From an uncultured Veillonellaceae bacterium (GTDB taxonomy: Bacteria; Bacillota; Negativicutes; Veillonellales; Dialisteraceae): DNA of 64,000 bases. The stretch spans positions 62,001 to 126,000 of the forward strand of contig CASEBK010000047.1 in assembly GCA_949286115.1 (NCBI GenBank). Direction: 5' to 3'. The notes under the pieces are model-generated. The model searched no databases, had not been told where the DNA came from, and worked only from the letters and a program-made list of their open reading frames with translations. Both the position numbers and the translations under genes were made by a program. How positions within the stretch are numbered: the stretch's first letter is position 1; every line of letters begins with the position of its first letter. Shown here piece by piece: positions 1-64,000 of this stretch.

Positions 1-470
1 CGTTTCGATTCTACATTGCGCTTCAGATCCAGCAGCCGCTCATCGCTGTCCTTCAGGAAGCGGCTCAGCTTGTCTTCAAAGGAGACGGCTCCTTCGTGCT
101 TTCTCTGCGGCCGGAAATCGCGGCTCGGACGGCCCTCACGGGGCTGCGCAGCAAACGGACGGCGTTCCGTACGGCGCGCTTCCGGGCGCTCCCCGCGGCC
201 TGCGCCGTGGTCGGGACGCTTCTCCCGCGCGGCCTGTGCCTGCGCCTGCTTGATCGAGAGGGCGATCTTTCCCTTTGCATCGACAGAGATGACTTTGACC
301 TTCACGGTGTCGTGCACTTTCAGATAGTCATTCACGTCGTTGACATACTCGCTGGACACTTCTGAAATGTGTACCAGACCCACCTTTTTGTCCGGAAGTT
401 CTACGAACGCTCCAAATTTTGCGATCCCCGTAACGGTACCCTCTACGATGCTGCCGATTTCTAAAGCCAT
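1..470 (-). CDS. S1 RNA-binding domain protein, partial at left edge
   Basis: The frame starts at an ATG at 470 and runs open off the left edge (156 codons visible). Residues about 1-75 form one S1 (OB-fold) domain with the usual GxVxGxVTGI start, FGAFVEL strand and GLVHISE motif; the rest is an Arg/Glu/Pro-rich basic tail. Known relatives (YabR / general stress protein 13 type) are about 130-160 aa, so only the last residues should be missing. The likely role is RNA or ribosome association in the cytoplasm, inferred from the domain. It has its own promoter at 517-545. Confidence 0.85.
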   Translation of the reverse strand, partial: MALEIGSIVEGTVTGIAKFGAFVELPDKKVGLVHISEVSSEYVNDVNDYLKVHDTVKVKVISVDAKGKIALSIKQAQAQAAREKRPDHGAGRGERPEARRTERRPFAAQPREGRPSRDFRPQRKHEGAVSFEDKLSRFLKDSDERLLDLKRNVESK

Positions 471-516
471 GAAAAAAATGCTGCCCCCTTATGTTTCTGA
501 TAAAAATGTTGATTTC

Positions 517-545
517 ATTATACGAAACTTTTCTGCATAGCGCAA
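517..545 (-). promoter_or_regulatory. Sigma-A promoter of the S1-domain gene
   Basis: Reading the minus strand, TTGCGC (540-545) and a perfect TATAAT (517-522) are separated by 17 bases, about 45 bases ahead of the start codon. Confidence 0.6.
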
Positions 546-607
546 CACGGGCAAAGAGGAGAAATCGCCCGTATTTTCTGCCTTTCCCGCGCCTCTCCCC
601 AAAGAAA

Positions 608-629
608 AAAGAGCGGTCTACCGCTCTTT
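608..629 (-). terminator. Rho-independent terminator after the ftsB-like gene
   Basis: An inverted repeat GAGCGG / CCGCTC with a 4-base loop, followed on the minus strand by a T-rich run. It sits directly at the stop codon of the FtsB-like gene. Confidence 0.75.
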
Positions 630-898
630 CACCGGACGTAGGGCACTTCGCCGGGCTTCACCATGCCCAAGTCGTCCCGCGCCTTCCGCTCGATCACCGC
701 CGGGTCCTGGAGCTCTTTCTTCCGCGCTTCCAGATCGGACTTCTCCCGGAGGAGCTCCTGTCTCGTCGCCTCTGCCTCGGCGATCTGCTGCTGATATTCA
801 TAGATCGTGTACAGCTTTCCACACAGGAAGATGAAGAGCGCCGCCGCTGCCGCTGCCGCCGCAAAGCGCCACAGGCTGAAGCGGCTTCTCTTACGCAT
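629..898 (-). CDS. Septum formation initiator family protein (FtsB/DivIC-like)
   Basis: An 89-aa protein with a basic N-terminus, one membrane segment (about residues 11-27) and then a coiled coil rich in Glu/Arg/Lys (about 30-70). The conserved ending ARDDLGMVKPGE matches the FtsB/DivIC family, whose members join FtsL and FtsQ/DivIB in the divisome at the inner membrane. Its start overlaps the end of the upstream carboxypeptidase gene by 8 bases, so the two are probably translationally coupled, pairing cell division with peptidoglycan trimming. The family assignment is firm; choosing between FtsB and DivIC is not possible from this sequence. Confidence 0.85.
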   Translation of the reverse strand: MRKRSRFSLWRFAAAAAAAALFIFLCGKLYTIYEYQQQIAEAEATRQELLREKSDLEARKKELQDPAVIERKARDDLGMVKPGEVPYVR

Positions 899-1826
899 GA
901 GGCTCCCTCCCCAGCATCTGATTCACCCATTTATGCAGAGGAGGCTCCGCGGCGAGCGCCGCTTCGTAGTCTGCCTGGGCCCGCGCCGCGGCAAAGCCGT
1001 AGTCCAGCCAGGTCTTCACGTCTTCGAAGCGGTCCTCATCGTGATACACCGCGGCGATCATGAGGCGACCGTCCTGCTCGGCGGAAGCGACGAGGCAGTC
1101 CCCTGCTGCCTCCGTGGTGCCCGTCTTCACGCCGTTCGCGCCGGGATAGCCGCTCCCAAGAAATTCATTTCGGTTCTCCACCACGCGGTACATCCCGTCC
1201 CGATAGACCATGTGGTGGCTCTTCTCTTTCACGATGGCCCGGAAATCGGGATTCTCCATGGCGTAGCGGGCGATCTTCACCATGTCCCGCGCCGTGGTGT
1301 AGTGGTCCGGATCGGTGAGGCCGTTCGGATTGGCGAAGTGGCTGTGCGTGACGCCGATGGAGGCGCATTTCTCATTCATCATCTCGATGAATCGGTCGTA
1401 AGAACCGCCCACCGTCTCCGCCACTGCCACCGCCGCGTCGTTGCCGGAGACGAGCATCATGCCGTAGAGCACCTCCCGGAGCGAGATCGGAAGGTCCGTC
1501 CGAAGGCCCAGATTCGTGCCGTCCTGCGCCATCGCCCGAGGCGTCACCACCGCGTCCGCATCGAGGAGCCCTTTCCCTTCTTCCAGCGCGATGATGCACG
1601 TCAGGATCTTCGTGGTGCTCGCCGGATAGACGCGGCCGAGACCGTTTTTGTCCGCATAGATCTCGCCGGTCGTCCCGTCGATGACGGCGGCGGAGACCGC
1701 CTTCGTCTCCGGAGGCGGCGGCAGCACCGGCGGCGCGGGAGGAGGCGGCGTCGTCCAGACCACCCAGCCGGCCGCCGCTGTGAACACTGCCGCTGCCGCG
1801 AGCACCGCCCGCATCCATCGTTTCAT
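891..1826 (-). CDS. D-alanyl-D-alanine carboxypeptidase (PBP5/DacF family)
   Basis: A 311-aa serine peptidase of family S11, which removes the terminal D-Ala from peptidoglycan stem peptides outside the inner membrane. An N-terminal signal/anchor (about 7-24) is followed by a Pro-rich linker. The three catalytic motifs are visible: STTK (Ser70-Lys73), SGN (127-129) and KTG (234-236). It is shorter than classic PBP5 (about 380-400 aa), and I see no long C-terminal amphipathic domain; the chain ends soon after the penicillin-binding fold. An extended -10 box lies about 55 bases upstream and the gene overlaps the downstream ftsB-like gene. Confidence 0.92.
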   Translation of the reverse strand: MKRWMRAVLAAAAVFTAAAGWVVWTTPPPPAPPVLPPPPETKAVSAAVIDGTTGEIYADKNGLGRVYPASTTKILTCIIALEEGKGLLDADAVVTPRAMAQDGTNLGLRTDLPISLREVLYGMMLVSGNDAAVAVAETVGGSYDRFIEMMNEKCASIGVTHSHFANPNGLTDPDHYTTARDMVKIARYAMENPDFRAIVKEKSHHMVYRDGMYRVVENRNEFLGSGYPGANGVKTGTTEAAGDCLVASAEQDGRLMIAAVYHDEDRFEDVKTWLDYGFAAARAQADYEAALAAEPPLHKWVNQMLGREPHA

Positions 1827-1879
1827 GTCGTCCCCTTTCCGGCCCTTCGGCCTACCGGAAATCTCAAACTATGTCCCCT

Positions 1880-1890
1880 ATTGTAGCACA
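1880..1890 (-). promoter_or_regulatory. Extended -10 promoter of the carboxypeptidase gene
   Basis: The minus strand reads TGTGC directly before TACAAT. No good -35 is seen, which is usual for TGn extended -10 promoters. Confidence 0.5.
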
Positions 1891-1904
1891 GTTTCTCCCG
1901 CACA

Positions 1905-1934
1905 CGAAAAAACAGCCTGCTTTCGCAGACTGCT
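1905..1934 (-). terminator. Terminator after the carbonic anhydrase gene
   Basis: On the minus strand, a roughly 10-bp stem with a GAAA tetraloop is followed by six T. It lies immediately after the carbonic anhydrase stop codon. Confidence 0.75.
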
Positions 1935-1938
1935 CTCC

Positions 1939-2502
1939 TCACTCCGCCCGTCCCGCGGCGGACGCTTCGGCGATTTCGATGAGACGTCCCGTACGGAGGT
2001 CGTACATGTAGCCGTAGATGGGGATGGTCTTCGGCACCAGCGGATGGGCGCGGAGCTTTTTCACGTCGTCGATGAGGCAGAGGGGCTCCGCCTCGATGGG
2101 GCAGAAATCCATATCGGTCTCCGCGCCGGGCAGGAAAGGCGCCGCGTTTCTCCACGAGCCTCCTTCATTGACAGAAGGCCCCGTGCTTTCCCTGAGGAGC
2201 GCGCGCATCGTCTCATTCGTGATGGCGGACATGCCGCACTCCGTGTGATGGATGACGTACCACTCGGCCGTGCCGAGGAGCTTGGCCGACACCACGAGGG
2301 ACCGCACGGCGTCTTCGGTGACGCGGCCGCCGGCATTGCGGATGACATAGCCGTCGTCTGAAAGTCCCGCGAAGGCCACAGGGTCCATGCGCGCGTCCAT
2401 GCACGTCAGGATGGCGAATTTCTTCGCCGGATGAGGCGCGTCCTTTTTCCGCGCCGCGTAGGCCGCGTTCGCCGCCTCGATCTTCTTCTGTATCTCGCTC
2501 AT
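1939..2502 (-). CDS. Beta-class carbonic anhydrase
   Basis: A 187-aa zinc enzyme interconverting CO2 and bicarbonate. The zinc ligands are visible: Cys34 in CMDAR (with the Asp36/Arg38 dyad) and His86 plus Cys89 in HHTEC. The length and the compact fold match the small Firmicute/Actinobacterial beta-carbonic anhydrases. No signal peptide is present, so it is cytoplasmic. It begins 10 bases after the upstream protease gene, suggesting a two-gene transcript closed by the terminator at 1905-1934. Bicarbonate supply for carboxylases (a biotin ligase gene is at 39.7 kb) is a plausible but inferred role. Confidence 0.93.
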   Translation of the reverse strand: MSEIQKKIEAANAAYAARKKDAPHPAKKFAILTCMDARMDPVAFAGLSDDGYVIRNAGGRVTEDAVRSLVVSAKLLGTAEWYVIHHTECGMSAITNETMRALLRESTGPSVNEGGSWRNAAPFLPGAETDMDFCPIEAEPLCLIDDVKKLRAHPLVPKTIPIYGYMYDLRTGRLIEIAEASAAGRAE

Positions 2503-2512
2503 ACTGTCTCCT

Positions 2513-3565
2513 TTATTTCTTCGTGATGCCGGCGTTGAGCGCCGCCGCCATGGCCGCGCCGTCCTCGCCTGCGCTCACCGTATAGATGGACGTGCCGCCG
2601 CAGACGATGTCGCTCCCGTCGTAGGCGGCTTCCGTCACCTGCCCGTCGTGGTAGAGTTTCGCCAGCCGCCCCGCCGCAAGGTACGTCCGCTCTTCGCCGG
2701 TGTAGCCTGCCAGAGCGACGCCCTGAAAGGCTTTCTTTCCGTTCACCGTGATGTATCCGTCCTTTACGTTCACGTGGTCGCCCGAATACTCGTACATCCG
2801 CTTGATGTTCTTATTCACCCGGTCCGTCGTGGCGGGGTGGTTCCCCGGCGCGAGCACCGCCTTGATGCCCGTGGGCGAGCTCTCGCCGTAGCGGTCCCGA
2901 AGCACCGCCATAGACGCCGCCGCGGCTCCCGGATTGTACCCCGCCTTCACGAGGTAGTCAAAGCCGATGTCGTCCGCTTCCTTTTCCTGATCTTTCGTGA
3001 AAACCGCGTTCGACACGTAGTTGCCCGCGATGTTCGCCAGAAGCACCGAGCCGATGGTGGGATCGTCGGAGAGATAGATGTTGAGCGCCGTGGTGAGCCC
3101 TACGCGCTTCTTCACGCCGGAGACGGAGTGGCGCTCTTCGCCGTGGGCCAGCTCGTGGGCCATGACATAGGCCAGCTCGCCGTCGTCGAAAGAATCGAGC
3201 GCGCCTTTATTGACGCACATCACACCGCCCAGGCTCATGAACGCATTGATCTCTTCGTCGGGCGCGACGTAGATCTCATAGTCCCGTTTGATCTCTCCTG
3301 TCGACTTCAGCTGCTGATAAATGCCCTGCACCCGGGCATCTGCCGCCGCGTCTTCATAGACGCCGGTCTGCTGCTGACACTCTCCGAGGAACTGGAGCTG
3401 CGCTCCGTCGTCCAGCGCGGAATAATACTTCGACACGTAGAGCATCGCCGCCGCGCCGTAGAGGAGCTTCTGCACCGCCGACGCCGCCGCCACAGGGACC
3501 GGCGCCGCCGAGGCGGCCGCGCACGCCAGAAGCACCGCCGCGGCCGCTTTCTTCCACCGTTTCAT
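2513..3565 (-). CDS. Secreted M48-family zinc metalloprotease
   Basis: A 350-aa protein. A signal peptide (about residues 1-28, Ala-rich core) is followed by a gluzincin domain with HELAH at 137-141, and the third zinc ligand probably lies in the downstream KEADDIGFDYL motif. M48 proteases of this type (BepA/YggG-like) act in the periplasm on misfolded outer-membrane or envelope proteins, which fits a diderm host. The C-terminal roughly 100 residues are unlike the core and contain no TPR repeats that I can see. The start is supported by AAGGAGG 8 bases upstream and an extended -10 (TATGG-TACAAT) at 3598-3608. Confidence 0.88.
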   Translation of the reverse strand: MKRWKKAAAAVLLACAAASAAPVPVAAASAVQKLLYGAAAMLYVSKYYSALDDGAQLQFLGECQQQTGVYEDAAADARVQGIYQQLKSTGEIKRDYEIYVAPDEEINAFMSLGGVMCVNKGALDSFDDGELAYVMAHELAHGEERHSVSGVKKRVGLTTALNIYLSDDPTIGSVLLANIAGNYVSNAVFTKDQEKEADDIGFDYLVKAGYNPGAAAASMAVLRDRYGESSPTGIKAVLAPGNHPATTDRVNKNIKRMYEYSGDHVNVKDGYITVNGKKAFQGVALAGYTGEERTYLAAGRLAKLYHDGQVTEAAYDGSDIVCGGTSIYTVSAGEDGAAMAAALNAGITKK

Positions 3566-3597
3566 CGTTCTCCCTCCTTTCGGCCTTCCTTTCCCTT

Positions 3598-3608
3598 ATT
3601 GTACCATA
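3598..3608 (-). promoter_or_regulatory. Extended -10 promoter of the M48 protease gene
   Basis: The minus strand reads TATGG followed by TACAAT, about 33 bases ahead of the start codon and just downstream of the tRNA terminator. Confidence 0.5.
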
Positions 3609-3632
3609 ACGAGCTCCGCGCTCCGGCGCAAT

Positions 3633-3661
3633 AAAAAAGAATCCGGAATCTCTCCGCATTC
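3633..3661 (-). terminator. Terminator of the tRNA-Pro / tRNA-Arg transcript
   Basis: On the minus strand a 9-bp stem with one mismatch and a 5-base loop is followed by six T, downstream of tRNA-Arg. Confidence 0.65.
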
Positions 3662-3708
3662 TCTCTGCCCAAAGGCCCTTGTATGGAAACTACATCGTAG
3701 TTGATCTC

Positions 3709-3785
<77 letters not shown>

Positions 3786-3792
3786 GATTCAT

Positions 3793-3868
3793 TGGTCGGG
3801 GCAGCCGGACTCGAACTGGCGACCCCCTGCTCCCAAAGCAGGTGCGCTACCAACTGCGCTATGCCCCG
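3793..3868 (-). tRNA. tRNA-Pro (anticodon TGG)
   Basis: The minus strand gives the acceptor stem CGGGGCA/TGCCCCG, the anticodon stem CCTGC/GCAGG around TTTGGGA (anticodon TGG), the T-arm GTTCGAGTC and an encoded CCA. It is the first gene of the tRNA pair, driven by the promoter at 3893-3921. Confidence 0.95.
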
Positions 3869-3892
3869 CGGTACTTCCGCAAGTACTTTCTC

Positions 3893-3921
3893 ATTTTAAT
3901 CGATATGTCTTCCCTTGTCAA
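3893..3921 (-). promoter_or_regulatory. Promoter of the tRNA-Pro/tRNA-Arg pair
   Basis: The minus strand has TTGACA (3916-3921), a 17-base spacer and TAAAAT (3893-3898), ending 25 bases before tRNA-Pro. Confidence 0.75.
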
Positions 3922-4295
3922 ATCAAAGGCACCGCGCCTTTTTCTGCGCCGCGGCGCCGCTCATCCTTCCGGAGCACGCGGACCGCATGGCCCTCGTCCG
4001 CTACTTCGGCGACGCCTTTTCCCGGCTCCATGTAGATCTCACGAGCAATCTCACCACCAATTCGTCCATCATGATCGCTCACGGTCTCGGCTGCACTCTC
4101 GTCATCGAAGGGTCGCTGCCCTTCCTGGACCGATCCGATCGCTGTCCCATCTGCTGGCGACCGCTCTCACCGGAGCTCACGGCCCCTTCCTGCGGCGCGT
4201 GGAAGCGGCAGCAGCCCTACAGCCGAGCCGCAGAAAAATTGATCGAACACATCCGCCGTTCGCTTCGTGAAATGGAAACAGCGCCTCTCCAATAA
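3915..4295 (+). pseudogene. Remnant of a LysR-type regulator (C-terminal part only)
   Basis: From about residue 16 onward the frame reads like the last third of a LysR substrate-binding domain (RYFGDAF, TTNSSIMIAHGLG, LVIEGSLPFLDRS, AWKRQQPYSRAAEKLIEHI). The N-terminal helix-turn-helix and first effector subdomain are absent: upstream lie only the tRNA promoter and low-complexity GC-rich sequence. A family member is about 300 aa, so roughly two thirds are lost. There is no convincing ribosome site, and a good terminator follows at 4305-4329. I read this as a decayed gene fragment rather than a working 126-aa protein. Confidence 0.7.
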
Positions 4296-4304
4296 ATCTT
4301 CTTC

Positions 4305-4329
4305 AGCGCGCCTCATGGGCGCGTTTTTG
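4305..4329 (+). terminator. Terminator after the LysR remnant
   Basis: The stem CGCGCC / GGCGCG with a 5-base loop is followed by TTTTTGT. It is probably the retained terminator of the once-intact gene. Confidence 0.65.
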
Positions 4330-4453
4330 TATGTCCCTCGCTGCGATGGTCCTGCCTGTGGGAGACGCGCTGCCTGTGTCTGCGCACCCCTTCGGGGAGA
4401 GCGCCCGCCGGTGATGTCTCCCATTTCTCCCGCACGGCGGAAAGCGGGCACGC

Positions 4454-4480
4454 AAAAAGCGGCCCCGAAGAGCCGCTTTA
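4454..4480 (-). terminator. Terminator after the malic enzyme gene
   Basis: On the minus strand, AGCGGC / GCCGCT with an 8-base loop is followed by TTTTT, 25 bases past the stop codon. Confidence 0.75.
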
Positions 4481-4503
4481 ATTATTTTAATTATAATAAG
4501 AGA

Positions 4504-5706
4504 TCAGTCCTGATACTGCGGAGGCAGTTCTTTCACCCGAGCAACGCCGCTTTCGATGGCGGCTTTCGCGACGGCTTTCGCCACCGCTTTCGGTACGCGG
4601 GGATCGAACACGTCCACCACCACATGGTCCGGGTCGAGTTCTTCATCGCTCATGAGGTTCGCCAGCGCATAGGCAGCAGCGAGCTTCATCTCCTCGTTGA
4701 TCTGACGGGCCCTGACGTCGAGCGCGCCGCGGAAGAGGCCTGGGAAGACGCTGGAATTGTTCACCTGATTCGGCATGTCGCTCCGACCAGTACCGAAGAT
4801 GTACACGCCCGCTTCTCTCGCTGCATCGAGCATCATTTCCGGATTCGGGTTCGCCATGGCGAAGACGATGTTCTTCTCGGCCATCGTTTTTACGAGCTCC
4901 GGCGTGAAGACGCCCGGCGCCGAGCAGCCCAGAAGGACGTCTGCGCCCTTCACCGCATCGGCGAGAGTGCCTTTTTTATTTTCCGGATTCACCCGAGCGG
5001 CGAGCTCTTTCTGCACGCGGTCCAGCTTGCCGTTGTCGTACATGATGCCCTTGCTGTTCAGGACGGTCATGTTCTCTTCTTTGACGCCCGCTTCGAGGAG
5101 GAGCCGTGCGATGGCCGAGCCCGCCGCACCGGCGCCGTTCATGACGACTTTCACTTCGTCGATCTTCTTGCCCACGAGGCGCAGGCCGCCCAGGACGCCG
5201 GCAAGCGCCGCGATGGCCGTGCCGTGCTGGTCGTCGTGGAAAACGGGGATGTTCATGGTCGCCTTCAGCGTGTCTTCGATGTCGTAGCACTTCGGCGAAG
5301 AGAGGTCTTCCAGATTGATGCCTGCGAAGGATTTTTCCAGAAGCTGCACGGTATGGATGAATTCATCGGGGTCTTTCGTATTGATGACGATCGGAATGGC
5401 GTCCACGTTGCCGAAGCGTTTATAGAGGGCGCTCTTTCCTTCCATGACGGGGATGGACGCCGCCGGGCCGATGTCACCCAGGCCGAGCACGCGGGTGCCG
5501 TCGGAGATGACCGCCACCACGTTGCCTCTCCAGGTGAGGTCAAGGGAGAGGTCTTCGTCCTCTTTGATGGCCAGGCACGGCGCAGAGACGCCGGGGGTGT
5601 AGACCACCGCGAGGTCGTGCGCATTGTCCATGGGCGCGGCGAGGGCGGTCTGAATCATCTGGTGTTTTTCTCTTCTGAGCTGCATTGCTTCTTCTCTTAA
5701 ATCCAT
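4504..5706 (-). CDS. NAD(P)-dependent malic enzyme, short bacterial form
   Basis: A 400-aa cytosolic enzyme that oxidatively decarboxylates malate to pyruvate. The N-terminal malic domain holds [10 protein letters not shown] and the Lys/Asp catalytic stretch with [10 protein letters not shown] near residue 160. The C-terminal Rossmann domain shows [10 protein letters not shown] (about 190) and the ending [15 protein letters not shown] typical of the family. The length matches the 390-410-aa MaeA/YtsJ-type enzymes, with no phosphotransacetylase extension. Cofactor preference cannot be told from the sequence. It lies 40 bases downstream of speD on the same strand and could be cotranscribed. Confidence 0.93.
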
Positions 5707-5746
5707 AGCGGGGCTCCTTTCAAATACAAATAGGCTCCGGGAAAGG

Positions 5747-6520
5747 TCAGTCTTTCACTGCGGGCATGTTCCGCCCGTTGAAGATCTCCGCCATCTCCTG
5801 CTTCAGCAGGCGGCGGATGCGCTTCACCTCTTTCGGCGGCAGATCCTCTTCGCGGGTGTGGAAGAGGTAGTTGTCCAGGCGGAAATCGTGGAGCATCATC
5901 TTCGTGTGGAAGAGATTCTCCTGATAAACGTTGACGTCCACCATGTCATATTTATGCCGGATCTGGGGGGCGATGTAGTTCTGTATGGAATTGATGCGGT
6001 GGTCGATGAAGATCTTCTTGCCGCTCACGTCGCGGGTGAAGCCGCGCACGCGGTAGTCCGCGACGACGATGTCCGCCTCGAAGGACCGCAGCAGAAAGTT
6101 CAGCGCGTTCAGCGGAGAGATCTTGCCGCAGGTGGAGACATCGATATCCGCGCGGAACGTGCAGATGCCGTCCTGGGGATGCATCTCCGGATAGGTGTGG
6201 ACCGTGATGTGGCTCTTGTCCAGATGGGCCACCACGTCCTGCTTCCCGTTCTCCACGGGCTCTTCCGCGATGAGCATGGTGACGCTCGCCCCCTGGGGAT
6301 CGTAGTCCTGCGACGCGATGTTGAGGATGTTCGCACCGATCATGTGGGCCACATCCTTCAGGAGCTGGGTGAGCCGCTCCGCGCTGTATTCCTCATCGAT
6401 GTAGGCGATGTACTTCTCCCGCTCCGCCGCCTCGCTCGCATAGCAGATATCATACATGTTGAAGCTGAGCGATTTGGTCAGATTGTTGAATCCAAACAGT
6501 TTCAATTTTCTTTTTGCCAT
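5747..6520 (-). CDS. speD: S-adenosylmethionine decarboxylase proenzyme (SpeD, Gram-negative type)
   Basis: A 257-aa proenzyme that self-cleaves to a pyruvoyl enzyme making decarboxylated AdoMet, the aminopropyl donor for spermidine. The processing site is [11 protein letters not shown], with Ser103 predicted to become the pyruvoyl group. The length and motif match the E. coli class 1A enzyme (264 aa), not the short 120-130-aa SpeH typical of Bacillus. No spermidine synthase gene lies beside it here. The start at 6520 is 12 bases after an AGGGAGGGAGAGAGG tract, and an extended -10 lies at 6562-6567. Confidence 0.95.
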
Positions 6521-6561
6521 GGTGAATGTCCTCTCTCCCTCCCTTCCGGCTTATATGTTAC

Positions 6562-6567
6562 ATTATA
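6562..6567 (-). promoter_or_regulatory. Extended -10 promoter upstream of speD
   Basis: The minus strand reads CTGA directly before TATAAT, 42 bases ahead of the speD start; no clear -35 is seen. Confidence 0.45.
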
Positions 6568-6679
6568 TCAGATAAAAGGTATATCTGTATGCCGTTTTTT
6601 TTCATATTTAATACTCTTGAAATATCAAATATTCATCGGGAAGGCGTATCTTCTCAAAAAGTCATCGCGGCCCGCGCCG

Positions 6680-7273
6680 TCAGACGGAAAGTCCCTTCAA
6701 TTTTTCGATGAGCGCGCGGAGCGCCCGGCCCCGGTGGCTGATGCCGTTCTTCTCCTCCAAGGTGATCTCTGCCATCGTCTTTCCAAGCTCCGGCAGGTAG
6801 AAGAGCGGGTCGTAGCCGAAGCCTCCGGTCCCCGCGTAGAAATCGCGGATGATCCCCTCGCAGGTCCCCTCCGCCGTGACGGCCCGCCCGTCGGGCCAGA
6901 CGAGCGCCACCACGCACACGTAGCGCCCTTTCCGCTCCTCGCCGTGATAGGGCGCAAGGTCCCGGATGAGCTTCTGATTGTTCGCCTCGTCGTCCCCGTG
7001 GACCCCGGCGTAGCGCGCTGAATAGATGCCCGGGCGGTCCCCCAGCGCGTCGGCGATGATGCCCGAATCGTCAGAAAGGACCGGCTCGCCGATAGCTGCG
7101 GCGTAGGCCCGCGCCTTCTGGAGCGCGTTTTCTTCAAAAGTCGCCCCCGTCTCCTCCGGGTCCGGCAGGTCCGCCACCTTCGAGATGGGCACCGCCTCCC
7201 AGCCGAGCTCGGCGAAAGCCTCCTGAAATTCCCGGATCTTCCCCTGATTGTGCGTCGCCAGTACGATCTTCAT
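6680..7273 (-). CDS. rdgB: Non-canonical purine NTP pyrophosphatase (RdgB/HAM1 family)
   Basis: A 197-aa enzyme that hydrolyses dITP/XTP to the monophosphates, cleaning the nucleotide pool. The N-terminal MKIVLATHNQGK, the metal-binding VLSDDSGI and the GFGYDPLFY plus SHRGRAL motifs are all present. The open frame extends further upstream, but I choose the ATG at 7273: it lies 2 bases after the upstream stop and 8 bases after an AGAGAGGA site. The alternative ATG at 7279 would overlap the upstream stop (ATGA) with no spacing from that site. Confidence 0.93.
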   Translation of the reverse strand: MKIVLATHNQGKIREFQEAFAELGWEAVPISKVADLPDPEETGATFEENALQKARAYAAAIGEPVLSDDSGIIADALGDRPGIYSARYAGVHGDDEANNQKLIRDLAPYHGEERKGRYVCVVALVWPDGRAVTAEGTCEGIIRDFYAGTGGFGYDPLFYLPELGKTMAEITLEEKNGISHRGRALRALIEKLKGLSV

Positions 7274-7275
7274 GG

Positions 7276-8754
7276 TCATTCCTCTCTTCTTCCCATCATG
7301 ACGCCCACGGCGTCCCGTTTCGTCTTTCGCCAGTCCGCTTCCGCCGCGGCAAGAGCCGCCGTGCTCTTTCGCACCATCGCCGTCACCGCGCTGATCTGTG
7401 CCGCCGAAGCACGGCGGATGGGCAGCCGGAGCAGACGGGACGCGCACGCCCGGCATCGGCCGCCTGCGCTCATCGCGTCCAGGAAGAGCCGCCCCATGGG
7501 CCCGTCTAGGTACGCCTTGAGGTATTCCGCCGTGTAGTCATCGAGCGGACGGAAGAGCATCACGTCCTCCGCAGCGGCCGCGCCGGATAGAGCTGCCGGC
7601 ACCACAGCCGTACGGAACCCCGCGGGACCGCAGACTACCGCCAGATCCCCCGCTTCCGCGCGGCGCACGTCCGCCGCCATGGTCTCTTTTACCAGATCCT
7701 CCCGCACACAGGCTTCCGTCACCGCCTCCGGCTCGATCAGCCGGTACGTGCCGAGAGTCCCCTTCATCGCCGGCACGGCGCGAAACACGCTCCCCACGGC
7801 AAAATCCGGGTCCAGGAGCCCCGCTGCCAGGATGGTCTGCACCGCTTCGCTGCCATTCCATCCATAGAGATCGTAGTCCCAGCTGTCCGCCGCGGCAAAA
7901 GCCTCCCGAGAGAGCGCCGCCCGGTCGTAATGACGGAGCCCGTCCTCTGTGCCGAGCTCGCCGAAGACGATCCGCCCGGAAGGCTCGGCCGCACCTGTAG
8001 TGACGAGGTCCCTTTCCGTCTCCCCATCCACCAGGTGATACACAGACGCCACCGTAAGCGACGACGCCGCTTGCCGAAAAGCCTCCCACGCCAGGCCTTC
8101 CTCCGCCCGAAGCAGGTCATCCGGGAAGAGCGCCTCCATGACGCCTCCCTGTGCCAGAAGGCCCCTCATGGTCTGCCAGTAGGCCGCGCTCCCCGCGTCG
8201 TCCGTCCCGGCGTAGAAAATGTAATCGTACCGCTCGGTATCGCCGGCGAGCTCCTCCATCGTCATGGCCCGGCCCCGGGCATAGATCATGGCTACCGGCT
8301 CTTTCCACGCCGCATCGGCCACCGCCACGGCGATGCGCTTGCCCCGGAGGGTGACGAAAATATCCGTGAGACACGGCAGGTACTGCTCCGCTCCGGCGAA
8401 GAGCACTGTCTGCCCCGCCTGCTCCGCATGGGCCACCGCCTCCCGCATGAGAGCTGCCGTCGCCTCTGAGACGGGCGCCGCCTCCGCGAAGAGCATGGGG
8501 TCTACCGAGAGAGCCAGCGTATAGATGCGGGCATAGCGCTCCGCATCCCCCGGCGCGTCGCCGAAACGCGCCGCCGTGAGCTTCTGCGCCGCCGCGAGGA
8601 GCTCCTCCTGGGTCAGCCCGTATTCACGGTTCGACGGCTGGCTGAACAGCACATAATCCAGATGCCGGGCCCGCATGATCTCCCGGAAAATGTTCTCCGC
8701 CGCTACCCCGAGCTCGGCAAATTGCTTTGTTTTCGTCTCCTTGAGCTGATCCAC
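7276..8754 (-). CDS. Unrecognised protein, possibly a degenerate N6-adenine methylase-like protein
   Basis: 492 aa. I do not recognise it with confidence. The layout resembles an N-6 DNA methylase: a helical N-terminus, a central alpha/beta region with a motif-I-like VLFAGAEQYL, then IAVAVADAAW and YDYIFYAG where the catalytic NPPY would stand, and a C-terminal half like a specificity domain (DDYTAEYLKAYLDGPMGR, then a helical end). The catalytic NPPY/DPPF tetrad is absent, so methyl transfer is doubtful. A GTG start at 8754 is chosen because AAGGAGG lies 9 bases upstream; upstream ATG codons lack a site. It is coupled to rdgB. Confidence 0.6.
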   Translation of the reverse strand: MDQLKETKTKQFAELGVAAENIFREIMRARHLDYVLFSQPSNREYGLTQEELLAAAQKLTAARFGDAPGDAERYARIYTLALSVDPMLFAEAAPVSEATAALMREAVAHAEQAGQTVLFAGAEQYLPCLTDIFVTLRGKRIAVAVADAAWKEPVAMIYARGRAMTMEELAGDTERYDYIFYAGTDDAGSAAYWQTMRGLLAQGGVMEALFPDDLLRAEEGLAWEAFRQAASSLTVASVYHLVDGETERDLVTTGAAEPSGRIVFGELGTEDGLRHYDRAALSREAFAAADSWDYDLYGWNGSEAVQTILAAGLLDPDFAVGSVFRAVPAMKGTLGTYRLIEPEAVTEACVREDLVKETMAADVRRAEAGDLAVVCGPAGFRTAVVPAALSGAAAAEDVMLFRPLDDYTAEYLKAYLDGPMGRLFLDAMSAGGRCRACASRLLRLPIRRASAAQISAVTAMVRKSTAALAAAEADWRKTKRDAVGVMMGRREE

Positions 8755-8851
8755 AGCGCGCTCCCTCCTTGGATGCCATCTATGCATTGTCCCTATTATT
8801 ATAAACGCTGCTTTCTCGGATTTCCACGGTCATCGAAATTTTTCGCACGCG

Positions 8852-8876
8852 AAAAGCGGAGCCCCAAAGGCTCCGC
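8852..8876 (-). terminator. Terminator after the small secreted protein gene
   Basis: On the minus strand, GCGGAGCC / GGCTCCGC with a 5-base loop is followed by TTTTC. Confidence 0.75.
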
Positions 8877-8882
8877 CTCATC

Positions 8883-9263
8883 TCAAGACCGGCAGCTCTG
8901 CCGCGTGTAATCCATCGCGTCTGTGAAGCGCCCCGAGGTGAGATCGTTCTTCATCATATAGCGCCGGTTGCTGCGCGGGAAAGAAAAGGCGAGCCGCCGC
9001 CCCTTCCCGCCGCCGAGCGTCACACGCACCACCGTGGTAAAACCGTCGTCAGTGACGTCATCCACCGCATAGGGCACGCCGTCCATCGTCTCTAAGGAAA
9101 TGGAGAGGACCTCTCCATACCGCCCGCGCCACGTGCCGATGAGCAGATTCTGTCCCGCCGCCGCGGGCCACCGTGTCACCGCAGGCCACTGGGCCGCCTC
9201 TGCGCCTGCCGCCATAGAGAGCAACACCGCAAGCGCCGCCGCGCATTTCCTGATCCGCTTCAT
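8883..9263 (-). CDS. Small secreted protein of unknown function
   Basis: 126 aa. A clear signal peptide (basic MKRIRK, then an Ala/Leu core, cleavage probably near AEA at about residue 22) precedes a roughly 100-residue domain that looks beta-rich (GTWRGRYGEVLSISLETMDG, TTVVRVTLGG), with one Cys near the C-terminus. I recognise no family. The open frame extends upstream, but the ATG at 9263 is preceded by AAGGAGG and starts the signal peptide. It stands alone with its own terminator. Confidence 0.75.
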   Translation of the reverse strand: MKRIRKCAAALAVLLSMAAGAEAAQWPAVTRWPAAAGQNLLIGTWRGRYGEVLSISLETMDGVPYAVDDVTDDGFTTVVRVTLGGGKGRRLAFSFPRSNRRYMMKNDLTSGRFTDAMDYTRQSCRS

Positions 9264-9466
9264 GGACGCCTCCTTCTGCCGCCGCCAGTCTCCGGCAAAA
9301 CGGCTCTCCTGGAAACAAAATGCTTTGATCCCCTCGCCATCCCGCTGCCGCAAAGAGCAGGGCCTTTCCGCGAAGTTTCATGCCGCGCCGCTCTTTTCAG
9401 CAGACGTTTCCTTCAGACGCCCCATTCTATGTCTTCGCCCCGCCTCCGTCAATCAGGCCGCGACAA

Positions 9467-9492
9467 GACCGCCGACAGGAACGCCGACGGCC
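9467..9492 (-). terminator. Possible terminator after the secreted amidotransferase-like gene
   Basis: A 10-bp stem with three G-U pairs and a 6-base loop lies 16 bases after the stop codon on the minus strand. The T-run is weak (TTGTC), so this is tentative. Confidence 0.4.
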
Positions 9493-9507
9493 TTTTCTGT
9501 GAGCCTT

Positions 9508-10488
9508 TTACTTCTCCGAAGCCGCTTTCACGAGCGCTTTGAAGAAACGCAGGCAGGTCGCGGTATTGCAGAACCCGGCGGGGTCCTTGCCATTCTGCTC
9601 CACTTCGACCAGGTCGTTCTCCGGATGGAACTGCACGCCCACGCAGAATGTCTTGTAGGGGTTCTCGATGCCTTCCACAATGTCCACGCCGTTATCGATG
9701 GTCTGCGCCGTCTGCACGAGCGGCGTGCCTGTGAGGCTCCCGATGGCCTGATGATGCCACGAGGAGACCTTTTCAAGCTTCGTGTCTCCTACGATCTCAT
9801 AGAGGTGCGACGGGATGGGGAAGATCTCCACGTCGTGATGCGCGTAAGTGCGGTTCGGCGTGCCGGCGGGCATGCGGTGCAGATCATCGTACGCTGCGCC
9901 CTTCTCCGCATAGTACGTAGGGATATCCTGAATGAAGGTCACGCCGGAGACGATGCCCATCATCTGCTCTCCGCGGCACACCGCCAGCACGGGGATGTCC
10001 TTCGTGATGCAGTAGGACATGAGCGTATAGTCGGAAATGTCTCGGGCCGCATTGATCTCCTCTCCCTTATTTTCTTCCTTCTGAGGCACTTTGAAGAGAG
10101 ACGGACTGATGTCTTCGCCGCCGGTGAAGAAGACGCCGTCAATGCCCTTCATGACCTCCGCCACATTCGTCCGGTCAAAGCGATTCGCCTTCACCGCGTC
10201 CGCTGCTTCTTCCGTGAGCATGCCCGATGGGTACACGCAGTCCTCCGTGACCGTATGGTCTCCATTATATGTGATGTCCAGATTCTTCACCTGCGGGAGC
10301 TCGACGGGAATGCCGCCGGCCTCTTCGATGATTTTTTTGAATCCGGTGTAGTCCTGCGTGTCGCTCTTCCAGGTGATGCCGATGACGGGACGGCCGTCGG
10401 GAGACATGGCGGAGACATTCGGCGCGGCCACGGCTGAAAGGCCCGCCGCTGCGAAGAGCAGTGCTGCGATCTTGACGCGAAGTTTCAT
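9508..10488 (-). CDS. Secreted class I glutamine amidotransferase-like hydrolase (peptidase C26, PuuD-like)
   Basis: 326 aa. A signal peptide (basic MKLRVK, then a hydrophobic core and an AVAA/VSA cleavage region at about 20-28) precedes a class I glutaminase fold: GVFFTGGEDISP, the nucleophile Cys in LAVCRGEQMMG, and HxE in VGVQFHPENDL. This is the gamma-glutamyl-gamma-aminobutyrate hydrolase (PuuD) family, normally cytoplasmic; export suggests action on extracellular or periplasmic gamma-glutamyl compounds, which is an inference. The start at 10488 is preferred over an in-frame ATG at 10539 that lies inside a terminator-like hairpin. The gene sits behind a promoter followed by two terminators (10515-10630). 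Confidence 0.87.
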   Translation of the reverse strand: MKLRVKIAALLFAAAGLSAVAAPNVSAMSPDGRPVIGITWKSDTQDYTGFKKIIEEAGGIPVELPQVKNLDITYNGDHTVTEDCVYPSGMLTEEAADAVKANRFDRTNVAEVMKGIDGVFFTGGEDISPSLFKVPQKEENKGEEINAARDISDYTLMSYCITKDIPVLAVCRGEQMMGIVSGVTFIQDIPTYYAEKGAAYDDLHRMPAGTPNRTYAHHDVEIFPIPSHLYEIVGDTKLEKVSSWHHQAIGSLTGTPLVQTAQTIDNGVDIVEGIENPYKTFCVGVQFHPENDLVEVEQNGKDPAGFCNTATCLRFFKALVKAASEK

Positions 10489-10514
10489 GGAGATACCCCT
10501 TTCTCTGCGCAAAA

Positions 10515-10536
10515 ACGCCGCCCCGAAGAGCAGCGT
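10515..10536 (-). terminator. Second leader terminator, just ahead of the amidotransferase-like gene
   Basis: On the minus strand the stem ACGCTGCTC / GGGCGGCGT closes a TTCG loop and is followed by TTTTTG. It ends only 27 bases before the start codon at 10488 and nearly repeats the hairpin at 10554-10577. Confidence 0.7.
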
Positions 10537-10553
10537 CATTGCGAAAACGAAAA

Positions 10554-10577
10554 GCGCCGCCTCCGAAGAAGCAGCGC
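10554..10577 (-). terminator. First leader terminator ahead of the amidotransferase-like gene
   Basis: The minus-strand stem GCGCTGCTTC / GAGGCGGCGC with a TTCG loop is followed by TTTTCGTTTTC. It starts about 25 bases after the promoter -10 box, so a transcript ending here would be only about 45-50 nt, or about 85 nt at the second hairpin. Confidence 0.7.
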
Positions 10578-10601
10578 CTTTGCCGATATGAAGTTGAATG
10601 C

Positions 10602-10630
10602 ATTATATAACTTCCTTCCGCTTCAGTCAA
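10602..10630 (-). promoter_or_regulatory. Near-consensus promoter of a short leader/small RNA and the amidotransferase-like gene
   Basis: TTGACT (10625-10630), a 17-base spacer and TATAAT (10602-10607) on the minus strand. It is one of the best promoters in the window, yet two terminators lie between it and the gene. Confidence 0.8.
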
Positions 10631-10712
10631 TCACCGGAAGGAAAGTATGAGAAAGATACGATTCGCCGCTTCCTGCCTGCGGTCCTCTGTTCTCCGTCCT
10701 CATTTTGGTACA

Positions 10713-10757
10713 AAAAGAAAGACCTGAAAGCTCAGGAAAAAAGGCTCTCAGGTCTTT
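10713..10757 (-). terminator. Terminator after guaA
   Basis: The stem AAAGACCTGA / TCAGGTCTTT with extra inner pairing is followed on the minus strand by CTTTTTG, directly after the guaA stop. Confidence 0.8.
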
Positions 10758-10763
10758 ATTCTT

Positions 10764-12302
10764 TTATTCCCACTCGATGGTGCTCGGCGGCTTGGAGGTG
10801 ACGTCGTAGACTACGCGGTTCACGCCTTCCACTTCGTTCACGATGCGGCGGCTCATCTCGTCGAGGACGTCCCACGGGAAGCGGACGTAGTCGGCGGTCA
10901 TGCCGTCGGAGCTCGTCACGGCGCGGATGCCCACGGTGTAATCGTAGGTGCGTTCGTCGCCCATGACGCCCACGCTGCGGATCGCCGCAGGAAGGATGGC
11001 GAAGGACTGCCAGATGTCATTGTAGAGGCCGCGCTTCTGGATGACATCGCGCACGATGAAGTCCGCCTTGCGGAGGATCGCGAGGCGCTCCGGCGTGATC
11101 TCGCCGATGATGCGGATGGCAAGGCCCGGGCCCGGGAAAGGCTGCCGGTTCACCACTTCTTCCGGCATGTGGAGCTGACGGCCCAGCTCGCGCACTTCGT
11201 CTTTGAAGAGCTCGCGCAGCGGTTCGATGAGCTGGAACTTCATATCTTTCGGAAGACCGCCCACGTTGTGATGACTCTTGATGGTGGCTGCCGTCGCGGT
11301 GCCGCTCTCCACTACGTCCGGATAGAGCGTGCCCTGGACGAGGAACTTCACGTCGTCCAGCTTATCTGCTTCTTTCTGGAAGGTATGGATGAATTCCGCG
11401 CCGATGATCTTGCGTTTCTTTTCCGGCTCGGTGACACCTTTGAGGAGAGACAGGAAATGTTCAGACGCATCCACGTGGATGAGATTCATGTGGAACTTGT
11501 TTCTGAAGGTCTCTACCACTTGTTCCGCTTCGCCCTGGCGGAGGAAGCCGTGATCGACGAAGACGCACGTGAGCTGATCGCCGATGGCCCGGTGCACGAG
11601 GACCGCCGCCACAGAGGAATCCACGCCGCCGGAGAGGGCGCAGATGACCTTGTGGTCGCCCACCTGCTCACGGATCTGGGCCACAGCGATATCGATGTAG
11701 CTTCCCATGGACCAGCCGCCTTCGCACCGGCAGATCGAGAAGAGGAAATTCTTCAGCATCTGCGTGCCTTCTTCGGTATGGACCACTTCGGGATGGAACT
11801 GCACGCCGTAGAGGCGGCGCGCTTCATCGGCGACGGCCGCGGTAGGCGTGAGGTCCGTGTGGCCCGCCAGACCGAAGCCCGCCGGCATGTCTGCCACGGA
11901 GTCACCGTGGCTCATCCATACGGCGCTCTTCTCGGAGACGCCCTCAAAAAGGGGCGAGCTCCCGTCGCGGTAGAACAGGGTGTGGCCGTATTCATGCTTG
12001 TCCGGACGCGCCACTTTGCCGCCGAGCTCGCTGCACATGAGCTGCATGCCGTAGCAGATGCCCAGCACCGGCACGCCCGCCTGGAAGACCGCCCTGTCCA
12101 TCTTCGGCGCGCCTTCCGCATTGACGCTGGACGGGCCGCCGGAGAGGATGATGCCCTTCGGGTCGTGAGACAAGATCTCCTCCGCCGTCTTCGTGTACGG
12201 CAGGATCTCACAGTAGACGCCGCATTCGCGGACGCGCCGCGCGATGAGCTGCGCGTACTGTCCGCCGAAGTCGACGATGATCACTGTTTCCTGATGTTTC
12301 AT
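10764..12302 (-). CDS. guaA: GMP synthase (glutamine-hydrolysing)
   Basis: A 512-aa enzyme converting XMP to GMP with ATP and glutamine. The N-terminal class I glutaminase domain (about 1-190) carries the nucleophile motif GICYGMQ and [11 protein letters not shown]; the ATP pyrophosphatase domain has the P-loop SGGVDSS; and the C-terminal dimerisation domain ends in the family signature KPPSTIEWE. The length matches the bacterial norm (510-525 aa). It stands alone between terminators, with an extended -10 promoter at 12356-12366; guaB lies 39 kb away in a different operon. No purine riboswitch is visible in its short leader. Confidence 0.97.
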
Positions 12303-12355
12303 GGATTCCCTCCCTCATGAAATGAAAATGCGTTTCTTTTTACACATTAACTTCG

Positions 12356-12366
12356 ATTATATCATA
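12356..12366 (-). promoter_or_regulatory. Extended -10 promoter of guaA
   Basis: The minus strand reads TATGA followed by TATAAT, a perfect TRTGn extended -10, about 55 bases from the guaA start. Confidence 0.6.
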
Positions 12367-12394
12367 ACAAAACTGCTGCCGCTGAAAAGATTTT

Positions 12395-12946
12395 TTACTC
12401 CGCCGGGAAAAGGGGAAGCTTTTCGAGATAGATGAGATCCGTGCGGCGCGCCGCGTCTCCTTCGGCGAGGATGGCCGCGCGCCCTGCGATCTCCGCGCCG
12501 GCCTGCCGTGCCAGTGTCTCCATGGCATGCATGGACCCGCCGGTGCTCACCACGTCGTCCACGAGGAGCACCCGCCTGCCGCGGATGCGCGCCGCATCTT
12601 CATCCTGCAGGACGAGGATCTGCTCGCCGGCGGTCGTGATGGAACGATCCTTCACGATAAGCGGATGCGCCATGTACGCCTTCACCGACTTCCGCGCCAC
12701 GATGAAGCGCTCCATGCCGAGCACGCGCGCCATGGCGTGGGCGAGCGGGATGCCCTTCGTCTCCGCCGTCATGAGCAGCTCCGTCCCGACGGGCACCTTT
12801 CTCGCCAGCGCCTCCGCCGCGCGCTCCGTGAGCTCCACATCCCCCAGGATGACGAAAGACGCGATGGCCAGCGTATCGGAGATGTTCATGATGGGAAGCT
12901 CCCGCGTGCATCCTCCCACGCGGAGCGTATAGGACCGATTTGCCAT
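12395..12946 (-). CDS. Adenine phosphoribosyltransferase-like protein
   Basis: A 183-aa type I phosphoribosyltransferase. The PRPP-binding loop VLLVDDVVSTGGS (about residues 125-137) is intact and followed by a flexible-loop region. The N-terminal RELPIMNISDTLAIASFVILGD resembles APRT-like and transcription-linked PRTases (the PyrR/PurR-type C-terminal domain) rather than hypoxanthine enzymes. It probably salvages a purine base with PRPP in the cytoplasm; the substrate is not provable from the sequence. A -10 box TATAAT lies at 12966-12971 and AAGGAGG precedes the start. Confidence 0.8.
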   Translation of the reverse strand: MANRSYTLRVGGCTRELPIMNISDTLAIASFVILGDVELTERAAEALARKVPVGTELLMTAETKGIPLAHAMARVLGMERFIVARKSVKAYMAHPLIVKDRSITTAGEQILVLQDEDAARIRGRRVLLVDDVVSTGGSMHAMETLARQAGAEIAGRAAILAEGDAARRTDLIYLEKLPLFPAE

Positions 12947-12965
12947 AGAGACCTCCTTATTTATT

Positions 12966-12971
12966 ATTATA
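12966..12971 (-). promoter_or_regulatory. -10 box upstream of the phosphoribosyltransferase gene
   Basis: A perfect TATAAT on the minus strand, 20 bases ahead of the start codon; the -35 is weak. It lies just past the terminator at 12993-13016. Confidence 0.4.
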
Positions 12972-12992
12972 CCCTATTTCTATGCCATATAG

Positions 12993-13016
12993 AAAAGCAG
13001 GCCCTTTCGGACCTGC
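12993..13016 (-). terminator. Terminator after the unrecognised helical protein gene
   Basis: The minus-strand stem GCAGGTCC / GGGCCTGC has a GAAA loop and is followed by TTTTC. Confidence 0.75.
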
Positions 13017-13025
13017 CGCATGGGA

Positions 13026-13853
13026 TCAGGCGCCCAGCTCGTGGATGACCTCGCGGGCATGCTTCGTCGCCTTCACGAGAGACTCCTTCACCTCCGCCTC
13101 TTCCGTGAGGACATGGAAATCGGCCATGTCCTGCATGAGCTCTGCCACCTGCACGCCCCGCGCGACGGCGAGCTTTTCTCCCGGCGTGTATGCCGTCCAG
13201 TCCGTGCCGCGGGACTTGCGCAGCCGACGGATATTCTCCGTGCAGTCGTCCAGAAGATCGGACAGATCGAACATCACGTCCGCCGCCTTCTCCGCTGCGT
13301 GGCGGATGGACTGGAGTCGTGAGCAGATCTCCGTCACTTTGTCGCCGAAGGTCTGCAGATCTTTCAGCGCTTCATGGAGCGCGTCCACACTGCCGCTGCG
13401 GAGCGTGTCTTCGTCGAAATGAAAATCCGGCGTGCGCGCATACCACGTGAGGAGCCCCGGACCGAAGAGCATGGTCGAATCGGTCCGCGCGGAATACCCC
13501 ACCGTGCCCGCATCGCGGATGCGGTCGTACATGTCCACCAGCGTATGGAGACGCTTCTGGTCCAGCGGGTCCGCCCGGAACTGGATGAACTCCCGGCAGT
13601 CTTCCAGATCGACGTGCTTCAGCGTCTCATATTCCTGAAGAAATTCGTCCATCTGTACGGCGAGCGCATTGATGCGCACTTTTTCCAGAATGCCCATGGC
13701 CGCCTGCGCCGCCATACGGGACCGCTCGATGCGCCGATCCGCCCGCCGCCACGCTCTGTCCGCTTCCTTCATCAGACCGGGGAGCGACTCCCGCAGCTCG
13801 CGGTCTCCTTCCAGCGCGCCTGTCAAGATCCTGATCAAATTGGCTATCGTCAT
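13026..13853 (-). CDS. Unrecognised cytoplasmic all-helical protein
   Basis: 275 aa, no signal peptide or membrane segment. The sequence is almost entirely predicted helix with many charged residues (Arg/Glu/Asp), including amphipathic heptad-like stretches at about 25-90 and 165-275 that could form coiled coils. One more hydrophobic, aromatic patch (GPGLLTWYARTPDFHFDED, about residues 128-146) interrupts it. I recognise no family. It stands alone, transcribed from the minus strand, with its own terminator. A structural or regulatory role is possible but not supported. Confidence 0.6.
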   Translation of the reverse strand: MTIANLIRILTGALEGDRELRESLPGLMKEADRAWRRADRRIERSRMAAQAAMGILEKVRINALAVQMDEFLQEYETLKHVDLEDCREFIQFRADPLDQKRLHTLVDMYDRIRDAGTVGYSARTDSTMLFGPGLLTWYARTPDFHFDEDTLRSGSVDALHEALKDLQTFGDKVTEICSRLQSIRHAAEKAADVMFDLSDLLDDCTENIRRLRKSRGTDWTAYTPGEKLAVARGVQVAELMQDMADFHVLTEEAEVKESLVKATKHAREVIHELGA

Positions 13854-13988
13854 ATCGGTTCCTCCCTGTCTCTCCGGAAGCTCTGTCCGCCTTATATCTG
13901 CGGCGAAAGGCCGCCTCTGTTCACTTTGTATTGTAGATGAAATTTCTTTTCCTGCGTTATTGAATTTACTTATAGCAGGGCCCGCGTC

Positions 13989-14999
13989 TCACTTCGCGCG
14001 GGGCGCCGATCCTTCGGGGCGGATCTCCACGGACGGCAGCGGCTCGATGGTGACCTGCGGCTCGTGGCTGGTGATCTCCACTACCACGTCCGGCGCGCCT
14101 GCTTCTTTCAAAGTTTCCCTATCCAGCGCGGCCTCTTTTCCTTTCTGCCCGCCGTTCTTCTTTTCCCCGGCGGCCTTCTCCGTGTCACTGGCCGCCGTCC
14201 CGCCCTTCTCTGCAGGGACTGCCTCATCCTTCACCGGTACGATATCCTTCTTGGCAACGCCTTCTGTATTCTTTTTGGCATCCGCCGTCCCAGGAACCGC
14301 CTCGCTCTCCTCCGGCACCTTGGAAGCGCGGTCTCCTGCGTCCTCTTTGTCACCCGCCGCTGCCTCGGAGGCGGATGCGCTGTCTTCCAGCTCCGACAAA
14401 GGCTCCTTCTCCGCGGACACCGCCGCATCCTCCGCCATTTCTTCCGCAGCCGCTTCTCCGTCTGCTGCGGTCTCATCAGCCGCCGCTTCCGCAGAGGGCG
14501 CTGCCGTCTCGATCGTGACCGACACCGCGTCCTCAGCCGCAGCTTTGGCCTTTGCCGCTTCCTGCGCTTCCCATTTCTTCATGAGCACCTGCTGGATCTC
14601 CGTCACGAACTGCGCCCGCCGGTCCGGCTCCTCCATCACCTGACGGATGCGCTTCGCGCATGCTTCATCTACGCTTCCTTTCGCGGCAGGCTCCCAGTTC
14701 CCTTCTTTTCCGCGCACGAAATCCGTCCCATTTCCGGAGAGACGATACTCGGCCCGCCCGATGGTGACCCGCTGCTCCGCGGCCGCCCCCATCATGATGA
14801 CCTCCACCATCACATCGTCGCCGTCCGCATCCGTCACATGGAGCGACGACAGGTCCATGTACACGGCGTCTCCTTTCTGCCCCGCCACCTCGGTCAGTGC
14901 CGCAGGCGCGGCCGCCTCTCCCGCCGCAGGCTCCGCAGCCGCCGCGCCCACAGTCAGCACGCATGCGAGCGCCGCTGTCCATCCCATCCACTTCTTCAT
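13989..14999 (-). CDS. Secreted Ala/Glu/Lys-rich protein of unknown function
   Basis: 336 aa. A signal peptide (MKKWMGW, then an Ala/Val core; cleavage near residue 22) precedes a globular part (about 40-145) with DADGDDVMVEVIMMG and an FVTEIQQVLMKKWE helix. The remaining roughly 190 residues are low-complexity Ala/Glu/Asp/Ser/Lys sequence and probably disordered, perhaps spanning the periplasm. The end returns to a short ordered beta-like segment (DVVVEITSHEPQVTIEPLP). No family is recognised. An extended -10 box (TGTGC-TATAAT, 15064-15074) precedes it. Confidence 0.6.
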   Translation of the reverse strand: MKKWMGWTAALACVLTVGAAAAEPAAGEAAAPAALTEVAGQKGDAVYMDLSSLHVTDADGDDVMVEVIMMGAAAEQRVTIGRAEYRLSGNGTDFVRGKEGNWEPAAKGSVDEACAKRIRQVMEEPDRRAQFVTEIQQVLMKKWEAQEAAKAKAAAEDAVSVTIETAAPSAEAAADETAADGEAAAEEMAEDAAVSAEKEPLSELEDSASASEAAAGDKEDAGDRASKVPEESEAVPGTADAKKNTEGVAKKDIVPVKDEAVPAEKGGTAASDTEKAAGEKKNGGQKGKEAALDRETLKEAGAPDVVVEITSHEPQVTIEPLPSVEIRPEGSAPRAK

Positions 15000-15063
15000 C
15001 GCACACCTCAGGTCATTTCATTTTTATTTTGAAACACTTTTTATTCTTCATGTATTCCTTTTC

Positions 15064-15074
15064 ATTATAGCACA
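15064..15074 (-). promoter_or_regulatory. Extended -10 promoter of the secreted Ala/Glu-rich protein gene
   Basis: The minus strand has TGTGC directly followed by TATAAT, 65 bases before the start codon. Confidence 0.5.
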
Positions 15075-15121
15075 GCGTCCCGCACCGCCGGGAGCCCCTT
15101 CGGCCGGCCCTTCGAAAAAAT

Positions 15122-15150
15122 TTGACAGCCCGCGGAAAATATAGTATCCT
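15122..15150 (+). promoter_or_regulatory. Promoter of tRNA-Ser
   Basis: TTGACA (15122-15127), a 17-base spacer and TATCCT (15145-15150), ending 17 bases before the tRNA. Confidence 0.75.
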
Positions 15151-15167
15151 GAATAAGTCACCGATAT

Positions 15168-15258
15168 GGAGTGGTACTCAAGTGGCTGAAGAGGACGGTT
15201 TGCTAAATCGTTAGACCGGGCAACCGGTGCGGGGGTTCGAATCCCCCCCACTCCGCCA
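15168..15258 (+). tRNA. tRNA-Ser (anticodon GCT)
   Basis: A 91-base class II tRNA with acceptor GGAGTGG/CCACTCC, discriminator G and an encoded CCA. The anticodon stem ACGGT/ATCGT encloses TTGCTAA (anticodon GCT), and a long variable arm is present as expected for serine tRNA. Confidence 0.95.
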
Positions 15259-15266
15259 GAGAGAAA

Positions 15267-15295
15267 GGCGTCTGCAGAAGGCAGGCGTCTTTTTT
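15267..15295 (+). terminator. Terminator of tRNA-Ser
   Basis: The stem GGCGTCTGC / GCAGGCGTC with a 5-base loop is followed by six T. Confidence 0.8.
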
Positions 15296-15476
15296 CGTGC
15301 TTCCTCCTGCCCGTCTCTCCTTTTCCCGGCCAGTTCGAAGCATAGACCGCTCTGCCATGTCATGAGCCTTGCACGAGGAATGACATCTCCGAGATTTCAA
15401 AGTGCCCTGTGGCGGAATATCCAGTATAATAGAGTTGAGTTTAGAGAAACCGAATCTATCTTTTGAGGAGACTACC

Positions 15477-16367
15477 GTGAATCTTCTGCATCTGCGCTAT
15501 TTCGTCGCGCTCGCCCATATCCGCCACTACACGCGGGCGGCGGAGCAGCTCTCCATCACGCAGCCCACGCTCAGCCACGCCATCCGTCAGCTGGAGACGG
15601 AGTACGGCGTCCGTCTGTTTGAAAGGGACCGCCGTCAGGTCCGTCTGACGCCTTTGGGCGAGCAGTTTCTCCCTGCCGCTGAGCGCTCGCTTTCGATCCT
15701 CGACGCGGGCATAGAGATGCTCCAGTGCAGCGCCGAGGGCAGCGGCGTCATCCGCCTCGGCTTCTTCCGAACGCTCGGCATCGATTTCATCCCCGAGCTC
15801 ACCACGGAGTTTCTAAAACGAAACCGGGAGAGGCAGATCGAATTTACCTTCGGCATCGCCAATACTCGTAAGCTCCTCCGCGGCCTGTCCGACCGGCAGT
15901 ATGACCTCATCTTCTGCGCCGGTCCGCCGCGGGAGGAGTACTTCGTCCACTTGCCGGTGTGCGCGCAGGACATGGTGCTCATCGTGCCGCTGGACCATCC
16001 ACTCGCCGCTTTTGACGAGGTCGATCTGGCGGACACGCTGTCCTATCCCTACGTGTACTATCCCCATACCATGGTGCTGCGCAGCCTCGCCGATTCCTTT
16101 TTCGAAGCGATCGGTGCGCGGTCCCGCATCGTCTGCGAGATCGACGAGGCCGCCGTCATGGCCGGCATGGTCGCCCGCGGTCTGGGCATCGCGATCCTGC
16201 CCCATTCCGAAGCGTTCCGAGGCATGGCGGTGAAGATCCTTCGCATCCGCCGCCCCGCGTGCTGTCACACGGTCTACATGGTCTATGACCGCCGCTATTT
16301 CCTGCCGCCCATCGTGCGGCATTTCCGCGACTTCACCGAAGAATACACCCGGTCTTTCCGGACATGA
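15477..16367 (+). CDS. LysR-family transcriptional regulator
   Basis: 296 aa. A winged helix-turn-helix (about residues 1-60: HLRYFVALAHIRHYTRAAEQL, then SITQPTLSHAIRQLE) is followed by a substrate-binding domain of two Rossmann-like lobes (about 90-290). The subgroup resembles CynR/CysL-like regulators. The GTG at 15477 is chosen: it starts exactly at the DNA-binding domain and has GAGGAG 7 bases upstream. A -10-like TATAAT lies at 15425-15430. No divergent partner gene exists (tRNA-Ser is upstream), so its target is not evident from context. Confidence 0.92.
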   Translation: MNLLHLRYFVALAHIRHYTRAAEQLSITQPTLSHAIRQLETEYGVRLFERDRRQVRLTPLGEQFLPAAERSLSILDAGIEMLQCSAEGSGVIRLGFFRTLGIDFIPELTTEFLKRNRERQIEFTFGIANTRKLLRGLSDRQYDLIFCAGPPREEYFVHLPVCAQDMVLIVPLDHPLAAFDEVDLADTLSYPYVYYPHTMVLRSLADSFFEAIGARSRIVCEIDEAAVMAGMVARGLGIAILPHSEAFRGMAVKILRIRRPACCHTVYMVYDRRYFLPPIVRHFRDFTEEYTRSFRT

Positions 16368-16371
16368 TAAA

Positions 16372-16398
16372 GGGACATCCCGCGGGATGCCCTTTTTC
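16372..16398. terminator. Bidirectional terminator between LysR and the CobW pseudogene
   Basis: A GC-rich near-palindrome (16372-16392) with T runs on both strands, placed between the two convergent stop codons. Confidence 0.75.
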
Positions 16399-17435
16399 TC
16401 ATGCCCTTTTGCCGAAGGGCGTCAGATTGATCTCTTCGATCTGCGGGTACGCGCCGAGCATATGCTGGAAGGTCTCCAGGGACCGCAGGATCTGTTCCGG
16501 CCGGATCTCTTTCATGATGAAGACGATCTGCGAATTTTTTTCTTCCCCGTTCCAGCTCTCCAGATGCTGCGGCGGATGGATGATGTGCTGCACGCCGTTG
16601 ATGACGATGGGCCCTTTCTCACCCACGTCGACGATCCCCTTCACGCGGAGCATCTCTTCGCCGTGGGCATAGAGCAGGAGGCTCATCCAGAGGCCGAACG
16701 CGGTCCACTCCAGCGGTTCCTCAAATTTGATGGACATGGAGCGCACCGTCTCATTGTGGCGGACCGGACTGGACGCGTAGGCTTCCTCGATCTGCCGCAC
16801 TTCTTCCGCCGTGTGGAGCCGCTCGGATGGGGCGAAGACCGCCTCCGGATCGATCTCACCGTTGGCCCCTTCCAGCACGGCCGCCGCGGGGTTCAGGTGG
16901 CGCAGCATATGGCGCAGCGCGCGGAGCTCTTCTGCGGAGACCAGATCGGTCTTCGTGATGACCAGCTTATCCGCCGCCACGGCCTGGCGCACCGATTCGG
17001 GATTTTCCCGCAGATGGAGCGCGCCGTTGGCCGCGTCGATGCAGCAGATCACGAAGTCCACGCAGAAGTGATGGACCAACACCGGGTCCATGAGGATGGA
17101 GAATAAGATGGGCGCCGGGTCTGCAAGCCCGGTGGTCTCGATCACCACCCGGTCATAGTCCGCGCCCTGCTCCATCTCGTTCAGCAGGTCTTTCAGCTCG
17201 TTGATGAGGTCGTCCCGCATATTGCACAGCAGATACAGCCGCCGGAAAGGAGGCGCGTCCGCTCTTCGATGCGCCGGATCAGGCGGTGATCCAGCCCGGC
17301 CTGCCCGTATTCATTGATGATGACGGCGGTCCGGTCCATGGCCCCGCGGCGGAGCACATTAGCGAGGAGGGTGGTCTTGCCGCTTCCCAGAAAGCCCGTC
17401 ACCACCGTGATGGGGCAGCGGCCGTCGGGCGTCAT
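16399..17435 (-). pseudogene. CobW/P47K-family GTPase, frameshifted
   Basis: Two frames together make one roughly 345-aa CobW (COG0523) GTPase. The upstream frame (start 17435) has the P-loop GFLGSGKTT, the NEYGQAGLD switch region and the metal motif GGCICC; there it breaks (about 17220), and the rest (INELKDLL, VVIETTGLADPAP, TKTDLV, C-terminal domain with the TAFGLWMSLLLYA helix) continues in another frame. A two-base TG insertion next to the CxCC codons explains the break. These proteins are metal-insertion chaperones. No slippery site is visible, so programmed shifting is unlikely; real decay or an assembly error is likelier. Its start overlaps the CxxC-protein gene (ATGA). Confidence 0.8.
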
Positions 17436-17779
17436 GACGGTCGCCTTTCCCCGCCGAAAGCGGCGAGAAATCCTTCGTCCAGCGGGTCGATCGGCCGGTG
17501 CGCCAGCTCGGAGGCCTGCTGCCACAGATCGCCCAGATCGTAGACGATCCGCGTGTTTCCTTTCTTATCCGCCAGCATGTACCGGCTGCCGCACCAGTCC
17601 TGCAGAGACAGGCCGTAATAGCCGAGGATCTGACTGGCGAGGGCGGCCCGCCGGAGGCGCAGGCGCATGCGGTCCCGCTGCCCCTCGCCCGCGATGACGG
17701 TCCGTCCCGCCGCGCCGTCGTGGGCCGGCCGGTCTGTCCAATGGACGTGCATGATGAGTTCTCCGCAGAGAATGCACAT
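17432..17779 (-). CDS. Small CxxC protein linked to the CobW GTPase
   Basis: 115 aa, cytoplasmic. The N-terminus MCILCGELIMHVHWTDRP holds a CxxC plus a conserved His-Trp; the middle is Arg-rich (RDRMRLRLRRAALASQILG) and is followed by a beta-like segment (CGSRYMLADKKGNTRIVYDLG). It overlaps the CobW start by 4 bases, so the two are coupled. Small proteins with this N-terminus are, to my recollection, neighbours of CobW-type metallochaperones; a metal-binding accessory role is inferred. A ribosome site AAAGGAGAG precedes the start. Confidence 0.65.
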   Translation of the reverse strand: MCILCGELIMHVHWTDRPAHDGAAGRTVIAGEGQRDRMRLRLRRAALASQILGYYGLSLQDWCGSRYMLADKKGNTRIVYDLGDLWQQASELAHRPIDPLDEGFLAAFGGERRPS

Positions 17780-17802
17780 GGATGGTCTCTCCTTTCTCTA
17801 TA

Positions 17803-17827
17803 AAAGAAAGGCCGGAATGCCCGGCCT
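17803..17827 (-). terminator. Terminator after the polysaccharide deacetylase gene
   Basis: The minus-strand stem AGGCCGG / CCGGCCT with a 5-base loop is followed by TTCTTTT. Confidence 0.7.
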
Positions 17828-17838
17828 CCTCGTGGTAT

Positions 17839-18726
17839 TTATTTCTTTTTCGGGCAGCGTTTCAGGAAATCTTCCGCCATCTCGTCCATCGTGACCCACC
17901 GCACGCCTTCATGCTGATTGATGTGCTCGATGAGCCGTTCGTGCATGAGGAGCACCTGCGGGCGGCCGGAGACGTCGGGATGGATCGTCATGGGGAAGAC
18001 CGCGTAGTCGTACTCTCTGTACACCCAGTCGAACTGCTCCTGCCACATCTGTCCAATGTCGTGAGGACTGACGAAGCCGAAGCTGTTCGGCGACTTCTTG
18101 ATGAACATCATCGGCGGCAGGTCGTCCAGGTACCAGTTCGCGGGGATCTCCACCAGATCGGTCTCCTGGCCCCGCACGAGGGGCTTCATCCAGTCGGCGG
18201 CCTTCGCAGAATAGTCGATCTTCGTCCAGCTGTCGCCCACACGCACATAATAGGGGTGGAAATCGTTGTGCATCAGACTGTGGTCGTACTTGATGCCGTA
18301 CTTGACGAGGATCTTGTCCGTCACGTTGGAAAATTCCCACCACGGCGCAACGTAGCCCGTCGGGCCCTTGCCGTGATTGATCTCTTTGATGAGCTCGATA
18401 TTCTTGACGAGGACGTCCTCTTCCTGCTGCGGCGTCATGGCGATCGGGTTTTCATGGGAATAGCCGTGCGCGCCGATCTCATGCCCCGCCTCGACGATCA
18501 TCTTCATCTGCTCGGGAAACGTCTCAATGGAATGCCCCGGCGCGAACCACGTGGCGGTGATGCCGTAGCGTTCAAACAGTTTCAGAATGCGCGGCACGCC
18601 CACTTCCCCGGCAAAAAGGCCGCGGGAGATGTCGTCCGGCGAATCTTCGCCGCCGTACGAACCGAGCCAGCCCGCCACCGCGTCGATGTCTACGCCGTAG
18701 CCCACAAGGATCTCTTTTTTAGCCAT
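17839..18726 (-). CDS. Polysaccharide deacetylase family protein (HpPgdA-like)
   Basis: 295 aa, no signal peptide. The NodB-type fold begins with [11 protein letters not shown] (a catalytic/metal Asp near residue 12), then the metal-binding His motif [12 protein letters not shown] (about 92-103) and the late [13 protein letters not shown] motif. This cytoplasmic branch includes Helicobacter PgdA-like and cyclic-amide or allantoin hydrolase-like enzymes, so the substrate may be an amide rather than peptidoglycan. The ATG at 18726 is chosen because AAGGAGG lies 8 bases upstream. It overlaps the stop of the nitrilase-like gene region by context and probably shares its transcript. Confidence 0.85.
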
Positions 18727-18740
18727 TGTTTTTCCCTCCT

Positions 18741-19532
18741 TCAAAATGCATGGGAACAGAGTCTATCGTCCAGATCCCTCAAGTAAGGGATCGCGTCCCG
18801 CTGCTTATCCACAGCCGCCAGATCGATCTCCGCACAGAGGACCGCCTCGCCGTCCGCACCGGCTCCCGCAAGGACCGTCGTATCCGGCGCGACGATGCGG
18901 GAGAGCCCGCCGAAATCCGTGTCCCGCTCCGCACCGCAGCGGTTCGCCGCCAGCACGTAGGCCCCGTTTTCAAGCGCCCGGCTGCGGGAGGCGATGTCCC
19001 AGGCATAGGCCCGGGCCCGGCCGAACGCCGAGGGGTAGAGCAGGAGACTGGCCCCCTGCCTTGCGAGCACCCGTGCCTGCTCAGGAAATCCGATCTCGTA
19101 GCAGATGAGGAGCCCCGCCTTCGCCCAGGGAAGCTCCGCCGCGCAAAGCGTATCTCCCCTTCGGAAACGAGCGGATTCGCCGCCCCAGAGGTGCATCTTC
19201 CGATGCGCGGACAGGATGCCGCCAGCCCCGACAAGGAGCGCCGTGTCGCAGATGCCGTCCGGAGCTCTCTCCATGACGGCCGCCGCGAGGAAGGCCCCAT
19301 ACTGCGCGGCCATATCCTGCATCCAGCGGGAGACCGCCCCGGGGAGCGGCTCCGCCAGAAGATCGTCTTTCTCCTCCACGCGGTACCCCGTATCGAACAG
19401 TTCGGGGAGCACGATCAGTTCCGCGCCGCGAGAAGCCGCCTGCCGAATGAACCGCTCCGCCCGCGCCAGGTTGGCCGCCCGGTCTCCGGGGATGCAGTCC
19501 ATCTGCACCACCGCGCCGATGAATCGCTCCAT
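18741..19532 (-). CDS. Carbon-nitrogen hydrolase (nitrilase superfamily)
   Basis: 263-aa cytoplasmic amidase-like enzyme. The catalytic triad is visible: Glu44 ([10 protein letters not shown]), Lys111 (HRKMHLW) and Cys143 ([10 protein letters not shown]). The size and motifs match omega-amidase / NIT2 / N-carbamoyl amidase relatives. It ends 14 bases before the deacetylase-family start, so the two likely form an operon acting on one amide or ureide substrate, an inference from context. The substrate cannot be assigned from sequence alone. Confidence 0.9.
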
Positions 19533-19565
19533 ACTGCTTCCTCCCTTCCTGCGGTTTTCTTTTAT

Positions 19566-19573
19566 GTTATAAT
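19566..19573 (+). promoter_or_regulatory. Extended -10 promoter driving the short 4Fe-4S-like remnant
   Basis: TATG-T-TATAAT on the plus strand (-10 at 19568-19573), about 60 bases before the 26-codon frame at 19635. No strong -35. Confidence 0.4.
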
Positions 19574-19634
19574 TGTAATGAATCTATTAGAATCAGTCCA
19601 ATAAAAGTCCTTCATAGTAGGATAGACGGCGTCT

Positions 19635-19715
19635 ATGTACGGTCTTGTCATCGATATTGATAAGCAGTTTCCCGAATCGTTCCCCTATCCTTCCGCTTCG
19701 TTTCGCGCACAGTAA
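19635..19715 (+). pseudogene. 26-codon frame resembling the N-terminus of a 4Fe-4S ferredoxin subunit
   Basis: The frame begins MYGLVIDIDK, which is how DmsB-like 4Fe-4S electron-transfer subunits begin immediately before their first CxxC; here the cysteine cluster is missing and 16 unrelated residues lead to a stop. A promoter-like box lies upstream and a strong terminator begins right at the stop codon. I read it as the promoter, 5' end and terminator of a gene whose body was deleted. The match is only ten residues, so this is tentative. Confidence 0.35.
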
Positions 19716-19750
19716 AACGCCCCGAGGGGATATCCCTTCGGGGCGTTTTT
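19714..19750. terminator. Bidirectional terminator
   Basis: A long near-perfect stem (AAAACGCCCCGA pairing with TCGGGGCGTTTT, interior GGGGATATCCC) between the plus-strand remnant and the minus-strand metal ATPase. Confidence 0.85.
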
Positions 19751-19758
19751 GTATCCGC

Positions 19759-21645
19759 TTATACGTTTTTCACGAAGAGCGCGCGGATGGCGTTCAGCAC
19801 GGCGAGGATCATGACGCCCACGTCGGCGAAGATGGCCAGCCACATATTCGCCAACCCCACCGCACCGAGGAGGAGGCAGAGGCCCTTCACACCGATAGCG
19901 AAGACGATGTTCTGGTAGACGATGCCCAGACATTTCCGGGAGATGCGGATCGCCTTGGCGATCTTCAGCGGGTCGTCATCCATGAGGACCACGTCCGCCG
20001 CCTCGATGGCCGCATCAGACCCCATCGCGCCCATAGCGATGCCGATGTCCGCGCGGCGGAGCACGGGGGCGTCGTTGATGCCGTCGCCCACGAAGGCCAG
20101 CTTATCTTTCGGCGGTCTCTCCCGGAGGAGCGCTTCCACCTTTTCCACCTTGCCCGCCGGGAGGAGCTCGCTATACACTTCGTCGATGCCGAGCGAGGCC
20201 GCCACGCTCTCTGCCACAGCCTTCACATCACCGGTGAGCATGACCGTCTTCGTCACACCGGAGCGCTTCAGCGCGTCCACCGCTTCCTTCGCGTGAGGCT
20301 TCGCCACGTCGGAGATGACGATGTGCCCGGCGTAGGCCCCATCGATGGCCATGTGGATGATGGTGCCCACGCTGTGGCAGGGAATATAGGAAATGCCGAG
20401 GCGTTTCATGAGCTTGTCGTTGCCCGCGGCAACCGCATGGCCGTCCACCGAGGCGAGGACGCCATGGCCGCTGATCTCCTGAATGTCCGCAACGCGGCTG
20501 CGGTCGATCTCTTTTCCGTACGCCCGGCGGAGGCTCCGGCTGATGGGGTGGGACGACGCGCTCTCCGCAAGGGCCGCGTATTCGAGGAGCTTTTCCTTCG
20601 CCATCCCGCTGTGATGGACGGCGTTCACTTCGAAGACACCCCGGGTGAGCGTCCCGGTCTTATCGAAGACGACAGTCTTCGTCTTCGCAAGGGTCTCCAG
20701 ATAGTTCGAGCCCTTCACGAGCACGCCTTCCCGGCTCGCCCCGCCCAGACCGGCGAAGAAGGAGAGCGGGATGCTGATGACGAGCGCGCAGGGACAGCTG
20801 ATGACGAGGAAGGTGAGCGCCCGGTAGATCCACACGTCCCACTCGGGGAGAAGGCCCATGCCCGCCATCCGCACGAGCGGCGGCACGACGGCCAGCACCA
20901 GCGCCGCACCGCACACCGCCGGCGTATAAACGCGGGCGAATTTGGAGATGAAATCTTCCGACTTCGATTTCCGCGAGCTGGCGTTCTCCACGAGATCGAG
21001 GATCTGAGAGACCGTCGAGTCCCCAAATTCTTTCGTAGTGCGCACCTTCAGCACGCCGGTCATATTGATGCAGCCGCTCACGATCTCGTCGCCCGCCTTC
21101 GCACTGCGGGGCACGCTCTCCCCGGTGAGGGCGCTCGTATTGAGAGACGACGCGCCTTCCACGACGACGCCGTCGATGGGCACTTTCTCGCCGGGCTGCA
21201 CCACGATGACCGTGCCCACCGCCACTTCGTCCGGATCGATACGGACGAGCGCGCCGCCTTGCTCGACGTTCGCATAGTCCGGGCGGATATCCATGAGCTC
21301 GCTGATGTTCCGTCGGCTCTTCCCCACGGCATAGCTCTGGAACCACTCGCCGATCTGGTAGAAGAGCATCACCGCCACGGCCTCGGTGTAGTCTCCCGTC
21401 CGGTCATAGAGGGCGAGCGCGATGGCCCCCACGGTCGCCACGGCCATGAGGAAATGTTCATCGAAGACCTGCCGGCGGAGGATGCCCTTCCCTGCCTTCC
21501 ATAGGATGTCGTAGCCGATGACCAGGTACGGCACGAGGTAGAGCGCAAAGCGCAGCGCCCCCGTGACCGGCGCGAAGCTGAGCCCCGCCAGAAGCACAGC
21601 GGCGGTGAGGATGCGGACGAGCATCTTTTTCTGTTTCCGATCCAT
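19759..21645 (-). CDS. P1B-type heavy-metal ATPase (Zn/Cd/Pb type, CadA/ZntA-like) without HMA domain
   Basis: 628-aa membrane efflux pump. The membrane metal site is SCPCAL; other motifs are LTGES (actuator), DKTGTLT (phosphorylation Asp), SSHPIS (the HP motif) and [10 protein letters not shown]. Eight membrane segments are expected. The C-terminal helix region GVKGLCLLLGAVGLANMWLAIFADVG with its conserved Lys and Asp fits the Zn/Cd class. Unlike classic CadA (about 700-730 aa), no N-terminal metal-binding domain is present; it is encoded separately at 21733-21951. The ATG at 21645 is chosen for its GAGGAG site 6 bases upstream. Confidence 0.92.
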   Translation of the reverse strand: MDRKQKKMLVRILTAAVLLAGLSFAPVTGALRFALYLVPYLVIGYDILWKAGKGILRRQVFDEHFLMAVATVGAIALALYDRTGDYTEAVAVMLFYQIGEWFQSYAVGKSRRNISELMDIRPDYANVEQGGALVRIDPDEVAVGTVIVVQPGEKVPIDGVVVEGASSLNTSALTGESVPRSAKAGDEIVSGCINMTGVLKVRTTKEFGDSTVSQILDLVENASSRKSKSEDFISKFARVYTPAVCGAALVLAVVPPLVRMAGMGLLPEWDVWIYRALTFLVISCPCALVISIPLSFFAGLGGASREGVLVKGSNYLETLAKTKTVVFDKTGTLTRGVFEVNAVHHSGMAKEKLLEYAALAESASSHPISRSLRRAYGKEIDRSRVADIQEISGHGVLASVDGHAVAAGNDKLMKRLGISYIPCHSVGTIIHMAIDGAYAGHIVISDVAKPHAKEAVDALKRSGVTKTVMLTGDVKAVAESVAASLGIDEVYSELLPAGKVEKVEALLRERPPKDKLAFVGDGINDAPVLRRADIGIAMGAMGSDAAIEAADVVLMDDDPLKIAKAIRISRKCLGIVYQNIVFAIGVKGLCLLLGAVGLANMWLAIFADVGVMILAVLNAIRALFVKNV

Positions 21646-21699
21646 GATCTCCTCCTCATTGTACATTTGGATTCAATACCTATTTAATCGTTTGTCCTG

Positions 21700-21726
21700 A
21701 AAAAACGCCGCGTACTTCCCGCGGCG
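21700..21726 (-). terminator. Terminator between the HMA-protein gene and the ATPase gene
   Basis: The minus-strand stem CGCCGCG / CGCGGCG with a 7-base loop is followed by six T. It lies between two genes that should work together, so it could set a high HMA-to-pump ratio by partial read-through. Confidence 0.75.
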
Positions 21727-21732
21727 CTCCTC

Positions 21733-21951
21733 TCAGCAGTAGACTTCGCAGTCGTCTTCCACTTTTTTGCAGCTGGCCCGCACGGCCTGCATGACCGCCT
21801 TCGGGTCCGCACCGTCTTCAAACTCCACGTTCATCTTCAGCATCATGAAGTTCACCACGGCTTTCTTCACGCCTTCCGTCCGATTGGCGGCGTCCTCCAT
21901 TTTGTTGGCGCAGTTCGCGCAGTCCACGTCGATCCGGTAGCTCTTTTTCAT
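21733..21951 (-). CDS. Stand-alone heavy-metal-associated (HMA) domain protein
   Basis: 72 aa, a single ferredoxin-like HMA domain. The metal motif here is DCANCANKMED (CxxC at about 11-14), with extra cysteines at the C-terminus (SCKKVEDDCEVYC). This form matches the N-terminal domain normally fused to CadA-type Zn/Cd ATPases, and it lies directly upstream of an ATPase lacking that domain. It likely delivers the metal to that pump or acts as its split regulatory domain, in the cytoplasm. A strong promoter (22007-22034) and an inverted repeat (21980-21995) precede it. Confidence 0.9.
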   Translation of the reverse strand: MKKSYRIDVDCANCANKMEDAANRTEGVKKAVVNFMMLKMNVEFEDGADPKAVMQAVRASCKKVEDDCEVYC

Positions 21952-21979
21952 GAGCGGTCTCCTTTCATTTCTTCAACAA

Positions 21980-21995
21980 TTAAGCAATTCCTTAA
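21980..21995. promoter_or_regulatory. Inverted repeat, candidate metalloregulator operator
   Basis: TTAAG-N6-CTTAA lies just downstream of the predicted transcription start of the HMA-protein gene, where a bound ArsR/SmtB-type repressor could block transcription. An ArsR-family gene is at 25.1 kb. Confidence 0.45.
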
Positions 21996-22006
21996 CTGTT
22001 TTCCTA

Positions 22007-22034
22007 ATTATACCATCCTTCGTCTGAAAGTCAA
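22007..22034 (-). promoter_or_regulatory. Promoter of the HMA protein / metal ATPase unit
   Basis: TTGACT (22029-22034), a 16-base spacer and TATAAT (22007-22012) on the minus strand. Confidence 0.7.
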
Positions 22035-22138
22035 GGGACATGCACAAAATAATTTTGCAGTGCCGAAACTGTTTTTACTGCCTCTATAAGATCTGTCTCC
22101 TTCTATGGGGCCCGCACCGGCTCCGCGTTTTCTCCCTC

Positions 22139-22194
22139 TGTACAAACGCCGACGCAGCAGCTATACTGAAGATACATATACCCCGTGGGGGTGT
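22139..22194 (+). promoter_or_regulatory. copA promoter with CsoR-type operator
   Basis: TGTACA (22139-22144), 17 bases, TATACT (22162-22167). Just downstream, at the expected start site, lies ATACCCC-GT-GGGGGTGT (about 22178-22194), a G/C-tract inverted repeat of the kind bound by CsoR-family copper repressors. A csoR gene closes the operon. Confidence 0.65.
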
Positions 22195-22216
22195 CTGGTG
22201 TAACAACAAGGAGATC

Positions 22217-24778
22217 ATGATGAAACAGACCTATGCGGTCACCGGGATGACCTGTGCGGCCTGCTCGGCGCGGGTGGAAAAAAGCGTCTCCGCTCTCGCC
22301 GGCACGAGGAACGTCTCGGTGAACCTCCTGAAGAACAGCATGGTGGTGGACTATGACGAATCGCGGCTCACGAGCGGCGCCATCATCGCCGCAGTGGAGG
22401 CCGCGGGCTACGGGGCGTTGCTCCCCGGCGCGAAAGCAGGCGCGCCCTCGCCGCGGGAGACGGCCCGGGCGGAGTACCTCGCCCTGAAGCGGCGTACGGC
22501 GGGGTCCTTCCTCTTCGCTCTCCCTCTCTTCTACCTCTCCATGGGCCGCATGATGGGCTGGCCCCTGCCGGAGGTCTTCCTCGGCGACGGCGCGTCCATG
22601 GTGTGCGCCCTCGCCCAGTTCCTGCTGCTCCTGCCCATCCTCTCTCTGAACGGCCGCTATTTCCGGCAGGGCTTCCACACGCTCGTCCGCGGCGCGCCGA
22701 ACATGGACTCTCTCGTCGCCCTCGGCGCGGGGGCGTCCGTCCTCTACGGCGTGTACGCTCTCTTCCGGATCGCCGCGGCGCTCGGCGCAGGGGACCTCCT
22801 GACAGCCGCTCATTTCTCCCATGAGCTCTATTTCGAGGGAGCCGGGACCATCCTCACGCTCATCACCCTGGGGAAATGCATGGAAGCCCGCGCGAAGGGG
22901 CGCACCACAGAGGCGGTGAACGCCCTCCTCAATCTGGCGCCGAAGACGGCCACGCGCCTCAGAGACGGCCGGGAAGAGACCGTCCCCGCGGAAACGCTCG
23001 CGCCGGGCGACGTGCTCGTCGTGCGGGCGGGCGAAGCGGTCCCCGCGGACGGCGTCGTCCTCGAAGGGATGGCCTCCCTCGATGAATCGGCCCTCACCGG
23101 CGAGAGCCTGCCCGTGGAAAAAGGCCCGGGAGACGCGGTCATCGGCGCGACCATCGCGCGGGGCGGGTACTTCACCATGCGCACATCGAAGGTGGGAAGC
23201 GACACCGCCCTTGCCCAGATCATCCGGCTGGTGGACGAAGCGACGAGCTCGAAAGCGCCCATCGCCAAGCTCGCCGACCGAGTGGCGGGCGTCTTTGTGC
23301 CCGTGGTCATCGCCATCGCCGTCATCGCCGCTCTCGTGTGGCTCGCCCTGGGCGAGACTGCCGAGTTCGCCCTCACCATTGCCGTGTCCGTGCTGGTGGT
23401 ATCCTGCCCGTGCGCCCTCGGCCTCGCCACGCCCACAGCCATCATGGTGGGCACCGGAAGGGGCGCGCGGCACGGCATCCTCATCAAGTCCGCCGAAGCC
23501 CTCGAGACGGCCCACGACGTGACGACCATCGTCCTCGATAAGACGGGCACCCTCACGGAAGGCCGCCCCGTCGTGACGGATATCCTCCCCGTGCCGGGCG
23601 TTGCCCCAGAGCGCCTCCTCACCGTAGCCGCTTCGCTGGAGCGCCTCTCTTCCCATCCCCTCGCGGGAGCTGTCATGGACGCGGCAGAGAAGAAAGGCGC
23701 CGCACCCCTTGCGGCCTCTCATTTCGAAGCGGTCCCCGGCGAAGGGCTCCGCGCCGAGGTCGAAGGAAAGGAATGCCTCGCGGGAAACCGGCGGATGATG
23801 GAAGCTCGCGCTGTCTTCGGCCTTTCGCTCTCTGGCGAAGAGGCGCGCCTGGCAAGCGAAGGCAAGACGCCCCTCTACTTTGCGGAAAACAGCCGGCTCC
23901 TCGGGCTCATCGCCTGCGCCGACCCGGTGAAGCCCACCAGCCGCCGCGCCGTCGAAGCGTTCCACGCCATGGGGCTCGACGTGGTGATGCTCACCGGCGA
24001 CCACCGCCGCACCGCCGAAGCTGTCCGGCAGCAAGTGGGCGCAGACCGCGTCATGGCGGAAGTCCTCCCGCAGGATAAAGAGCGGGAAGTCCGCCGCCTG
24101 CAGGAAAGCGGGCAGAAAGTCGCCATGGTGGGCGACGGCATCAACGACGCGCCGGCCCTTGCCCGGGCGGACGTGGGCATCGCCATCGGCGCGGGCACAG
24201 ATGTGGCCATGGAATCGGCGGACATCGTGCTCATGCGGAGCGACCTGCTGGACGTGGCCGGCGCCATCGAGCTCTCCCGCGCCACCATCAAAAACATCAA
24301 AGAAAACCTCTTCTGGGCTTTCTTCTACAACGTCCTGGGCATCCCCATCGCCGCAGGCTGCTGGTACAGCGCCTTCGGCCTCCGGATGGACCCCATGGTG
24401 GCTGCACTTGCCATGAGCATGAGCTCCGTCTTCGTCGTATCGAACGCGCTCCGTCTGCGTTTCTTCATCCCGTCTTATGAAAAGGGGAAAAAGGCAGACC
24501 GGGAAAAAGCGCCTGTGTCCGCGCCAGCCGCGGCAGAAATCAAAGGAGGAACATCCATGAAAAAGATCGTGACCATCGAAGGCATGATGTGCCAACACTG
24601 CGTCATGCACGTGACGAAAGCGCTCGAGGCCGTGCCCGGCGTCTCCGCCGTCGCCGTACACCTCGACGCGGGCCAGGCAGAGCTCACCGCCGCGCCGAGC
24701 GTGACCGACGACGCGCTCAAAGCCGCCGTAGAGGAGGCGGGCTACACCGTGACCGCCGTCGAGACCCATGAGAGCTGA
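22217..24778 (+). CDS. copA: Copper P1B-type ATPase CopA with C-terminal CopZ-like domain
   Basis: 853-aa Cu(I) efflux pump. The N-terminal HMA domain has GMTCAAC; the body has the transmembrane CPC (SCPCALG, about 396), DKTGTLT (about 441), SSHPLAG and [10 protein letters not shown]. After the last membrane helices and a Lys/Ala/Pro linker, a second HMA domain (residues 781-853, GMMCQHC) follows in frame; HMA domains of CopA are normally N-terminal, and this one looks like a fused CopZ chaperone. AAAGGAGG plus an ATG sits at the domain border (24557), so it may also be made alone. ATG 22220 is an alternative start. It overlaps csoR by 11 bases. Confidence 0.93.
24557..24778 (+). CDS. Possible separately translated CopZ-like copper chaperone (in-frame internal start of copA)
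   Basis: 73 aa starting at an internal ATG preceded by AAAGGAGGAACATCC, as good a ribosome site as any in the window. The product would be a complete CopZ-type chaperone (MKKIVTIEG, MxCxxC as MMCQHC) that carries Cu(I) to CopA or CsoR. Whether the cell makes the fusion, the free domain or both cannot be told from the sequence. The E. coli analogy is CopA(Z), made by ribosomal frameshifting, but from the N-terminal side. Confidence 0.5.
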
Positions 24779-25040
24779 CAGAGAAAAAGCGGCCCGGTCC
24801 CTCCGCATCGCCCGAGGCCAGCTGGACGGCGTCCTCCGCATGATCGAAGAAGACCGGTACTGCGTGGACATCTCCAACCAGCTCATGGCTGCAGAGGCCA
24901 TCATCCGCCGGGTGAATCAGGACATCCTCTGCGCCCACATCCGGGGCTGCGTCCGCGAAGGGCTCCACACGGACGAGCCAAACCCGAAGCTCGAAGAGGC
25001 CCTGCGTCTCCTGGAGAAGCTCGCCGCCCTCAATTCCTGA
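24768..25040 (+). CDS. csoR: CsoR-family copper-sensing repressor
   Basis: 90-aa all-helical DUF156 repressor. The Cu(I) ligands appear as Cys32 ([11 protein letters not shown]), His57 and Cys61 (HIRGC), with the same spacing as the C-H-C set of Mycobacterium CsoR (25 and 4 residues apart). It overlaps the copA stop by 11 bases and is closed by a perfect terminator, so it is probably autoregulated through the G/C-tract operator upstream of copA. RcnR/FrmR-type sensing (Ni/Co, formaldehyde) is less likely given the copper context. Confidence 0.92.
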
Positions 25041-25043
25041 CCG

Positions 25044-25068
25044 ATACCGCCCAGCAGGGCGGTATTTT
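25044..25068 (+). terminator. Terminator of the copA-csoR operon
   Basis: The perfect 9-bp stem ATACCGCCC / GGGCGGTAT with an AGCA loop is followed by TTTT. Confidence 0.8.
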
Positions 25069-25122
25069 CAGGCCTGCCGTATGGTACAATATGGAAAAAG
25101 ACCCGCAGAAAGGAGAGATACC

Positions 25123-25482
25123 ATGCCGGATCATTCACTGCCCCACGACCATGGGCAGCCCGTAGAGCACGAACTGCGCCAGATGCCCGCGGCCGAGCAC
25201 TTCCAGACCGTGGCCGACCTGTTCAAGCAGCTCGGAGACGGGAGCCGCCTGCGCATCTTCTGGCTCCTGTGCCACTGCGAAGAATGCGTCATCAATCTGT
25301 CCTCCATGGTGGACATGAGCAGCCCCGCCGTCTCCCACCACCTGCGGCAGCTCAAAGGGGCCGGCCTCATCGTGAGCCGCCGCGACGGCAAGGAAGTGTA
25401 CTACCGCGCGGCCGACACCGACCAGGCCCGCCTCCTCCACCGCATGATCGAGCAGATGATGAAGATCGCCTGCCCCTTCTGA
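25123..25482 (+). CDS. ArsR/SmtB-family metal-responsive repressor
   Basis: 119-aa winged-helix repressor. An N-terminal His-rich tail (HSLPHDHGQPVEHE) precedes the DNA-binding helix (SSPAVSHHLRQLKGAGLI) and the wing (SRRDGKEVYYRAA). Cysteines at 50, 52 and 55 (LLCHCEECV) at the start of the recognition-helix region resemble the CadC-type Cd/Pb/Zn site; the SmtB alpha-5 His pair is not intact. It may control the Zn/Cd ATPase unit at 19.7-22 kb. ATG 25123 has AAGGAG upstream and an extended -10 (TATGG-TACAAT) near 25081. Confidence 0.9.
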   Translation: MPDHSLPHDHGQPVEHELRQMPAAEHFQTVADLFKQLGDGSRLRIFWLLCHCEECVINLSSMVDMSSPAVSHHLRQLKGAGLIVSRRDGKEVYYRAADTDQARLLHRMIEQMMKIACPF

Positions 25483-25534
25483 GGAAACAGAGAAACGCGC
25501 CCCCCGCGGCGCGGCATCACACACAGCCCACAGG

Positions 25535-25560
25535 AAAAGGACCCCGAAGGGTCCTCTTTT
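25535..25560. terminator. Bidirectional terminator between arsR and the autotransporter
   Basis: The stem AGGACCC / GGGTCCT with a CGAA loop has T-rich sequence on the plus side and TTTTCC on the minus side, between convergent stop codons. Confidence 0.8.
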
Positions 25561-25567
25561 TCTTCGC

Positions 25568-27890
25568 TTAGAAGGCGTACGCCAGCTGCACCATGCCGGA
25601 GAAACCTTCCCGCTCGCCTGCGTAGCCGCGGAGATTCACGTCCATGCTCCACGACGAGTCTTTCCGGCCCCACACGGTGCCGATCTCTCCGAAGACCGTG
25701 CTCCCCTCGAGGCTCTGCTCGGGCGCATCGAACTGGCCTGCCTTCATGTGGCTGTCCCCGCTGAACTCATATTCCCACGCCGCGCCGTAGTAGAGGCTCC
25801 ACGCTTTGTCCGTGTCCGCGGTGTACCGCGCGCCGAGACGGAGCCGGTCGCTCGTCACGTCATCGAAACGGAACCAGTCGCCGCCCATCTCGAAGCTGTC
25901 CCCCTCGATGTCGGTATGGAAATACTTGCCGTATACGTTCCACTGGCCGTCACCGCTCCGGATGAGCTTGCCTACTCCTACATGCGCGCCCCAGTAGGTG
26001 CTGTCGCTGTCGAATCCGTAGGAATTGCCTTCCCCGTCTTTCACGACGTTCGACATGGAAGAGGAGAGCGTACCTGCCCGGAGGGAGGCTTCGTAATAGA
26101 GGCCGCTGTCTTTCGTGTAGCGGATGGCCGCGCCGCCGCCGTTGTAGAGGAGGCTCCCGTCGCCGCGGAACATTTCGTTGTTAAATTCGTTCCACGTGCG
26201 GTAGTTCCCCGTGCCGTTCTCGTAGAAGACGCCCCACGCCAGACGCCCGCCGTCTGTTTTATGGATGCTCCCGAAGCCTGCGATCTCGCTCCACCCGTTG
26301 ATCTTGATGTCGCTCGCCACGTCGTAGGTGCTGCGGTTCCCGTAGACCGCGCCGAAGGTCTGGGTGCCGAAGTGGTATCCGTCGTCCAGAAGCCACAAGG
26401 AATCGGCGGCGATGTCCGCGCCCTGATTCACGAAGGCTGCTCCGGCAAGACGGCTCTCCCCAACGAGATCGGTCTGGCCACTGCGGGAAACGCTCTTGAT
26501 GGTAAGCGTTGCATCGTTCTCCGCCGTATCTATCATTCCAATTCCTTCCGTAGTGACGCCCGCGGTAAAATGGGTCTGTCCTTCCTGCGACTCATCCACG
26601 CCCGTGCCGCTATTCATCTGCACGAGCGTCATGGATTCGCCTGCCTGAATAACGGAACCGTTGGCAAACGTGATGGACTTGTCGATGGTCGTTCCTTCCA
26701 GCGAGCCACCGTTCGCGGTAAGAATAGTCCCCCCATTCTGCCAGTGCACATTGCGGAAGAAAAGTGCATCAAAATTCTGCACGGAATTGACGCTCCCGCT
26801 CCAGTCGTCCAGCACGAGCATATTGCCGATATATCCCTCGCCGGTCCCATTTGAACCGTAGAGCTTGGCGTAAACATTTGCATCGGTGCCGTCATGCAGA
26901 ATGATCTGATTATTCATTGCTTTTTCACTTTCGCCTCCATCTACATAGCCGCCATAGATTTGAACCGTCTTTTTCTCTATCCCAAAGTCTCCGTAAATAT
27001 GGATAGTATTTTCACTGGCTGCTGCATTTATAGAAGACGATGCATAACCGCCGTAGATTTTGCTGTTGCTCCCCATGGTCACTCCGCTCAGATACACCGT
27101 GTTTCTATCCGCTGCAGCATCTACACCGGAGTCAGCCTTCAAATCAATGGCCTGCGCTTTACCGCCACAGATTTCACCATTACTCCCAAATTCAACGTTA
27201 TCCAAATACCACCGTATTCTCATTGGACGTTAAGCTGATATCTCCCGATTTTCCGCCCCAACTACGGTTGAAATCTGCATAGCCGCCATAAACTTTTTTC
27301 ACCTCGGACACCGCATTCAGGCTCACCGCATTTTCATCAGCCGTTGCCTCCACGCCAAAGGCATAACCGCCATAGATCCAGTCAGAGCCGCCCAATGTCA
27401 CTGCGTTCAGGCTCGTTACATTCTTATTCGCCATAGCATTCTCATTGTTACTCTTCGCATAACCGCCGTAAATATAGTGGTTTTTTCCCATACTGCCGCC
27501 GATCATATTCACCACATTTTCGTTAGCCGTGGAATCATACGACGAATACGCATATCCGCCGTAGACCCTGCTGTTGGCGCTCCACTTTACATGATTCAAA
27601 TTGATCGTATTTTTATTGGCCGCCGTATCAGGTGATGAAGATGCGACACCGCCTGCAAGACTCTCCCACGATGTATCACCATTTCCGGAAACGGTGATGC
27701 GATTGTCACTGGACGAATCTATTGGCGCCCATACAGTAGTACCGATTCCTTCATTCCATTTCCATCCATTTTCTTCTGTCAGATCGGCAGGATCGTTGAC
27801 CGAAAGATCTGCTGCTATGGCACTCCCCCCACCGCAGCATAAAACGGCCGCCGCCAAGGCCGCCGTGATAGAGATGGATTCCTTTCGCAT
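25568..27890 (-). pseudogene. Autotransporter (type Va secretion) adhesin-like gene, frameshifted
   Basis: Two frames make one roughly 773-aa autotransporter: a signal peptide (from MRKESISIT), a passenger built of about eight degenerate 30-35-residue repeats ending in YGGYA, and a C-terminal 12-strand-type beta-barrel of about 270 residues ending in YAF, the outer-membrane insertion signature. The frame breaks near 27209; removing one G there restores an unbroken repeat (ENTVYLDNVEFG), so a single-base insertion is the simplest explanation. As written the barrel could not be made from this start. The start ATG at 27890 follows GGGAGG, which can pair into a hairpin. A G8 tract lies upstream. 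Confidence 0.85.
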
Positions 27891-27898
27891 TGTAAAAC

Positions 27899-27920
27899 CT
27901 CCCGTAATCGAATCCGGGAG
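27899..27920 (-). promoter_or_regulatory. Hairpin covering the autotransporter ribosome site
   Basis: CTCCCG / CGGGAG (10-base loop) pairs across the leader so that the Shine-Dalgarno GGGAGG of the start at 27890 is inside the stem. Translation could be controlled by opening this stem. Confidence 0.5.
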
Positions 27921-27945
27921 GAGATACGGAGAAGATCGTTCTTGA

Positions 27946-27953
27946 CCCCCCCC
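27946..27953. repeat. Homopolymeric G8 tract (minus strand) in the autotransporter leader
   Basis: Eight C on the plus strand, 56-63 bases upstream of the autotransporter start. Tracts of this length slip during replication and drive phase variation in many surface genes. Confidence 0.6.
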
Positions 27954-28014
27954 GCGAAATTTATATTGCATAGAGCTATGATTTCCGCTCATGCGTTTAC
28001 AAAAAGTATAGCAG

Positions 28015-28044
28015 TAAAAAAGGCCCCTTTCAAGCGGGGCTTTT
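28015..28044 (-). terminator. Second (tandem) terminator downstream of dnaJ
   Basis: The minus-strand stem AAGCCCC / GGGGCCTT with an inner loop is followed by TTTTT. Confidence 0.6.
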
Positions 28045-28062
28045 GCTTTGATGCGGACGCGA

Positions 28063-28091
28063 AAAACGCCCTCTCATTGCTGAGAGAGCGT
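28063..28091 (-). terminator. Terminator of the hrcA-grpE-dnaK-dnaJ operon
   Basis: The 11-bp minus-strand stem ACGCTCTCTCA / TGAGAGGGCGT with a GCAA loop is followed by TTTTT. Confidence 0.8.
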
Positions 28092-28100
28092 TTCTTCTGT

Positions 28101-29279
28101 TTATGACTTGAGCTTGTCTATGATCTTGTCGATGAAGGAGGAGCTTTTCCCTTTGTAAGTGGTGATGTCTTCGCCGGAGATGTCCGCGTACTTGAGAAGG
28201 GCTTCTTTCTGCTCTCCTTTGAGGTTTCTCGGCACGACTACATTCACCACCACGTAGAGGTCGCCTTTGCCGCTCGCGCGGAGCCTGGGCATACCTGCGC
28301 CTTTGATGCGGAAGCGGGTGCCGCTCTGGGTCCCGGCGGGGATCTTGAGTTCCACTTCGCTCTCGAGGGTCAGCACCTTGATGGTGTTGCCCAATGCCGC
28401 CGTGGGGAAGGAGATGTCCGCCTTGCAGTAGAGGTCGTCGCCGTCACGGGTGAAGTTCGGGTCTTCCTTCACGTAGATGTAGACGTAGAGGTCGCCCGCG
28501 GGCCCGCCGCGCCGGCCCGGATTGCCTTCGCCGGCAATGCGCATGCGCACGCCCGTGTCGGCCCCGGCGGGGATATTGATCTCGAGCTTCTTCTCCACTT
28601 CCTGCAGGCCCGAGCCGTGGCAGGTGCTGCATTTCTGTTTGATGATCTTCCCGGTGCCGCCGCAGTACCGGCAGGTGTTGACGTTCACCATCTGTCCGAA
28701 GGGGCTGTTCCGGACGATCCGCTCCTGACCGGTGCCGTGGCAGTGCGGGCAGGTGTCCACAGAAGTGCCGGGCTCGGCGCCTGTGCCGTGGCACTTGGAG
28801 CAGGTCTCTTCCTTGCGGATGGTGAAGGTCTTCTTCACGCCGCTCGCCGCTTCGCGGAGGGTGATCTCCATGTCGTAGCGGAGGTCATCGCCCCGCTCAG
28901 GGCCGTTTCTCTGGCGGCGTCCGGCTCCGCCGGTGAACATGTCGAAGATGTCCCCCATGTCGAAGCCCTGTCCGCCGAATCCGCCAAAGCCTCCGAAACC
29001 GCCCTGGCCGAATCCACCGAAGCCGCCTGCGCCCGCGCCGCCTTTCTGCGCCGCTTCGTAGGCGTCGTGGCCCACCTGGTCGTACTGGGAGCGCTTGTTC
29101 GCGTCGGAGAGCGTCTGGTACGCCTCGTTCACTTCCTTGAATTTATCGGCGGCGGTGGGATCGTCCTTATTGAGGTCCGGGTGATATTTCCGAGCCAGTT
29201 TGCGGTAGGCCTTCTTGATGTCGTCTTCCGTGGCGTTCCTGTCGACGCCGAGCACTTCATAGTAATCCCGAGCTGCCAT
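28101..29279 (-). CDS. dnaJ: Chaperone protein DnaJ
   Basis: A 392-aa Hsp40 that delivers unfolded proteins to DnaK and stimulates its ATPase. The J domain (1-70) has KYHPDLN; a Gly/Phe-rich linker (about 78-125) follows; then four CxxCxGxG zinc-finger repeats ([32 protein letters not shown], about 160-225) and the two C-terminal peptide-binding domains. The length is that of a full type I DnaJ. It is the last gene of the heat-shock operon, 16 bases after dnaK. Confidence 0.98.
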
Positions 29280-29295
29280 ACATCCTCATCCTGTC

Positions 29296-31170
29296 TTATT
29301 TCTTATCGTCGTCGTGTACGACTTTGTAGTCCGCGTCTACGGTGTCGCCTTCGGCCTTGCCGCTCTGCGCGCCCTGCGGACCTGCCTGCGGTCCCTGCTG
29401 AGCGCCGGCCGCCTGCTGGGCCTGCTGCGCCTGCTGATAGAGCTTCTCCGTCAGTTCGTGGAGAGGCTTCGTGAGGGCTTCCGCGTCGGCTTTGATCTTC
29501 TCGGCGTCGTCGCCTTTGAGGGTCTCTTTCAGCTTGGCGATGGCGTCATTCACTTCTTTCACCTTCACCGCGTCGGCTTTGTCGCCGATCTCTTTCACGG
29601 TCTTCTCCGCCTGATAGACGAGAGCTTCCGCGTTGTTCCGCGCGGTGACCGCTTCTTTGCGCTTCTTATCTTCTTCTTCGTGAGCTTTCGCGTCCTGCTG
29701 CATCCGTTCGATCTCTTCGTCGGAGAGGCCGGAGGAGGAGGTGATGTCGATCTTCTGCTCTTTGCCGGTGCCGAGGTCCTTTGCGGAGACGTGGACGATG
29801 CCGTTGGCGTCGATATCGAAGGTCACCTGGATCTGCGGTACGCCTCTGGGCGCCGGCGGGATGTCGGAGAGCTCGAAGCGGCCGAGGGTCTTGTTGTCCG
29901 CCGCCATGGGGCGCTCGCCCTGCAGGACGTGGATCTCGACGGAGGGCTGGTTGTCCGCCGCGGTGGAGAAGATCTGCGTCTTCTGGGTCGGGATGGTGGT
30001 GTTTCTCTTGATCATCGTGGTGAAGACGCCGCCCAGCGTTTCGATACCGAGGGAGAGAGGCGTCACGTCGAGGAGGAGCACGTCCTTCACTTCGCCTTTG
30101 AGAACGCCCGCCTGGATGGCCGCGCCGACGGCGACGGATTCATCCGGGTTGATGCCCTTGTTCGGTTCCTTGCCGAATTTATTTCTGATGAGGGTCTGCA
30201 CCGCGGGGATGCGGGAGGAGCCGCCCACGAGGAGGATCTTTTCGATGTCGGAAGCGGTGACGCCGGCATCTTTCATGGCGATGTCGATGGGAGCGACGGT
30301 GGCCTGGACGAGGTCTTCGGTGATGCGGTCAAATTCTGCACGGGTGAGTGTCGCGTCGAAGTGGACCGGCTGACCGTTCGCATCGACGGTGAGGAAGGGC
30401 AGATTGATCTCCGTGGACATCACGCCGGAGAGCTCGATCTTCGCCTTTTCGCCCGCTTCCTTGAGGCGCTGGTTCGTCATGGGGTCGCGGCGCAGTTCGA
30501 AGCCGTTCTGCTTCTTGAAGGTGTCGGCGATCCAGTCCATGACGCGGGCATCGAAGTCGTCGCCGCCGAGGTGGCCGTTGCCGTTGGACGCCTTCACTTC
30601 GAAGACGCCGTCCGCCAAGTCGAGGATGGACACATCGAAGGTGCCGCCGCCCAGGTCGTATACGAGGAAGGTGTGTTCCTTGCCGTCATTGATCTTGTCG
30701 AGGCCGTAGGCGAGAGAGGACGCCGTCGGTTCATTGATGATGCGGAGCACGTTGAGGCCCGCGATCTTGCCGGCGTCTTTCGTGGCCTGACGCTGGCTGT
30801 CGGTGAAGTACGCCGGGCAGGTGATGACCGCTTCGGTCACTTTTTCGCCCAGGTACGCTTCCGCGTCCTGCTTCAGTTTCTGCAGGATCATGGCGGAGAT
30901 CTCCTGCGGGGTGTAGCTCTTGCCGTCGATGGTCACTTTATAGTCGCTGCCCATGTGGCGCTTGATGGAAACGACGGTGCGGTCCGGATTGGACACGGCC
31001 TGGCGCTTTGCGAGCTGCCCCACGAGGCGTTCCCCCGTTTTGGAGAAGCCCACCACGGACGGGGTGAGACGGGATCCTTCGGCGTTCGGGATGACGACGG
31101 GCTCGCCGCCTTCCATGACTGCTACGACGGAGTTCGTCGTACCGAGATCGATACCAATGACTTTAGACAT
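29296..31170 (-). CDS. dnaK: Chaperone protein DnaK (Hsp70)
   Basis: A 624-aa ATP-dependent chaperone. The nucleotide-binding domain (about 1-380) starts with [10 protein letters not shown] and shows the phosphate motif [11 protein letters not shown]; the substrate-binding domain follows (about 390-510), then a helical lid and a Gln/Ala/Gly-rich disordered tail ending DDDKK. ATG 31170 is chosen over in-frame upstream codons because AAGGAGG precedes it and the family start [10 protein letters not shown] is exact. It lies in the HrcA-controlled operon. Confidence 0.98.
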
Positions 31171-31231
31171 AGAAATAGCCTCCTTTGAAATACTGTGTAA
31201 TGACTGTATAGGCATCCCTTTCGGGCGTTAT

Positions 31232-31843
31232 TTACCCATTGTGCACGACCTGCACTTTGGCCGGCCGGATGACGCGGTCTCCCATGCGGTATCCCTTCTG
31301 GAACACCATGGCCACCGTGTCGTCTTCTTTGTCCGGCGCGGGGACCTGCATCACCGCTTCGTGGACGTGCGGATCGAAGGGCGCGCCCGCCGCTTCGATC
31401 TCCGTGACGCCGAAGCCTTCGAGCACCTTTTCCATCTGCTTCTTCAGCATGACGAATCCTTTCACATAGGCGACGCCGGCTTCGTCTTTCTCCATGTGCG
31501 AGAGGGCGAGGTCGAAATTATCCAGCACGGGGAGGAATTCCTTCACCACCTCGGCGGTCGTTTTGTCTTTCGCCTCCGCCTGCTCCGTGCGGGTGCGGCG
31601 GCGGAAATTGTCAAAGTCGCCCTGGAGCCGGTCGTACTGGCGTACCGCGAGGGCGAGCTTTCCTTCCAGTCCTGCTGCTTTGTCTTCCAGCTCCTTCGCG
31701 CGGGCTTCGGCCGCAGCCTCAGCCTCGATCGCTTTCGACAGCGCCGCGGAGAGATCGGCGTCGGTCCCCGCACCTTCTGCCGGCGGCGCTTCTTTCTCTG
31801 CGTCTTCCGCCGGGCGGGCTTTCTTTTCCTGCTCTTCCATCAA
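31232..31843 (-). CDS. grpE: Nucleotide exchange factor GrpE
   Basis: A 203-aa protein that releases ADP from DnaK. An acidic, Ala/Glu-rich N-terminal tail (about 1-50) is followed by a long coiled coil (AKELEDKAAGLEGKLALAV, then RTRTEQAE, about 45-115) and the beta-domain ending with the signature VFQKGYRMGDRVIRPAKVQV. It lies second in the operon, 28 bases after hrcA and 61 bases before dnaK. Confidence 0.97.
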   Translation of the reverse strand: MMEEQEKKARPAEDAEKEAPPAEGAGTDADLSAALSKAIEAEAAAEARAKELEDKAAGLEGKLALAVRQYDRLQGDFDNFRRRTRTEQAEAKDKTTAEVVKEFLPVLDNFDLALSHMEKDEAGVAYVKGFVMLKKQMEKVLEGFGVTEIEAAGAPFDPHVHEAVMQVPAPDKEDDTVAMVFQKGYRMGDRVIRPAKVQVVHNG

Positions 31844-31871
31844 GAGACCTCCTCTATTTTCAATGATTGAT

Positions 31872-32927
31872 TCAATCCTTATTTTTCAGCATGCGCTCCA
31901 GATGGCGCTGCATGAAGTACAGGAGCCCCACGACCCGGCCGTACTCCATGCGCGTGGGGCCGATGACGGCCATCGTGCCCACCACTTCGCTCCCCACGTG
32001 GAACTGCGCCTTCACGATGGACAGGTCCGCGAGAGACTTGTCGGCGTTCTCCGAACCGATGCGCACCGCGATGGGCCGGTCCATGGCCGTGTCCAGGATG
32101 CTGTGCAGGAGGTCCCGCTCCTCGAGGAGGTGGAGAATGTCCTGCATCTTTTCCACATTCTGAAATTCCGGCTGCCGGATGAGGCCCGCCGCGCCGCCGC
32201 TGTACACCTTCTGCTTCGGCGAGAGCGACCGCCGGAGGGAGACGAAGATGCGGCTGAACGGGGTGAGGTCCCGCTCCACATCCTTCTGGAAGGACAAGAT
32301 GGTCTTCTCATCGGCGGCGGTGATATCTTTCCCGTGGAGGAAATGATTCAGCCGGTCCGCCAGGAGCTGGAGCTCGTCCATGGACGAACCTTCGGGGATG
32401 TTCACCACCGTGTTCGACACGTTGCCTTCCTGCGTGACCACGAGGAGGATCGTCCGCCGCCCATCGAGCGGCAGGAACCGCACGTAGTTGAAGGTCAGCG
32501 TCCGGGCGACGTTCCGCGCCGCCACGGAGAGCGTCTGCGTGAGCTCTGCCACCACGCGGGCCATATTGCGGAAGATCTCGTCCACCTTCGTCGTCTCGTC
32601 GGCGATCATGTGGGTGATGCGCTCTTCCTCCTCGCCGGAGAGGCGGGACGGCTCCATGAGGCAGTCCACGTAGAAGCGGTATCCCTTGATAGAGGGGATG
32701 CGCCCTGCCGAGGTGTGCGGCTGCTCGAGGTAGCCTTCGTCCCCCAGGTCCTGCATCTCGTTGCGGATGGTCGCGCTGGACACGCCGAGATCATAATTCT
32801 TCGCGATCGTTCGGGAGCCCACCGGTTCGGCAGACGACACATAATCCTGCACTACAGCCCAAAGTATTCTCTTTTTTCGATCATTCATGCCGGTATCGGC
32901 CGGTTCCTGATTTCTTCGCGCTGTCAT
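31872..32927 (-). CDS. hrcA: Heat-inducible transcription repressor HrcA
   Basis: A 351-aa repressor of class I heat-shock genes. The N-terminal winged helix (ILWAVVQDYVSSAEPVGS, then SSATIRNEMQDLGDEGYL) is followed by a GAF-like dimerisation domain and the C-terminal half with IGPTRMEYGRVVGLLYFM. It binds CIRCE, a perfect copy of which lies immediately upstream (32945-32971), so the operon is autoregulated. ATG 32927 follows AAGGTGA; the in-frame GTG at 32951 lies inside CIRCE and is less likely. Confidence 0.97.
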   Translation of the reverse strand: MTARRNQEPADTGMNDRKKRILWAVVQDYVSSAEPVGSRTIAKNYDLGVSSATIRNEMQDLGDEGYLEQPHTSAGRIPSIKGYRFYVDCLMEPSRLSGEEEERITHMIADETTKVDEIFRNMARVVAELTQTLSVAARNVARTLTFNYVRFLPLDGRRTILLVVTQEGNVSNTVVNIPEGSSMDELQLLADRLNHFLHGKDITAADEKTILSFQKDVERDLTPFSRIFVSLRRSLSPKQKVYSGGAAGLIRQPEFQNVEKMQDILHLLEERDLLHSILDTAMDRPIAVRIGSENADKSLADLSIVKAQFHVGSEVVGTMAVIGPTRMEYGRVVGLLYFMQRHLERMLKNKD

Positions 32928-32944
32928 TTGACTCACCTTGATTA

Positions 32945-32971
32945 TTAGCACTCTTTTTGCATGAGTGCTAA
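32945..32971. promoter_or_regulatory. CIRCE operator (HrcA-binding site)
   Basis: The perfect inverted repeat TTAGCACTC-N9-GAGTGCTAA, between the promoter and hrcA. Confidence 0.98.
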
Positions 32972-32984
32972 TTCGTACATTACA

Positions 32985-33013
32985 AGAATACCATCACCCT
33001 CCCCCCTTGTCAA
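32985..33013 (-). promoter_or_regulatory. Sigma-A promoter of the heat-shock operon
   Basis: TTGACA (33008-33013), a 17-base spacer and TATTCT (32985-32990); CIRCE begins 14 bases downstream of the -10. Confidence 0.85.
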
Positions 33014-33092
33014 GGAAGACCGCCCTTTTTCCAGCGCTTTTCGAGGGAAAGCCCCGCCCCTCCTCCCATCGAAACGGGAGAAAAAACGGCAC

Positions 33093-33127
33093 GAAAAAAG
33101 CCCGCCCTCCGGCCGAGAGGACGAGCC
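33093..33127 (-). terminator. Terminator after the ECF S-component gene
   Basis: An 11-bp stem with G-U pairs (GGCTCGTCCTC / GAGGGCGGGCT) is followed on the minus strand by six T. Confidence 0.7.
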
Positions 33128-33133
33128 TTTCCG

Positions 33134-33766
33134 TTATCTGCTGATGCTCCAGCCGCTCCGGTGGAGCGCCGCGATGATCGGGGCGATGATGACGCCGGAG
33201 ACGATCGCTTCGGGGAGCCCATTTGCGATGGTGATGCCGATGAAGATGTTCGCCACCCCCTGGAGGGAGATGCCCTGCATTTCCGCATAGGGCGCGCCCA
33301 CGAGGACGAAGAGCGTCCCCAGGAAGAGCACCGTGTGGCATACGGTGGTGACCACCGCGGCGATGGCCGCGCGGAGGAAGACCCGCATGTGGAGATGACT
33401 GAAGATGAGATAGGCGATGATGCCGATCAGGATGCGCGGCACGATGCACACGATGGCGTCATAGGCGATATTATACTGCACCGCGAACTGGAGCAAAAGG
33501 CTCGGCGCGCGGAGCGACTGCACGAACGAGAAGAGCCCGAACATGAAGCCCACGAGCGCCCCCACGCGGGGCCCGGCGGCGATGCTGCCGATGATGGTGG
33601 GGATGTGCAGGATGGTCGCATCCATAAAAAGAAGCGGGATAAACCCATACCCGGTGAGACCGAGGAAGATGGTGATGCCCGCCAGAAGACCGGACACAGT
33701 GAGCTGGCGCACGTTCAGAAACGCCCGCGGCTGCTGCGCCTTTTTCGCATTGATCGTTTTTTCCAT
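33134..33766 (-). CDS. ECF transporter S component (vitamin/cofactor uptake)
   Basis: 210-aa membrane protein with about five to six helices. It starts with a conserved pre-helix LNVRQLTVSGLLAGITI, then ATILHIPTIIGSIAAGPRVGALVGFMFGLFSF, which matches the PF12822-type S-components (pantothenate/folate-like group). It binds a vitamin and pairs with a shared ECF ATPase/EcfT module encoded elsewhere. Ligand is not deducible from the protein, but the structured leader at 33829-33891 suggests ligand-responsive control. ATG follows a GGAGG site. Confidence 0.85.
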   Translation of the reverse strand: MEKTINAKKAQQPRAFLNVRQLTVSGLLAGITIFLGLTGYGFIPLLFMDATILHIPTIIGSIAAGPRVGALVGFMFGLFSFVQSLRAPSLLLQFAVQYNIAYDAIVCIVPRILIGIIAYLIFSHLHMRVFLRAAIAAVVTTVCHTVLFLGTLFVLVGAPYAEMQGISLQGVANIFIGITIANGLPEAIVSGVIIAPIIAALHRSGWSISR

Positions 33767-33828
33767 TGTGAAAAGCCTCCGTTCTTATTCTCTGAGAGAT
33801 ATAAGCCGTACGAAACATGGTTTCTCCT

Positions 33829-33891
33829 CTGGCGTTACCTGTCATGCCGTCCAGTTCGACCGATACCGGCAATGCGTGACCCCTCCGCCAG
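33829..33891 (-). ncRNA. Structured leader RNA of the ECF S-component gene, candidate riboswitch of unknown class
   Basis: A 63-nt element closed by CTGGCG / CGCCAG. Inside it GTCA pairs with TGAC and TGCCG with CGGCA, separated by a one-sided 5-base bulge (CGCAT), and purine-rich junction strands (GAGGG and AGGTAA) flank the inner stem. It starts about 10 bases after the -10 box, and more than 60 bases follow before the start codon, including a second small hairpin. I cannot match it to a known class from memory. Confidence 0.45.
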
Positions 33892-33899
33892 CTTTTGTT

Positions 33900-33927
33900 A
33901 TTATACCCGGCGGCCATCCCCTGTCAA
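33900..33927 (-). promoter_or_regulatory. Consensus promoter of the ECF S-component transcript
   Basis: TTGACA (33922-33927), a 16-base spacer and TATAAT (33900-33905): both hexamers perfect, about 135 bases ahead of the start codon. Confidence 0.8.
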
Positions 33928-34011
33928 TCGCAAAAGCGCGGCACGACTCAAGAAAATTTATATAGAACGCCATAAAAAATGCCATAAAAAAAGCGGTCGA
34001 AGCCGCCTCTT

Positions 34012-34872
34012 TCACTCTGCTGCCGCATAGATCCAGTCCGTAATCTTCCGCCCGGCGAGATACGCCACGCCCACGGTCCACAAGTCGGAGAGGAAAGGGA
34101 AAATGGAAAGGTACGCCGGGTCCAAAAAGGTGCGCCACGCCCCGAAGCCGGGGATCTGCACGGAGAGGACCAGCGGCGCGTAGAGCAGGAGCAGCCAGAT
34201 GGCCGCTGAGAAGACCACCCGGAGCATGCGGAAGAGCCGCGGCCCTTCGAGAGAGAAGTACAGATAGAAGGCAAAGCTCATCATGCCGAGGAGGAGCTTC
34301 AGGAAGAGCACCCACGTCATGCCTCCCGCCATGAAGAGGAGGAAAAGGAAAGGACTCGCGATGTTCGCCGCGGCGAGCGCGAAGACCGCCGCGAGCACCA
34401 CGCCGGGGACCCATCCGGTGAGGAAGGAGAGCGCGAGCCACCACCGCCGCTCCTCGCCGAAGACGCGAAGCCGCTCGTAGAGGGCGAGCGCCCCTTCGTC
34501 CATGGCGAAGATGAGGAGCATCGCAAGGAGCATGCCCGCCGCGCCGAGCGCCCCCGATGCGATGTGTCCGAGCCCGGTCGCAAGGGACGCGCCGTTTGCG
34601 GCCGCGCTCCACACGAAGAGCCACAGCAGCGCGAAGACGGAGAGCGCGCATTCGAGATGCGCCGCACAGCGCTTCTTTCCCCATGCCGCACCGTAGCCCC
34701 GCTGCTGGACGGCGTAGTAGAAAAAGGGCACCAGCGTCCCCAGCGCCGTGAAGGACAGGAGGCTCACGATGAGCATGTCCGCCGTCTGCACGGCGAAGGC
34801 TCCCGCCGGGATGGGGACGATGCACACCGAGAGCCACAGCGCCTGCCGCAGAAAATCATGAAATGAACGCAT
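34012..34872 (-). CDS. Multi-pass membrane protein of unknown function
   Basis: 286 aa with about seven to eight predicted membrane helices (for example LSVCIVPIPAGAFAVQ, LLIVSLLSFTALGTLVPFF, MLLAMLLIFAMDEG, VVFSAAIWLLLLYAPLVL). Charged loops hold YERLRVFGEERRWW and a Tyr-rich KLLLGMMSFAFYLYF. I recognise no family. ATG 34872 is preceded by GAGGAGG 6 bases upstream; longer in-frame starts would add a charged tail across the divergent promoter region. It is divergent from the DEAD-box helicase. Confidence 0.75.
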   Translation of the reverse strand: MRSFHDFLRQALWLSVCIVPIPAGAFAVQTADMLIVSLLSFTALGTLVPFFYYAVQQRGYGAAWGKKRCAAHLECALSVFALLWLFVWSAAANGASLATGLGHIASGALGAAGMLLAMLLIFAMDEGALALYERLRVFGEERRWWLALSFLTGWVPGVVLAAVFALAAANIASPFLFLLFMAGGMTWVLFLKLLLGMMSFAFYLYFSLEGPRLFRMLRVVFSAAIWLLLLYAPLVLSVQIPGFGAWRTFLDPAYLSIFPFLSDLWTVGVAYLAGRKITDWIYAAAE

Positions 34873-34949
34873 GCTTTGCCTCCTCGATGAGAAACGAAAA
34901 TTCATTGGTGCTATTGTACCACGGCCGCCGCCGTTTTTCTGCCGCGCCG

Positions 34950-34960
34950 TATGATATAAT
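34950..34960 (+). promoter_or_regulatory. Extended -10 promoter of the DEAD-box helicase gene
   Basis: TATGA then TATAAT (34955-34960), 41 bases ahead of the start; no strong -35. Confidence 0.55.
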
Positions 34961-35001
34961 ACATCTGATTTCTCATACGGCACGATTTTACAGGAGGACA
35001 T

Positions 35002-36279
35002 ATGGACACATTCTTTTCACTGGGCCTCTCGCGGGCGCTCACCGATCAGCTCGCAAAGAGCGGCATCACCAGCCCCACGCGCATCCAGCTCCGGGCCATT
35101 CCCGCCGCGCTCAAAGGGGCCGACGTCATCGGCCGCTCGCAGACCGGCACGGGCAAGACCCTCGCCTATCTCCTGCCCCTCATCCACCGCATCAAAGCGG
35201 AGGACGAAGGCGTGCGGGCCCTCATCATGACGCCCACCCGCGAGCTCGCCCGGCAGGTCTTCGACGTGCTCCGCCCCTTCGCGGAAGCGTTCAACCTCGA
35301 CGCGGCGGACGTCATCGGCGGGCGCACCATCGAGAACCAGCTCCGCAAGCTCCGCCGCTCTCCCCATTTCATCATCGGCACCCCCGGCCGCATCCTGGAC
35401 CACATCCGCCGCCGCGCGGTGGACCTCACGACCGTCCAGACCGTCGTGCTGGACGAGGCAGACCAGATGCTCGCCGCAGGCTTCCGTGAAGACATCGAAG
35501 CCATCATCGACGAGACGCCGAAGAAGCGGCAGGTGCTCCTCTTCTCCGCCACCATGCCCGAAGGGGCGGTGAGGCTCGCGCGGAAATACATGAAGAGCCC
35601 CGTCACCATCGACGAAGCGCCGAAAGCGACCGCCTCCACGGTGGAGCAGCGCATCTACATGACCACGGAGGATCATAAATTTAGGCTCCTCCTGCGGCAC
35701 CTTGCCGAGATGAATCCCTACATGGCGCTCGTCTTCTGCAACACTCGGGAAGAAGCGCACCGCCTGGCCGAGCGCCTCGCCGAAGCGACCGACCTTGTCG
35801 TAGATGAGATCCACGGCGACATGAGCCAGAGCCAGCGCAATCAGGTGATCCGCCAGTTTGAAAAGGCGAAGATCCAGGTGCTCGTCGCCTCAGACATCGC
35901 CGCCCGCGGGCTCGACGTGGAAGGCGTGACCCACGTCTTCAACTACGACATCCCCAGAAATCTCGAGTACTACGTGCACCGCATCGGCCGCACGGGCCGC
36001 GCCGGCACGAAGGGCCTGGCCATCACCTACGCCACGCCTGAAGACGGCCTCCTCCTGCGCCGGCTGGAGCGCTCCATCGAAGAGTCCCTCACCCGGTACA
36101 GCGAAAAGGGCGAAGTCCTCCGGGTGCGTCAGGCCCGACCGAAGCGCCGCGTGGTGACGCCGGGCATGTACAAGCCCACGAAGAAAAAAGAGCACAAAGC
36201 CCTCGGCCACAATGGGCGCAACATGCGCCAGCGCCGCAAGAAAGATCCTGGCGCGCCCAAAGGCCGCCGCGGACGCTGA
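35002..36279 (+). CDS. DEAD-box ATP-dependent RNA helicase
   Basis: 425-aa cytoplasmic RNA helicase. The Q motif (SPTRIQLRAIP), motif I QTGTGKT, Ia PTRELA, II DEAD (LDEADQM), III SAT, and in domain 2 FCNTREEA, ASDIAARGLD and HRIGRTGR are all present. A short basic C-terminal tail (Lys/Arg-rich, about 380-425) likely binds RNA; there is no DbpA/CsdA-type accessory domain. It resembles the RhlE/CshA group involved in mRNA decay, ribosome assembly or cold growth. AGGAGG precedes the start by 4 bases. Confidence 0.95.
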   Translation: MDTFFSLGLSRALTDQLAKSGITSPTRIQLRAIPAALKGADVIGRSQTGTGKTLAYLLPLIHRIKAEDEGVRALIMTPTRELARQVFDVLRPFAEAFNLDAADVIGGRTIENQLRKLRRSPHFIIGTPGRILDHIRRRAVDLTTVQTVVLDEADQMLAAGFREDIEAIIDETPKKRQVLLFSATMPEGAVRLARKYMKSPVTIDEAPKATASTVEQRIYMTTEDHKFRLLLRHLAEMNPYMALVFCNTREEAHRLAERLAEATDLVVDEIHGDMSQSQRNQVIRQFEKAKIQVLVASDIAARGLDVEGVTHVFNYDIPRNLEYYVHRIGRTGRAGTKGLAITYATPEDGLLLRRLERSIEESLTRYSEKGEVLRVRQARPKRRVVTPGMYKPTKKKEHKALGHNGRNMRQRRKKDPGAPKGRRGR

Positions 36280-36283
36280 ACAC

Positions 36284-36327
36284 TGAAAAACGACCTCTCA
36301 GGCATATGCCGAAAGGCCGTTTTTTAT
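36284..36327 (+). terminator. Terminator after the helicase gene
   Basis: A long interrupted stem (AACG..CCT pairing with AGG..CGTT, inner GGCATATGCC) is followed by six T. Confidence 0.65.
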
Positions 36328-36334
36328 TTTGAGA

Positions 36335-36847
36335 TTATGAGATCCGGATCTCCGGCGGGAGCGCCGCCGTCATCCCCAGCGGGTCCGGGCCGTACCGGTT
36401 CGGGCCGGGCGTGCCCCGGCGCAGGCCGAAGCGGATCGCCACGAAGAGCCACGCCATGAGCGCCGCCACGATGAGATACTTCGCCAGCACCATGTCCGGC
36501 GCGGCCGCGTCCCCTCCGGAGATGGCCACCGCGTACACGAGGTACGCGAAGACCCCCAGGATGAAGAAGAAATAGAGGCCGTACCACCAGCCGGACACAT
36601 TCCGATCGTGGAAGCGGCGCACCCAGAGCGACGCCGAGCCGAGCCAGAAGAGGAGCGTCATGCCGATGGAGTACACCATCGCCACCTGAGCGGGAAAGCC
36701 CAGCGCGGGGAGCACGTACGCCCCCACCGCCCCCAGCACCTGCATGAAGAAATACAGCACCAGCATCCGCATCCAGAAGCGCTTCCGATTGAGCCGCCCG
36801 CGAAAGGTGAAGAAGAGCTCGCTCAGGAGCTGCATCCGCTCCTTCAT
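36335..36847 (-). CDS. DUF805 family membrane protein
   Basis: 170 aa with four predicted helices. Family motifs: FRGRLNRKRFW at the start, WVRRFHDRNVSGWW in the middle and GTPGPNRYGPDPL near the end. DUF805 proteins are inner-membrane proteins of unknown function. Its start overlaps the stop of another DUF805 gene (ATGA), so the two paralogues are a coupled pair. Confidence 0.88.
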   Translation of the reverse strand: MKERMQLLSELFFTFRGRLNRKRFWMRMLVLYFFMQVLGAVGAYVLPALGFPAQVAMVYSIGMTLLFWLGSASLWVRRFHDRNVSGWWYGLYFFFILGVFAYLVYAVAISGGDAAAPDMVLAKYLIVAALMAWLFVAIRFGLRRGTPGPNRYGPDPLGMTAALPPEIRIS

Positions 36848-37554
36848 GCCTTCTCCTCTTTCTCATCGGAGGACGCAGCGGGCTTCTCCGCAGGCGTTCC
36901 CTCCGCCGGAGCGCTCTCCTTCGGTGCTTTCTCCGCCGTTTCCGCCTTTGCTGCGGTCTTTTCCTCCGCCGATCCCGCCCCTTCCGGTCTCGGACGCTTC
37001 ACGCGCTTCACACGGCGCTTCTTCGGGTGACCTTTGTGCATCGCCGCTTCATGAGGCCGCGCTTTTGGCGCGAGCGGGTCCGGCCCGTAGGCGTTCTCTC
37101 CCACCGTGCCGCGGCGGAAGCCGAACCGCACCACCATGTAGAGCGCCCACACCACCGCCGCCGCGATGAGCGCGAGCCCCGCCGTAGTCAAGGTCGGCTG
37201 GAGCGGGTCCGCCGGGTCCATGTGAAAATTCGCCCACACGTTCAGCGCGAAGATGAGCGGCACCGCGATGGCAAAGCCGCCGTACCACCAGCCTGTGCGG
37301 CCGAAGTCATGCACCCGCCGCACCCAGAGCGTGGTGAGGCACCACCAGTACACCACGAGCACACAGTTCAGCCACGAGCCGTAATTGATGGACGTATACT
37401 CCGTGGACATGCTGCTCATCGTCATCAGCACCACATAGGTGAAGACGTTCATCAGCACGATGCGCAGCCACAGCGTCAGCCGGTCGATGCGCCCGCGAAA
37501 AGAAAAATACATCTTCCACACGCTCTCGCCGCGTTCATTGTAAAACCATTTCAT
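36844..37554 (-). CDS. DUF805 family membrane protein with charged C-terminal tail
   Basis: 236 aa. The DUF805 part (about 1-160) has FRGRIDRLTLW, WVRRVHDFGRTGWW and GTVGENAYGPDPL; then comes a roughly 75-residue tail, first basic (KKRRVKRVKRPRP), then Ala/Glu/Lys-rich and probably disordered. The tail is absent from the paralogue next to it. ATG 37554 is chosen because GGAGG lies 9 bases upstream; ATG 37563 abuts that site. An extended -10 lies at 37602-37610. Confidence 0.85.
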   Translation of the reverse strand: MKWFYNERGESVWKMYFSFRGRIDRLTLWLRIVLMNVFTYVVLMTMSSMSTEYTSINYGSWLNCVLVVYWWCLTTLWVRRVHDFGRTGWWYGGFAIAVPLIFALNVWANFHMDPADPLQPTLTTAGLALIAAAVVWALYMVVRFGFRRGTVGENAYGPDPLAPKARPHEAAMHKGHPKKRRVKRVKRPRPEGAGSAEEKTAAKAETAEKAPKESAPAEGTPAEKPAASSDEKEEKA

Positions 37555-37601
37555 TCCATGCATCCTCCAGAGGCGGGCCAGGCCGCCAAAATTTCCCTTT
37601 T

Positions 37602-37610
37602 ATTATATCA
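37602..37610 (-). promoter_or_regulatory. Extended -10 promoter of the DUF805 pair
   Basis: The minus strand reads ATGA then TATAAT (ATTATA at 37602-37607 on the plus strand), about 48 bases ahead of the start. Confidence 0.5.
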
Positions 37611-37623
37611 TGGCTTTCGCCCG

Positions 37624-37656
37624 CAAAAAAACTGCCGCAGCCCGCGCCGCAGCAGT
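37624..37656 (-). terminator. Terminator after the HdeD-like gene
   Basis: The minus-strand stem ACTGCTGCGG / CTGCGGCAGT is followed by seven T. Confidence 0.75.
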
Positions 37657-37662
37657 CTCTTT

Positions 37663-38172
37663 TCATTTCCCGTCCCGGAAGAGGGCAAAGCTCGTGAAGC
37701 CGCACCACACGAGGCCGGCCCCCATGGCGTACACGAAGACCTTCGCCGCGAAGAGCGGCATCATGGCAAGCGCCGCTCCAAGGATGACCTGCACCGCCGC
37801 CGCCAGGAGGAAGACATGCGGGTTCTTCACCTGGGACTTCGCCCGGAAATAGAAGACGAAGAGCAGGAGCCCTCTCGTGAGCACGTACGCCGCCAGCATG
37901 AACGGCAGGAAGAACACGAGGAGAAGGTAATTGCCCGACAGGAGCAGCCACCCGCCGAAGAGGAGGTCCAGCACCGCTGTGACGAGCTGCCACCGCGAGC
38001 GGGACTCGCCGGACGTGGCGTGGTACCGGAGGAGCTGCGACGCCCCGCTGAAGAAGATGAGAAAACCGATGTAGAGCGCCACCGCTTCCATGGCCATGTC
38101 GGGATGAATGAAGCAGTACACCCCGGCCACACCGAAGAAGACGCTCGACAAGATGAGCCAAAGCGAACGCAT
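37663..38172 (-). CDS. HdeD/DUF308-like membrane protein
   Basis: 169 aa with six predicted helices in pairs (LWLILSSVFFGVAGVYCFI, AVALYIGFLIFFSGASQLL, and so on), the two-helix repeat pattern of the HdeD/DUF308 family. Members are linked to acid resistance in E. coli; the role here is unknown. It starts 12 bases after the stop of the M20 peptidase gene and shares its transcript and terminator. Confidence 0.75.
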   Translation of the reverse strand: MRSLWLILSSVFFGVAGVYCFIHPDMAMEAVALYIGFLIFFSGASQLLRYHATSGESRSRWQLVTAVLDLLFGGWLLLSGNYLLLVFFLPFMLAAYVLTRGLLLFVFYFRAKSQVKNPHVFLLAAAVQVILGAALAMMPLFAAKVFVYAMGAGLVWCGFTSFALFRDGK

Positions 38173-38184
38173 GACGACCTCCTT

Positions 38185-39456
38185 TTACAATGCCCGCGGC
38201 GGGCGGATCTCCGTGAGGCGGAGCATCGGCTCGAGGTCCTTCTTCACGAAGGACGGGAACGGCGGCTTCTCCCGCAGCATGGCCAGCACATAGGAGAGCG
38301 CCGCCTCGACGCCGTACACGAGGCCCCGCTCATCGATATCAAATTCCGGCGTGTGATGGTTCGCACCGCTCCCCGTCTCTTCGTCCTGGATGCCCGTGAA
38401 GGCGAAGACCCCCGGATAGGTGAGCTCCGTGATGGAGAACGTTTCCGCCGCCATCCACGGCGCCATCTCAAAGAGCGCGTCCTGCCCCAGCGTCTCCGCG
38501 ATGGCCCGCCGTCCCAGCGCCGCCGCTTCCTTCGTATTCACCGTCGCCGGGAAGAACTGGTCCTCCATCACCTCGGCGGTGCAGCCGTAGTCTTCGCAGA
38601 CCTGTCGAAGGAGCTTCCAGAAATCTTCCCGAAACGCCTCGCCGCAGGGATTGTCCAGATACCGCGCCGTGCCGGCGAAGGTGAGCGTGTCGGGGATGAC
38701 GTTCGGCGTGTCCCCCGCCTGCACCATGCCGAAGGAATAGGTGAAGCTCGTGTCCGGACGGATGCGGCGCATGCGGTACGACTGGAGCGCCGAGGCAAAA
38801 GCGGTGAAGCAGTCGATGGGGCTCGCCGCCAGATGCGGCATGGAGCCGTGGCCGCTCTTCCCGTGGAGCACCACGCGGAAGAAAAACGCCCCCGCCAGCA
38901 TCGCTCCGTCCATGAGCGCCACCTTCCCCACGGGCACGCAGTACATCACGTGAGACCCCCAGCAGGCGTCCACATGCACCTTGTGATCTGAGAGATACCG
39001 CAGCATGGGCGCGATGCCCCGCTCGCCCATCTCCTCGGCCTCTTCAAACATGAGGACGATCTTTCCTTCCCAGTCCTCTCTGTGCTCTGCGAGGATCTTC
39101 GCCTCGGTGAGGAGCATCGCCATGTGCCCATCGTGGCCGCAGGCGTGAGACACGCCGGGGTTCTCCGAAACGCAGGCCTTCTTGCGCGCAAGATTTCTCT
39201 CCGACTCGGCGATGGGCAGCGCGTCGATGTCCGCGCGCATGAGCACCGTCCAGCCGGGCCTGCCGCTGTCCAGGAAGCCGAACACGCCCCCGTGAGGCAC
39301 GCGCACCGTGGGGATGGAGAGCGCGGCGAGCTCCTTCTCGATGAAGTCCATCGTGGCAAACTCCTGCTGCGACAGCTCCGGATGGGCATGGAAATGGCGG
39401 CGCAGCGCGGTGAGACGCTCCGCCTCCGCTTCCGCCAGCTTTTTTATATCCAACAT
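38185..39456 (-). CDS. M20-family amidohydrolase (aminoacylase/carboxypeptidase type)
   Basis: 423-aa cytoplasmic metal-dependent hydrolase. The family start LRRHFHAHPELS, metal motifs MRADIDALP and ACGHDGHMAML, the EEAEEMGERG catalytic Glu region, and the dimerisation-domain motif GKSGHGSMPH are visible. It resembles N-acyl amino acid / IAA-amino acid hydrolases (HipO/AbgB-like). ATG 39456 has AAGGAG 9 bases upstream. A consensus promoter and a short inverted repeat (CCAGT-CAT-ACTGG, 39473-39485) lie upstream. Confidence 0.93.
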   Translation of the reverse strand: MLDIKKLAEAEAERLTALRRHFHAHPELSQQEFATMDFIEKELAALSIPTVRVPHGGVFGFLDSGRPGWTVLMRADIDALPIAESERNLARKKACVSENPGVSHACGHDGHMAMLLTEAKILAEHREDWEGKIVLMFEEAEEMGERGIAPMLRYLSDHKVHVDACWGSHVMYCVPVGKVALMDGAMLAGAFFFRVVLHGKSGHGSMPHLAASPIDCFTAFASALQSYRMRRIRPDTSFTYSFGMVQAGDTPNVIPDTLTFAGTARYLDNPCGEAFREDFWKLLRQVCEDYGCTAEVMEDQFFPATVNTKEAAALGRRAIAETLGQDALFEMAPWMAAETFSITELTYPGVFAFTGIQDEETGSGANHHTPEFDIDERGLVYGVEAALSYVLAMLREKPPFPSFVKKDLEPMLRLTEIRPPRAL

Positions 39457-39472
39457 ATGAGTCACTCCTTTT

Positions 39473-39485
39473 CCAGTCATACTGG
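39473..39485. repeat. Short inverted repeat, candidate operator
   Basis: CCAGT-CAT-ACTGG lies between the M20 gene's promoter and its ribosome site. Its function is only suggested by position. Confidence 0.35.
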
Positions 39486-39499
39486 TTATTATTTTTAAT

Positions 39500-39528
39500 A
39501 TTATAAAAAACGCCTACGCCCCTGTCAA
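39500..39528 (-). promoter_or_regulatory. Consensus promoter of the M20 hydrolase / HdeD-like unit
   Basis: TTGACA (39523-39528), exactly 17 bases, TATAAT (39500-39505) on the minus strand. The rest of the 255-base gap up to birA shows nothing I recognise. Confidence 0.85.
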
Positions 39529-39696
39529 TCACCGCGCCCTGAAAACCGACCTTGCTCCCCTCTGACCTCTCTGCTCCCCTCCGCTGGGGACGCGCGTTTT
39601 CATTTTCCATTTTGAGATGGCCGCTGCCTCTCCGACAGGCGCAAAAAGGTCGCCGCTGCCCCTCCCGCTTCGAAGAGGCACCGCAAAACGGGCACG

Positions 39697-39730
39697 AAAA
39701 AAGCCGCGCACCTTTCTGCGATGCGCAGCT
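39697..39730 (-). terminator. Terminator after birA
   Basis: The minus-strand stem AGCTGCGCATC / GGTGCGCGGCT is followed by TTTTTT. Confidence 0.7.
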
Positions 39731-39735
39731 TGCTC

Positions 39736-40728
39736 TCAGCGTCCGAGGGAGACCGGACCTTCGGCGGGGCGGATAGAGACGTCACCGGCGATGACGCGCT
39801 CCACATGGTCCCCGGTGTCCACGAGGAGACAGCCGTCTTTGTCGATGTCCACGGCGCGGCCGGTGAAGCTGTCCTCATTGAAGATGACCCGCACGTCCTG
39901 CCCGATGGTGACGGAGAGAGATTTCCAGTCTTCGAGAACTTGATCGAAGCCTTCGGTCTCGGCGATCTGGTACTCCCCTTCGAGTTCGGAGAGGACAGCG
40001 GCGAGGAGCTCCTTCCGAGAGACTTCCACCCCTTCGCTTGCAAAGGAGGCAGCGCTCTCCCGGAAAGCTTCGGGGAACTCTTCCTTCTTCGCGCCCGTAT
40101 TGATGCCGATGCCCAAGATAATGTAGTCGATCTTTTCCATGGAGGCGGACATCTCAGTGATCATGCCCACCATCTTTTTCCCGTGGCAGAGAATGTCGTT
40201 CGGCCACTTGATGCCGCACTCGGGCAGGCCCATCCGGCGGATGGCGCGGCACACGGCGACGCCCGCCATGAGAGTGCACTTCGCCGCTTCCATGGGGAGG
40301 AAGTGCGGCCGGAGGATGATGGAGAACCAGATGCCCTTCGCGAAGGGAGAGAAGAAATTCCGCGTGAGGCGGCCGTGACCGGAGGTCTGCTCTTCGGCGA
40401 CGACGATGGTCCCCTCTTCGGCTCCTTCCCGGGCGAGCTTCTTCGCCTCTTCGTTCGTAGAGGTGGTGCTCTCCAGATAGTGCACGCGGCGGCCGAAGGT
40501 CTTCGTGCGAAGGACGCCTTCGATCTCCAGCGGAGTAAGAAGGTCCGGCGCATAGATGAGGCGGTAGCCCTTCCGCGTGCTCGATTCGAAGATGTAGCCC
40601 CGCGACTTCAGCACGTTGATCTGTTTCCACACGGCGGTGCGGGATACGCCCAGGTCCTGCGAGATCTGCTCGCCGGAGACGAATTTGCCATTGGCTTTGC
40701 GGAAATAGTCCAGAATCTCATTCCTCAT
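39736..40728 (-). CDS. birA: Bifunctional biotin-protein ligase / biotin operon repressor (BirA)
   Basis: 330 aa. The N-terminal winged helix (GEQISQDLGVSRTAVWKQINVLKSRG), the central ligase domain with TTSTNEEAKKLA, the biotinyl-AMP loop SGHGRLTR (GRGR-type), KWPNDIL and GIGINTG, and the C-terminal SH3-like domain are all present. It activates biotin and attaches it to carboxylase subunits, and as a dimer it represses biotin genes; the DNA-binding domain suggests this here too. It stands alone with its own promoter and terminator. Confidence 0.95.
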   Translation of the reverse strand: MRNEILDYFRKANGKFVSGEQISQDLGVSRTAVWKQINVLKSRGYIFESSTRKGYRLIYAPDLLTPLEIEGVLRTKTFGRRVHYLESTTSTNEEAKKLAREGAEEGTIVVAEEQTSGHGRLTRNFFSPFAKGIWFSIILRPHFLPMEAAKCTLMAGVAVCRAIRRMGLPECGIKWPNDILCHGKKMVGMITEMSASMEKIDYIILGIGINTGAKKEEFPEAFRESAASFASEGVEVSRKELLAAVLSELEGEYQIAETEGFDQVLEDWKSLSVTIGQDVRVIFNEDSFTGRAVDIDKDGCLLVDTGDHVERVIAGDVSIRPAEGPVSLGR

Positions 40729-40777
40729 AGATGCCCTCCTGCCTTTCGCTCGTCATCTTTTCCTGCAATTTTTCTTT

Positions 40778-40806
40778 ATTATAGTCAACCGTCTGCCCTC
40801 CGTCAA
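40778..40806 (-). promoter_or_regulatory. Promoter of birA
   Basis: TTGACG (40801-40806), 17 bases, TATAAT (40778-40783) on the minus strand. Confidence 0.75.
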
Positions 40807-40835
40807 CCTGATGCAGCGGCTGTATTGACAAACAG

Positions 40836-40855
40836 AAAAGCGCCCCGAAGGGCGC
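40836..40855 (-). terminator. Terminator of hslV-hslU
   Basis: The minus-strand stem GCGCCC / GGGCGC with a TTCG loop is followed by TTTTC. Confidence 0.75.
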
Positions 40856-40863
40856 CTGCCGTC

Positions 40864-42228
40864 TCAAAGAATGTAATTCGAAGCATCGAGGTCATTCGTG
40901 ACGGGACCAAGTTTCTCCCGCACACAGGCTGCGTCGATGACGACGTGCTTCTCCGCAAGGTCAGACGCCTCGTAGGAGATGTCTTCGAGGACGCGCTCCA
41001 GAATGGTGTAAAGGCGGCGCGCACCGATGTCTTCGGTCTCGCGGTTCACCCGGGCGGCGATGTCTGCCACAGCGTCCAGCGCGTCTTCCGTGAAGGTAAG
41101 GTCCACGCCCTCGGCGGAGAGGAGCGCCTGATACTGGCGGATGAGGGCCTGCCGCGGCTCCGTCAGGATGCGGCGGAACTCTTCGCGGCCGAGGCTCTGG
41201 AGCTCCACGCGGATGGGGAAGCGCCCCTGCAGCTCGGGGATGAGGTCGCTGGGCTTCGACACGTGGAAGGCCCCTGCGGCGATGAAGAGGATGTGGTCGG
41301 TCTTCACCATGCCGTAGCGGGTCTTCACGGACGCGCCCTCCACGATGGGCAGGATGTCCCGCTGCACGCCTTCACGGGAGACGTCCGGCCCCTGCGCGCC
41401 CCGGCGGCCGGCTACCTTGTCGATCTCATCGATGAAGATGATGCCGTGCTCTTCCGCGTTCTGCACCGCCCGGTCGGAGACGAGCTCCATGTCCACCATG
41501 TCCTCGGCGGCTTCTTCGGTGAGGATTTTTTTCGCCGCGCGGACGGTCACCTTTTTCTTCTTCGTCTGCTTCGGCATCATGGCGGAGAGCATCTGAGAGA
41601 TCTGGTTCACGTTCTCATTGTCCCCCATGCCGGGCACACGGCTCCGGTCGCGCACTTCGATCTCGATGGTGCGGCCGTCCAGTTCGCCCCGGCGGATGCG
41701 GTCCAGGAAATAGGCGCGGCGCTCCGCTTTCCCCGGGTCCTCCTCCTTCTGCGGCTCCTGGGCCTTGCCGCCGAAGATGATCTCCATGGGGTTCCGCGTT
41801 TCCGCCTTCTTCGTGGGCCACATGATCTCGCCGATCTTCTGGATGGCCGCTTCCTCCGCGTCCTGCCCGTGAGCGGCGGCGTCCTTCTTCTTTTCGAGGC
41901 GCACCGCCTCTTCCACGAGGTCCCGCACCATGGACTCCACGTCACGGCCGACGTACCCCACTTCGGTATACTTCGTGGCCTCCACCTTCACGAAGGGCGC
42001 GTCCGTGAGGAGCGCGATGCGCCGGGCGATCTCCGTCTTGCCCACGCCGGTGGGGCCGATCAGAAGGATGTTCTTCGGGATGATCTCCCGGGCGATCTCC
42101 GGCGAAAGCTGGGCTGCTCGCCAACGGTTCCTGAGAGCCACGGCCACCGCCTTTTTCGCGGCCTGCTGGCCCACGATGTATTCATCCAGATAAGCCGCGA
42201 TCTTCCGCGGCGTGAGCATATTGTCCAT
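40864..42228 (-). CDS. hslU: ATP-dependent protease ATPase subunit HslU (ClpY)
   Basis: A 454-aa AAA+ unfoldase that feeds substrates to HslV. It starts with MLTPRKIAAYLDEYIVGQ, has Walker A GPTGVGKT (about 57-64), the pore motif TKYTEVGYVGRDVE, Walker B IIFIDEIDK and the C-terminal sensor region ending NYIL, the tail that docks into HslV. The intermediate I-domain (about 110-240) is Lys/Glu-rich. It overlaps the hslV stop (TGATG). Confidence 0.97.
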   Translation of the reverse strand: MDNMLTPRKIAAYLDEYIVGQQAAKKAVAVALRNRWRAAQLSPEIAREIIPKNILLIGPTGVGKTEIARRIALLTDAPFVKVEATKYTEVGYVGRDVESMVRDLVEEAVRLEKKKDAAAHGQDAEEAAIQKIGEIMWPTKKAETRNPMEIIFGGKAQEPQKEEDPGKAERRAYFLDRIRRGELDGRTIEIEVRDRSRVPGMGDNENVNQISQMLSAMMPKQTKKKKVTVRAAKKILTEEAAEDMVDMELVSDRAVQNAEEHGIIFIDEIDKVAGRRGAQGPDVSREGVQRDILPIVEGASVKTRYGMVKTDHILFIAAGAFHVSKPSDLIPELQGRFPIRVELQSLGREEFRRILTEPRQALIRQYQALLSAEGVDLTFTEDALDAVADIAARVNRETEDIGARRLYTILERVLEDISYEASDLAEKHVVIDAACVREKLGPVTNDLDASNYIL

Positions 42229-42758
42229 CAGATCTCCTCCACGATGACATTGTGATTCGTATAGACGCAGATATCGGCGGCGATATGGAGCGACCGCTCA
42301 GCCACCTCCCGAGCGGGAAGGTCCGTATTCGCCGCCAGCGCCCGGGCCGCTGCGAGCGCATAATTGCCGCCGCTGCCGATGGCAAGGATGCCGTCGTCCG
42401 GCTCGATCACTTCCCCGCTGCCGGAGACGAGGAAAAGGTGCTCCCCGTCCGTCATAATGAGAAGCGCCTCGAGCTTCTGGAGCACCCGGTCCCGCCGCCA
42501 CTCCTTCGCGAACTCCACCGCAGCGCGCACCAGATTGCCATTGCAGTCCGTGAGACGCGCTTCAAATTTATCAAACAGAGCGAAAGCATCCGCCACGGAG
42601 CCCGCAAAGCCTGCGATGATCCGCCCATGATACAGGCGGCGCACCTTCCGCGCGGTATTCTTCATGATGACCGCATTCCCCATGGTGACCTGCCCGTCGC
42701 CGGCCACCGCCGTATGCCCGTCCTTCCGGACGGCCAGGATCGTAGTCGCTGTAAACAT
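42228..42758 (-). CDS. hslV: ATP-dependent protease proteolytic subunit HslV (ClpQ)
   Basis: A 176-aa N-terminal threonine peptidase. The sequence begins [25 protein letters not shown]; after removal of a 4-residue propeptide the nucleophile Thr is expected at residue 5, with the conserved GDGQVTMG and [14 protein letters not shown] motifs following. Family members from Bacillus use a Ser at this place and also carry a short leader; here Thr is kept. It forms a double-ring peptidase with HslU in the cytoplasm. GGAGG precedes the start; an extended -10 lies at 42794-42803. Confidence 0.95.
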
Positions 42759-42793
42759 AGCCCCTCCTGTGCACTGTATGTTCTGATGTCCAT

Positions 42794-42803
42794 ATTATAT
42801 CAT
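42794..42803 (-). promoter_or_regulatory. Extended -10 promoter of hslVU
   Basis: The minus strand reads CATGA then TATAAT (-10 at 42794-42799), 36 bases upstream of hslV. Confidence 0.5.
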
Positions 42804-42990
42804 GCCCGCCGCCCTCACCGCTGCCGCACGGGGCTGCCTTTCACAGAGCCATGCGGATGTTCTTCCCTGTATGGCTCGGTCGTCTGCCGGGCCCATGCCT
42901 CAGGGGGCAGCCTGTCGCCTGCTCTTTTCTTTTTCCTCCTTTGGCTGTATGATAGGGAAAAGAATTTTTCTCGAAGAAAGGAGCCTTGTC

Positions 42991-43197
42991 ATGCCTTACG
43001 TCAACATCAAGATCATGAAGGAAGGGAACGTCACGCCGGAGCAGAAGCGGCGGCTCATCGAGGGCGCGACGGATCTGCTGCACGATGTGCTCGGGAAAAA
43101 CAAAGCCACCACGGTGGTCACCATCGACGAGGTAGACACGGACAACTGGGGCATCGGCGGCGTGCCGATCACGGAGATCCGCAAACGGCAGAAATAA
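42991..43197 (+). CDS. 4-oxalocrotonate tautomerase family protein
   Basis: 68 aa. The catalytic Pro follows the initiator Met (MPYVNIKIMKEGNVTPEQK), and Arg residues typical of the active site occur later (QKRRL). Family members are hexameric tautomerases about 60-70 aa long. In anaerobic gut-type Firmicutes the physiological substrate is unknown, so 4-oxalocrotonate itself is unlikely. AAAGGAG lies 9 bases upstream of the start, and a terminator follows immediately. Confidence 0.92.
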   Translation: MPYVNIKIMKEGNVTPEQKRRLIEGATDLLHDVLGKNKATTVVTIDEVDTDNWGIGGVPITEIRKRQK

Positions 43198-43202
43198 AAA
43201 GA

Positions 43203-43237
43203 GCGCTCTCTGGTTTCACAGAGGGCGTTTCTCTTGT
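43203..43237 (+). terminator. Terminator after the tautomerase gene
   Basis: The stem GCGCTCTCTG / CAGAGGGCGT is followed by TTCTCTT. A second small hairpin (43245-43259) with TCTTTTT follows at once. Confidence 0.7.
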
Positions 43238-43264
43238 AATCGAGGCGGCTGGCAGCCGCTCTTT

Positions 43265-43714
43265 TTATTTGTCTTTTTTCTCTGCGGCGCGGCAGGCGGG
43301 GCAGAGGCCGTACCATTCGAGATCGTGGCCGCGAATGGCGAAGTGGGTCTCCGCTTCGATGGCCTTTTCGAAGGCTTCCAGGGGGCAATGGTCGATCTCC
43401 ACCACGCGGCGGCAGCGCACGCAGATGAGGCGGTGCACGTGGCCGGCGGCGCGGAGGAGGAAGCCGTACCGTCTCTCTTCCGGCAGGTATTGTTTCTCCG
43501 CGAGACCCCGCGCGCTGAAGAGCTCGAGGATGCGGTAGACGGTGGAAACGTCGGCTTTCTTCCCCGCCGCGAGAAGCGCCTGATGGATCTCTTCAGCGGT
43601 GCGCACCGCAGGCTCTTCTTCCAAGAGGCGCAGCACGCCCAGCCGGGGGCCCGTGCTCTTGAGGCCGCTCCGGTGCAGCAGGTCCCGCAGATGTTCTTCT
43701 TCCACGGGGCTCAC
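43265..43714 (-). CDS. zur: Fur-family zinc uptake regulator (Zur-like)
   Basis: 149-aa metal-dependent repressor. A winged helix (STGPRLGVLRLLEEE, then EEIHQALLAAGKKADVSTVYRILELF) is followed by a dimerisation domain whose structural zinc site is CVRC (98/101) plus CPAC (138/141), and a His-rich HVHRLIC region. Its position at the end of the znuCB operon identifies zinc as the probable signal. The GTG start at 43714 overlaps the znuB stop (GTGA), so it is coupled; longer frames read into znuB. Confidence 0.9.
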   Translation of the reverse strand: MSPVEEEHLRDLLHRSGLKSTGPRLGVLRLLEEEPAVRTAEEIHQALLAAGKKADVSTVYRILELFSARGLAEKQYLPEERRYGFLLRAAGHVHRLICVRCRRVVEIDHCPLEAFEKAIEAETHFAIRGHDLEWYGLCPACRAAEKKDK

Positions 43715-44520
43715 CGCCTTTCCGCGGGCCGCCCGCGCCGGTCCTGAAGCCAGATGACCGCGAGGAGCACGACGACGGACAGAATGGCTGTCACGCCGCC
43801 GGGGGCCGCGTCGATCCAGTAGGAGAGGAAGAGGCCGCCGATGAGGTCGATGAAGCTGAAGAGGACGGAGAGGGCCATGGTGCGGCGAAAGCCCTGTCGG
43901 CACTGGAGCGCCGCTGCCACGGGAAGGGCGATGAGGGAGCTGATGACGAGGATGCCCACGATGCGAATGGCCACGGAGATCATCGCCGCCACGAGGACCG
44001 CGAAGGCGTAATTGATGAGACGGCTGGGCACGCCGGCGATGCGCGCGCCGTCCTCATCGAAGATGAGCAGCACGAGCTGCGGGTAGAGGAGGACCACCAT
44101 GAGGAGCGATACTACGCAGAGCGCGAGCACCGCCCACACGTCGCTCCGGCTCACTGTAAGAAGGCTCCCGAAGAGGAAGGACTCCACATTCGCATGGACC
44201 AGCCCGGCGCTCATGATGGTGATGGCGATGCCCACGGAGAGCGCGAGAATAATGACCAGAATAAGCTCGCCGTACTGGCGGAAGCGGCGGCGCAGCGCTT
44301 CGATGAGCACGCCGAAGAGCGTCGTCAGTGCAAAAGCGCTCAGGATAGGATTCACGTCCAGCAGAAGCCCAACCGCCACGCCCGCCAGCGATGCGTGAGA
44401 CAGGGCATCCCCGATCATGGAGTAGCGCCGCAGCACGAGAAAGATGCCGATGAGGGGGCACACCAGCGAGATGAGCACCGACACGGCCAGCGCATTCTGC
44501 ATGAACGCATATTCAAACAT
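43711..44520 (-). CDS. znuB: Zinc ABC transporter permease ZnuB
   Basis: A 269-aa inner-membrane permease of the metal (ABC-3) family, with seven to eight helices and the conserved MIGDALSHASLAGVAVGLL motif in the N-terminal half plus IVGILVISSLIALPVAAAL later. ATG 44520 follows GGGGAGG; it overlaps znuC by 8 bases and zur by 4. It moves zinc (or Mn) delivered by ZnuA, powered by ZnuC. Confidence 0.93.
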   Translation of the reverse strand: MFEYAFMQNALAVSVLISLVCPLIGIFLVLRRYSMIGDALSHASLAGVAVGLLLDVNPILSAFALTTLFGVLIEALRRRFRQYGELILVIILALSVGIAITIMSAGLVHANVESFLFGSLLTVSRSDVWAVLALCVVSLLMVVLLYPQLVLLIFDEDGARIAGVPSRLINYAFAVLVAAMISVAIRIVGILVISSLIALPVAAALQCRQGFRRTMALSVLFSFIDLIGGLFLSYWIDAAPGGVTAILSVVVLLAVIWLQDRRGRPAERR

Positions 44521-45187
44521 GGCCGTTCCTCCCCATATTGTCCGACACATACTCCCGGATATATTCCTCAGGCGAGCAGAAATGGCCGTGCCCGCCGGTG
44601 ACATGGTACATGGCCGTCGAATTTTTCACGGCGAACCGCAGATTGTGCTCCACCGTGATGATGGTGACGCCCCGCTCTTCGTTGAGCGCCTTGATGAACG
44701 GGTAGAGCTCGAGCTGGCTCTTCACGTCGATGCCCGTGGACGGCTCGTCAAAAATGAGCAGATCCGGCTCGCCGAGGAGCGCCCGCGCGATGAGCACCTT
44801 CTGGCACTGCCCGCCGGAGAGGCCTCCCATGAGCCGGTCCTTCAGATCGTACACATGCATCTGCTCCAGCACGCGGCGCACTGCCCCCTTATCCGGGATG
44901 CGGAGCACCCGGCGCTGGCAGTTCAGCACTTCGTTCACAGTGATGGGAAACGCCCGGTTCAGCGTATCGAACCGCTGCGGCACGTAGCCCGCCCGGCGGA
45001 ACGTATTGACGATGCGCCCCTCCGTCGGCGCAAGCAATCCCAGCATGAGCCGCACCAGCGTCGACTTTCCGCTTCCGTTCTCTCCTACGATAGAGAGGTA
45101 CTCCCCGTCCTCCACTTTCATGGAAAGATGACGCAGGAGGTACGGTCCATTCTCGTAGGCAAACGACACATTTTCCAGAGAAATCAT
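44513..45187 (-). CDS. znuC: Zinc ABC transporter ATP-binding protein ZnuC
   Basis: A 224-aa ATPase of the metal ABC family. Walker A GENGSGKST, signature LSGGQCQKV, Walker B LLIFDEPST and the switch His in VEHNL are all intact. First gene of the minus-strand znuC-znuB-zur operon, whose promoter (45220-45248) overlaps the Zur-type box. Confidence 0.95.
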   Translation of the reverse strand: MISLENVSFAYENGPYLLRHLSMKVEDGEYLSIVGENGSGKSTLVRLMLGLLAPTEGRIVNTFRRAGYVPQRFDTLNRAFPITVNEVLNCQRRVLRIPDKGAVRRVLEQMHVYDLKDRLMGGLSGGQCQKVLIARALLGEPDLLIFDEPSTGIDVKSQLELYPFIKALNEERGVTIITVEHNLRFAVKNSTAMYHVTGGHGHFCSPEEYIREYVSDNMGRNGHV

Positions 45188-45219
45188 ACGATCCCTTCCT
45201 TACTGTAAGATGCGCCCTC

Positions 45220-45248
45220 ATTATATCTGCAGCGTTCTCCAAATGCAA
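45220..45248 (-). promoter_or_regulatory. Promoter of znuC-znuB-zur
   Basis: TTGCAT (45243-45248), 17 bases, TATAAT (45220-45225) on the minus strand; the -35 lies inside the Zur-type box. Confidence 0.7.
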
Positions 45249-45258
45249 ATGATTCGCA
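45244..45258. promoter_or_regulatory. Zur-type operator between znuA and znuCB-zur
   Basis: A 7-1-7 inverted repeat TGCAAAT-G-ATTCGCA (6 of 7 positions symmetrical), the usual Fur-family half-site geometry. It covers the -35 of the minus promoter and ends 5 bases before the -35 of the plus promoter, so one bound dimer could shut both. Confidence 0.75.
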
Positions 45259-45262
45259 TTCA

Positions 45263-45292
45263 TTGACAGCGGCCGTCTGCGCCGCGTATACT
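45263..45292 (+). promoter_or_regulatory. Promoter of znuA
   Basis: TTGACA (45263-45268), an 18-base spacer and TATACT (45287-45292). Confidence 0.7.
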
Positions 45293-45323
45293 GGCCCCAG
45301 ACAGAAAAGAAAGGAGACCCCCA

Positions 45324-46208
45324 ATGAAGAAATGGCTCGCCGCCCTCGCGGCGTTTCTCTGCGCGGCGCTCGTCCTTACGGGCTGCGCCGAAGACGCCCC
45401 GCCCATCCCGGAAGGAAAGCTCCCCGTGGTCGCCTCCTTCTATCCCATAAAGGAATTTGCCGAAGCTGTAGGCGGCGACAAAGTGTACGTAACGACGCTC
45501 ATCCCGGACGGCGTGGAGCCCCACGATTTCCAGCCCGCGCCGAAGCATCTGAAAGGCCTCCTTCACGCGCGCCTCTTCCTCATCAACGGCCTCGGCATGG
45601 AGCCATGGGCCGAAGAGATCGTCGAAGCCGTGGGCAATCCTAAGCTCACTCTCATCGACGCGTCGCAGGGCATCGAGCCCATCCCCACCGGAAGCCGGGA
45701 CCGCTTCGATCCCCACTGCTGGCTCAGCCTCTCCGCCGCGCAGACTGAGGTGATGAACATCGCCGAAGCCTTCGCCGCCTCCGATCCGCCGAACGCTGAC
45801 TTCTACCGGCGGAACGCCGCCTCATACAACGGCCGCCTCCAGTCTCTTCTGGACGAATACCGGACGAAGACCGCCGCCCTCCCCCAGCGGCGGCTCGTCA
45901 CCAGCCACGCCGCTTTCGCCTACCTCTGCCGCGATCTCGGCCTCGTGCAGGAGAGCGTCGCCCCCGTCTTCGCCGCCGGTGAGCCCAGCCCCCAGCAGCT
46001 CGCCCGCCTGGCTGCGCTCTGCCGCACCTGGGGCGTGCACACCATCTTCACCGAACACCTCGCAAGCCCCGAGATCGCCCGGACCCTCTCCCGCGAGACC
46101 GGCGCCTCCCTTGCGACTCTCTCCACCCTCGAAAGCAAGGGCCACGCCGCCTCCTATATCGAAGGCATGCAGGCTGACCTCGAGACCCTCTGCGCCGGCC
46201 TCCAGTAA
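45324..46208 (+). CDS. znuA: Zinc-binding lipoprotein ZnuA (metal ABC transporter substrate-binding protein)
   Basis: 294 aa. A lipoprotein signal (MKKWLAAL core, lipobox LTGC with Cys21) anchors it in the inner membrane or periplasmic side. The family's metal ligands appear as His in VEPHDF, the second His around DPHCWLS, the SHAAFAYL motif and the C-terminal Glu/Asp motif. The His-rich loop common in zinc-specific ZnuA is absent, so Mn specificity is possible, but the linked Zur and operator favour zinc. Divergent to znuCB-zur. Confidence 0.93.
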   Translation: MKKWLAALAAFLCAALVLTGCAEDAPPIPEGKLPVVASFYPIKEFAEAVGGDKVYVTTLIPDGVEPHDFQPAPKHLKGLLHARLFLINGLGMEPWAEEIVEAVGNPKLTLIDASQGIEPIPTGSRDRFDPHCWLSLSAAQTEVMNIAEAFAASDPPNADFYRRNAASYNGRLQSLLDEYRTKTAALPQRRLVTSHAAFAYLCRDLGLVQESVAPVFAAGEPSPQQLARLAALCRTWGVHTIFTEHLASPEIARTLSRETGASLATLSTLESKGHAASYIEGMQADLETLCAGLQ

Positions 46209-46269
46209 AACAGACTTGTACGACTGCGGACTTCGCCCAATTAGAAAAGAAAAATGCTCTCACCGACAC

Positions 46270-46302
46270 AAGACCGCCCAGCGATCGTTGAGTGGTCTTT
46301 TC
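46270..46302 (+). terminator. Possible terminator of znuA
   Basis: AAGACCGC / GTGGTCTT with an inner CAGC-GATC-GTTG hairpin is followed by TTTTC, 60 bases past the stop. Confidence 0.55.
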
Positions 46303-46482
46303 ATCGCCCGATACTTTCTTGCCGCCGCTATGATTCGTTCTGCCAATGCAATACGGAAGATAGACTCGTGCCCGGCATAGGATGCTGAGAGCAATGCCCG
46401 TGGGCAAAACACAGTGGTCAGCGCACTTTTGTGAACGGCCTCCCAGGAGGCACAGACGCTCATCCATAAGGAGGCGTTCTTC

Positions 46483-46807
46483 ATGAAAAAAATTTTGTTT
46501 CTTCTGGCAGCAGCGCTTGTTCTCTGCCGGCTCCTCCGCCGAAGCGGCGACGGGCACAGTCGCGATGGCCAGCGATTACTATGTGGTGGTGCGGCTCGAT
46601 CCGTCCTACCTGCATCGCTACACCGGCGCGCGGATGTATCCTTTTCTGCCGGGCGGACTTCGCACAGGCGACGCGGTATCCGGCATAGAGCGCACCTGGG
46701 GCCGTCAGACGTGGACGGTGCGCGGCAAAGAGCTCACTGTGGGCGTAGAGAAATGGGACGTGCCTGCCGAGGAAGCAATGGAGTATTTCTCAAAGAATGC
46801 CCGATGA
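46483..46807 (+). pseudogene. Small secreted protein gene, frameshifted in the signal peptide
   Basis: AAGGAGG and ATG at 46483 begin a typical signal peptide (MKKILFLLAAAL), but about 35 bases later the frame shifts: the natural continuation (FSAGSSAEAATGTVA, then a roughly 85-residue domain with RLDPSYLHRYTGARMYPF and GRQTWTVRGKELTVG) lies one base over. Removing one T from the GCTTGTT at about 46516 would give a continuous 107-aa secreted protein ending at 46807. As written the product is broken. The domain is unrecognised. Confidence 0.7.
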
Positions 46808-47062
46808 CCTCGCGCACGGCCCTCAAAGGACTGGCGAAGGCCCTGCTCTGAAAAGCCGACGCTCCTCTAAAAGCATGCCCGTTCATATCCATACGAAGCG
46901 GCCGCATCCACAGCACTTCCGCCGCCTTCATGGATCTCGCGCCCGCGTAACGAAGTCCATAGAGAAAGAGGTCGTCAATACGATAGGAAAAACGATCTGA
47001 GGCGCAGCCTGAAATACACGGGTCGTCAAATGGTCGTCATGTGCGCGGCGCGTTCTGCAACG
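46808..47062. other. Intergenic sequence with three GGTCGTCA copies, otherwise unrecognised
   Basis: No convincing gene. Three direct copies of GGTCGTCA lie at 46970-46977, 47021-47028 and 47032-47039 (the last two 11 bases apart). Several frames are open but have no ribosome site or family resemblance. It could be a decayed mobile or repeated element next to tRNA-Leu. Confidence 0.35.
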
Positions 47063-47097
47063 AAAAAAGACACCATCGGTGAAAATTCCGATGGTGC
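47063..47097 (-). terminator. Terminator of tRNA-Leu
   Basis: The minus-strand stem GCACCATCGG / CCGATGGTGT is followed by CTTTTTT. Confidence 0.8.
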
Positions 47098-47104
47098 TTT
47101 TTGG

Positions 47105-47190
47105 TGGTGCCGGAGGCGGGACTTGAACCCGCACGAAGTTGCCCCCGTCAGATTTTGAGTCTGATGCGTCTGCCATTCCGCCACTCCGGC
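47105..47190 (-). tRNA. tRNA-Leu (anticodon CAA)
   Basis: An 86-base class II tRNA on the minus strand. Acceptor GCCGGAG/CTCCGGC, anticodon stem TCAGA/TCTGA around CTCAAAA (anticodon CAA), a long variable arm, T-arm GTTCAAGTC and an encoded CCA. Confidence 0.95.
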
Positions 47191-47209
47191 CTGTGCGTTG
47201 ACAGCCATT

Positions 47210-47239
47210 ATTTTACCATGCCCGCGGCGAATCAGTCAA
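47210..47239 (-). promoter_or_regulatory. Promoter of tRNA-Leu
   Basis: TTGACT (47234-47239), 18 bases, TAAAAT (47210-47215) on the minus strand; it overlaps the end of surE. Confidence 0.65.
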
Positions 47240-48008
47240 TCGCCGTTTCTTTTTCCTCCGCAAGGTGCACGGTCTCGAGGAGGCGGGCCGTGTCGGTCTG
47301 GTCCCAGTGGATGGGCGAGAGGGTCGCGTAGCCGCGGTGGACCCAGTAGACGTCTTCGTCCGGCGCGGGGCTCCCCACGGGCTTTCCTGCGAGCCAGTAA
47401 CCGATGCGGCCGGAGGGATCTTCGAGGGCGCGGATGGCGTTCTCATAGCGCTGGAGCCCGAGCCTTGTCACCTTGAGCTCTTCCCAGGTCATCGCCGCCC
47501 CTTTGGGAATATTGAGATTGAGGATGCCCGGGTAATGGTGTTCTACATAGTAGCGCTTCATCACGCGGACAGCAAAGGCCGCCGCCGCTTCGAGAAATTC
47601 CGGCTCTTTCGTGGTCTCCGCGGAGACGGCAAGCGCTGGGATGCCGAAGAAGGTCCCTTCCATCGCGCCGGCGACGGTGCCGCTGTAGAGGCAGTCGCTG
47701 CCGGTATTATAGCCGTTGTTGATACCGGAGACGATGAGATCCGGCCGGTCGTCCCGGAGCCAGTATTCGAGAGCCACTTTGCAGCAGTCCGCGGTGGTGC
47801 CGTTGCAGGCGAAGACAGAGATGTTCTCGCCGTAAGAAGGTTTCGGCCACACGCGGAGATACTGGTGCAGCGTGAGCGAGCTCGAGCAGGAGCTCCGCCC
47901 GTGATGAGGCGCGAGCACGGTGACCCGCGCTACGGATGAAAGGGCCCGGGCCATCGCTTTGATGCCCGGGGCTTCCACTCCATCGTCATTGGTGAGATAG
48001 ATATGCAT
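47232..48008 (-). CDS. surE: 5'/3'-nucleotidase SurE
   Basis: 258-aa cytoplasmic nucleoside monophosphate phosphatase. It opens with MHIYLTNDDGVEAPGI (the family metal-binding DDG), then LAPHHGRSSCSSSLT, and the catalytic VSGINNGYNTGSDCLYSGTVAGAMEG (motif with Asn/Ser metal ligands). The length matches the family (about 250 aa). The start at 48008 overlaps the stop of the glycosyltransferase gene by one base (TAATG), and it is the last gene of the guaB operon. Confidence 0.95.
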   Translation of the reverse strand: MHIYLTNDDGVEAPGIKAMARALSSVARVTVLAPHHGRSSCSSSLTLHQYLRVWPKPSYGENISVFACNGTTADCCKVALEYWLRDDRPDLIVSGINNGYNTGSDCLYSGTVAGAMEGTFFGIPALAVSAETTKEPEFLEAAAAFAVRVMKRYYVEHHYPGILNLNIPKGAAMTWEELKVTRLGLQRYENAIRALEDPSGRIGYWLAGKPVGSPAPDEDVYWVHRGYATLSPIHWDQTDTARLLETVHLAEEKETAID

Positions 48009-49267
48009 TACTCGTCGATCTCTTTCTTTCGCGTGAGCGAAGCGTCCTGGAAATGGATGCTCCGCGTATGGATGGTATGCACCCATCCCTTCTTATGCCG
48101 GTCGAGGAACCCGAGGAAGGTCACGGGGATCCACGAGTACATGAAGACCGGATAGAGCAGCCAGTAGAACCAGATCTTCTTCGGCACCTTGATCTGCAGG
48201 AGCACGATGAAGGGCAGGATGTACTGGAGGAAGGTCACCGCGGTCCAGAACTGCGACGGCAGGAGCTTGTCGTTATAGAGGATGACGGTGAAGCAGGGAT
48301 GGAAAATGTTGATGTACGTCATGACGGCGTAGAACGTGGAGAGGAGCAGGAAGTAGTTCTGGAGGAGCTGCATGATGCCGTCCAGCACACGAATGCTCCT
48401 GCGGCGGATGCCCTCTTTCAGGAGAATGGGGATGTAACGCTCAGCGCAGTCGAACTGTCCCTGCGCCCAGCGCTTCCGCTGCCGCCACGAGGCCATGAAT
48501 CTGATAGGCTTCTCGTCGTAGATGATGGCGTCGTGCACCCAGCAGGTACGAATGCCGTGGGAGAGGCACTTCATGGAAAATTCCATGTCTTCCGTGAGGC
48601 ACTCGCAGCCCCAGCCGTATTTTTTGATGACGTCGGCAGCGATGCACATGCCCGTGCCGCCGAGAGCCGTGGAGAGGCCGATGTTGTACTTCCCCAGATG
48701 CCACAGGTGGTTCACAGTCCAGAAGGCGATGGCAAAGGTGCCGGACACCCAGGAGTCGGTGGGGTTCTTCGCCGATAGGTACCCCTGGAGGACCTTCTGC
48801 CCCCGGAGGAGGCGGCTGTTCATCTCCAGAAGGAAATCGAGATGGACCAGATTGTCCGCGTCGAACACGCAGAACGCGTCATACCCTTTGTTCAGCGCGA
48901 AGATCTTGGGAAAGACCCAGTCCATGGCGTAGCCCTTGCCCACGAGCTCTTTGTTGAACCGCTCGAAGACGTAGGCGCCGTGCGCCCGAGCGAGCTCTGC
49001 GGTACCGTCGGTGCAGTTGTCCGCGATGACGTACACGTCGTAGAGCTCCTTCGGGTACTTCAGCATTTTTAAGTTGTCCAGAAGATCACCAAGCACCATT
49101 TCCTCATTGTGAGCCGGGATGACCATGGCAAATTTGTTCTTCGGAGTGAGGATCTTCTTCTCCTTCGGATGCCACGTCCCGAAAATGGCCAGTACAATGT
49201 AATACGCCGTGAAAAAAATGACGATCCACTGCACGGGGAGCATGATGAAATCCAGTGCGTAATTCAT
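48008..49267 (-). CDS. Family 2 glycosyltransferase, processive-type membrane enzyme
   Basis: 419 aa. An N-terminal membrane helix (IMLPVQWIVIFFTAYYIVL) is followed by the GT-A domain with VIPAHNEE, the metal Asp in FDADN, the acceptor TED (LTEDMEF) and the QxxRW-type QRKRW, then three to four C-terminal helices. This set marks processive beta-glycan synthases (cellulose / chitin / hyaluronan / PgaC relatives), so it likely makes or extends a surface polysaccharide. ATG 49267 overlaps the pssA stop (ATGA). Confidence 0.9.
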   Translation of the reverse strand: MNYALDFIMLPVQWIVIFFTAYYIVLAIFGTWHPKEKKILTPKNKFAMVIPAHNEEMVLGDLLDNLKMLKYPKELYDVYVIADNCTDGTAELARAHGAYVFERFNKELVGKGYAMDWVFPKIFALNKGYDAFCVFDADNLVHLDFLLEMNSRLLRGQKVLQGYLSAKNPTDSWVSGTFAIAFWTVNHLWHLGKYNIGLSTALGGTGMCIAADVIKKYGWGCECLTEDMEFSMKCLSHGIRTCWVHDAIIYDEKPIRFMASWRQRKRWAQGQFDCAERYIPILLKEGIRRRSIRVLDGIMQLLQNYFLLLSTFYAVMTYINIFHPCFTVILYNDKLLPSQFWTAVTFLQYILPFIVLLQIKVPKKIWFYWLLYPVFMYSWIPVTFLGFLDRHKKGWVHTIHTRSIHFQDASLTRKKEIDE

Positions 49268-49989
49268 AATCCCGTATGATCTCCCGCTTGTTTTCTTCTG
49301 TTTCTTCTGCGCTTTCTCTGCGCTTTGCGGCGGTTCTGCCACGTATTGAGGATACCGAAGAGGATGAAGGACAGGCACAGCGCAGCGAACCACGCGGACG
49401 GCGCAAGGAAGGTGAGTCCCGCCAGGAGCGCCAGGCACACCACGAGGGACTGCCAGTGGAGCTGATCGGCGCTGGCGCCCTTATTGTCCGGATAGTGGAC
49501 CTCGCTCACCATGAGGTACGCCACGAGAAGGATGAGCGCGATAGTGAGAGGCTGCCAGAGCACGACGCCGGAAAGGATGTAACCGGCGGTGATCATGCCC
49601 GTCATCGGGCAGGGGAGCCCTTCAAAGTATCCATGCACTTCGCTGCTCTTCACGTTGAACCGCGCCAGGCGGAACGCGCACGACACCGCCAGGAGCGCGC
49701 AGGGCACGAGGGCGATGACGCCGTACTCCCGGAGCTGGGACGCATAGAGGAGCGTCGCCGGCGCGATGCCGAAGGAGATATCGTCGCACATGGAGTCGAG
49801 CTCCACCCCCAGAGGACCGGTGGTATGGAGCGCGCGGGCGGTGCGCCCATCGAAAAAGTCCGCCACCATGGACACAAGGATGAGTATGGCCGCGATGTCA
49901 AAATAGCCTTCGACCGACATGAAAATGGACAATGCGCCGCAGAATCCATTCGTCGCGGTCACGGCGTTGGCGATCCACGATTTATTCAA
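49264..49989 (-). CDS. pssA: CDP-diacylglycerol-serine O-phosphatidyltransferase
   Basis: A 241-aa integral-membrane enzyme that makes phosphatidylserine. The CDP-alcohol phosphotransferase signature is FFDGRTARALHTTGPLGVELDSMCD (DG-x2-AR-x8-G-x3-D-x3-D). About six to seven helices follow, then a basic tail. It is adjacent to psd, so the two complete phosphatidylethanolamine synthesis, as expected in a diderm. The start is at 49989, immediately before the psd stop. Confidence 0.95.
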   Translation of the reverse strand: MNKSWIANAVTATNGFCGALSIFMSVEGYFDIAAILILVSMVADFFDGRTARALHTTGPLGVELDSMCDDISFGIAPATLLYASQLREYGVIALVPCALLAVSCAFRLARFNVKSSEVHGYFEGLPCPMTGMITAGYILSGVVLWQPLTIALILLVAYLMVSEVHYPDNKGASADQLHWQSLVVCLALLAGLTFLAPSAWFAALCLSFILFGILNTWQNRRKAQRKRRRNRRKQAGDHTGL

Positions 49990-50640
49990 TTACTTCAGCC
50001 TCCCTACGATTGTGCTGCCCCCGCTGACTTTGTCGCCTTTTTTCACGAGGATCTCCACGTCGCCCGGCACATATAGCTCCGTGCAGGAGCCGAACTTGAT
50101 CATGCCGTAGAGCTCGCCTTTCCGGATGGTCTGGCCGAGCTCGCTCCACAGGACGACCCGGCGGGCCAGTATCCCTGCGATCTGCACGACGAGGATGGAG
50201 CGCTTTGCCCCGGTGATGCCGATGGCCCCGCGCTCATTCTCATAGCCGACACCGTCCGTATAGGCCGGGCGGAAGCGTCCCTGCGTATAGGACATGAGGG
50301 AGATTCGCCCCGCCATGGGCGCGCGGTTCGTATGTACGTTGAATACGGAAAGAAATATAGTGATCTTATGGCATTTTTCGCCGAGAAAGAGTTCTTCCAT
50401 GACGCCGTCTTCCACGGCCATGACGGTGCCGTCCGCCGGCGAGACGAGGATGTCGTCCCCCTCGGGGATGGTCCGCTTCGGGCAGCGGAAGAAATAGGCG
50501 AAGTAGAGCATGAGGACGAATGGCACGGCCGCCGCATGCATCCAACCGAGCCACGCGAAAAGAACCGTCACCGCCGCCGCAGCGCCGATGAAGGGATAGC
50601 CCTCATGTAGGATGAGCGGCTTCTCGATCATATCGTTCAA
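49990..50640 (-). CDS. psd: Phosphatidylserine decarboxylase proenzyme (short, archaeal/Firmicute type)
   Basis: 216-aa proenzyme converting phosphatidylserine to phosphatidylethanolamine. Two N-terminal membrane helices are followed by VSPADGTVM and, near the end, the autocleavage site FGS (Gly184-Ser185, Ser185 becomes the pyruvoyl group). The short length matches the PSD-A-type. A TTG start at 50640 is chosen because AAGGAG lies 8 bases before it; the next ATG (50631) is 17 bases away. It follows the WecG-type gene by 16 bases. Confidence 0.94.
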   Translation of the reverse strand: MNDMIEKPLILHEGYPFIGAAAAVTVLFAWLGWMHAAAVPFVLMLYFAYFFRCPKRTIPEGDDILVSPADGTVMAVEDGVMEELFLGEKCHKITIFLSVFNVHTNRAPMAGRISLMSYTQGRFRPAYTDGVGYENERGAIGITGAKRSILVVQIAGILARRVVLWSELGQTIRKGELYGMIKFGSCTELYVPGDVEILVKKGDKVSGGSTIVGRLK

Positions 50641-50656
50641 CGGTCCTTCTCCTTTC

Positions 50657-52887
<2,231 letters not shown>

Positions 52888-52921
52888 TCACAGGACACCA
52901 CATACATACTTATTTATTTTA

Positions 52922-52950
52922 ATTGTAATGCAAAAAAAACTTCCCCGCAA
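52922..52950 (-). promoter_or_regulatory. Proximal promoter of guaB
   Basis: TTGCGG (52945-52950), 17 bases, TACAAT (52922-52927), about 60 bases from guaB. Confidence 0.6.
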
Positions 52951-53021
52951 GCAAGAGCTCTGCGAGAAATAGCGGCTCCGGAGCCATGGCCCTCTCCGCC
53001 TGCCGCCGTTGTAATTATCAT

Positions 53022-53048
53022 ATTATAGCATATGCTGACGATTATACA
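53022..53048 (-). promoter_or_regulatory. Distal promoter of guaB
   Basis: TTGTAT, 16 bases ending in TATGC (an extended -10), then TATAAT (53022-53027) on the minus strand. A transcript from here would have a leader of about 150 nt. Confidence 0.5.
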
Positions 53049-53418
53049 ACTGCCAACGCCATGCGCTCTTCGGCATGCCCCGCGCGCTCCGGCCTCTCCC
53101 GCTGCCGCCGAGGAAAACAGTTTCAGGGCCAAGTGGGACGGCTGCCTCTTCTGTCTCCGCAGGAGCCCTTCGGAGCGGACGAGTCCTCTCCCCCTTTTCG
53201 CGGCCTCCGCCGTCTTTCCCGTGAAAGTCCGCGGGCGTGCCGCATCTCCCTTTTCATCCCTTCCTCACCGCGCAAAGCGGAAGAGGTCCGACACCTCCTC
53301 TCCCTGTTTTCATTTCCTCCGCGCCGCGCGCCCCATAAAGCCGCGGCGGGTCCCCCGCTCACCGTCCCTTCCTTTTCCTCCGCCGAATAAAATATGGCGC
53401 GCTCTTCCGGGGGCACGC

Positions 53419-53447
53419 AAAAAGAGCAGCCCTTTTCAGACTGCTCT
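53419..53447 (-). terminator. Terminator after recG
   Basis: The minus-strand stem GAGCAGTC / GGCTGCTC is followed by TTTTTG. Confidence 0.75.
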
Positions 53448-53468
53448 CCTTTTATATTTCCATTCGTA

Positions 53469-55505
53469 TTAATGATAGATGCGCTCGAAGAATTTGCCGC
53501 CGAAGCGCCGGGCGAGCTCGTCCCGGAAGTCCCATCCCGCGGCGACCGCCTTCCGCGCCGCGCGCCGCGCTTCTTCGAGCAGCGGCAGGTCCCGCAGGAT
53601 ATCCGCCGCGTGAAGATCCGGCAGACCGTGCTGCTGGTAGCCGAAAAATTCGCCCGACCCGCGGAGGAGGAGATCTTTCTCCGCCAGGAGGAAGCCGTCC
53701 TGGATCTGCGTCATGAGCTGCATGCGGAGCCGGGCCGTCTCGCCGGTGCTGTCCGTGTAGAGGATGCAGTACGCCTGGGCGCTGCCCCGGCCCACGCGGC
53801 CCCGGAGCTGGTGGAGCTGCGAGAGACCGAAGCGATCCGCGCCGTACACGAACATGATCGTCGCGTTCGGCACGTTCACCCCTACTTCAATGACGCTCGT
53901 CGCCACGAGGAGCTGCACCTGCCCGTCGCGAAAAGCGTCCATCGCCTCTTCTTTCTCCTTTTCCTTCATACGGCCATGCACCATGCCGCAGCGGTAGGAG
54001 GGAAACTCTTTCTCCGCAAGCTCGCGGTACACTTTCTCCGCCGCGGCGAGGTCCTGCTTCTCGCTCTCCGCCACGAGAGGGCACACCACGTACACCTGAT
54101 GGCCCGCATCCATCTCCCGCGCCATGAAGCGGTACACCCGCACGAGCATATCCTGCCCCACGGCGTAGGTCTTCACGGGGTGGCGGCCCGGCGGCATGCC
54201 CCGGATGGACGACACGTCCAGATCGCCGTAGACGGAGAGGGCCATCGTCCGCGGGATGGGCGTGGCCGTCATGATGAGCGTATGCGGCGACTCGCCCTTC
54301 GTTTCGAGCGCTTCCCGCTGCCGCACGCCAAAGCGGTGCTGCTCATCGGTGATGACGAGGCCGAGCCGTCCGAAGACGACGCTCGCCTCGATGAGGGCGT
54401 GTGTCCCGATGAGGACGTCGATGTCTCCTGCGGCGAGCGCCTCCAGGATATCCCGCTTCTCCGACGCTTTCGTCTGCCCGGTGAGGAGCGCCGTGCGGAT
54501 GGGAAGGCCCTCGAACCACTCTGAGAGCGTGGCGAAATGCTGCTGCGCCAGCACTTCCGTAGGCACCATGAGGGCGCTCTGGTAGCCGTTCTCCGTCATC
54601 TTCGCGATGGCCAGCGCCGCCACGGCGGTCTTTCCGCTGCCCACATCGCCCTGCACGAGCCGCTGCATCGGCACGAGCCCTTCCATGTCGTCTTCGATGT
54701 CTGCGAAAGCCTGCCGCTGCCCCGCGGTGAGCGTGAAGGGGAAACGCGCCCGCACCGCTGCCACGAGCCGACCCGAGGGAGCGCACTTGATGCCGCTCCT
54801 CCCCTGCCGCCGCTTCTCCCGAAGGAGGGCGATCCCCGCCTGCATGAAGAAGAGCTCTTCGAAAGCGAGACGCCGCCGAGCCGCCTTCTGCGCCGCCCAC
54901 GACGGAGGAAAATGGATGGCCTCGACCGCTTCCCGCCGTCCCATGAGACGCGCCTCCCGCACCACCTGCGGCGGCAGGTCCTCGTCCAGCCCTTCCGCGT
55001 TTTCGAGAGCCTGGCGGATGAGCTCCTGCATGCGGGAGAGCTTCAGCCCTTCTGTCAGCGGATACACCGGCACGAGCTTCTGAAAGCCTCTGAGGCGCTC
55101 CGGCTCCACCGCCTCCGTGTCGGCGTTCTGCATCTGGATCTTCCGATAACTGTACTCCGCCCGCCCGTAGGCGAGGATGTGCTGGCCACGCGTAAATTCG
55201 TTCCGCTTCCAGGGCTGATTGAAATAGACGAGATTCACCGCGCCCGTGCCGTCGGCGACGACCACCGTGAGGATGGACATGCGCGGCCGGGGACGGGCCT
55301 CCTTCATGTCCACCACCGTGCCGTACACCGCCGCCTCTTCATCGAAGACGAGCTCATCCATGGGGGTGATCTTCGTCCAGTCCTGATAGCGCCGAGGGTA
55401 GAAGTCGAGGAGGTCCCCCACCGTTCCGATGCCGAGCCGCGCCAGTTTCTCCGCCATCTTCGGCCCGACGCCTTTGAGTTTCGTCACGCTGTCCGTGAGC
55501 TCCAT
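53469..55505 (-). CDS. recG: ATP-dependent DNA helicase RecG
   Basis: 678-aa branch-migrating helicase that reverses stalled forks. The wedge/OB domain (about 1-200, opening VTKLKGVGPKMAEKLA) is followed by helicase motifs: Q-like FTLTAGQRQAF, Walker A GDVGSGKT, DEQH (motif II, ITDEQHRFG), ATPIPRTM, and in the second lobe GVNVPNAT and QLRGRVGRG. The length is that of bacterial RecG. It is monocistronic between the rpmB-divergent region and its terminator. Confidence 0.97.
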   Translation of the reverse strand: MELTDSVTKLKGVGPKMAEKLARLGIGTVGDLLDFYPRRYQDWTKITPMDELVFDEEAAVYGTVVDMKEARPRPRMSILTVVVADGTGAVNLVYFNQPWKRNEFTRGQHILAYGRAEYSYRKIQMQNADTEAVEPERLRGFQKLVPVYPLTEGLKLSRMQELIRQALENAEGLDEDLPPQVVREARLMGRREAVEAIHFPPSWAAQKAARRRLAFEELFFMQAGIALLREKRRQGRSGIKCAPSGRLVAAVRARFPFTLTAGQRQAFADIEDDMEGLVPMQRLVQGDVGSGKTAVAALAIAKMTENGYQSALMVPTEVLAQQHFATLSEWFEGLPIRTALLTGQTKASEKRDILEALAAGDIDVLIGTHALIEASVVFGRLGLVITDEQHRFGVRQREALETKGESPHTLIMTATPIPRTMALSVYGDLDVSSIRGMPPGRHPVKTYAVGQDMLVRVYRFMAREMDAGHQVYVVCPLVAESEKQDLAAAEKVYRELAEKEFPSYRCGMVHGRMKEKEKEEAMDAFRDGQVQLLVATSVIEVGVNVPNATIMFVYGADRFGLSQLHQLRGRVGRGSAQAYCILYTDSTGETARLRMQLMTQIQDGFLLAEKDLLLRGSGEFFGYQQHGLPDLHAADILRDLPLLEEARRAARKAVAAGWDFRDELARRFGGKFFERIYH

Positions 55506-55595
55506 GATCTTCGTCCCCTTTCCGTGCCGCGTCAGGAGGCCCCGAGAGCCCCTCCGCCCGCCGCGGCGTTTCTACTATTTTACCCCATAAAGCGC

Positions 55596-55624
55596 TTGCC
55601 TCGAAAAATATTTTATGATATATT
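55596..55624 (+). promoter_or_regulatory. Promoter of rpmB
   Basis: TTGCCT (55596-55601), 17 bases, TATATT (55619-55624) with TATGA before it. Confidence 0.65.
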
Positions 55625-55664
55625 ATGAATGTTGCAATCACGGAAGTGCAAGGAGGTGTAGCAC

Positions 55665-55853
55665 ATGGCGAATTATTGCGAAGTATGCGGAAAGAAGACC
55701 GCCACCGGCATGAACGTATCCCACTCCCACCTGAAAACGAAGAGAACCTGGAAGCCGAACGTTCAGAGAGTCCGCGTGGTCGTCGACGGCGAGGTCAAGA
55801 GAATGAATGTCTGCACCCGCTGCCTTCGTTCCGGCAAAGTCACTCGTGCTTAA
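55665..55853 (+). CDS. rpmB: 50S ribosomal protein L28
   Basis: 62 aa. The family start MANYCEVCGKK, the basic HSHLKTKRTWKPN and the RVVVDGEVKRMNVCTRCLRSGK ending are diagnostic. It retains both CxxC pairs (CEVC, CTRC), the zinc-binding form of L28. A GGAGG ribosome site lies 6 bases upstream. Monocistronic, with its own promoter and terminator. Confidence 0.97.
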   Translation: MANYCEVCGKKTATGMNVSHSHLKTKRTWKPNVQRVRVVVDGEVKRMNVCTRCLRSGKVTRA

Positions 55854-55868
55854 GACCGCATTCTAAGG

Positions 55869-55890
55869 GCCGGCCCGCGCCGGCTTTTTT
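55869..55890 (+). terminator. Terminator of rpmB
   Basis: GCCGGC / GCCGGC with a CCGC loop is followed by six T. Confidence 0.8.
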
Positions 55891-55920
55891 GCTGCTCATT
55901 TTTCAGAAAAAAGGCAAAGG

Positions 55921-55948
55921 AAAAGCAGGGAACTGATCCCTGCTTTTT
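55921..55948. terminator. Bidirectional terminator after the CofE-like gene
   Basis: AAAAGCAGGG / CCCTGCTTTTT with a short loop; T runs on both strands. Confidence 0.75.
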
Positions 55949-55954
55949 CTTTGC

Positions 55955-56605
55955 TCAGGCCTCGATGAGGTCTCTGAAATTTTTGATGATGACGATGGGC
56001 GTCTTCTGGCTCGCATTGCCAAAGGGATTGTCGATGAGGATCTTCGCGATGCGCTGCGGGTCGAGGCCCCGGCTCTTTCCCAGGACGGCGGCGCGCTTCA
56101 GATCGTTCACGTCGGCGATGACCGCGCCATACGCGCCGGTGGCCTTGACGATCTCTTCGCACACGTGGTCCGTGTCCGCCGGGCCATAGACGATGCACTT
56201 GTCAAAGGGCGGCATAGTGCCCGTCACGTCGTCGCAGAGAGAGGCCTGCCGGCATTTCGCATAGAAGAGGCCGTTCTTTCCGGCGATCTTCGCGAAGGCC
56301 GCGGCGATGAACCAGAAGAGCATGCGCCAGCGCCCTTCTTCCTCCATGGCCGCCTGCATGCCGTAGATGCTCGCCATAGAGCCCTCCGCCGGGACGAAGC
56401 GGTTCATGAGCCGCGCCTGCCAGCACGGAGAGAGCTCCTCCGGCCGGACGTAGCGGTTCTGCGTGATAGCCACCACCGACTCGGCGGCGCACACGATGTC
56501 CCGGTCCGTGATGTCTTTTCCGGCGTACTCTTTGATGGCATCCACGATGTTGTCTTTATGCGTCAGGATGCGCGTGTGCACCGGCACCAGTTCAAGCTCT
56601 GCCAT
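55955..56605 (-). CDS. Coenzyme F420-0:L-glutamate ligase-like (CofE family) protein
   Basis: 216 aa. The sequence resembles the CofE (PF01996) family: LVPVHTRILTHKDNIV, then DIVCAAESVVAITQNR with a conserved Glu/Ser, a membrane-like hydrophobic stretch (MLFWFIAAAFAKIAG), and a C-terminal ADVNDLKRAAVLG. In methanogens and actinobacteria CofE adds glutamate to F420; no other F420 gene is here and the host is not expected to make F420, so another gamma-glutamyl-type ligation is likelier. Upstream overlap of 14 bases with the next gene suggests one operon with murI. Confidence 0.8.
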   Translation of the reverse strand: MAELELVPVHTRILTHKDNIVDAIKEYAGKDITDRDIVCAAESVVAITQNRYVRPEELSPCWQARLMNRFVPAEGSMASIYGMQAAMEEEGRWRMLFWFIAAAFAKIAGKNGLFYAKCRQASLCDDVTGTMPPFDKCIVYGPADTDHVCEEIVKATGAYGAVIADVNDLKRAAVLGKSRGLDPQRIAKILIDNPFGNASQKTPIVIIKNFRDLIEA

Positions 56606-57161
56606 GTTCCCTTCCCCCCGCAGTGTAATCGTACAGCGCGTCCCGCAGCTCGTCCTGCGTGAGATAGATGCGCCCTTTTTCGTAGGCCCAGTCGCTCCGG
56701 CCCACCACCTGATAGATGACGTCCATGGCCATGTCCGGAAAATGTTCCAGATCCTGCAGGATGCTGCCGCCCTTCGCGGTGAGGAAGATCTTCACGCGAA
56801 GCTCCACGGTCCTCTTCGGCTCGACGATAAGCGCTTCCCAGTAGTCGTCCTCCCGGGGGCGGGCCGTGTCCATGAGGAGCGCCCGCACGCTCACTTTGTC
56901 GTACTGCTCCTCCGGCATGTACGGCCGGACGAAGGCGTCCATGATGGTGCCGTTCTGTTTGCCTTCATTTCTGATGGGCACGGTGCACGTGAGCACTGCA
57001 TGGGTGAGATCCATGAAATCCACCGCATAGGGCGAGCGCTTCCCTTTCTGAAGGACGAAGGCGCAGTTGCCCTGCTTCCACGCGATGAACCAGTAGGCGA
57101 GAAATCCCAGGCACACCAGCAGGATGAGCCCAGCGATGATTTTTGTCAGTAAAAGAAACAT
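56592..57161 (-). CDS. Membrane-anchored protein of unknown function
   Basis: 189 aa. One N-terminal helix (MFLLLTKIIAGLILLVCLGFLAYW) anchors a soluble domain that looks alpha/beta (MDLTHAVLTCTVPIRNEG, VELRVKIFLTAKGG, VIYQVVGRSDW). No family recognised. ATG 57161 follows AAGGAG at 6 bases and lies 10 bases after the murI stop. It overlaps the CofE-like gene by 14 bases; the three genes are probably one transcript. Confidence 0.7.
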   Translation of the reverse strand: MFLLLTKIIAGLILLVCLGFLAYWFIAWKQGNCAFVLQKGKRSPYAVDFMDLTHAVLTCTVPIRNEGKQNGTIMDAFVRPYMPEEQYDKVSVRALLMDTARPREDDYWEALIVEPKRTVELRVKIFLTAKGGSILQDLEHFPDMAMDVIYQVVGRSDWAYEKGRIYLTQDELRDALYDYTAGGREHGRA

Positions 57162-57171
57162 AGAAGACTCC

Positions 57172-57939
57172 TTATAAGCTTGCCGGCAGGACCGGTCTCT
57201 TTTCTCCAAAGACTTCCGAAACAAGGCGGGACGCCTCTTCCGCCCCGGCGGTGAAATAGAATGCGTCCTCTTCGCGGCGGGCGGAGAGCGCGTCTTCCGC
57301 GGCAAGGCGCTTCATCGCCTCGTCCACAGTCGCCTCTGCCGGGTCGAGGAAATACGTCCCCGGCATGAGCGCTTCGAAGAGCTGCCGCTTCAGCGGATAA
57401 TGGGTACAGCCGAGGACCGCCGCTTCCGCCCCTTCCGTGTGATACGCTTCGATGCACCGGCGGAGGATCGCCGCGACCGTTTCATCCGGCGCGCCCATCT
57501 CGATGGCATTGGCCAGCCCGTCGCAGGGGACCTCTCTGATCTCCGCTTCGGGGAGCGCCCGCGCCACGCCCCGGCGGTGCGAATGGGCCGCGATGGACGC
57601 GGGCGTAGCGAAGATGGCCACTTTCCGCGCCTTCGGCAGGGCGGAGAAATCGGCGCTCATCCCCACCACCGGCACGGGCCCTTCGTAGAACGACGGCGGC
57701 GTATTGAAAGTGATCGTATTGCACGCCACCACGATGGCTTTCACATGTTTTTCGAGTAGGAACTCCTTCATCTCTCCGGCGAACCGGGCGATCTCTTCGG
57801 CGGGGCGCTCCCCATAGGGATTCCGGGCGGAGTCCCCGATATAGACGATGGATTCGGCGGAATATTTTCTCCGCAGCACGGAGGCCACGGTGAGGCCCCC
57901 CACGCCGGAATCCATCACGCCCACAGGACGGTCATCCAT
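57172..57939 (-). CDS. murI: Glutamate racemase
   Basis: A 255-aa cofactor-independent racemase that provides D-glutamate for peptidoglycan. It starts with PVGVMDSGVGGLTV, has YIGDSARNPYG, the first catalytic Cys73 (VVACNT) and the second in LGCTHYP. ATG 57939 is chosen because it begins the family start; it overlaps the stop of the upstream thioesterase gene. Confidence 0.96.
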   Translation of the reverse strand: MDDRPVGVMDSGVGGLTVASVLRRKYSAESIVYIGDSARNPYGERPAEEIARFAGEMKEFLLEKHVKAIVVACNTITFNTPPSFYEGPVPVVGMSADFSALPKARKVAIFATPASIAAHSHRRGVARALPEAEIREVPCDGLANAIEMGAPDETVAAILRRCIEAYHTEGAEAAVLGCTHYPLKRQLFEALMPGTYFLDPAEATVDEAMKRLAAEDALSARREEDAFYFTAGAEEASRLVSEVFGEKRPVLPASL

Positions 57940-58360
57940 GATAGTTTTCCTTATCCTCCGCAGACATGGCGAGGAGCTCTGCGATCTGCTCCTTCGGCAC
58001 GCGGGCGATGCGCCCATTGTCCATGCGGGTGAAGGTCCCGGTAGTCTCCGCCTTCACGAGCACTTCGCCCGTCGCGTCCCGCACGATCTCATACCGAAAA
58101 ACGAGCTTGGCTCGGTCAGCGTGGGTGAGCCACGTGCGGACCGTCACGTCGTCGTCGTAGCGGGCCGACTGGAGGTACTTGATGTGGAGCTCCACGATGG
58201 GAAAGACGATGCCCATGGCCATCCAGTCGTTCAGCGTGAGATGGGCCGTGCGCAGATATTCCACGCGCGCCTCTTCGAGCCAGTTCAGGTAGTTGCCGTG
58301 ATACACCACGTTCATGCCGTCCGTCTCGTAGAAGCGCACTCTCCGCTTCAGTTCATACAT
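57932..58360 (-). CDS. Acyl-CoA thioesterase of the YbgC/4HBT hot-dog family
   Basis: 142 aa, cytoplasmic. The YbgC motif YETDGMNVVYHGNYLNWLEEAR has the catalytic Asp (YxTD) and Tyr/His; the hot-dog strands follow. YbgC relatives hydrolyse short-chain or long-chain acyl-CoAs and are often tied to envelope phospholipid metabolism. ATG 58360 lies behind GGAGGTG; a GTG at 58369 is in frame but overlaps that ribosome site. It overlaps murI by 8 bases. Confidence 0.92.
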   Translation of the reverse strand: MYELKRRVRFYETDGMNVVYHGNYLNWLEEARVEYLRTAHLTLNDWMAMGIVFPIVELHIKYLQSARYDDDVTVRTWLTHADRAKLVFRYEIVRDATGEVLVKAETTGTFTRMDNGRIARVPKEQIAELLAMSAEDKENYHG

Positions 58361-58421
58361 AGGATTCACCTCCGTTACCCATTCATTGTACTACACCGCC
58401 TGGAAATGTCAAAAACGCCCG

Positions 58422-58450
58422 TTGCCCCGCCCGCGCGGGCACGCTATACT
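58422..58450 (+). promoter_or_regulatory. Promoter of the zinc-ribbon protein gene
   Basis: TTGCCC (58422-58427), 17 bases, TATACT (58445-58450), 28 bases before the start. Confidence 0.6.
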
Positions 58451-58478
58451 GGATAGGAAACACAAAAAGGAGGCTCTC

Positions 58479-59111
58479 ATGGATTTCACCATCATCTGCC
58501 CGAACTGCGGCGCCAGGCTCCGCCTCTTCGACAGCCAGGTGAAGCAGCGAAAGGGCGCGGTGCGGTGCACCCGCTGCGGCTGCCGCATCCCCTACGACCT
58601 ATCGCAGCCCCGGCCGCAGCGCACGGGCTTCTGGCCGGAGACCGAAGTGCCCTTCAAGCCGGGAGCGCAGAAAAAGTTCCTCTCTCTCGCCAAAGCGCGG
58701 CAGAAGAATCCCGACTTCCAGCTCCGGCCTCTTGCCGAGAGCGACGCCCGCCGCCTCCGGGAAGGGCCGGCCTCGCCGGATACGCCCCGCGTGCCGCCCG
58801 CCTTCGACCGCTCGCAGAACGCCTTCCAGAAGTTTGACAGGAAGACGGGACGCGTACTGGAGGGACCGTCGCCCCTTTCGCAGAGCGTCCCCGTCATGCC
58901 CGGCGGTGAAGCGGCAAAGCCCGCGAAAAAACAGGCGCCGCGCACGCTTCCCCGCCGGGAAGCCCGCCCTGCACGAAAAGGGCCCGCGCCGCAGCATGCA
59001 GTCTCCCGCGAAACCATCCGCGCCGTGCGCCCTGCGGCCCGCGCGCCCCTTCGCACCGTTGGTCCTCTCGCCCGTCTCCGCGCGTTCTTCCTGCGGCTCT
59101 TCGGAAAATAA
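58479..59111 (+). CDS. Zinc-ribbon domain protein with basic disordered tail
   Basis: 210 aa. The N-terminal MJ0042/zinc-ribbon module has CPNCGARLRL and CTRCGCRIPY (CxxC pairs about 20 residues apart). The remaining 160 residues are Arg/Pro/Ala-rich with no clear fold and a final hydrophobic-basic helix (LARLRAFFLRLFGK). It resembles zinc-ribbon proteins that bind nucleic acid or partner proteins; the function is unknown. AGGAGG lies 6 bases upstream. Confidence 0.8.
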   Translation: MDFTIICPNCGARLRLFDSQVKQRKGAVRCTRCGCRIPYDLSQPRPQRTGFWPETEVPFKPGAQKKFLSLAKARQKNPDFQLRPLAESDARRLREGPASPDTPRVPPAFDRSQNAFQKFDRKTGRVLEGPSPLSQSVPVMPGGEAAKPAKKQAPRTLPRREARPARKGPAPQHAVSRETIRAVRPAARAPLRTVGPLARLRAFFLRLFGK

Positions 59112-59118
59112 ACACACA

Positions 59119-59154
59119 AAAAACGCTCTCTCCCACATGGGAGAGGGCGTTTTT
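59119..59154. terminator. Bidirectional terminator between the zinc-ribbon gene and the long-helix gene
   Basis: The 12-bp stem ACGCTCTCTCCC / GGGAGAGGGCGT with T on both sides. Confidence 0.8.
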
Positions 59155-59194
59155 CACTGCCTTCTACGGACGCACGATGCGGCAGGAGCGGGGC

Positions 59195-60727
59195 TCATTC
59201 CTTCGGATCCACCGACGAGCCCCCCACAGGCTTTTCATCCTCCGCGGCGCTCTCGGCGGGCGCGCTCGCTTCACGCCTGGCATAGTCGGCGGCGCGGCGT
59301 TCTTCAGCCCGCTCTTTCGCCCGGGCTTTGAACTCTTCCGCTGCAGCGCGGAGATTTTCCTTCGCGTCTCCCGCCGCGGTCTTTGCCGCCTCTTTATATT
59401 CTTTTGCCTTCGTCTGCACCTTTTCGGCCTGTTCTTCCGCGCGGGCTTTCGCCTCTTCGGCCTGCTCCTCGGCCGCAGCGCGCATGTACGCCGCCTTCAC
59501 CCGGGCCTGGGCCATGCGGATGCGCGCTTCTGCCTTTGCCTGCTCCGCTTTCACGCGGGCTTCAGCAGCGCGAATGTCCGCCTCCCGGCGAAGCCGACGG
59601 CTTGTTTCCTTCACCGCTTCCATCTGCTCTTTCGCCTGCGCAGAGAGAGTCTTCGACCGGGCCTTCGCTTCTTCGGCGAGCTCTTTCGAGCGGGCCTTTG
59701 CCTGCTCTGCCCACTCGCCGGCCCGTTCTCTCGCCTGCGCGGGGAGGTCTTTCGCCGCGTCCCGCGCTGTTTCCTTCGCCACTTCCGAGACGCCGATAGC
59801 CATATATTTCGCCTCTTCGATCTGCTCGTCCGTGACGCCGGCCTTCTTCAGCGCCTCGATGAACCGGGCCGACGCGAGATCCGCCGCTTCGGTGAGCTTA
59901 TCGGTGAGCTTCCCGAAGGCTTCGTGCGCCTGGTCGGGGTAGAGCTTCTTCTTTTCTTCGCCGGTGAAATCCACCGTCTCGTCGCCGAGGGGCTGATCTT
60001 TCTTGGGATTATCTTTCAGTTCGTCCACGTGTGCTTCTCCCGTTTCTTTTTCCTTTTCAAACACTTCGCGATAGGGCCGCACGTCGTCGGGCATGCCGTC
60101 TTTGATCCACTTCTGCGCGGCCTTGCCGATGCCATAGGTCACGCCCACGGCGATGGGCACCTGCATGACCGCGATGGGGATGAGCGTCGCCGCCAAGCTC
60201 CCCACGGCCGTCCCGCCGAGAGACCCCAGGAAAGAGAGCGCCACCTTGTGGGAGAGCTTTGCCCCATAGGTCTCGCCGAGGCGGGCGATCATGTACACTT
60301 CGTTCGCCATGAGCGCCGCCGTCCCCAGCACCGGTGCGACCACGATGAGTCCTGCCCGGGCCGCCGCCCAGCCGATGAGGCTCTCCGCCTGTTCGTCCCG
60401 CTCGTCGCGGATGTCCACTTCCATCTCCGCATCGGGCATGTCGTAGGGCTCGTCCATGGCGGCGCGGCTCTCCGCCGCTTCTTCTTCAAAGGCTTCCGCC
60501 GGGGTCTTCTCTTCCGGCACCGCTTCCGCTTCAGGTGCTTCCGTCTCCGCGGCGGCCGCTGCCGGGCGTTCCGCCACATCGGCCGCGGGCCGCTCTGCCA
60601 CTGGCGCTGCCGGACGTTCTGCCACTGCCGCTGCGGGACGCTCCGCCACCGCTGCCGCAGGCCGTTCCGCTACTTCCGCCGCGGGCCGCTCCATCGGCGC
60701 GTTCTCTATCTTCTTTTCTTCGCTCAT
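59195..60727 (-). CDS. Membrane protein with AERPAA repeats, a DUF697-like core and a long Ala/Glu/Lys helix
   Basis: 510 aa. About residues 10-65 are six to seven tandem 8-residue repeats (consensus VAERPAAA). A DUF697/YcjF-like membrane core follows (about 115-200: LIVVAPVLGTAALMANE, LGSLGGTAVGSLAATLIPI, TYGIGKAAQKW), with two or three helices. Then a roughly 280-residue Ala/Glu/Lys/Arg-rich segment (about 215-500) with no Pro breaks reads as a continuous long helix or coiled coil, of the LEA/apolipoprotein-like type. ATG 60727 follows TGGAGGG. Function unknown; the tail could span the cytoplasm or periplasm. Confidence 0.85.
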   Translation of the reverse strand: MSEEKKIENAPMERPAAEVAERPAAAVAERPAAAVAERPAAPVAERPAADVAERPAAAAAETEAPEAEAVPEEKTPAEAFEEEAAESRAAMDEPYDMPDAEMEVDIRDERDEQAESLIGWAAARAGLIVVAPVLGTAALMANEVYMIARLGETYGAKLSHKVALSFLGSLGGTAVGSLAATLIPIAVMQVPIAVGVTYGIGKAAQKWIKDGMPDDVRPYREVFEKEKETGEAHVDELKDNPKKDQPLGDETVDFTGEEKKKLYPDQAHEAFGKLTDKLTEAADLASARFIEALKKAGVTDEQIEEAKYMAIGVSEVAKETARDAAKDLPAQARERAGEWAEQAKARSKELAEEAKARSKTLSAQAKEQMEAVKETSRRLRREADIRAAEARVKAEQAKAEARIRMAQARVKAAYMRAAAEEQAEEAKARAEEQAEKVQTKAKEYKEAAKTAAGDAKENLRAAAEEFKARAKERAEERRAADYARREASAPAESAAEDEKPVGGSSVDPKE

Positions 60728-60822
60728 GTCTATCCCTCCAGACTTGCGATGCATTTTCCTTGATGTCCGGGGCTTTCGCCCTTCTGTCTGTATTATACCG
60801 GAAATCGAAAAAATAGACAGCC

Positions 60823-61551
60823 TCACCAGTCCGTAAGGCCGCCGTCCACAGGGAGGACGCTTCCCGTCATGAAGGAGGCTCTCTCCGAGAGGAGGAACGC
60901 AATGACTTCGCCCACTTCTTCCGGCCGCCCGATGCGCCCCAGCGGGTACTGGGCGTCCATCTCCTCCCGGCTCCCGCCGTAGCGGTCAAGCTGCGCGGCA
61001 AGGAGCGGCGTCTCGATATCGCCGGGGCAGACGCAGTTCACGCGCACGCCGTACACAGCCATCTCGAGGGCGAGCGAACGGGACAGCGCCGCCGCCGCTC
61101 CTTTCGACGCGCCGTAGAGCGCGGTCTGCACGTTTCCCTGCAGCGCCGCATCGCTCCCTACGGTGACGATGCTCCCGCCGCCCGATTTCATATGGGGGAT
61201 GCACGCCCGGAGAAAATAGAGCATGCCGCACACGTTCGTCCGGAGACACGCTTCGATCTCTTCGTCTGTCGTATTTTCCAGGAGCCCTTCCGTGTAGAGG
61301 CCCGCCGCCGCCACGGCCCCTCGGAGGGGACCGCGCTCCGCCGCCTCTCCCACCGCCTGCGCCACGGACCGGCTGTCCCCCACGTCGCACGCAAAGAACC
61401 GGCTCTCCGGGACTGCCTGCTCCGCCGCGAGGCCCTTTTCTCTATCGCGCCCGAGGAGCGCCGTGCGCCAGCCGTCCCGGGCAAGGCACCGCGCCGCCGC
61501 CAGGCCGATGCCCGACGTGCCTCCGGAGATCACTGCCAAAGGTCTTTCCAT
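60823..61551 (-). CDS. Short-chain dehydrogenase/reductase (SDR) family oxidoreductase
   Basis: 242-aa Rossmann enzyme. The cofactor motif AVISGGTSGIG is near the N-terminus, NAAG-type VAAAGLY in the middle, and the catalytic Ser/Tyr/Lys as VGSDAA and YGASK (about 151-155). The end GSVLPVDGGLTDW matches FabG-like SDRs. It starts 11 bases after the stop of the YibQ-like gene and shares its transcript; AAAGGAGG precedes the start. Confidence 0.93.
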   Translation of the reverse strand: MERPLAVISGGTSGIGLAAARCLARDGWRTALLGRDREKGLAAEQAVPESRFFACDVGDSRSVAQAVGEAAERGPLRGAVAAAGLYTEGLLENTTDEEIEACLRTNVCGMLYFLRACIPHMKSGGGSIVTVGSDAALQGNVQTALYGASKGAAAALSRSLALEMAVYGVRVNCVCPGDIETPLLAAQLDRYGGSREEMDAQYPLGRIGRPEEVGEVIAFLLSERASFMTGSVLPVDGGLTDW

Positions 61552-61562
61552 GGGCCCTCCTT

Positions 61563-62609
61563 TCAGTGCGTCAGAGATGACACGTACACGAAGCGGATGC
61601 CCGCCCGCTGAAGTTCCGGCGCGATCTGCCGGAAGGCCTCCGCCGTGTGAGGCCGGCAGTGGCCAATGATGACCGCGCTTCCATTCGCCGCCGCCATGCG
61701 CGCGCCTCGGCGGATCATCGCCTTGATCTCCTCCACGTCGGTGGAGTTGTCCACGAAGAGCTCGTTCCGCACATAGGGGACGCCGTAGGCCGCCGCCGCC
61801 GCGTCCGCCGCCGTGGTGCTGTTCGTGGCGCTGTCCACGAAGAACATCCCCCGCGCGGCGAGCGCTTTCATCACGTTGTTCATGGTGGTGCGGTGGATCG
61901 TCGCCTTCGATCCCTGATGGTTGTTCATCCCCACTGCTTGCGGGATCTGGGCGAAGGAATCCGCGAGGACTTTCGCCTGCTCGTCGGCGGTCATCGCCGT
62001 GGAGAGGTACACCGGCTCCGCCGCCGCGCCCGATACGGACTCCATAGGCTGGTGGATGATGACCGGCAGGCCCGCTGCAGCCCACTCTGCCGCTGCCTCG
62101 CCGGTGTGGGGCTGGTTCGGCATCACCGCAAGCGTCAGAGGGATGCCCATCTTTTCATAGACCCGCTGCGAAGCGAGGTCCCGCCCGCCGTCGTCGATGA
62201 CCACCGCGAGACGGCCGGAGAGCGGCTCCTCTGGCGCCGACGCTTCTTCGGCGCGCTCTTCCTTCGCAGGGGCTGCCGGTTCTTTCCGGCGTGTCTCTTC
62301 TTCCGCCCATTCGGACCGTTCCGTCTTCGAAGGCGCGGCGCGGCGCTCCGTCTTTTCTTCCGGCGCGGGCGAGACCGCTTCTTCCGCCGTCTCCCGCACC
62401 GTATCGATCACTTCTTCCAGCGCGCCGCGGGGTTCTGCCGGGGCCGGTCCCCGCCGCTCGGAAGGGTCGCTCGAAGTGAAGTACACCGCAAGCGCCGCTG
62501 CGGCAATAAAAAAGAGCAGAGAAAAGAGGAAGCGCCCTCCGCCGCCTTTCTTCTTCCGCGTGCGACGCTGCGGCCTCCGCCCTGTAGTCTTCCGTCTTCT
62601 CTCTGCCAT
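61563..62609 (-). CDS. Divergent polysaccharide deacetylase family protein (YibQ-like)
   Basis: 348 aa. A basic N-terminus and one signal-anchor (RFLFSLLFFIAAAALAVYF) lead to a roughly 110-residue Glu/Ala/Pro linker and then a PF04748 domain (from GRLAVVIDDGG, about residue 130, to the end) with HQPMESVSG, NNHQGSKAT and VIIGHCRPHTAEAF. It is an envelope protein acting outside the inner membrane; in E. coli YibQ lies with envC and is linked to cell-wall hydrolysis. An extended -10 lies at 62651-62661. It is divergent from the dehydrogenase gene. Confidence 0.87.
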   Translation of the reverse strand: MAERRRKTTGRRPQRRTRKKKGGGGRFLFSLLFFIAAAALAVYFTSSDPSERRGPAPAEPRGALEEVIDTVRETAEEAVSPAPEEKTERRAAPSKTERSEWAEEETRRKEPAAPAKEERAEEASAPEEPLSGRLAVVIDDGGRDLASQRVYEKMGIPLTLAVMPNQPHTGEAAAEWAAAGLPVIIHQPMESVSGAAAEPVYLSTAMTADEQAKVLADSFAQIPQAVGMNNHQGSKATIHRTTMNNVMKALAARGMFFVDSATNSTTAADAAAAAYGVPYVRNELFVDNSTDVEEIKAMIRRGARMAAANGSAVIIGHCRPHTAEAFRQIAPELQRAGIRFVYVSSLTH

Positions 62610-62650
62610 GTCTGCTCCTTCTGCCGCACGGCGCGGCATATATTTCTCCT

Positions 62651-62661
62651 ATTATAGCAAA
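62651..62661 (-). promoter_or_regulatory. Extended -10 promoter of the YibQ-like gene
   Basis: The minus strand reads TTTGC followed by TATAAT, 42 bases before the start. Confidence 0.5.
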
Positions 62662-62692
62662 GTTTTCTCCCCGCGGAAGAGCGCCCCGCCGC

Positions 62693-62703
62693 TGTGCTAT
62701 AAT
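62693..62703 (+). promoter_or_regulatory. Extended -10 promoter of the 2-hydroxyacid dehydrogenase gene
   Basis: TGTGC followed by TATAAT (62698-62703), 48 bases before the start and back-to-back with the minus-strand promoter. Confidence 0.5.
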
Positions 62704-62751
62704 GAGACCAAAAGAAGATTTCAAAAAGATTTAACAAAGCAGGTGATTCTC

Positions 62752-63702
62752 ATGTCCATGAAACTTGTGGTCATCAATAAGCTCTCCGCCGAGCGCGTCG
62801 CCGCGCTGCAGAGCGCCGTCCCCGGTTCTGTCGTCGAAGCGTATCCATCCGTGAAGGAAGCGTTGCCTCATCTGGCAGACGCCGACGCCGTCGCCATGTG
62901 GGGATTCCAGGACGCCGAGCCCGTCCTTGCCGCCGCGCCCCGCGTGCGGTGGGTGCACTCCCTCTCTGACGGTGTGGAGAAGCTCCTCACCCCGTCCATG
63001 ATGGCGCGGGATATCGTCCTCACGAACTCCCACGGCGTGCATGACAAATCCGTGTCGGAGCACACCATGGCCCTCCTCCTCGGATGGTTCCACCGCCTCC
63101 CCGAAGCGGTGCGCAATCAGGACGCCCACGCGTGGAAGCGCCCGAAGGGAGACATCCTCCAGCACAAGCGCCTTCTCCTCGCCGGCTTCGGCGGCATCGG
63201 CCGCGCCGTCGCAGAGAAAGCGAAAGTCTTCGGCATGACCGTCATCGCCGTGAAGCGGAGCCGCACGGACGAGCTCTTCGCCGACGAAGTGTACAGCACC
63301 GAAGATATCATGACGGCCCTCCCCTCGGCGGACGTGGTGATCGCCGCGCTCCCCGCCACGGCGGAGACGGAAAACTTCTTCGACGCGGAGAAATTCGCCG
63401 CCATGAAAGGAGGGGCGCTCTTCATCAATATCGCCCGCGCGTCCGTGGTGGATGAGGACGCCCTCATCGCCGCCCTCCGGAGCGGACACATCGCCGGCGC
63501 GGCGCTGGACGTATTCAGCAAAGAGCCTCTTCCCGCAGATCATCCCTTCTGGGACATGAAGAACGTCATCATGACACCGCACATCGCCTCCATGACGCCC
63601 GACTTCTGGGACCGCCTCCTCCATCTCCTCAAAGAGAACTTCACCGCATGGAGCCTCGGCGCGCCCATGATGAACGTCATCGACAAGAAAAAAGGCTACT
63701 GA
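62752..63702 (+). CDS. D-isomer specific 2-hydroxyacid dehydrogenase family protein
   Basis: 316 aa. The NAD-binding motif LLLAGFGGIGRAVAEKA (GxGxxG), the catalytic Arg in FINIARASVVDEDAL, Glu in SKEPLP and the active-site His in MTPHIASMT mark the family (phosphoglycerate, glyoxylate/hydroxypyruvate or D-lactate-type enzymes). SerA's C-terminal ACT domain is absent, so phosphoglycerate dehydrogenase activity is less certain. It uses NAD(P)H to interconvert a 2-oxoacid and a D-2-hydroxyacid. AGGTGA lies 4 bases upstream. Confidence 0.92.
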   Translation: MSMKLVVINKLSAERVAALQSAVPGSVVEAYPSVKEALPHLADADAVAMWGFQDAEPVLAAAPRVRWVHSLSDGVEKLLTPSMMARDIVLTNSHGVHDKSVSEHTMALLLGWFHRLPEAVRNQDAHAWKRPKGDILQHKRLLLAGFGGIGRAVAEKAKVFGMTVIAVKRSRTDELFADEVYSTEDIMTALPSADVVIAALPATAETENFFDAEKFAAMKGGALFINIARASVVDEDALIAALRSGHIAGAALDVFSKEPLPADHPFWDMKNVIMTPHIASMTPDFWDRLLHLLKENFTAWSLGAPMMNVIDKKKGY

Positions 63703-63705
63703 GGA

Positions 63706-63731
63706 AAAGAGCAGGGCTGCCCCTGCTTTTC
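63706..63731 (+). terminator. Terminator after the dehydrogenase gene
   Basis: AGCAGGG / CCCTGCT with a 4-base loop is followed by TTTTC. Confidence 0.75.
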
Positions 63732-63745
63732 CCGCGCAGCAGCAC

Positions 63746-63786
63746 GAAAAAAGGTCCCCTTCCATACAGGAAGAGGACCTTTTTTA
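63746..63786. terminator. Bidirectional terminator between the dehydrogenase and the aminotransferase
   Basis: AAAAAAGGTCC and CTTCC pair with GGAAG and GGACCTTTTTT; T runs on both strands. Confidence 0.8.
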
Positions 63787-63790
63787 TAGA

Positions 63791-64000
63791 TCAGGCTTTG
63801 TACGCTTTGATCGCGTCGCCCAGACGCTTGATGCCTTCTTCGATGACGGCTTCGTCATTGTAGGAGAAGTTCAGGCGGAAATAATTCTTCTTCTTCGAAG
63901 CCGGGAAGAAGCTGTCGCCGGGGACATAGGCCACGTTGTTGGCGATGCAGGACTTGAAGAGCTCCCGCGCATCGATTGCTTCCGGCAGCTCCACCCACAG
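63791..64000 (-). CDS. Class I/II PLP-dependent aminotransferase, C-terminal part (partial)
   Basis: The frame ends at a stop at 63791 and runs open off the right edge; about 69 C-terminal residues are visible. FLWVELPE-type start (LWVELPEAIDARELF), YVPGDSFFPASKKKNYFRLNFSYNDEAVIEEGIKRLGDAI with the substrate-binding Arg in FRLNFS match the C-terminal domain of MocR/AspC-like (2-aminoadipate, LysN-type) aminotransferases. The PLP lysine lies outside the window. The substrate cannot be judged. Confidence 0.85.
   Translation of the reverse strand: MWVELPEAIDARELFKSCIANNVAYVPGDSFFPASKKKNYFRLNFSYNDEAVIEEGIKRLGDAIKAYKA

Follow-up and report, generated by a model that had tools for sequence, protein, structure and literature searches.

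A divergent tandem pan RNA in the leader of a predicted pantothenate transporter gene from an uncultured Veillonellaceae bacterium

RNA leaders of the tetrahydrofolate (THF), preQ1 and TPP riboswitch classes are found upstream of various ECF vitamin S-component genes. The window analysed here, a stretch of 64,000 nucleotides from an uncultured Veillonellaceae bacterium, contains an S-component gene with a structured leader that an earlier note, written from the sequence alone, had presented as a candidate riboswitch of unassigned class. The locus raises three questions: which vitamin the transporter imports, to which RNA family the leader belongs, and how such a leader might control the gene.

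The gene (33134..33766, minus strand) encodes a 210-aa product of the ECF S-component family PF12822. Its only relatives of solved structure at E<=1 are chains of PDB entries 4rfs (E 4e-14) and 6zg3 (E 2e-4), which we take to be the ECF-PanT pantothenate transporters of Lactobacillus brevis and L. delbrueckii. Neither a full-length panB nor a panC gene was found in the window genome, which is about 90% complete, or in two relatives from the same genus; a sub-cutoff panB fragment of 40 positions and about 20 bits is present in the window genome and in one of these relatives (G001) and absent from the other (G002). A gene for the type III pantothenate kinase, coaX, was found in the window genome. 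Since coaX is present and no convincing panB or panC is, the cell probably imports pantothenate and makes CoA from it, with the genome completeness of about 90% as a caveat. The substrate is most likely pantothenate, as judged from homology and from the absence of panB and panC, and the gene is referred to below as panT. Folate, thiamine and queuosine precursors, which the note had listed as ligand candidates, are ruled out as substrates: the nearest solved proteins are PanT, and the leader matches none of the THF, preQ1 and TPP classes in Rfam at E<=10.

All parts of the finding lie on the minus strand, where the panT leader extends from about 33893 to 33767. It is preceded by a sigma-70 type promoter, TTGACA-16-TATAAT (33900..33927), which matches the consensus at 12 of 12 positions, as claimed, and from which the transcript is expected to start near 33893; in shuffled sequences, promoter-like sites averaged 0.5 per whole 1.1 kb region even at a looser threshold of 9/12. 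The upstream minus-strand gene ends in a terminator-like hairpin followed by a T run (34020-33984, minus strand), which separates it from the panT promoter.

The 63-nt element reported earlier (33829..33891) was reproduced exactly: CTGGCG (33891-33886) pairs with CGCCAG (33834-33829) in the predicted fold and closes an element of exactly 63 nt. The closing helix is kept within the genus, where three members have CUGGCG/CGCCAG, GCUGGCA/UGCCAGC and CCGAUG/CAUCGG in the same register with different sequences; outside the genus, an enclosing helix is common without being fixed. This outer element is real, but the informative units are two small hairpins with bulged A's, delineated by a structural descriptor, by a covariance model (R1, see below) and by covariation. 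Hairpin 1 (33847..33872; UUGCCGGU-A-UC GGUC GA-ACUGG-A-CGG, bulged A's at 33864 and 33850) is presented inside the 63-nt element. Hairpin 2 (33780..33808; CGG CUUAU-A-UCU ... AGA-AUAAG-A-ACG, bulged A's at 33800 and 33783) is the second small hairpin that the note had correctly placed before the ribosome site. Its 3' end reaches into the Shine-Dalgarno sequence GGAGG (33776..33780), the first G of which is the last paired base of the hairpin. Both hairpins are built alike: a basal stem of three pairs is followed by an A bulged from the 3' strand, a stem of five pairs, an A bulged from the 5' strand, UC/GA and finally the loop. The descriptor, which captures two bulged A's on opposite strands and five base pairs apart, identified hairpin 1, hairpin 2 and one unrelated single match in the 64-kb window, with a single tandem occurrence. 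In 60 dinucleotide shuffles it yielded 0.68 matches per 64 kb and no tandem.

Judged by folding energy alone, the structure is unremarkable (leader, z -1.4; 64-nt stretch, z -1.86; about -1.2 to -1.9 overall), and the stability of hairpin 2 is only moderate (-6.9 kcal/mol). The structure is judged real because of comparative evidence, namely covariation and a closing helix kept with changed sequence. The block directly before the panT start is nearly invariant in orthologues (CGRCUURUAUCY-loop-RGARYRAGARCGGAGG), and many orthologous leaders carry a similar second hairpin 50-70 nt further upstream. In MAFFT alignments, which are not fitted to the structure, 99.1% of the hairpin 2 cells over 44 orthologues are paired, double changes occur in 6 of the 10 pairs, and double-change cells number 41 compared with 15.1 in shuffles; this set was completed with three leaders missed by the descriptor (L004, L021 and L080), of which L021 and L080 bring compensatory changes. 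For the tandem over 17 leaders, 96.8% of cells are paired and 44 show double changes (14.5 in shuffles), the paired fraction of hairpin 1 being biased upward by its selection with the descriptor. Loci L026 and L063, both misaligned in alignment A1, were left out of alignment A3. The covariation signal disappears when the pairing partner is shifted by 1-3 columns. When 56 leaders were aligned to R1, an alignment that leans to the structure, 16 of the 20 pairs covaried; the check upstream of orthologues that had been proposed thus came out in favour of a conserved RNA. The four bulged A's are retained by 55, 55, 56 and 56 of these 56 R1-fitted leaders while the stems vary, and the GGAGG tail is nearly invariant.

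This architecture recalls the pan motif (RF01749), usually a tandem of hairpins with two conserved bulged A's apiece, located 5' of pantothenate genes; published pan RNAs sit upstream of panB, panC and aspartate decarboxylase (panD) operons (Weinberg et al. 2010, PMC2864571). The window copy is below the gathering threshold of the Rfam pan model (36.2 bits): no pan match was obtained in the 64-kb window at gathering, and none was reported for the leader even at E<=10. Weak matches to microRNAs, sRNAs and snoRNAs are attributed to chance. Orthologous leaders do match RF01749 above gathering, including L083 (45.8 bits) and L017 (38.2 bits), seven panT leaders of the order, among them those of the same-family genomes G007 (44.2 bits) and G003 (38.2 bits), and six panT leaders beyond the order (L166, L171, L183, L180, L184 and L182). 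The idea that Rfam misses panT-type leaders in general is wrong, because 6 of 18 loci pass gathering in a direct cmscan; more are missed by strictly filtered whole-genome scans. Model R1, built from 17 orthologous leaders with the window's genus left out, has the window element as its sole match in the 64-kb window (59.6 bits, E 5e-11) and recovers 34 of 38 pan loci, mainly from panB, panC and Rossmann-gene operons. By this two-step link through R1, the window leader is a divergent tandem pan RNA of the RF01749 family, the direct Rfam test being formally below threshold, and the label of an unassigned class no longer applies.

A panT relative is encoded in 59 of the 60 genomes of the order, and an R1 match adjoins panT in 56 of the 60, the window's included. 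The four genomes without a panT-adjoining match are G004 (upstream region masked), G011 (no panT found), G052 and G059. Outside the order, all of the loci inspected within the class (L166, L169 and L171-L179) precede an S-component gene, as do most inspected R1 and R2 matches elsewhere in the phylum, and the hairpin 2 tail of the panT-linked leaders is the Shine-Dalgarno sequence, a few nucleotides before the start. A single-hairpin form, with hairpin 2 kept and hairpin 1 degenerate, occurs in the f4/g7 genomes and in L024. At L065, L068 and L069, panT is present as a tandem duplicate, each copy having its own tandem pan leader. At L185:731-2134, a gene resembling coaX by eye lies directly upstream of a pan leader and panT. 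Three loci (L093, L094 and L095) contain paralogous ECF S-component genes whose leader resembles a TPP riboswitch in sequence (CUUUGAACCUG...).

The likeliest function, as read from the sequence, is feedback repression of panT translation, with hairpin 2 covering the Shine-Dalgarno sequence. The two bulged-A hairpins would form in the panT mRNA, with the first G of the Shine-Dalgarno taken up by the last pair of hairpin 2. When pantothenate/CoA is replete, an RNA-binding protein or a pathway metabolite would bind the bulged-A hairpins and keep hairpin 2 closed, so that ribosomes would be excluded and no PanT made; when CoA is short, hairpin 2 would be free to open and pantothenate uptake would rise. 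Only the first base of the Shine-Dalgarno is paired in hairpin 2; for this reason, the hairpin would probably not suffice for occlusion by itself, and a bound factor would be needed. The direction of control, the occlusion and the nature of the signal are inferred here from sequence. In biosynthetic operons, a terminator follows whose 5' arm (CCUUCUG, CCUUUCG) complements the pan tail (for example, CAGAGGG, CGGAAGG); of 38 loci, 12 show this complementarity at p<=0.05, against an expectation of about 2, and most single loci are not significant. Hairpin 2 and the antiterminator would be mutually exclusive there, so a stabilised hairpin would mean termination. Since this tail is the Shine-Dalgarno in panT leaders, a stabilised or occupied hairpin would there mean no translation. 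Both readings suggest a switch that turns expression off once the pathway product is abundant, and we regard the overall scheme, a tandem pan RNA in the panT 5' UTR through which a factor-held hairpin 2 blocks translation under replete conditions, as probable.

The earlier note was right that this ECF S-component leader is structured and regulated; it may be a riboswitch or a protein-binding leader. If pan RNA is a true riboswitch, its tandem hairpins would together make up a single binding pocket for pantothenate, phosphopantetheine or CoA, with no protein involved. This is a serious possibility that we place somewhat below an even chance: nearly all loci seen are restricted to genes of the pantothenate/CoA pathway, the unpaired A's are strictly conserved, and attenuator-like terminators follow in biosynthetic operons, but very few conserved unpaired bases are available for an aptamer, the single-hairpin versions with a degenerate hairpin 1 (f4/g7 genomes and L024) fit a protein site better, and a dimeric protein-binding motif was suggested when the RNA was described (PMC2864571). 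The scarcity of conserved unpaired bases and the single-hairpin variants lead us to lean slightly towards a protein as the sensing factor. A wider reading, in which pan on its own would sense CoA or a derivative of pantothenate and would govern both the synthesis of vitamin B5 (by transcription attenuation) and its uptake (by Shine-Dalgarno occlusion) across Firmicutes, is rather unlikely; CoA was still without a known riboswitch in 2022 (PMC9971707). The open-access literature searched yielded no pan ligand, binding protein or panT association, and a description elsewhere is possible.

Two further explanations concern what the conserved dyads are. A new, unrelated riboswitch class for an ECF-imported vitamin would account for the lack of an Rfam match in the window itself, but it is refuted to the point of being barely credible by the orthologous leaders that pass RF01749 gathering and by the shared model that bridges both sets. 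Given their palindromic sequence and their position shortly after the promoter, the hairpins could also be read not as RNA structure but as repressor operators in the DNA. Frequent G-U pairs at stem positions, variable loop length, invariant single-sided bulged A's and a hairpin 2 position fixed relative to the Shine-Dalgarno, not the promoter, make this equally improbable.

Several pan RNAs elsewhere adjoin other genes. In family f3, they lie 5' of a PanS-like gene of the sodium bile acid symporter family, and panC follows at a greater distance (L096, L105 and L108). At L106, L109, L118 and L123, the gene after the pan RNA, itself upstream of panB, encodes a Rossmann-like reductase (PF10727) that is a candidate for an alternative ketopantoate reductase. 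A pan RNA (1501-1598) with a terminator is found about 200 nt upstream of a gene resembling birA by eye at L142:1501-2770, which suggests control beyond panBCD and panT. At L198:1501-3082, a pan RNA and a terminator precede an ORF resembling, by eye, an OPT-type oligopeptide transporter, possibly involved in the uptake of a pantothenate precursor.

The link of pan to a pantothenate transporter in genomes apparently unable to make the vitamin suggests that the motif responds to pantothenate/CoA supply and not to an intermediate of biosynthesis, for example ketopantoate or beta-alanine. A minimal version of pan, with one or two hairpins and no terminator, is represented by the panT leaders and should be easier to test, and RF01749 is undercounted by Rfam's model. 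The panT-linked form overlapping the Shine-Dalgarno, present across Veillonellales and other Firmicutes, was not found described in the open-access literature searched.

Compared with known systems, the window protein resembles ECF-PanT (PDB 4rfs and 6zg3) over nearly its full length (E 4e-14), its pantothenate specificity being an assignment from homology and pathway context. The leader shares with the pan motif RF01749 the tandem hairpins with two bulged A's each, the hairpin register, the occurrence in Firmicutes and the location in the 5' UTR of a pantothenate-pathway gene. It differs in the gene that follows: pan RNAs as published, like sister loci that precede panB and panC, belong to biosynthetic operons, whereas the window copy lies 5' of panT, a transporter gene of the same pathway. 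In biosynthetic operons the 3' tail stands before a terminator, whereas in the window it is the Shine-Dalgarno sequence. The window copy and many of its relatives also have a purine-A mismatch at the third basal pair of hairpin 2, and hairpin 1 of the window is presented on a longer outer helix.
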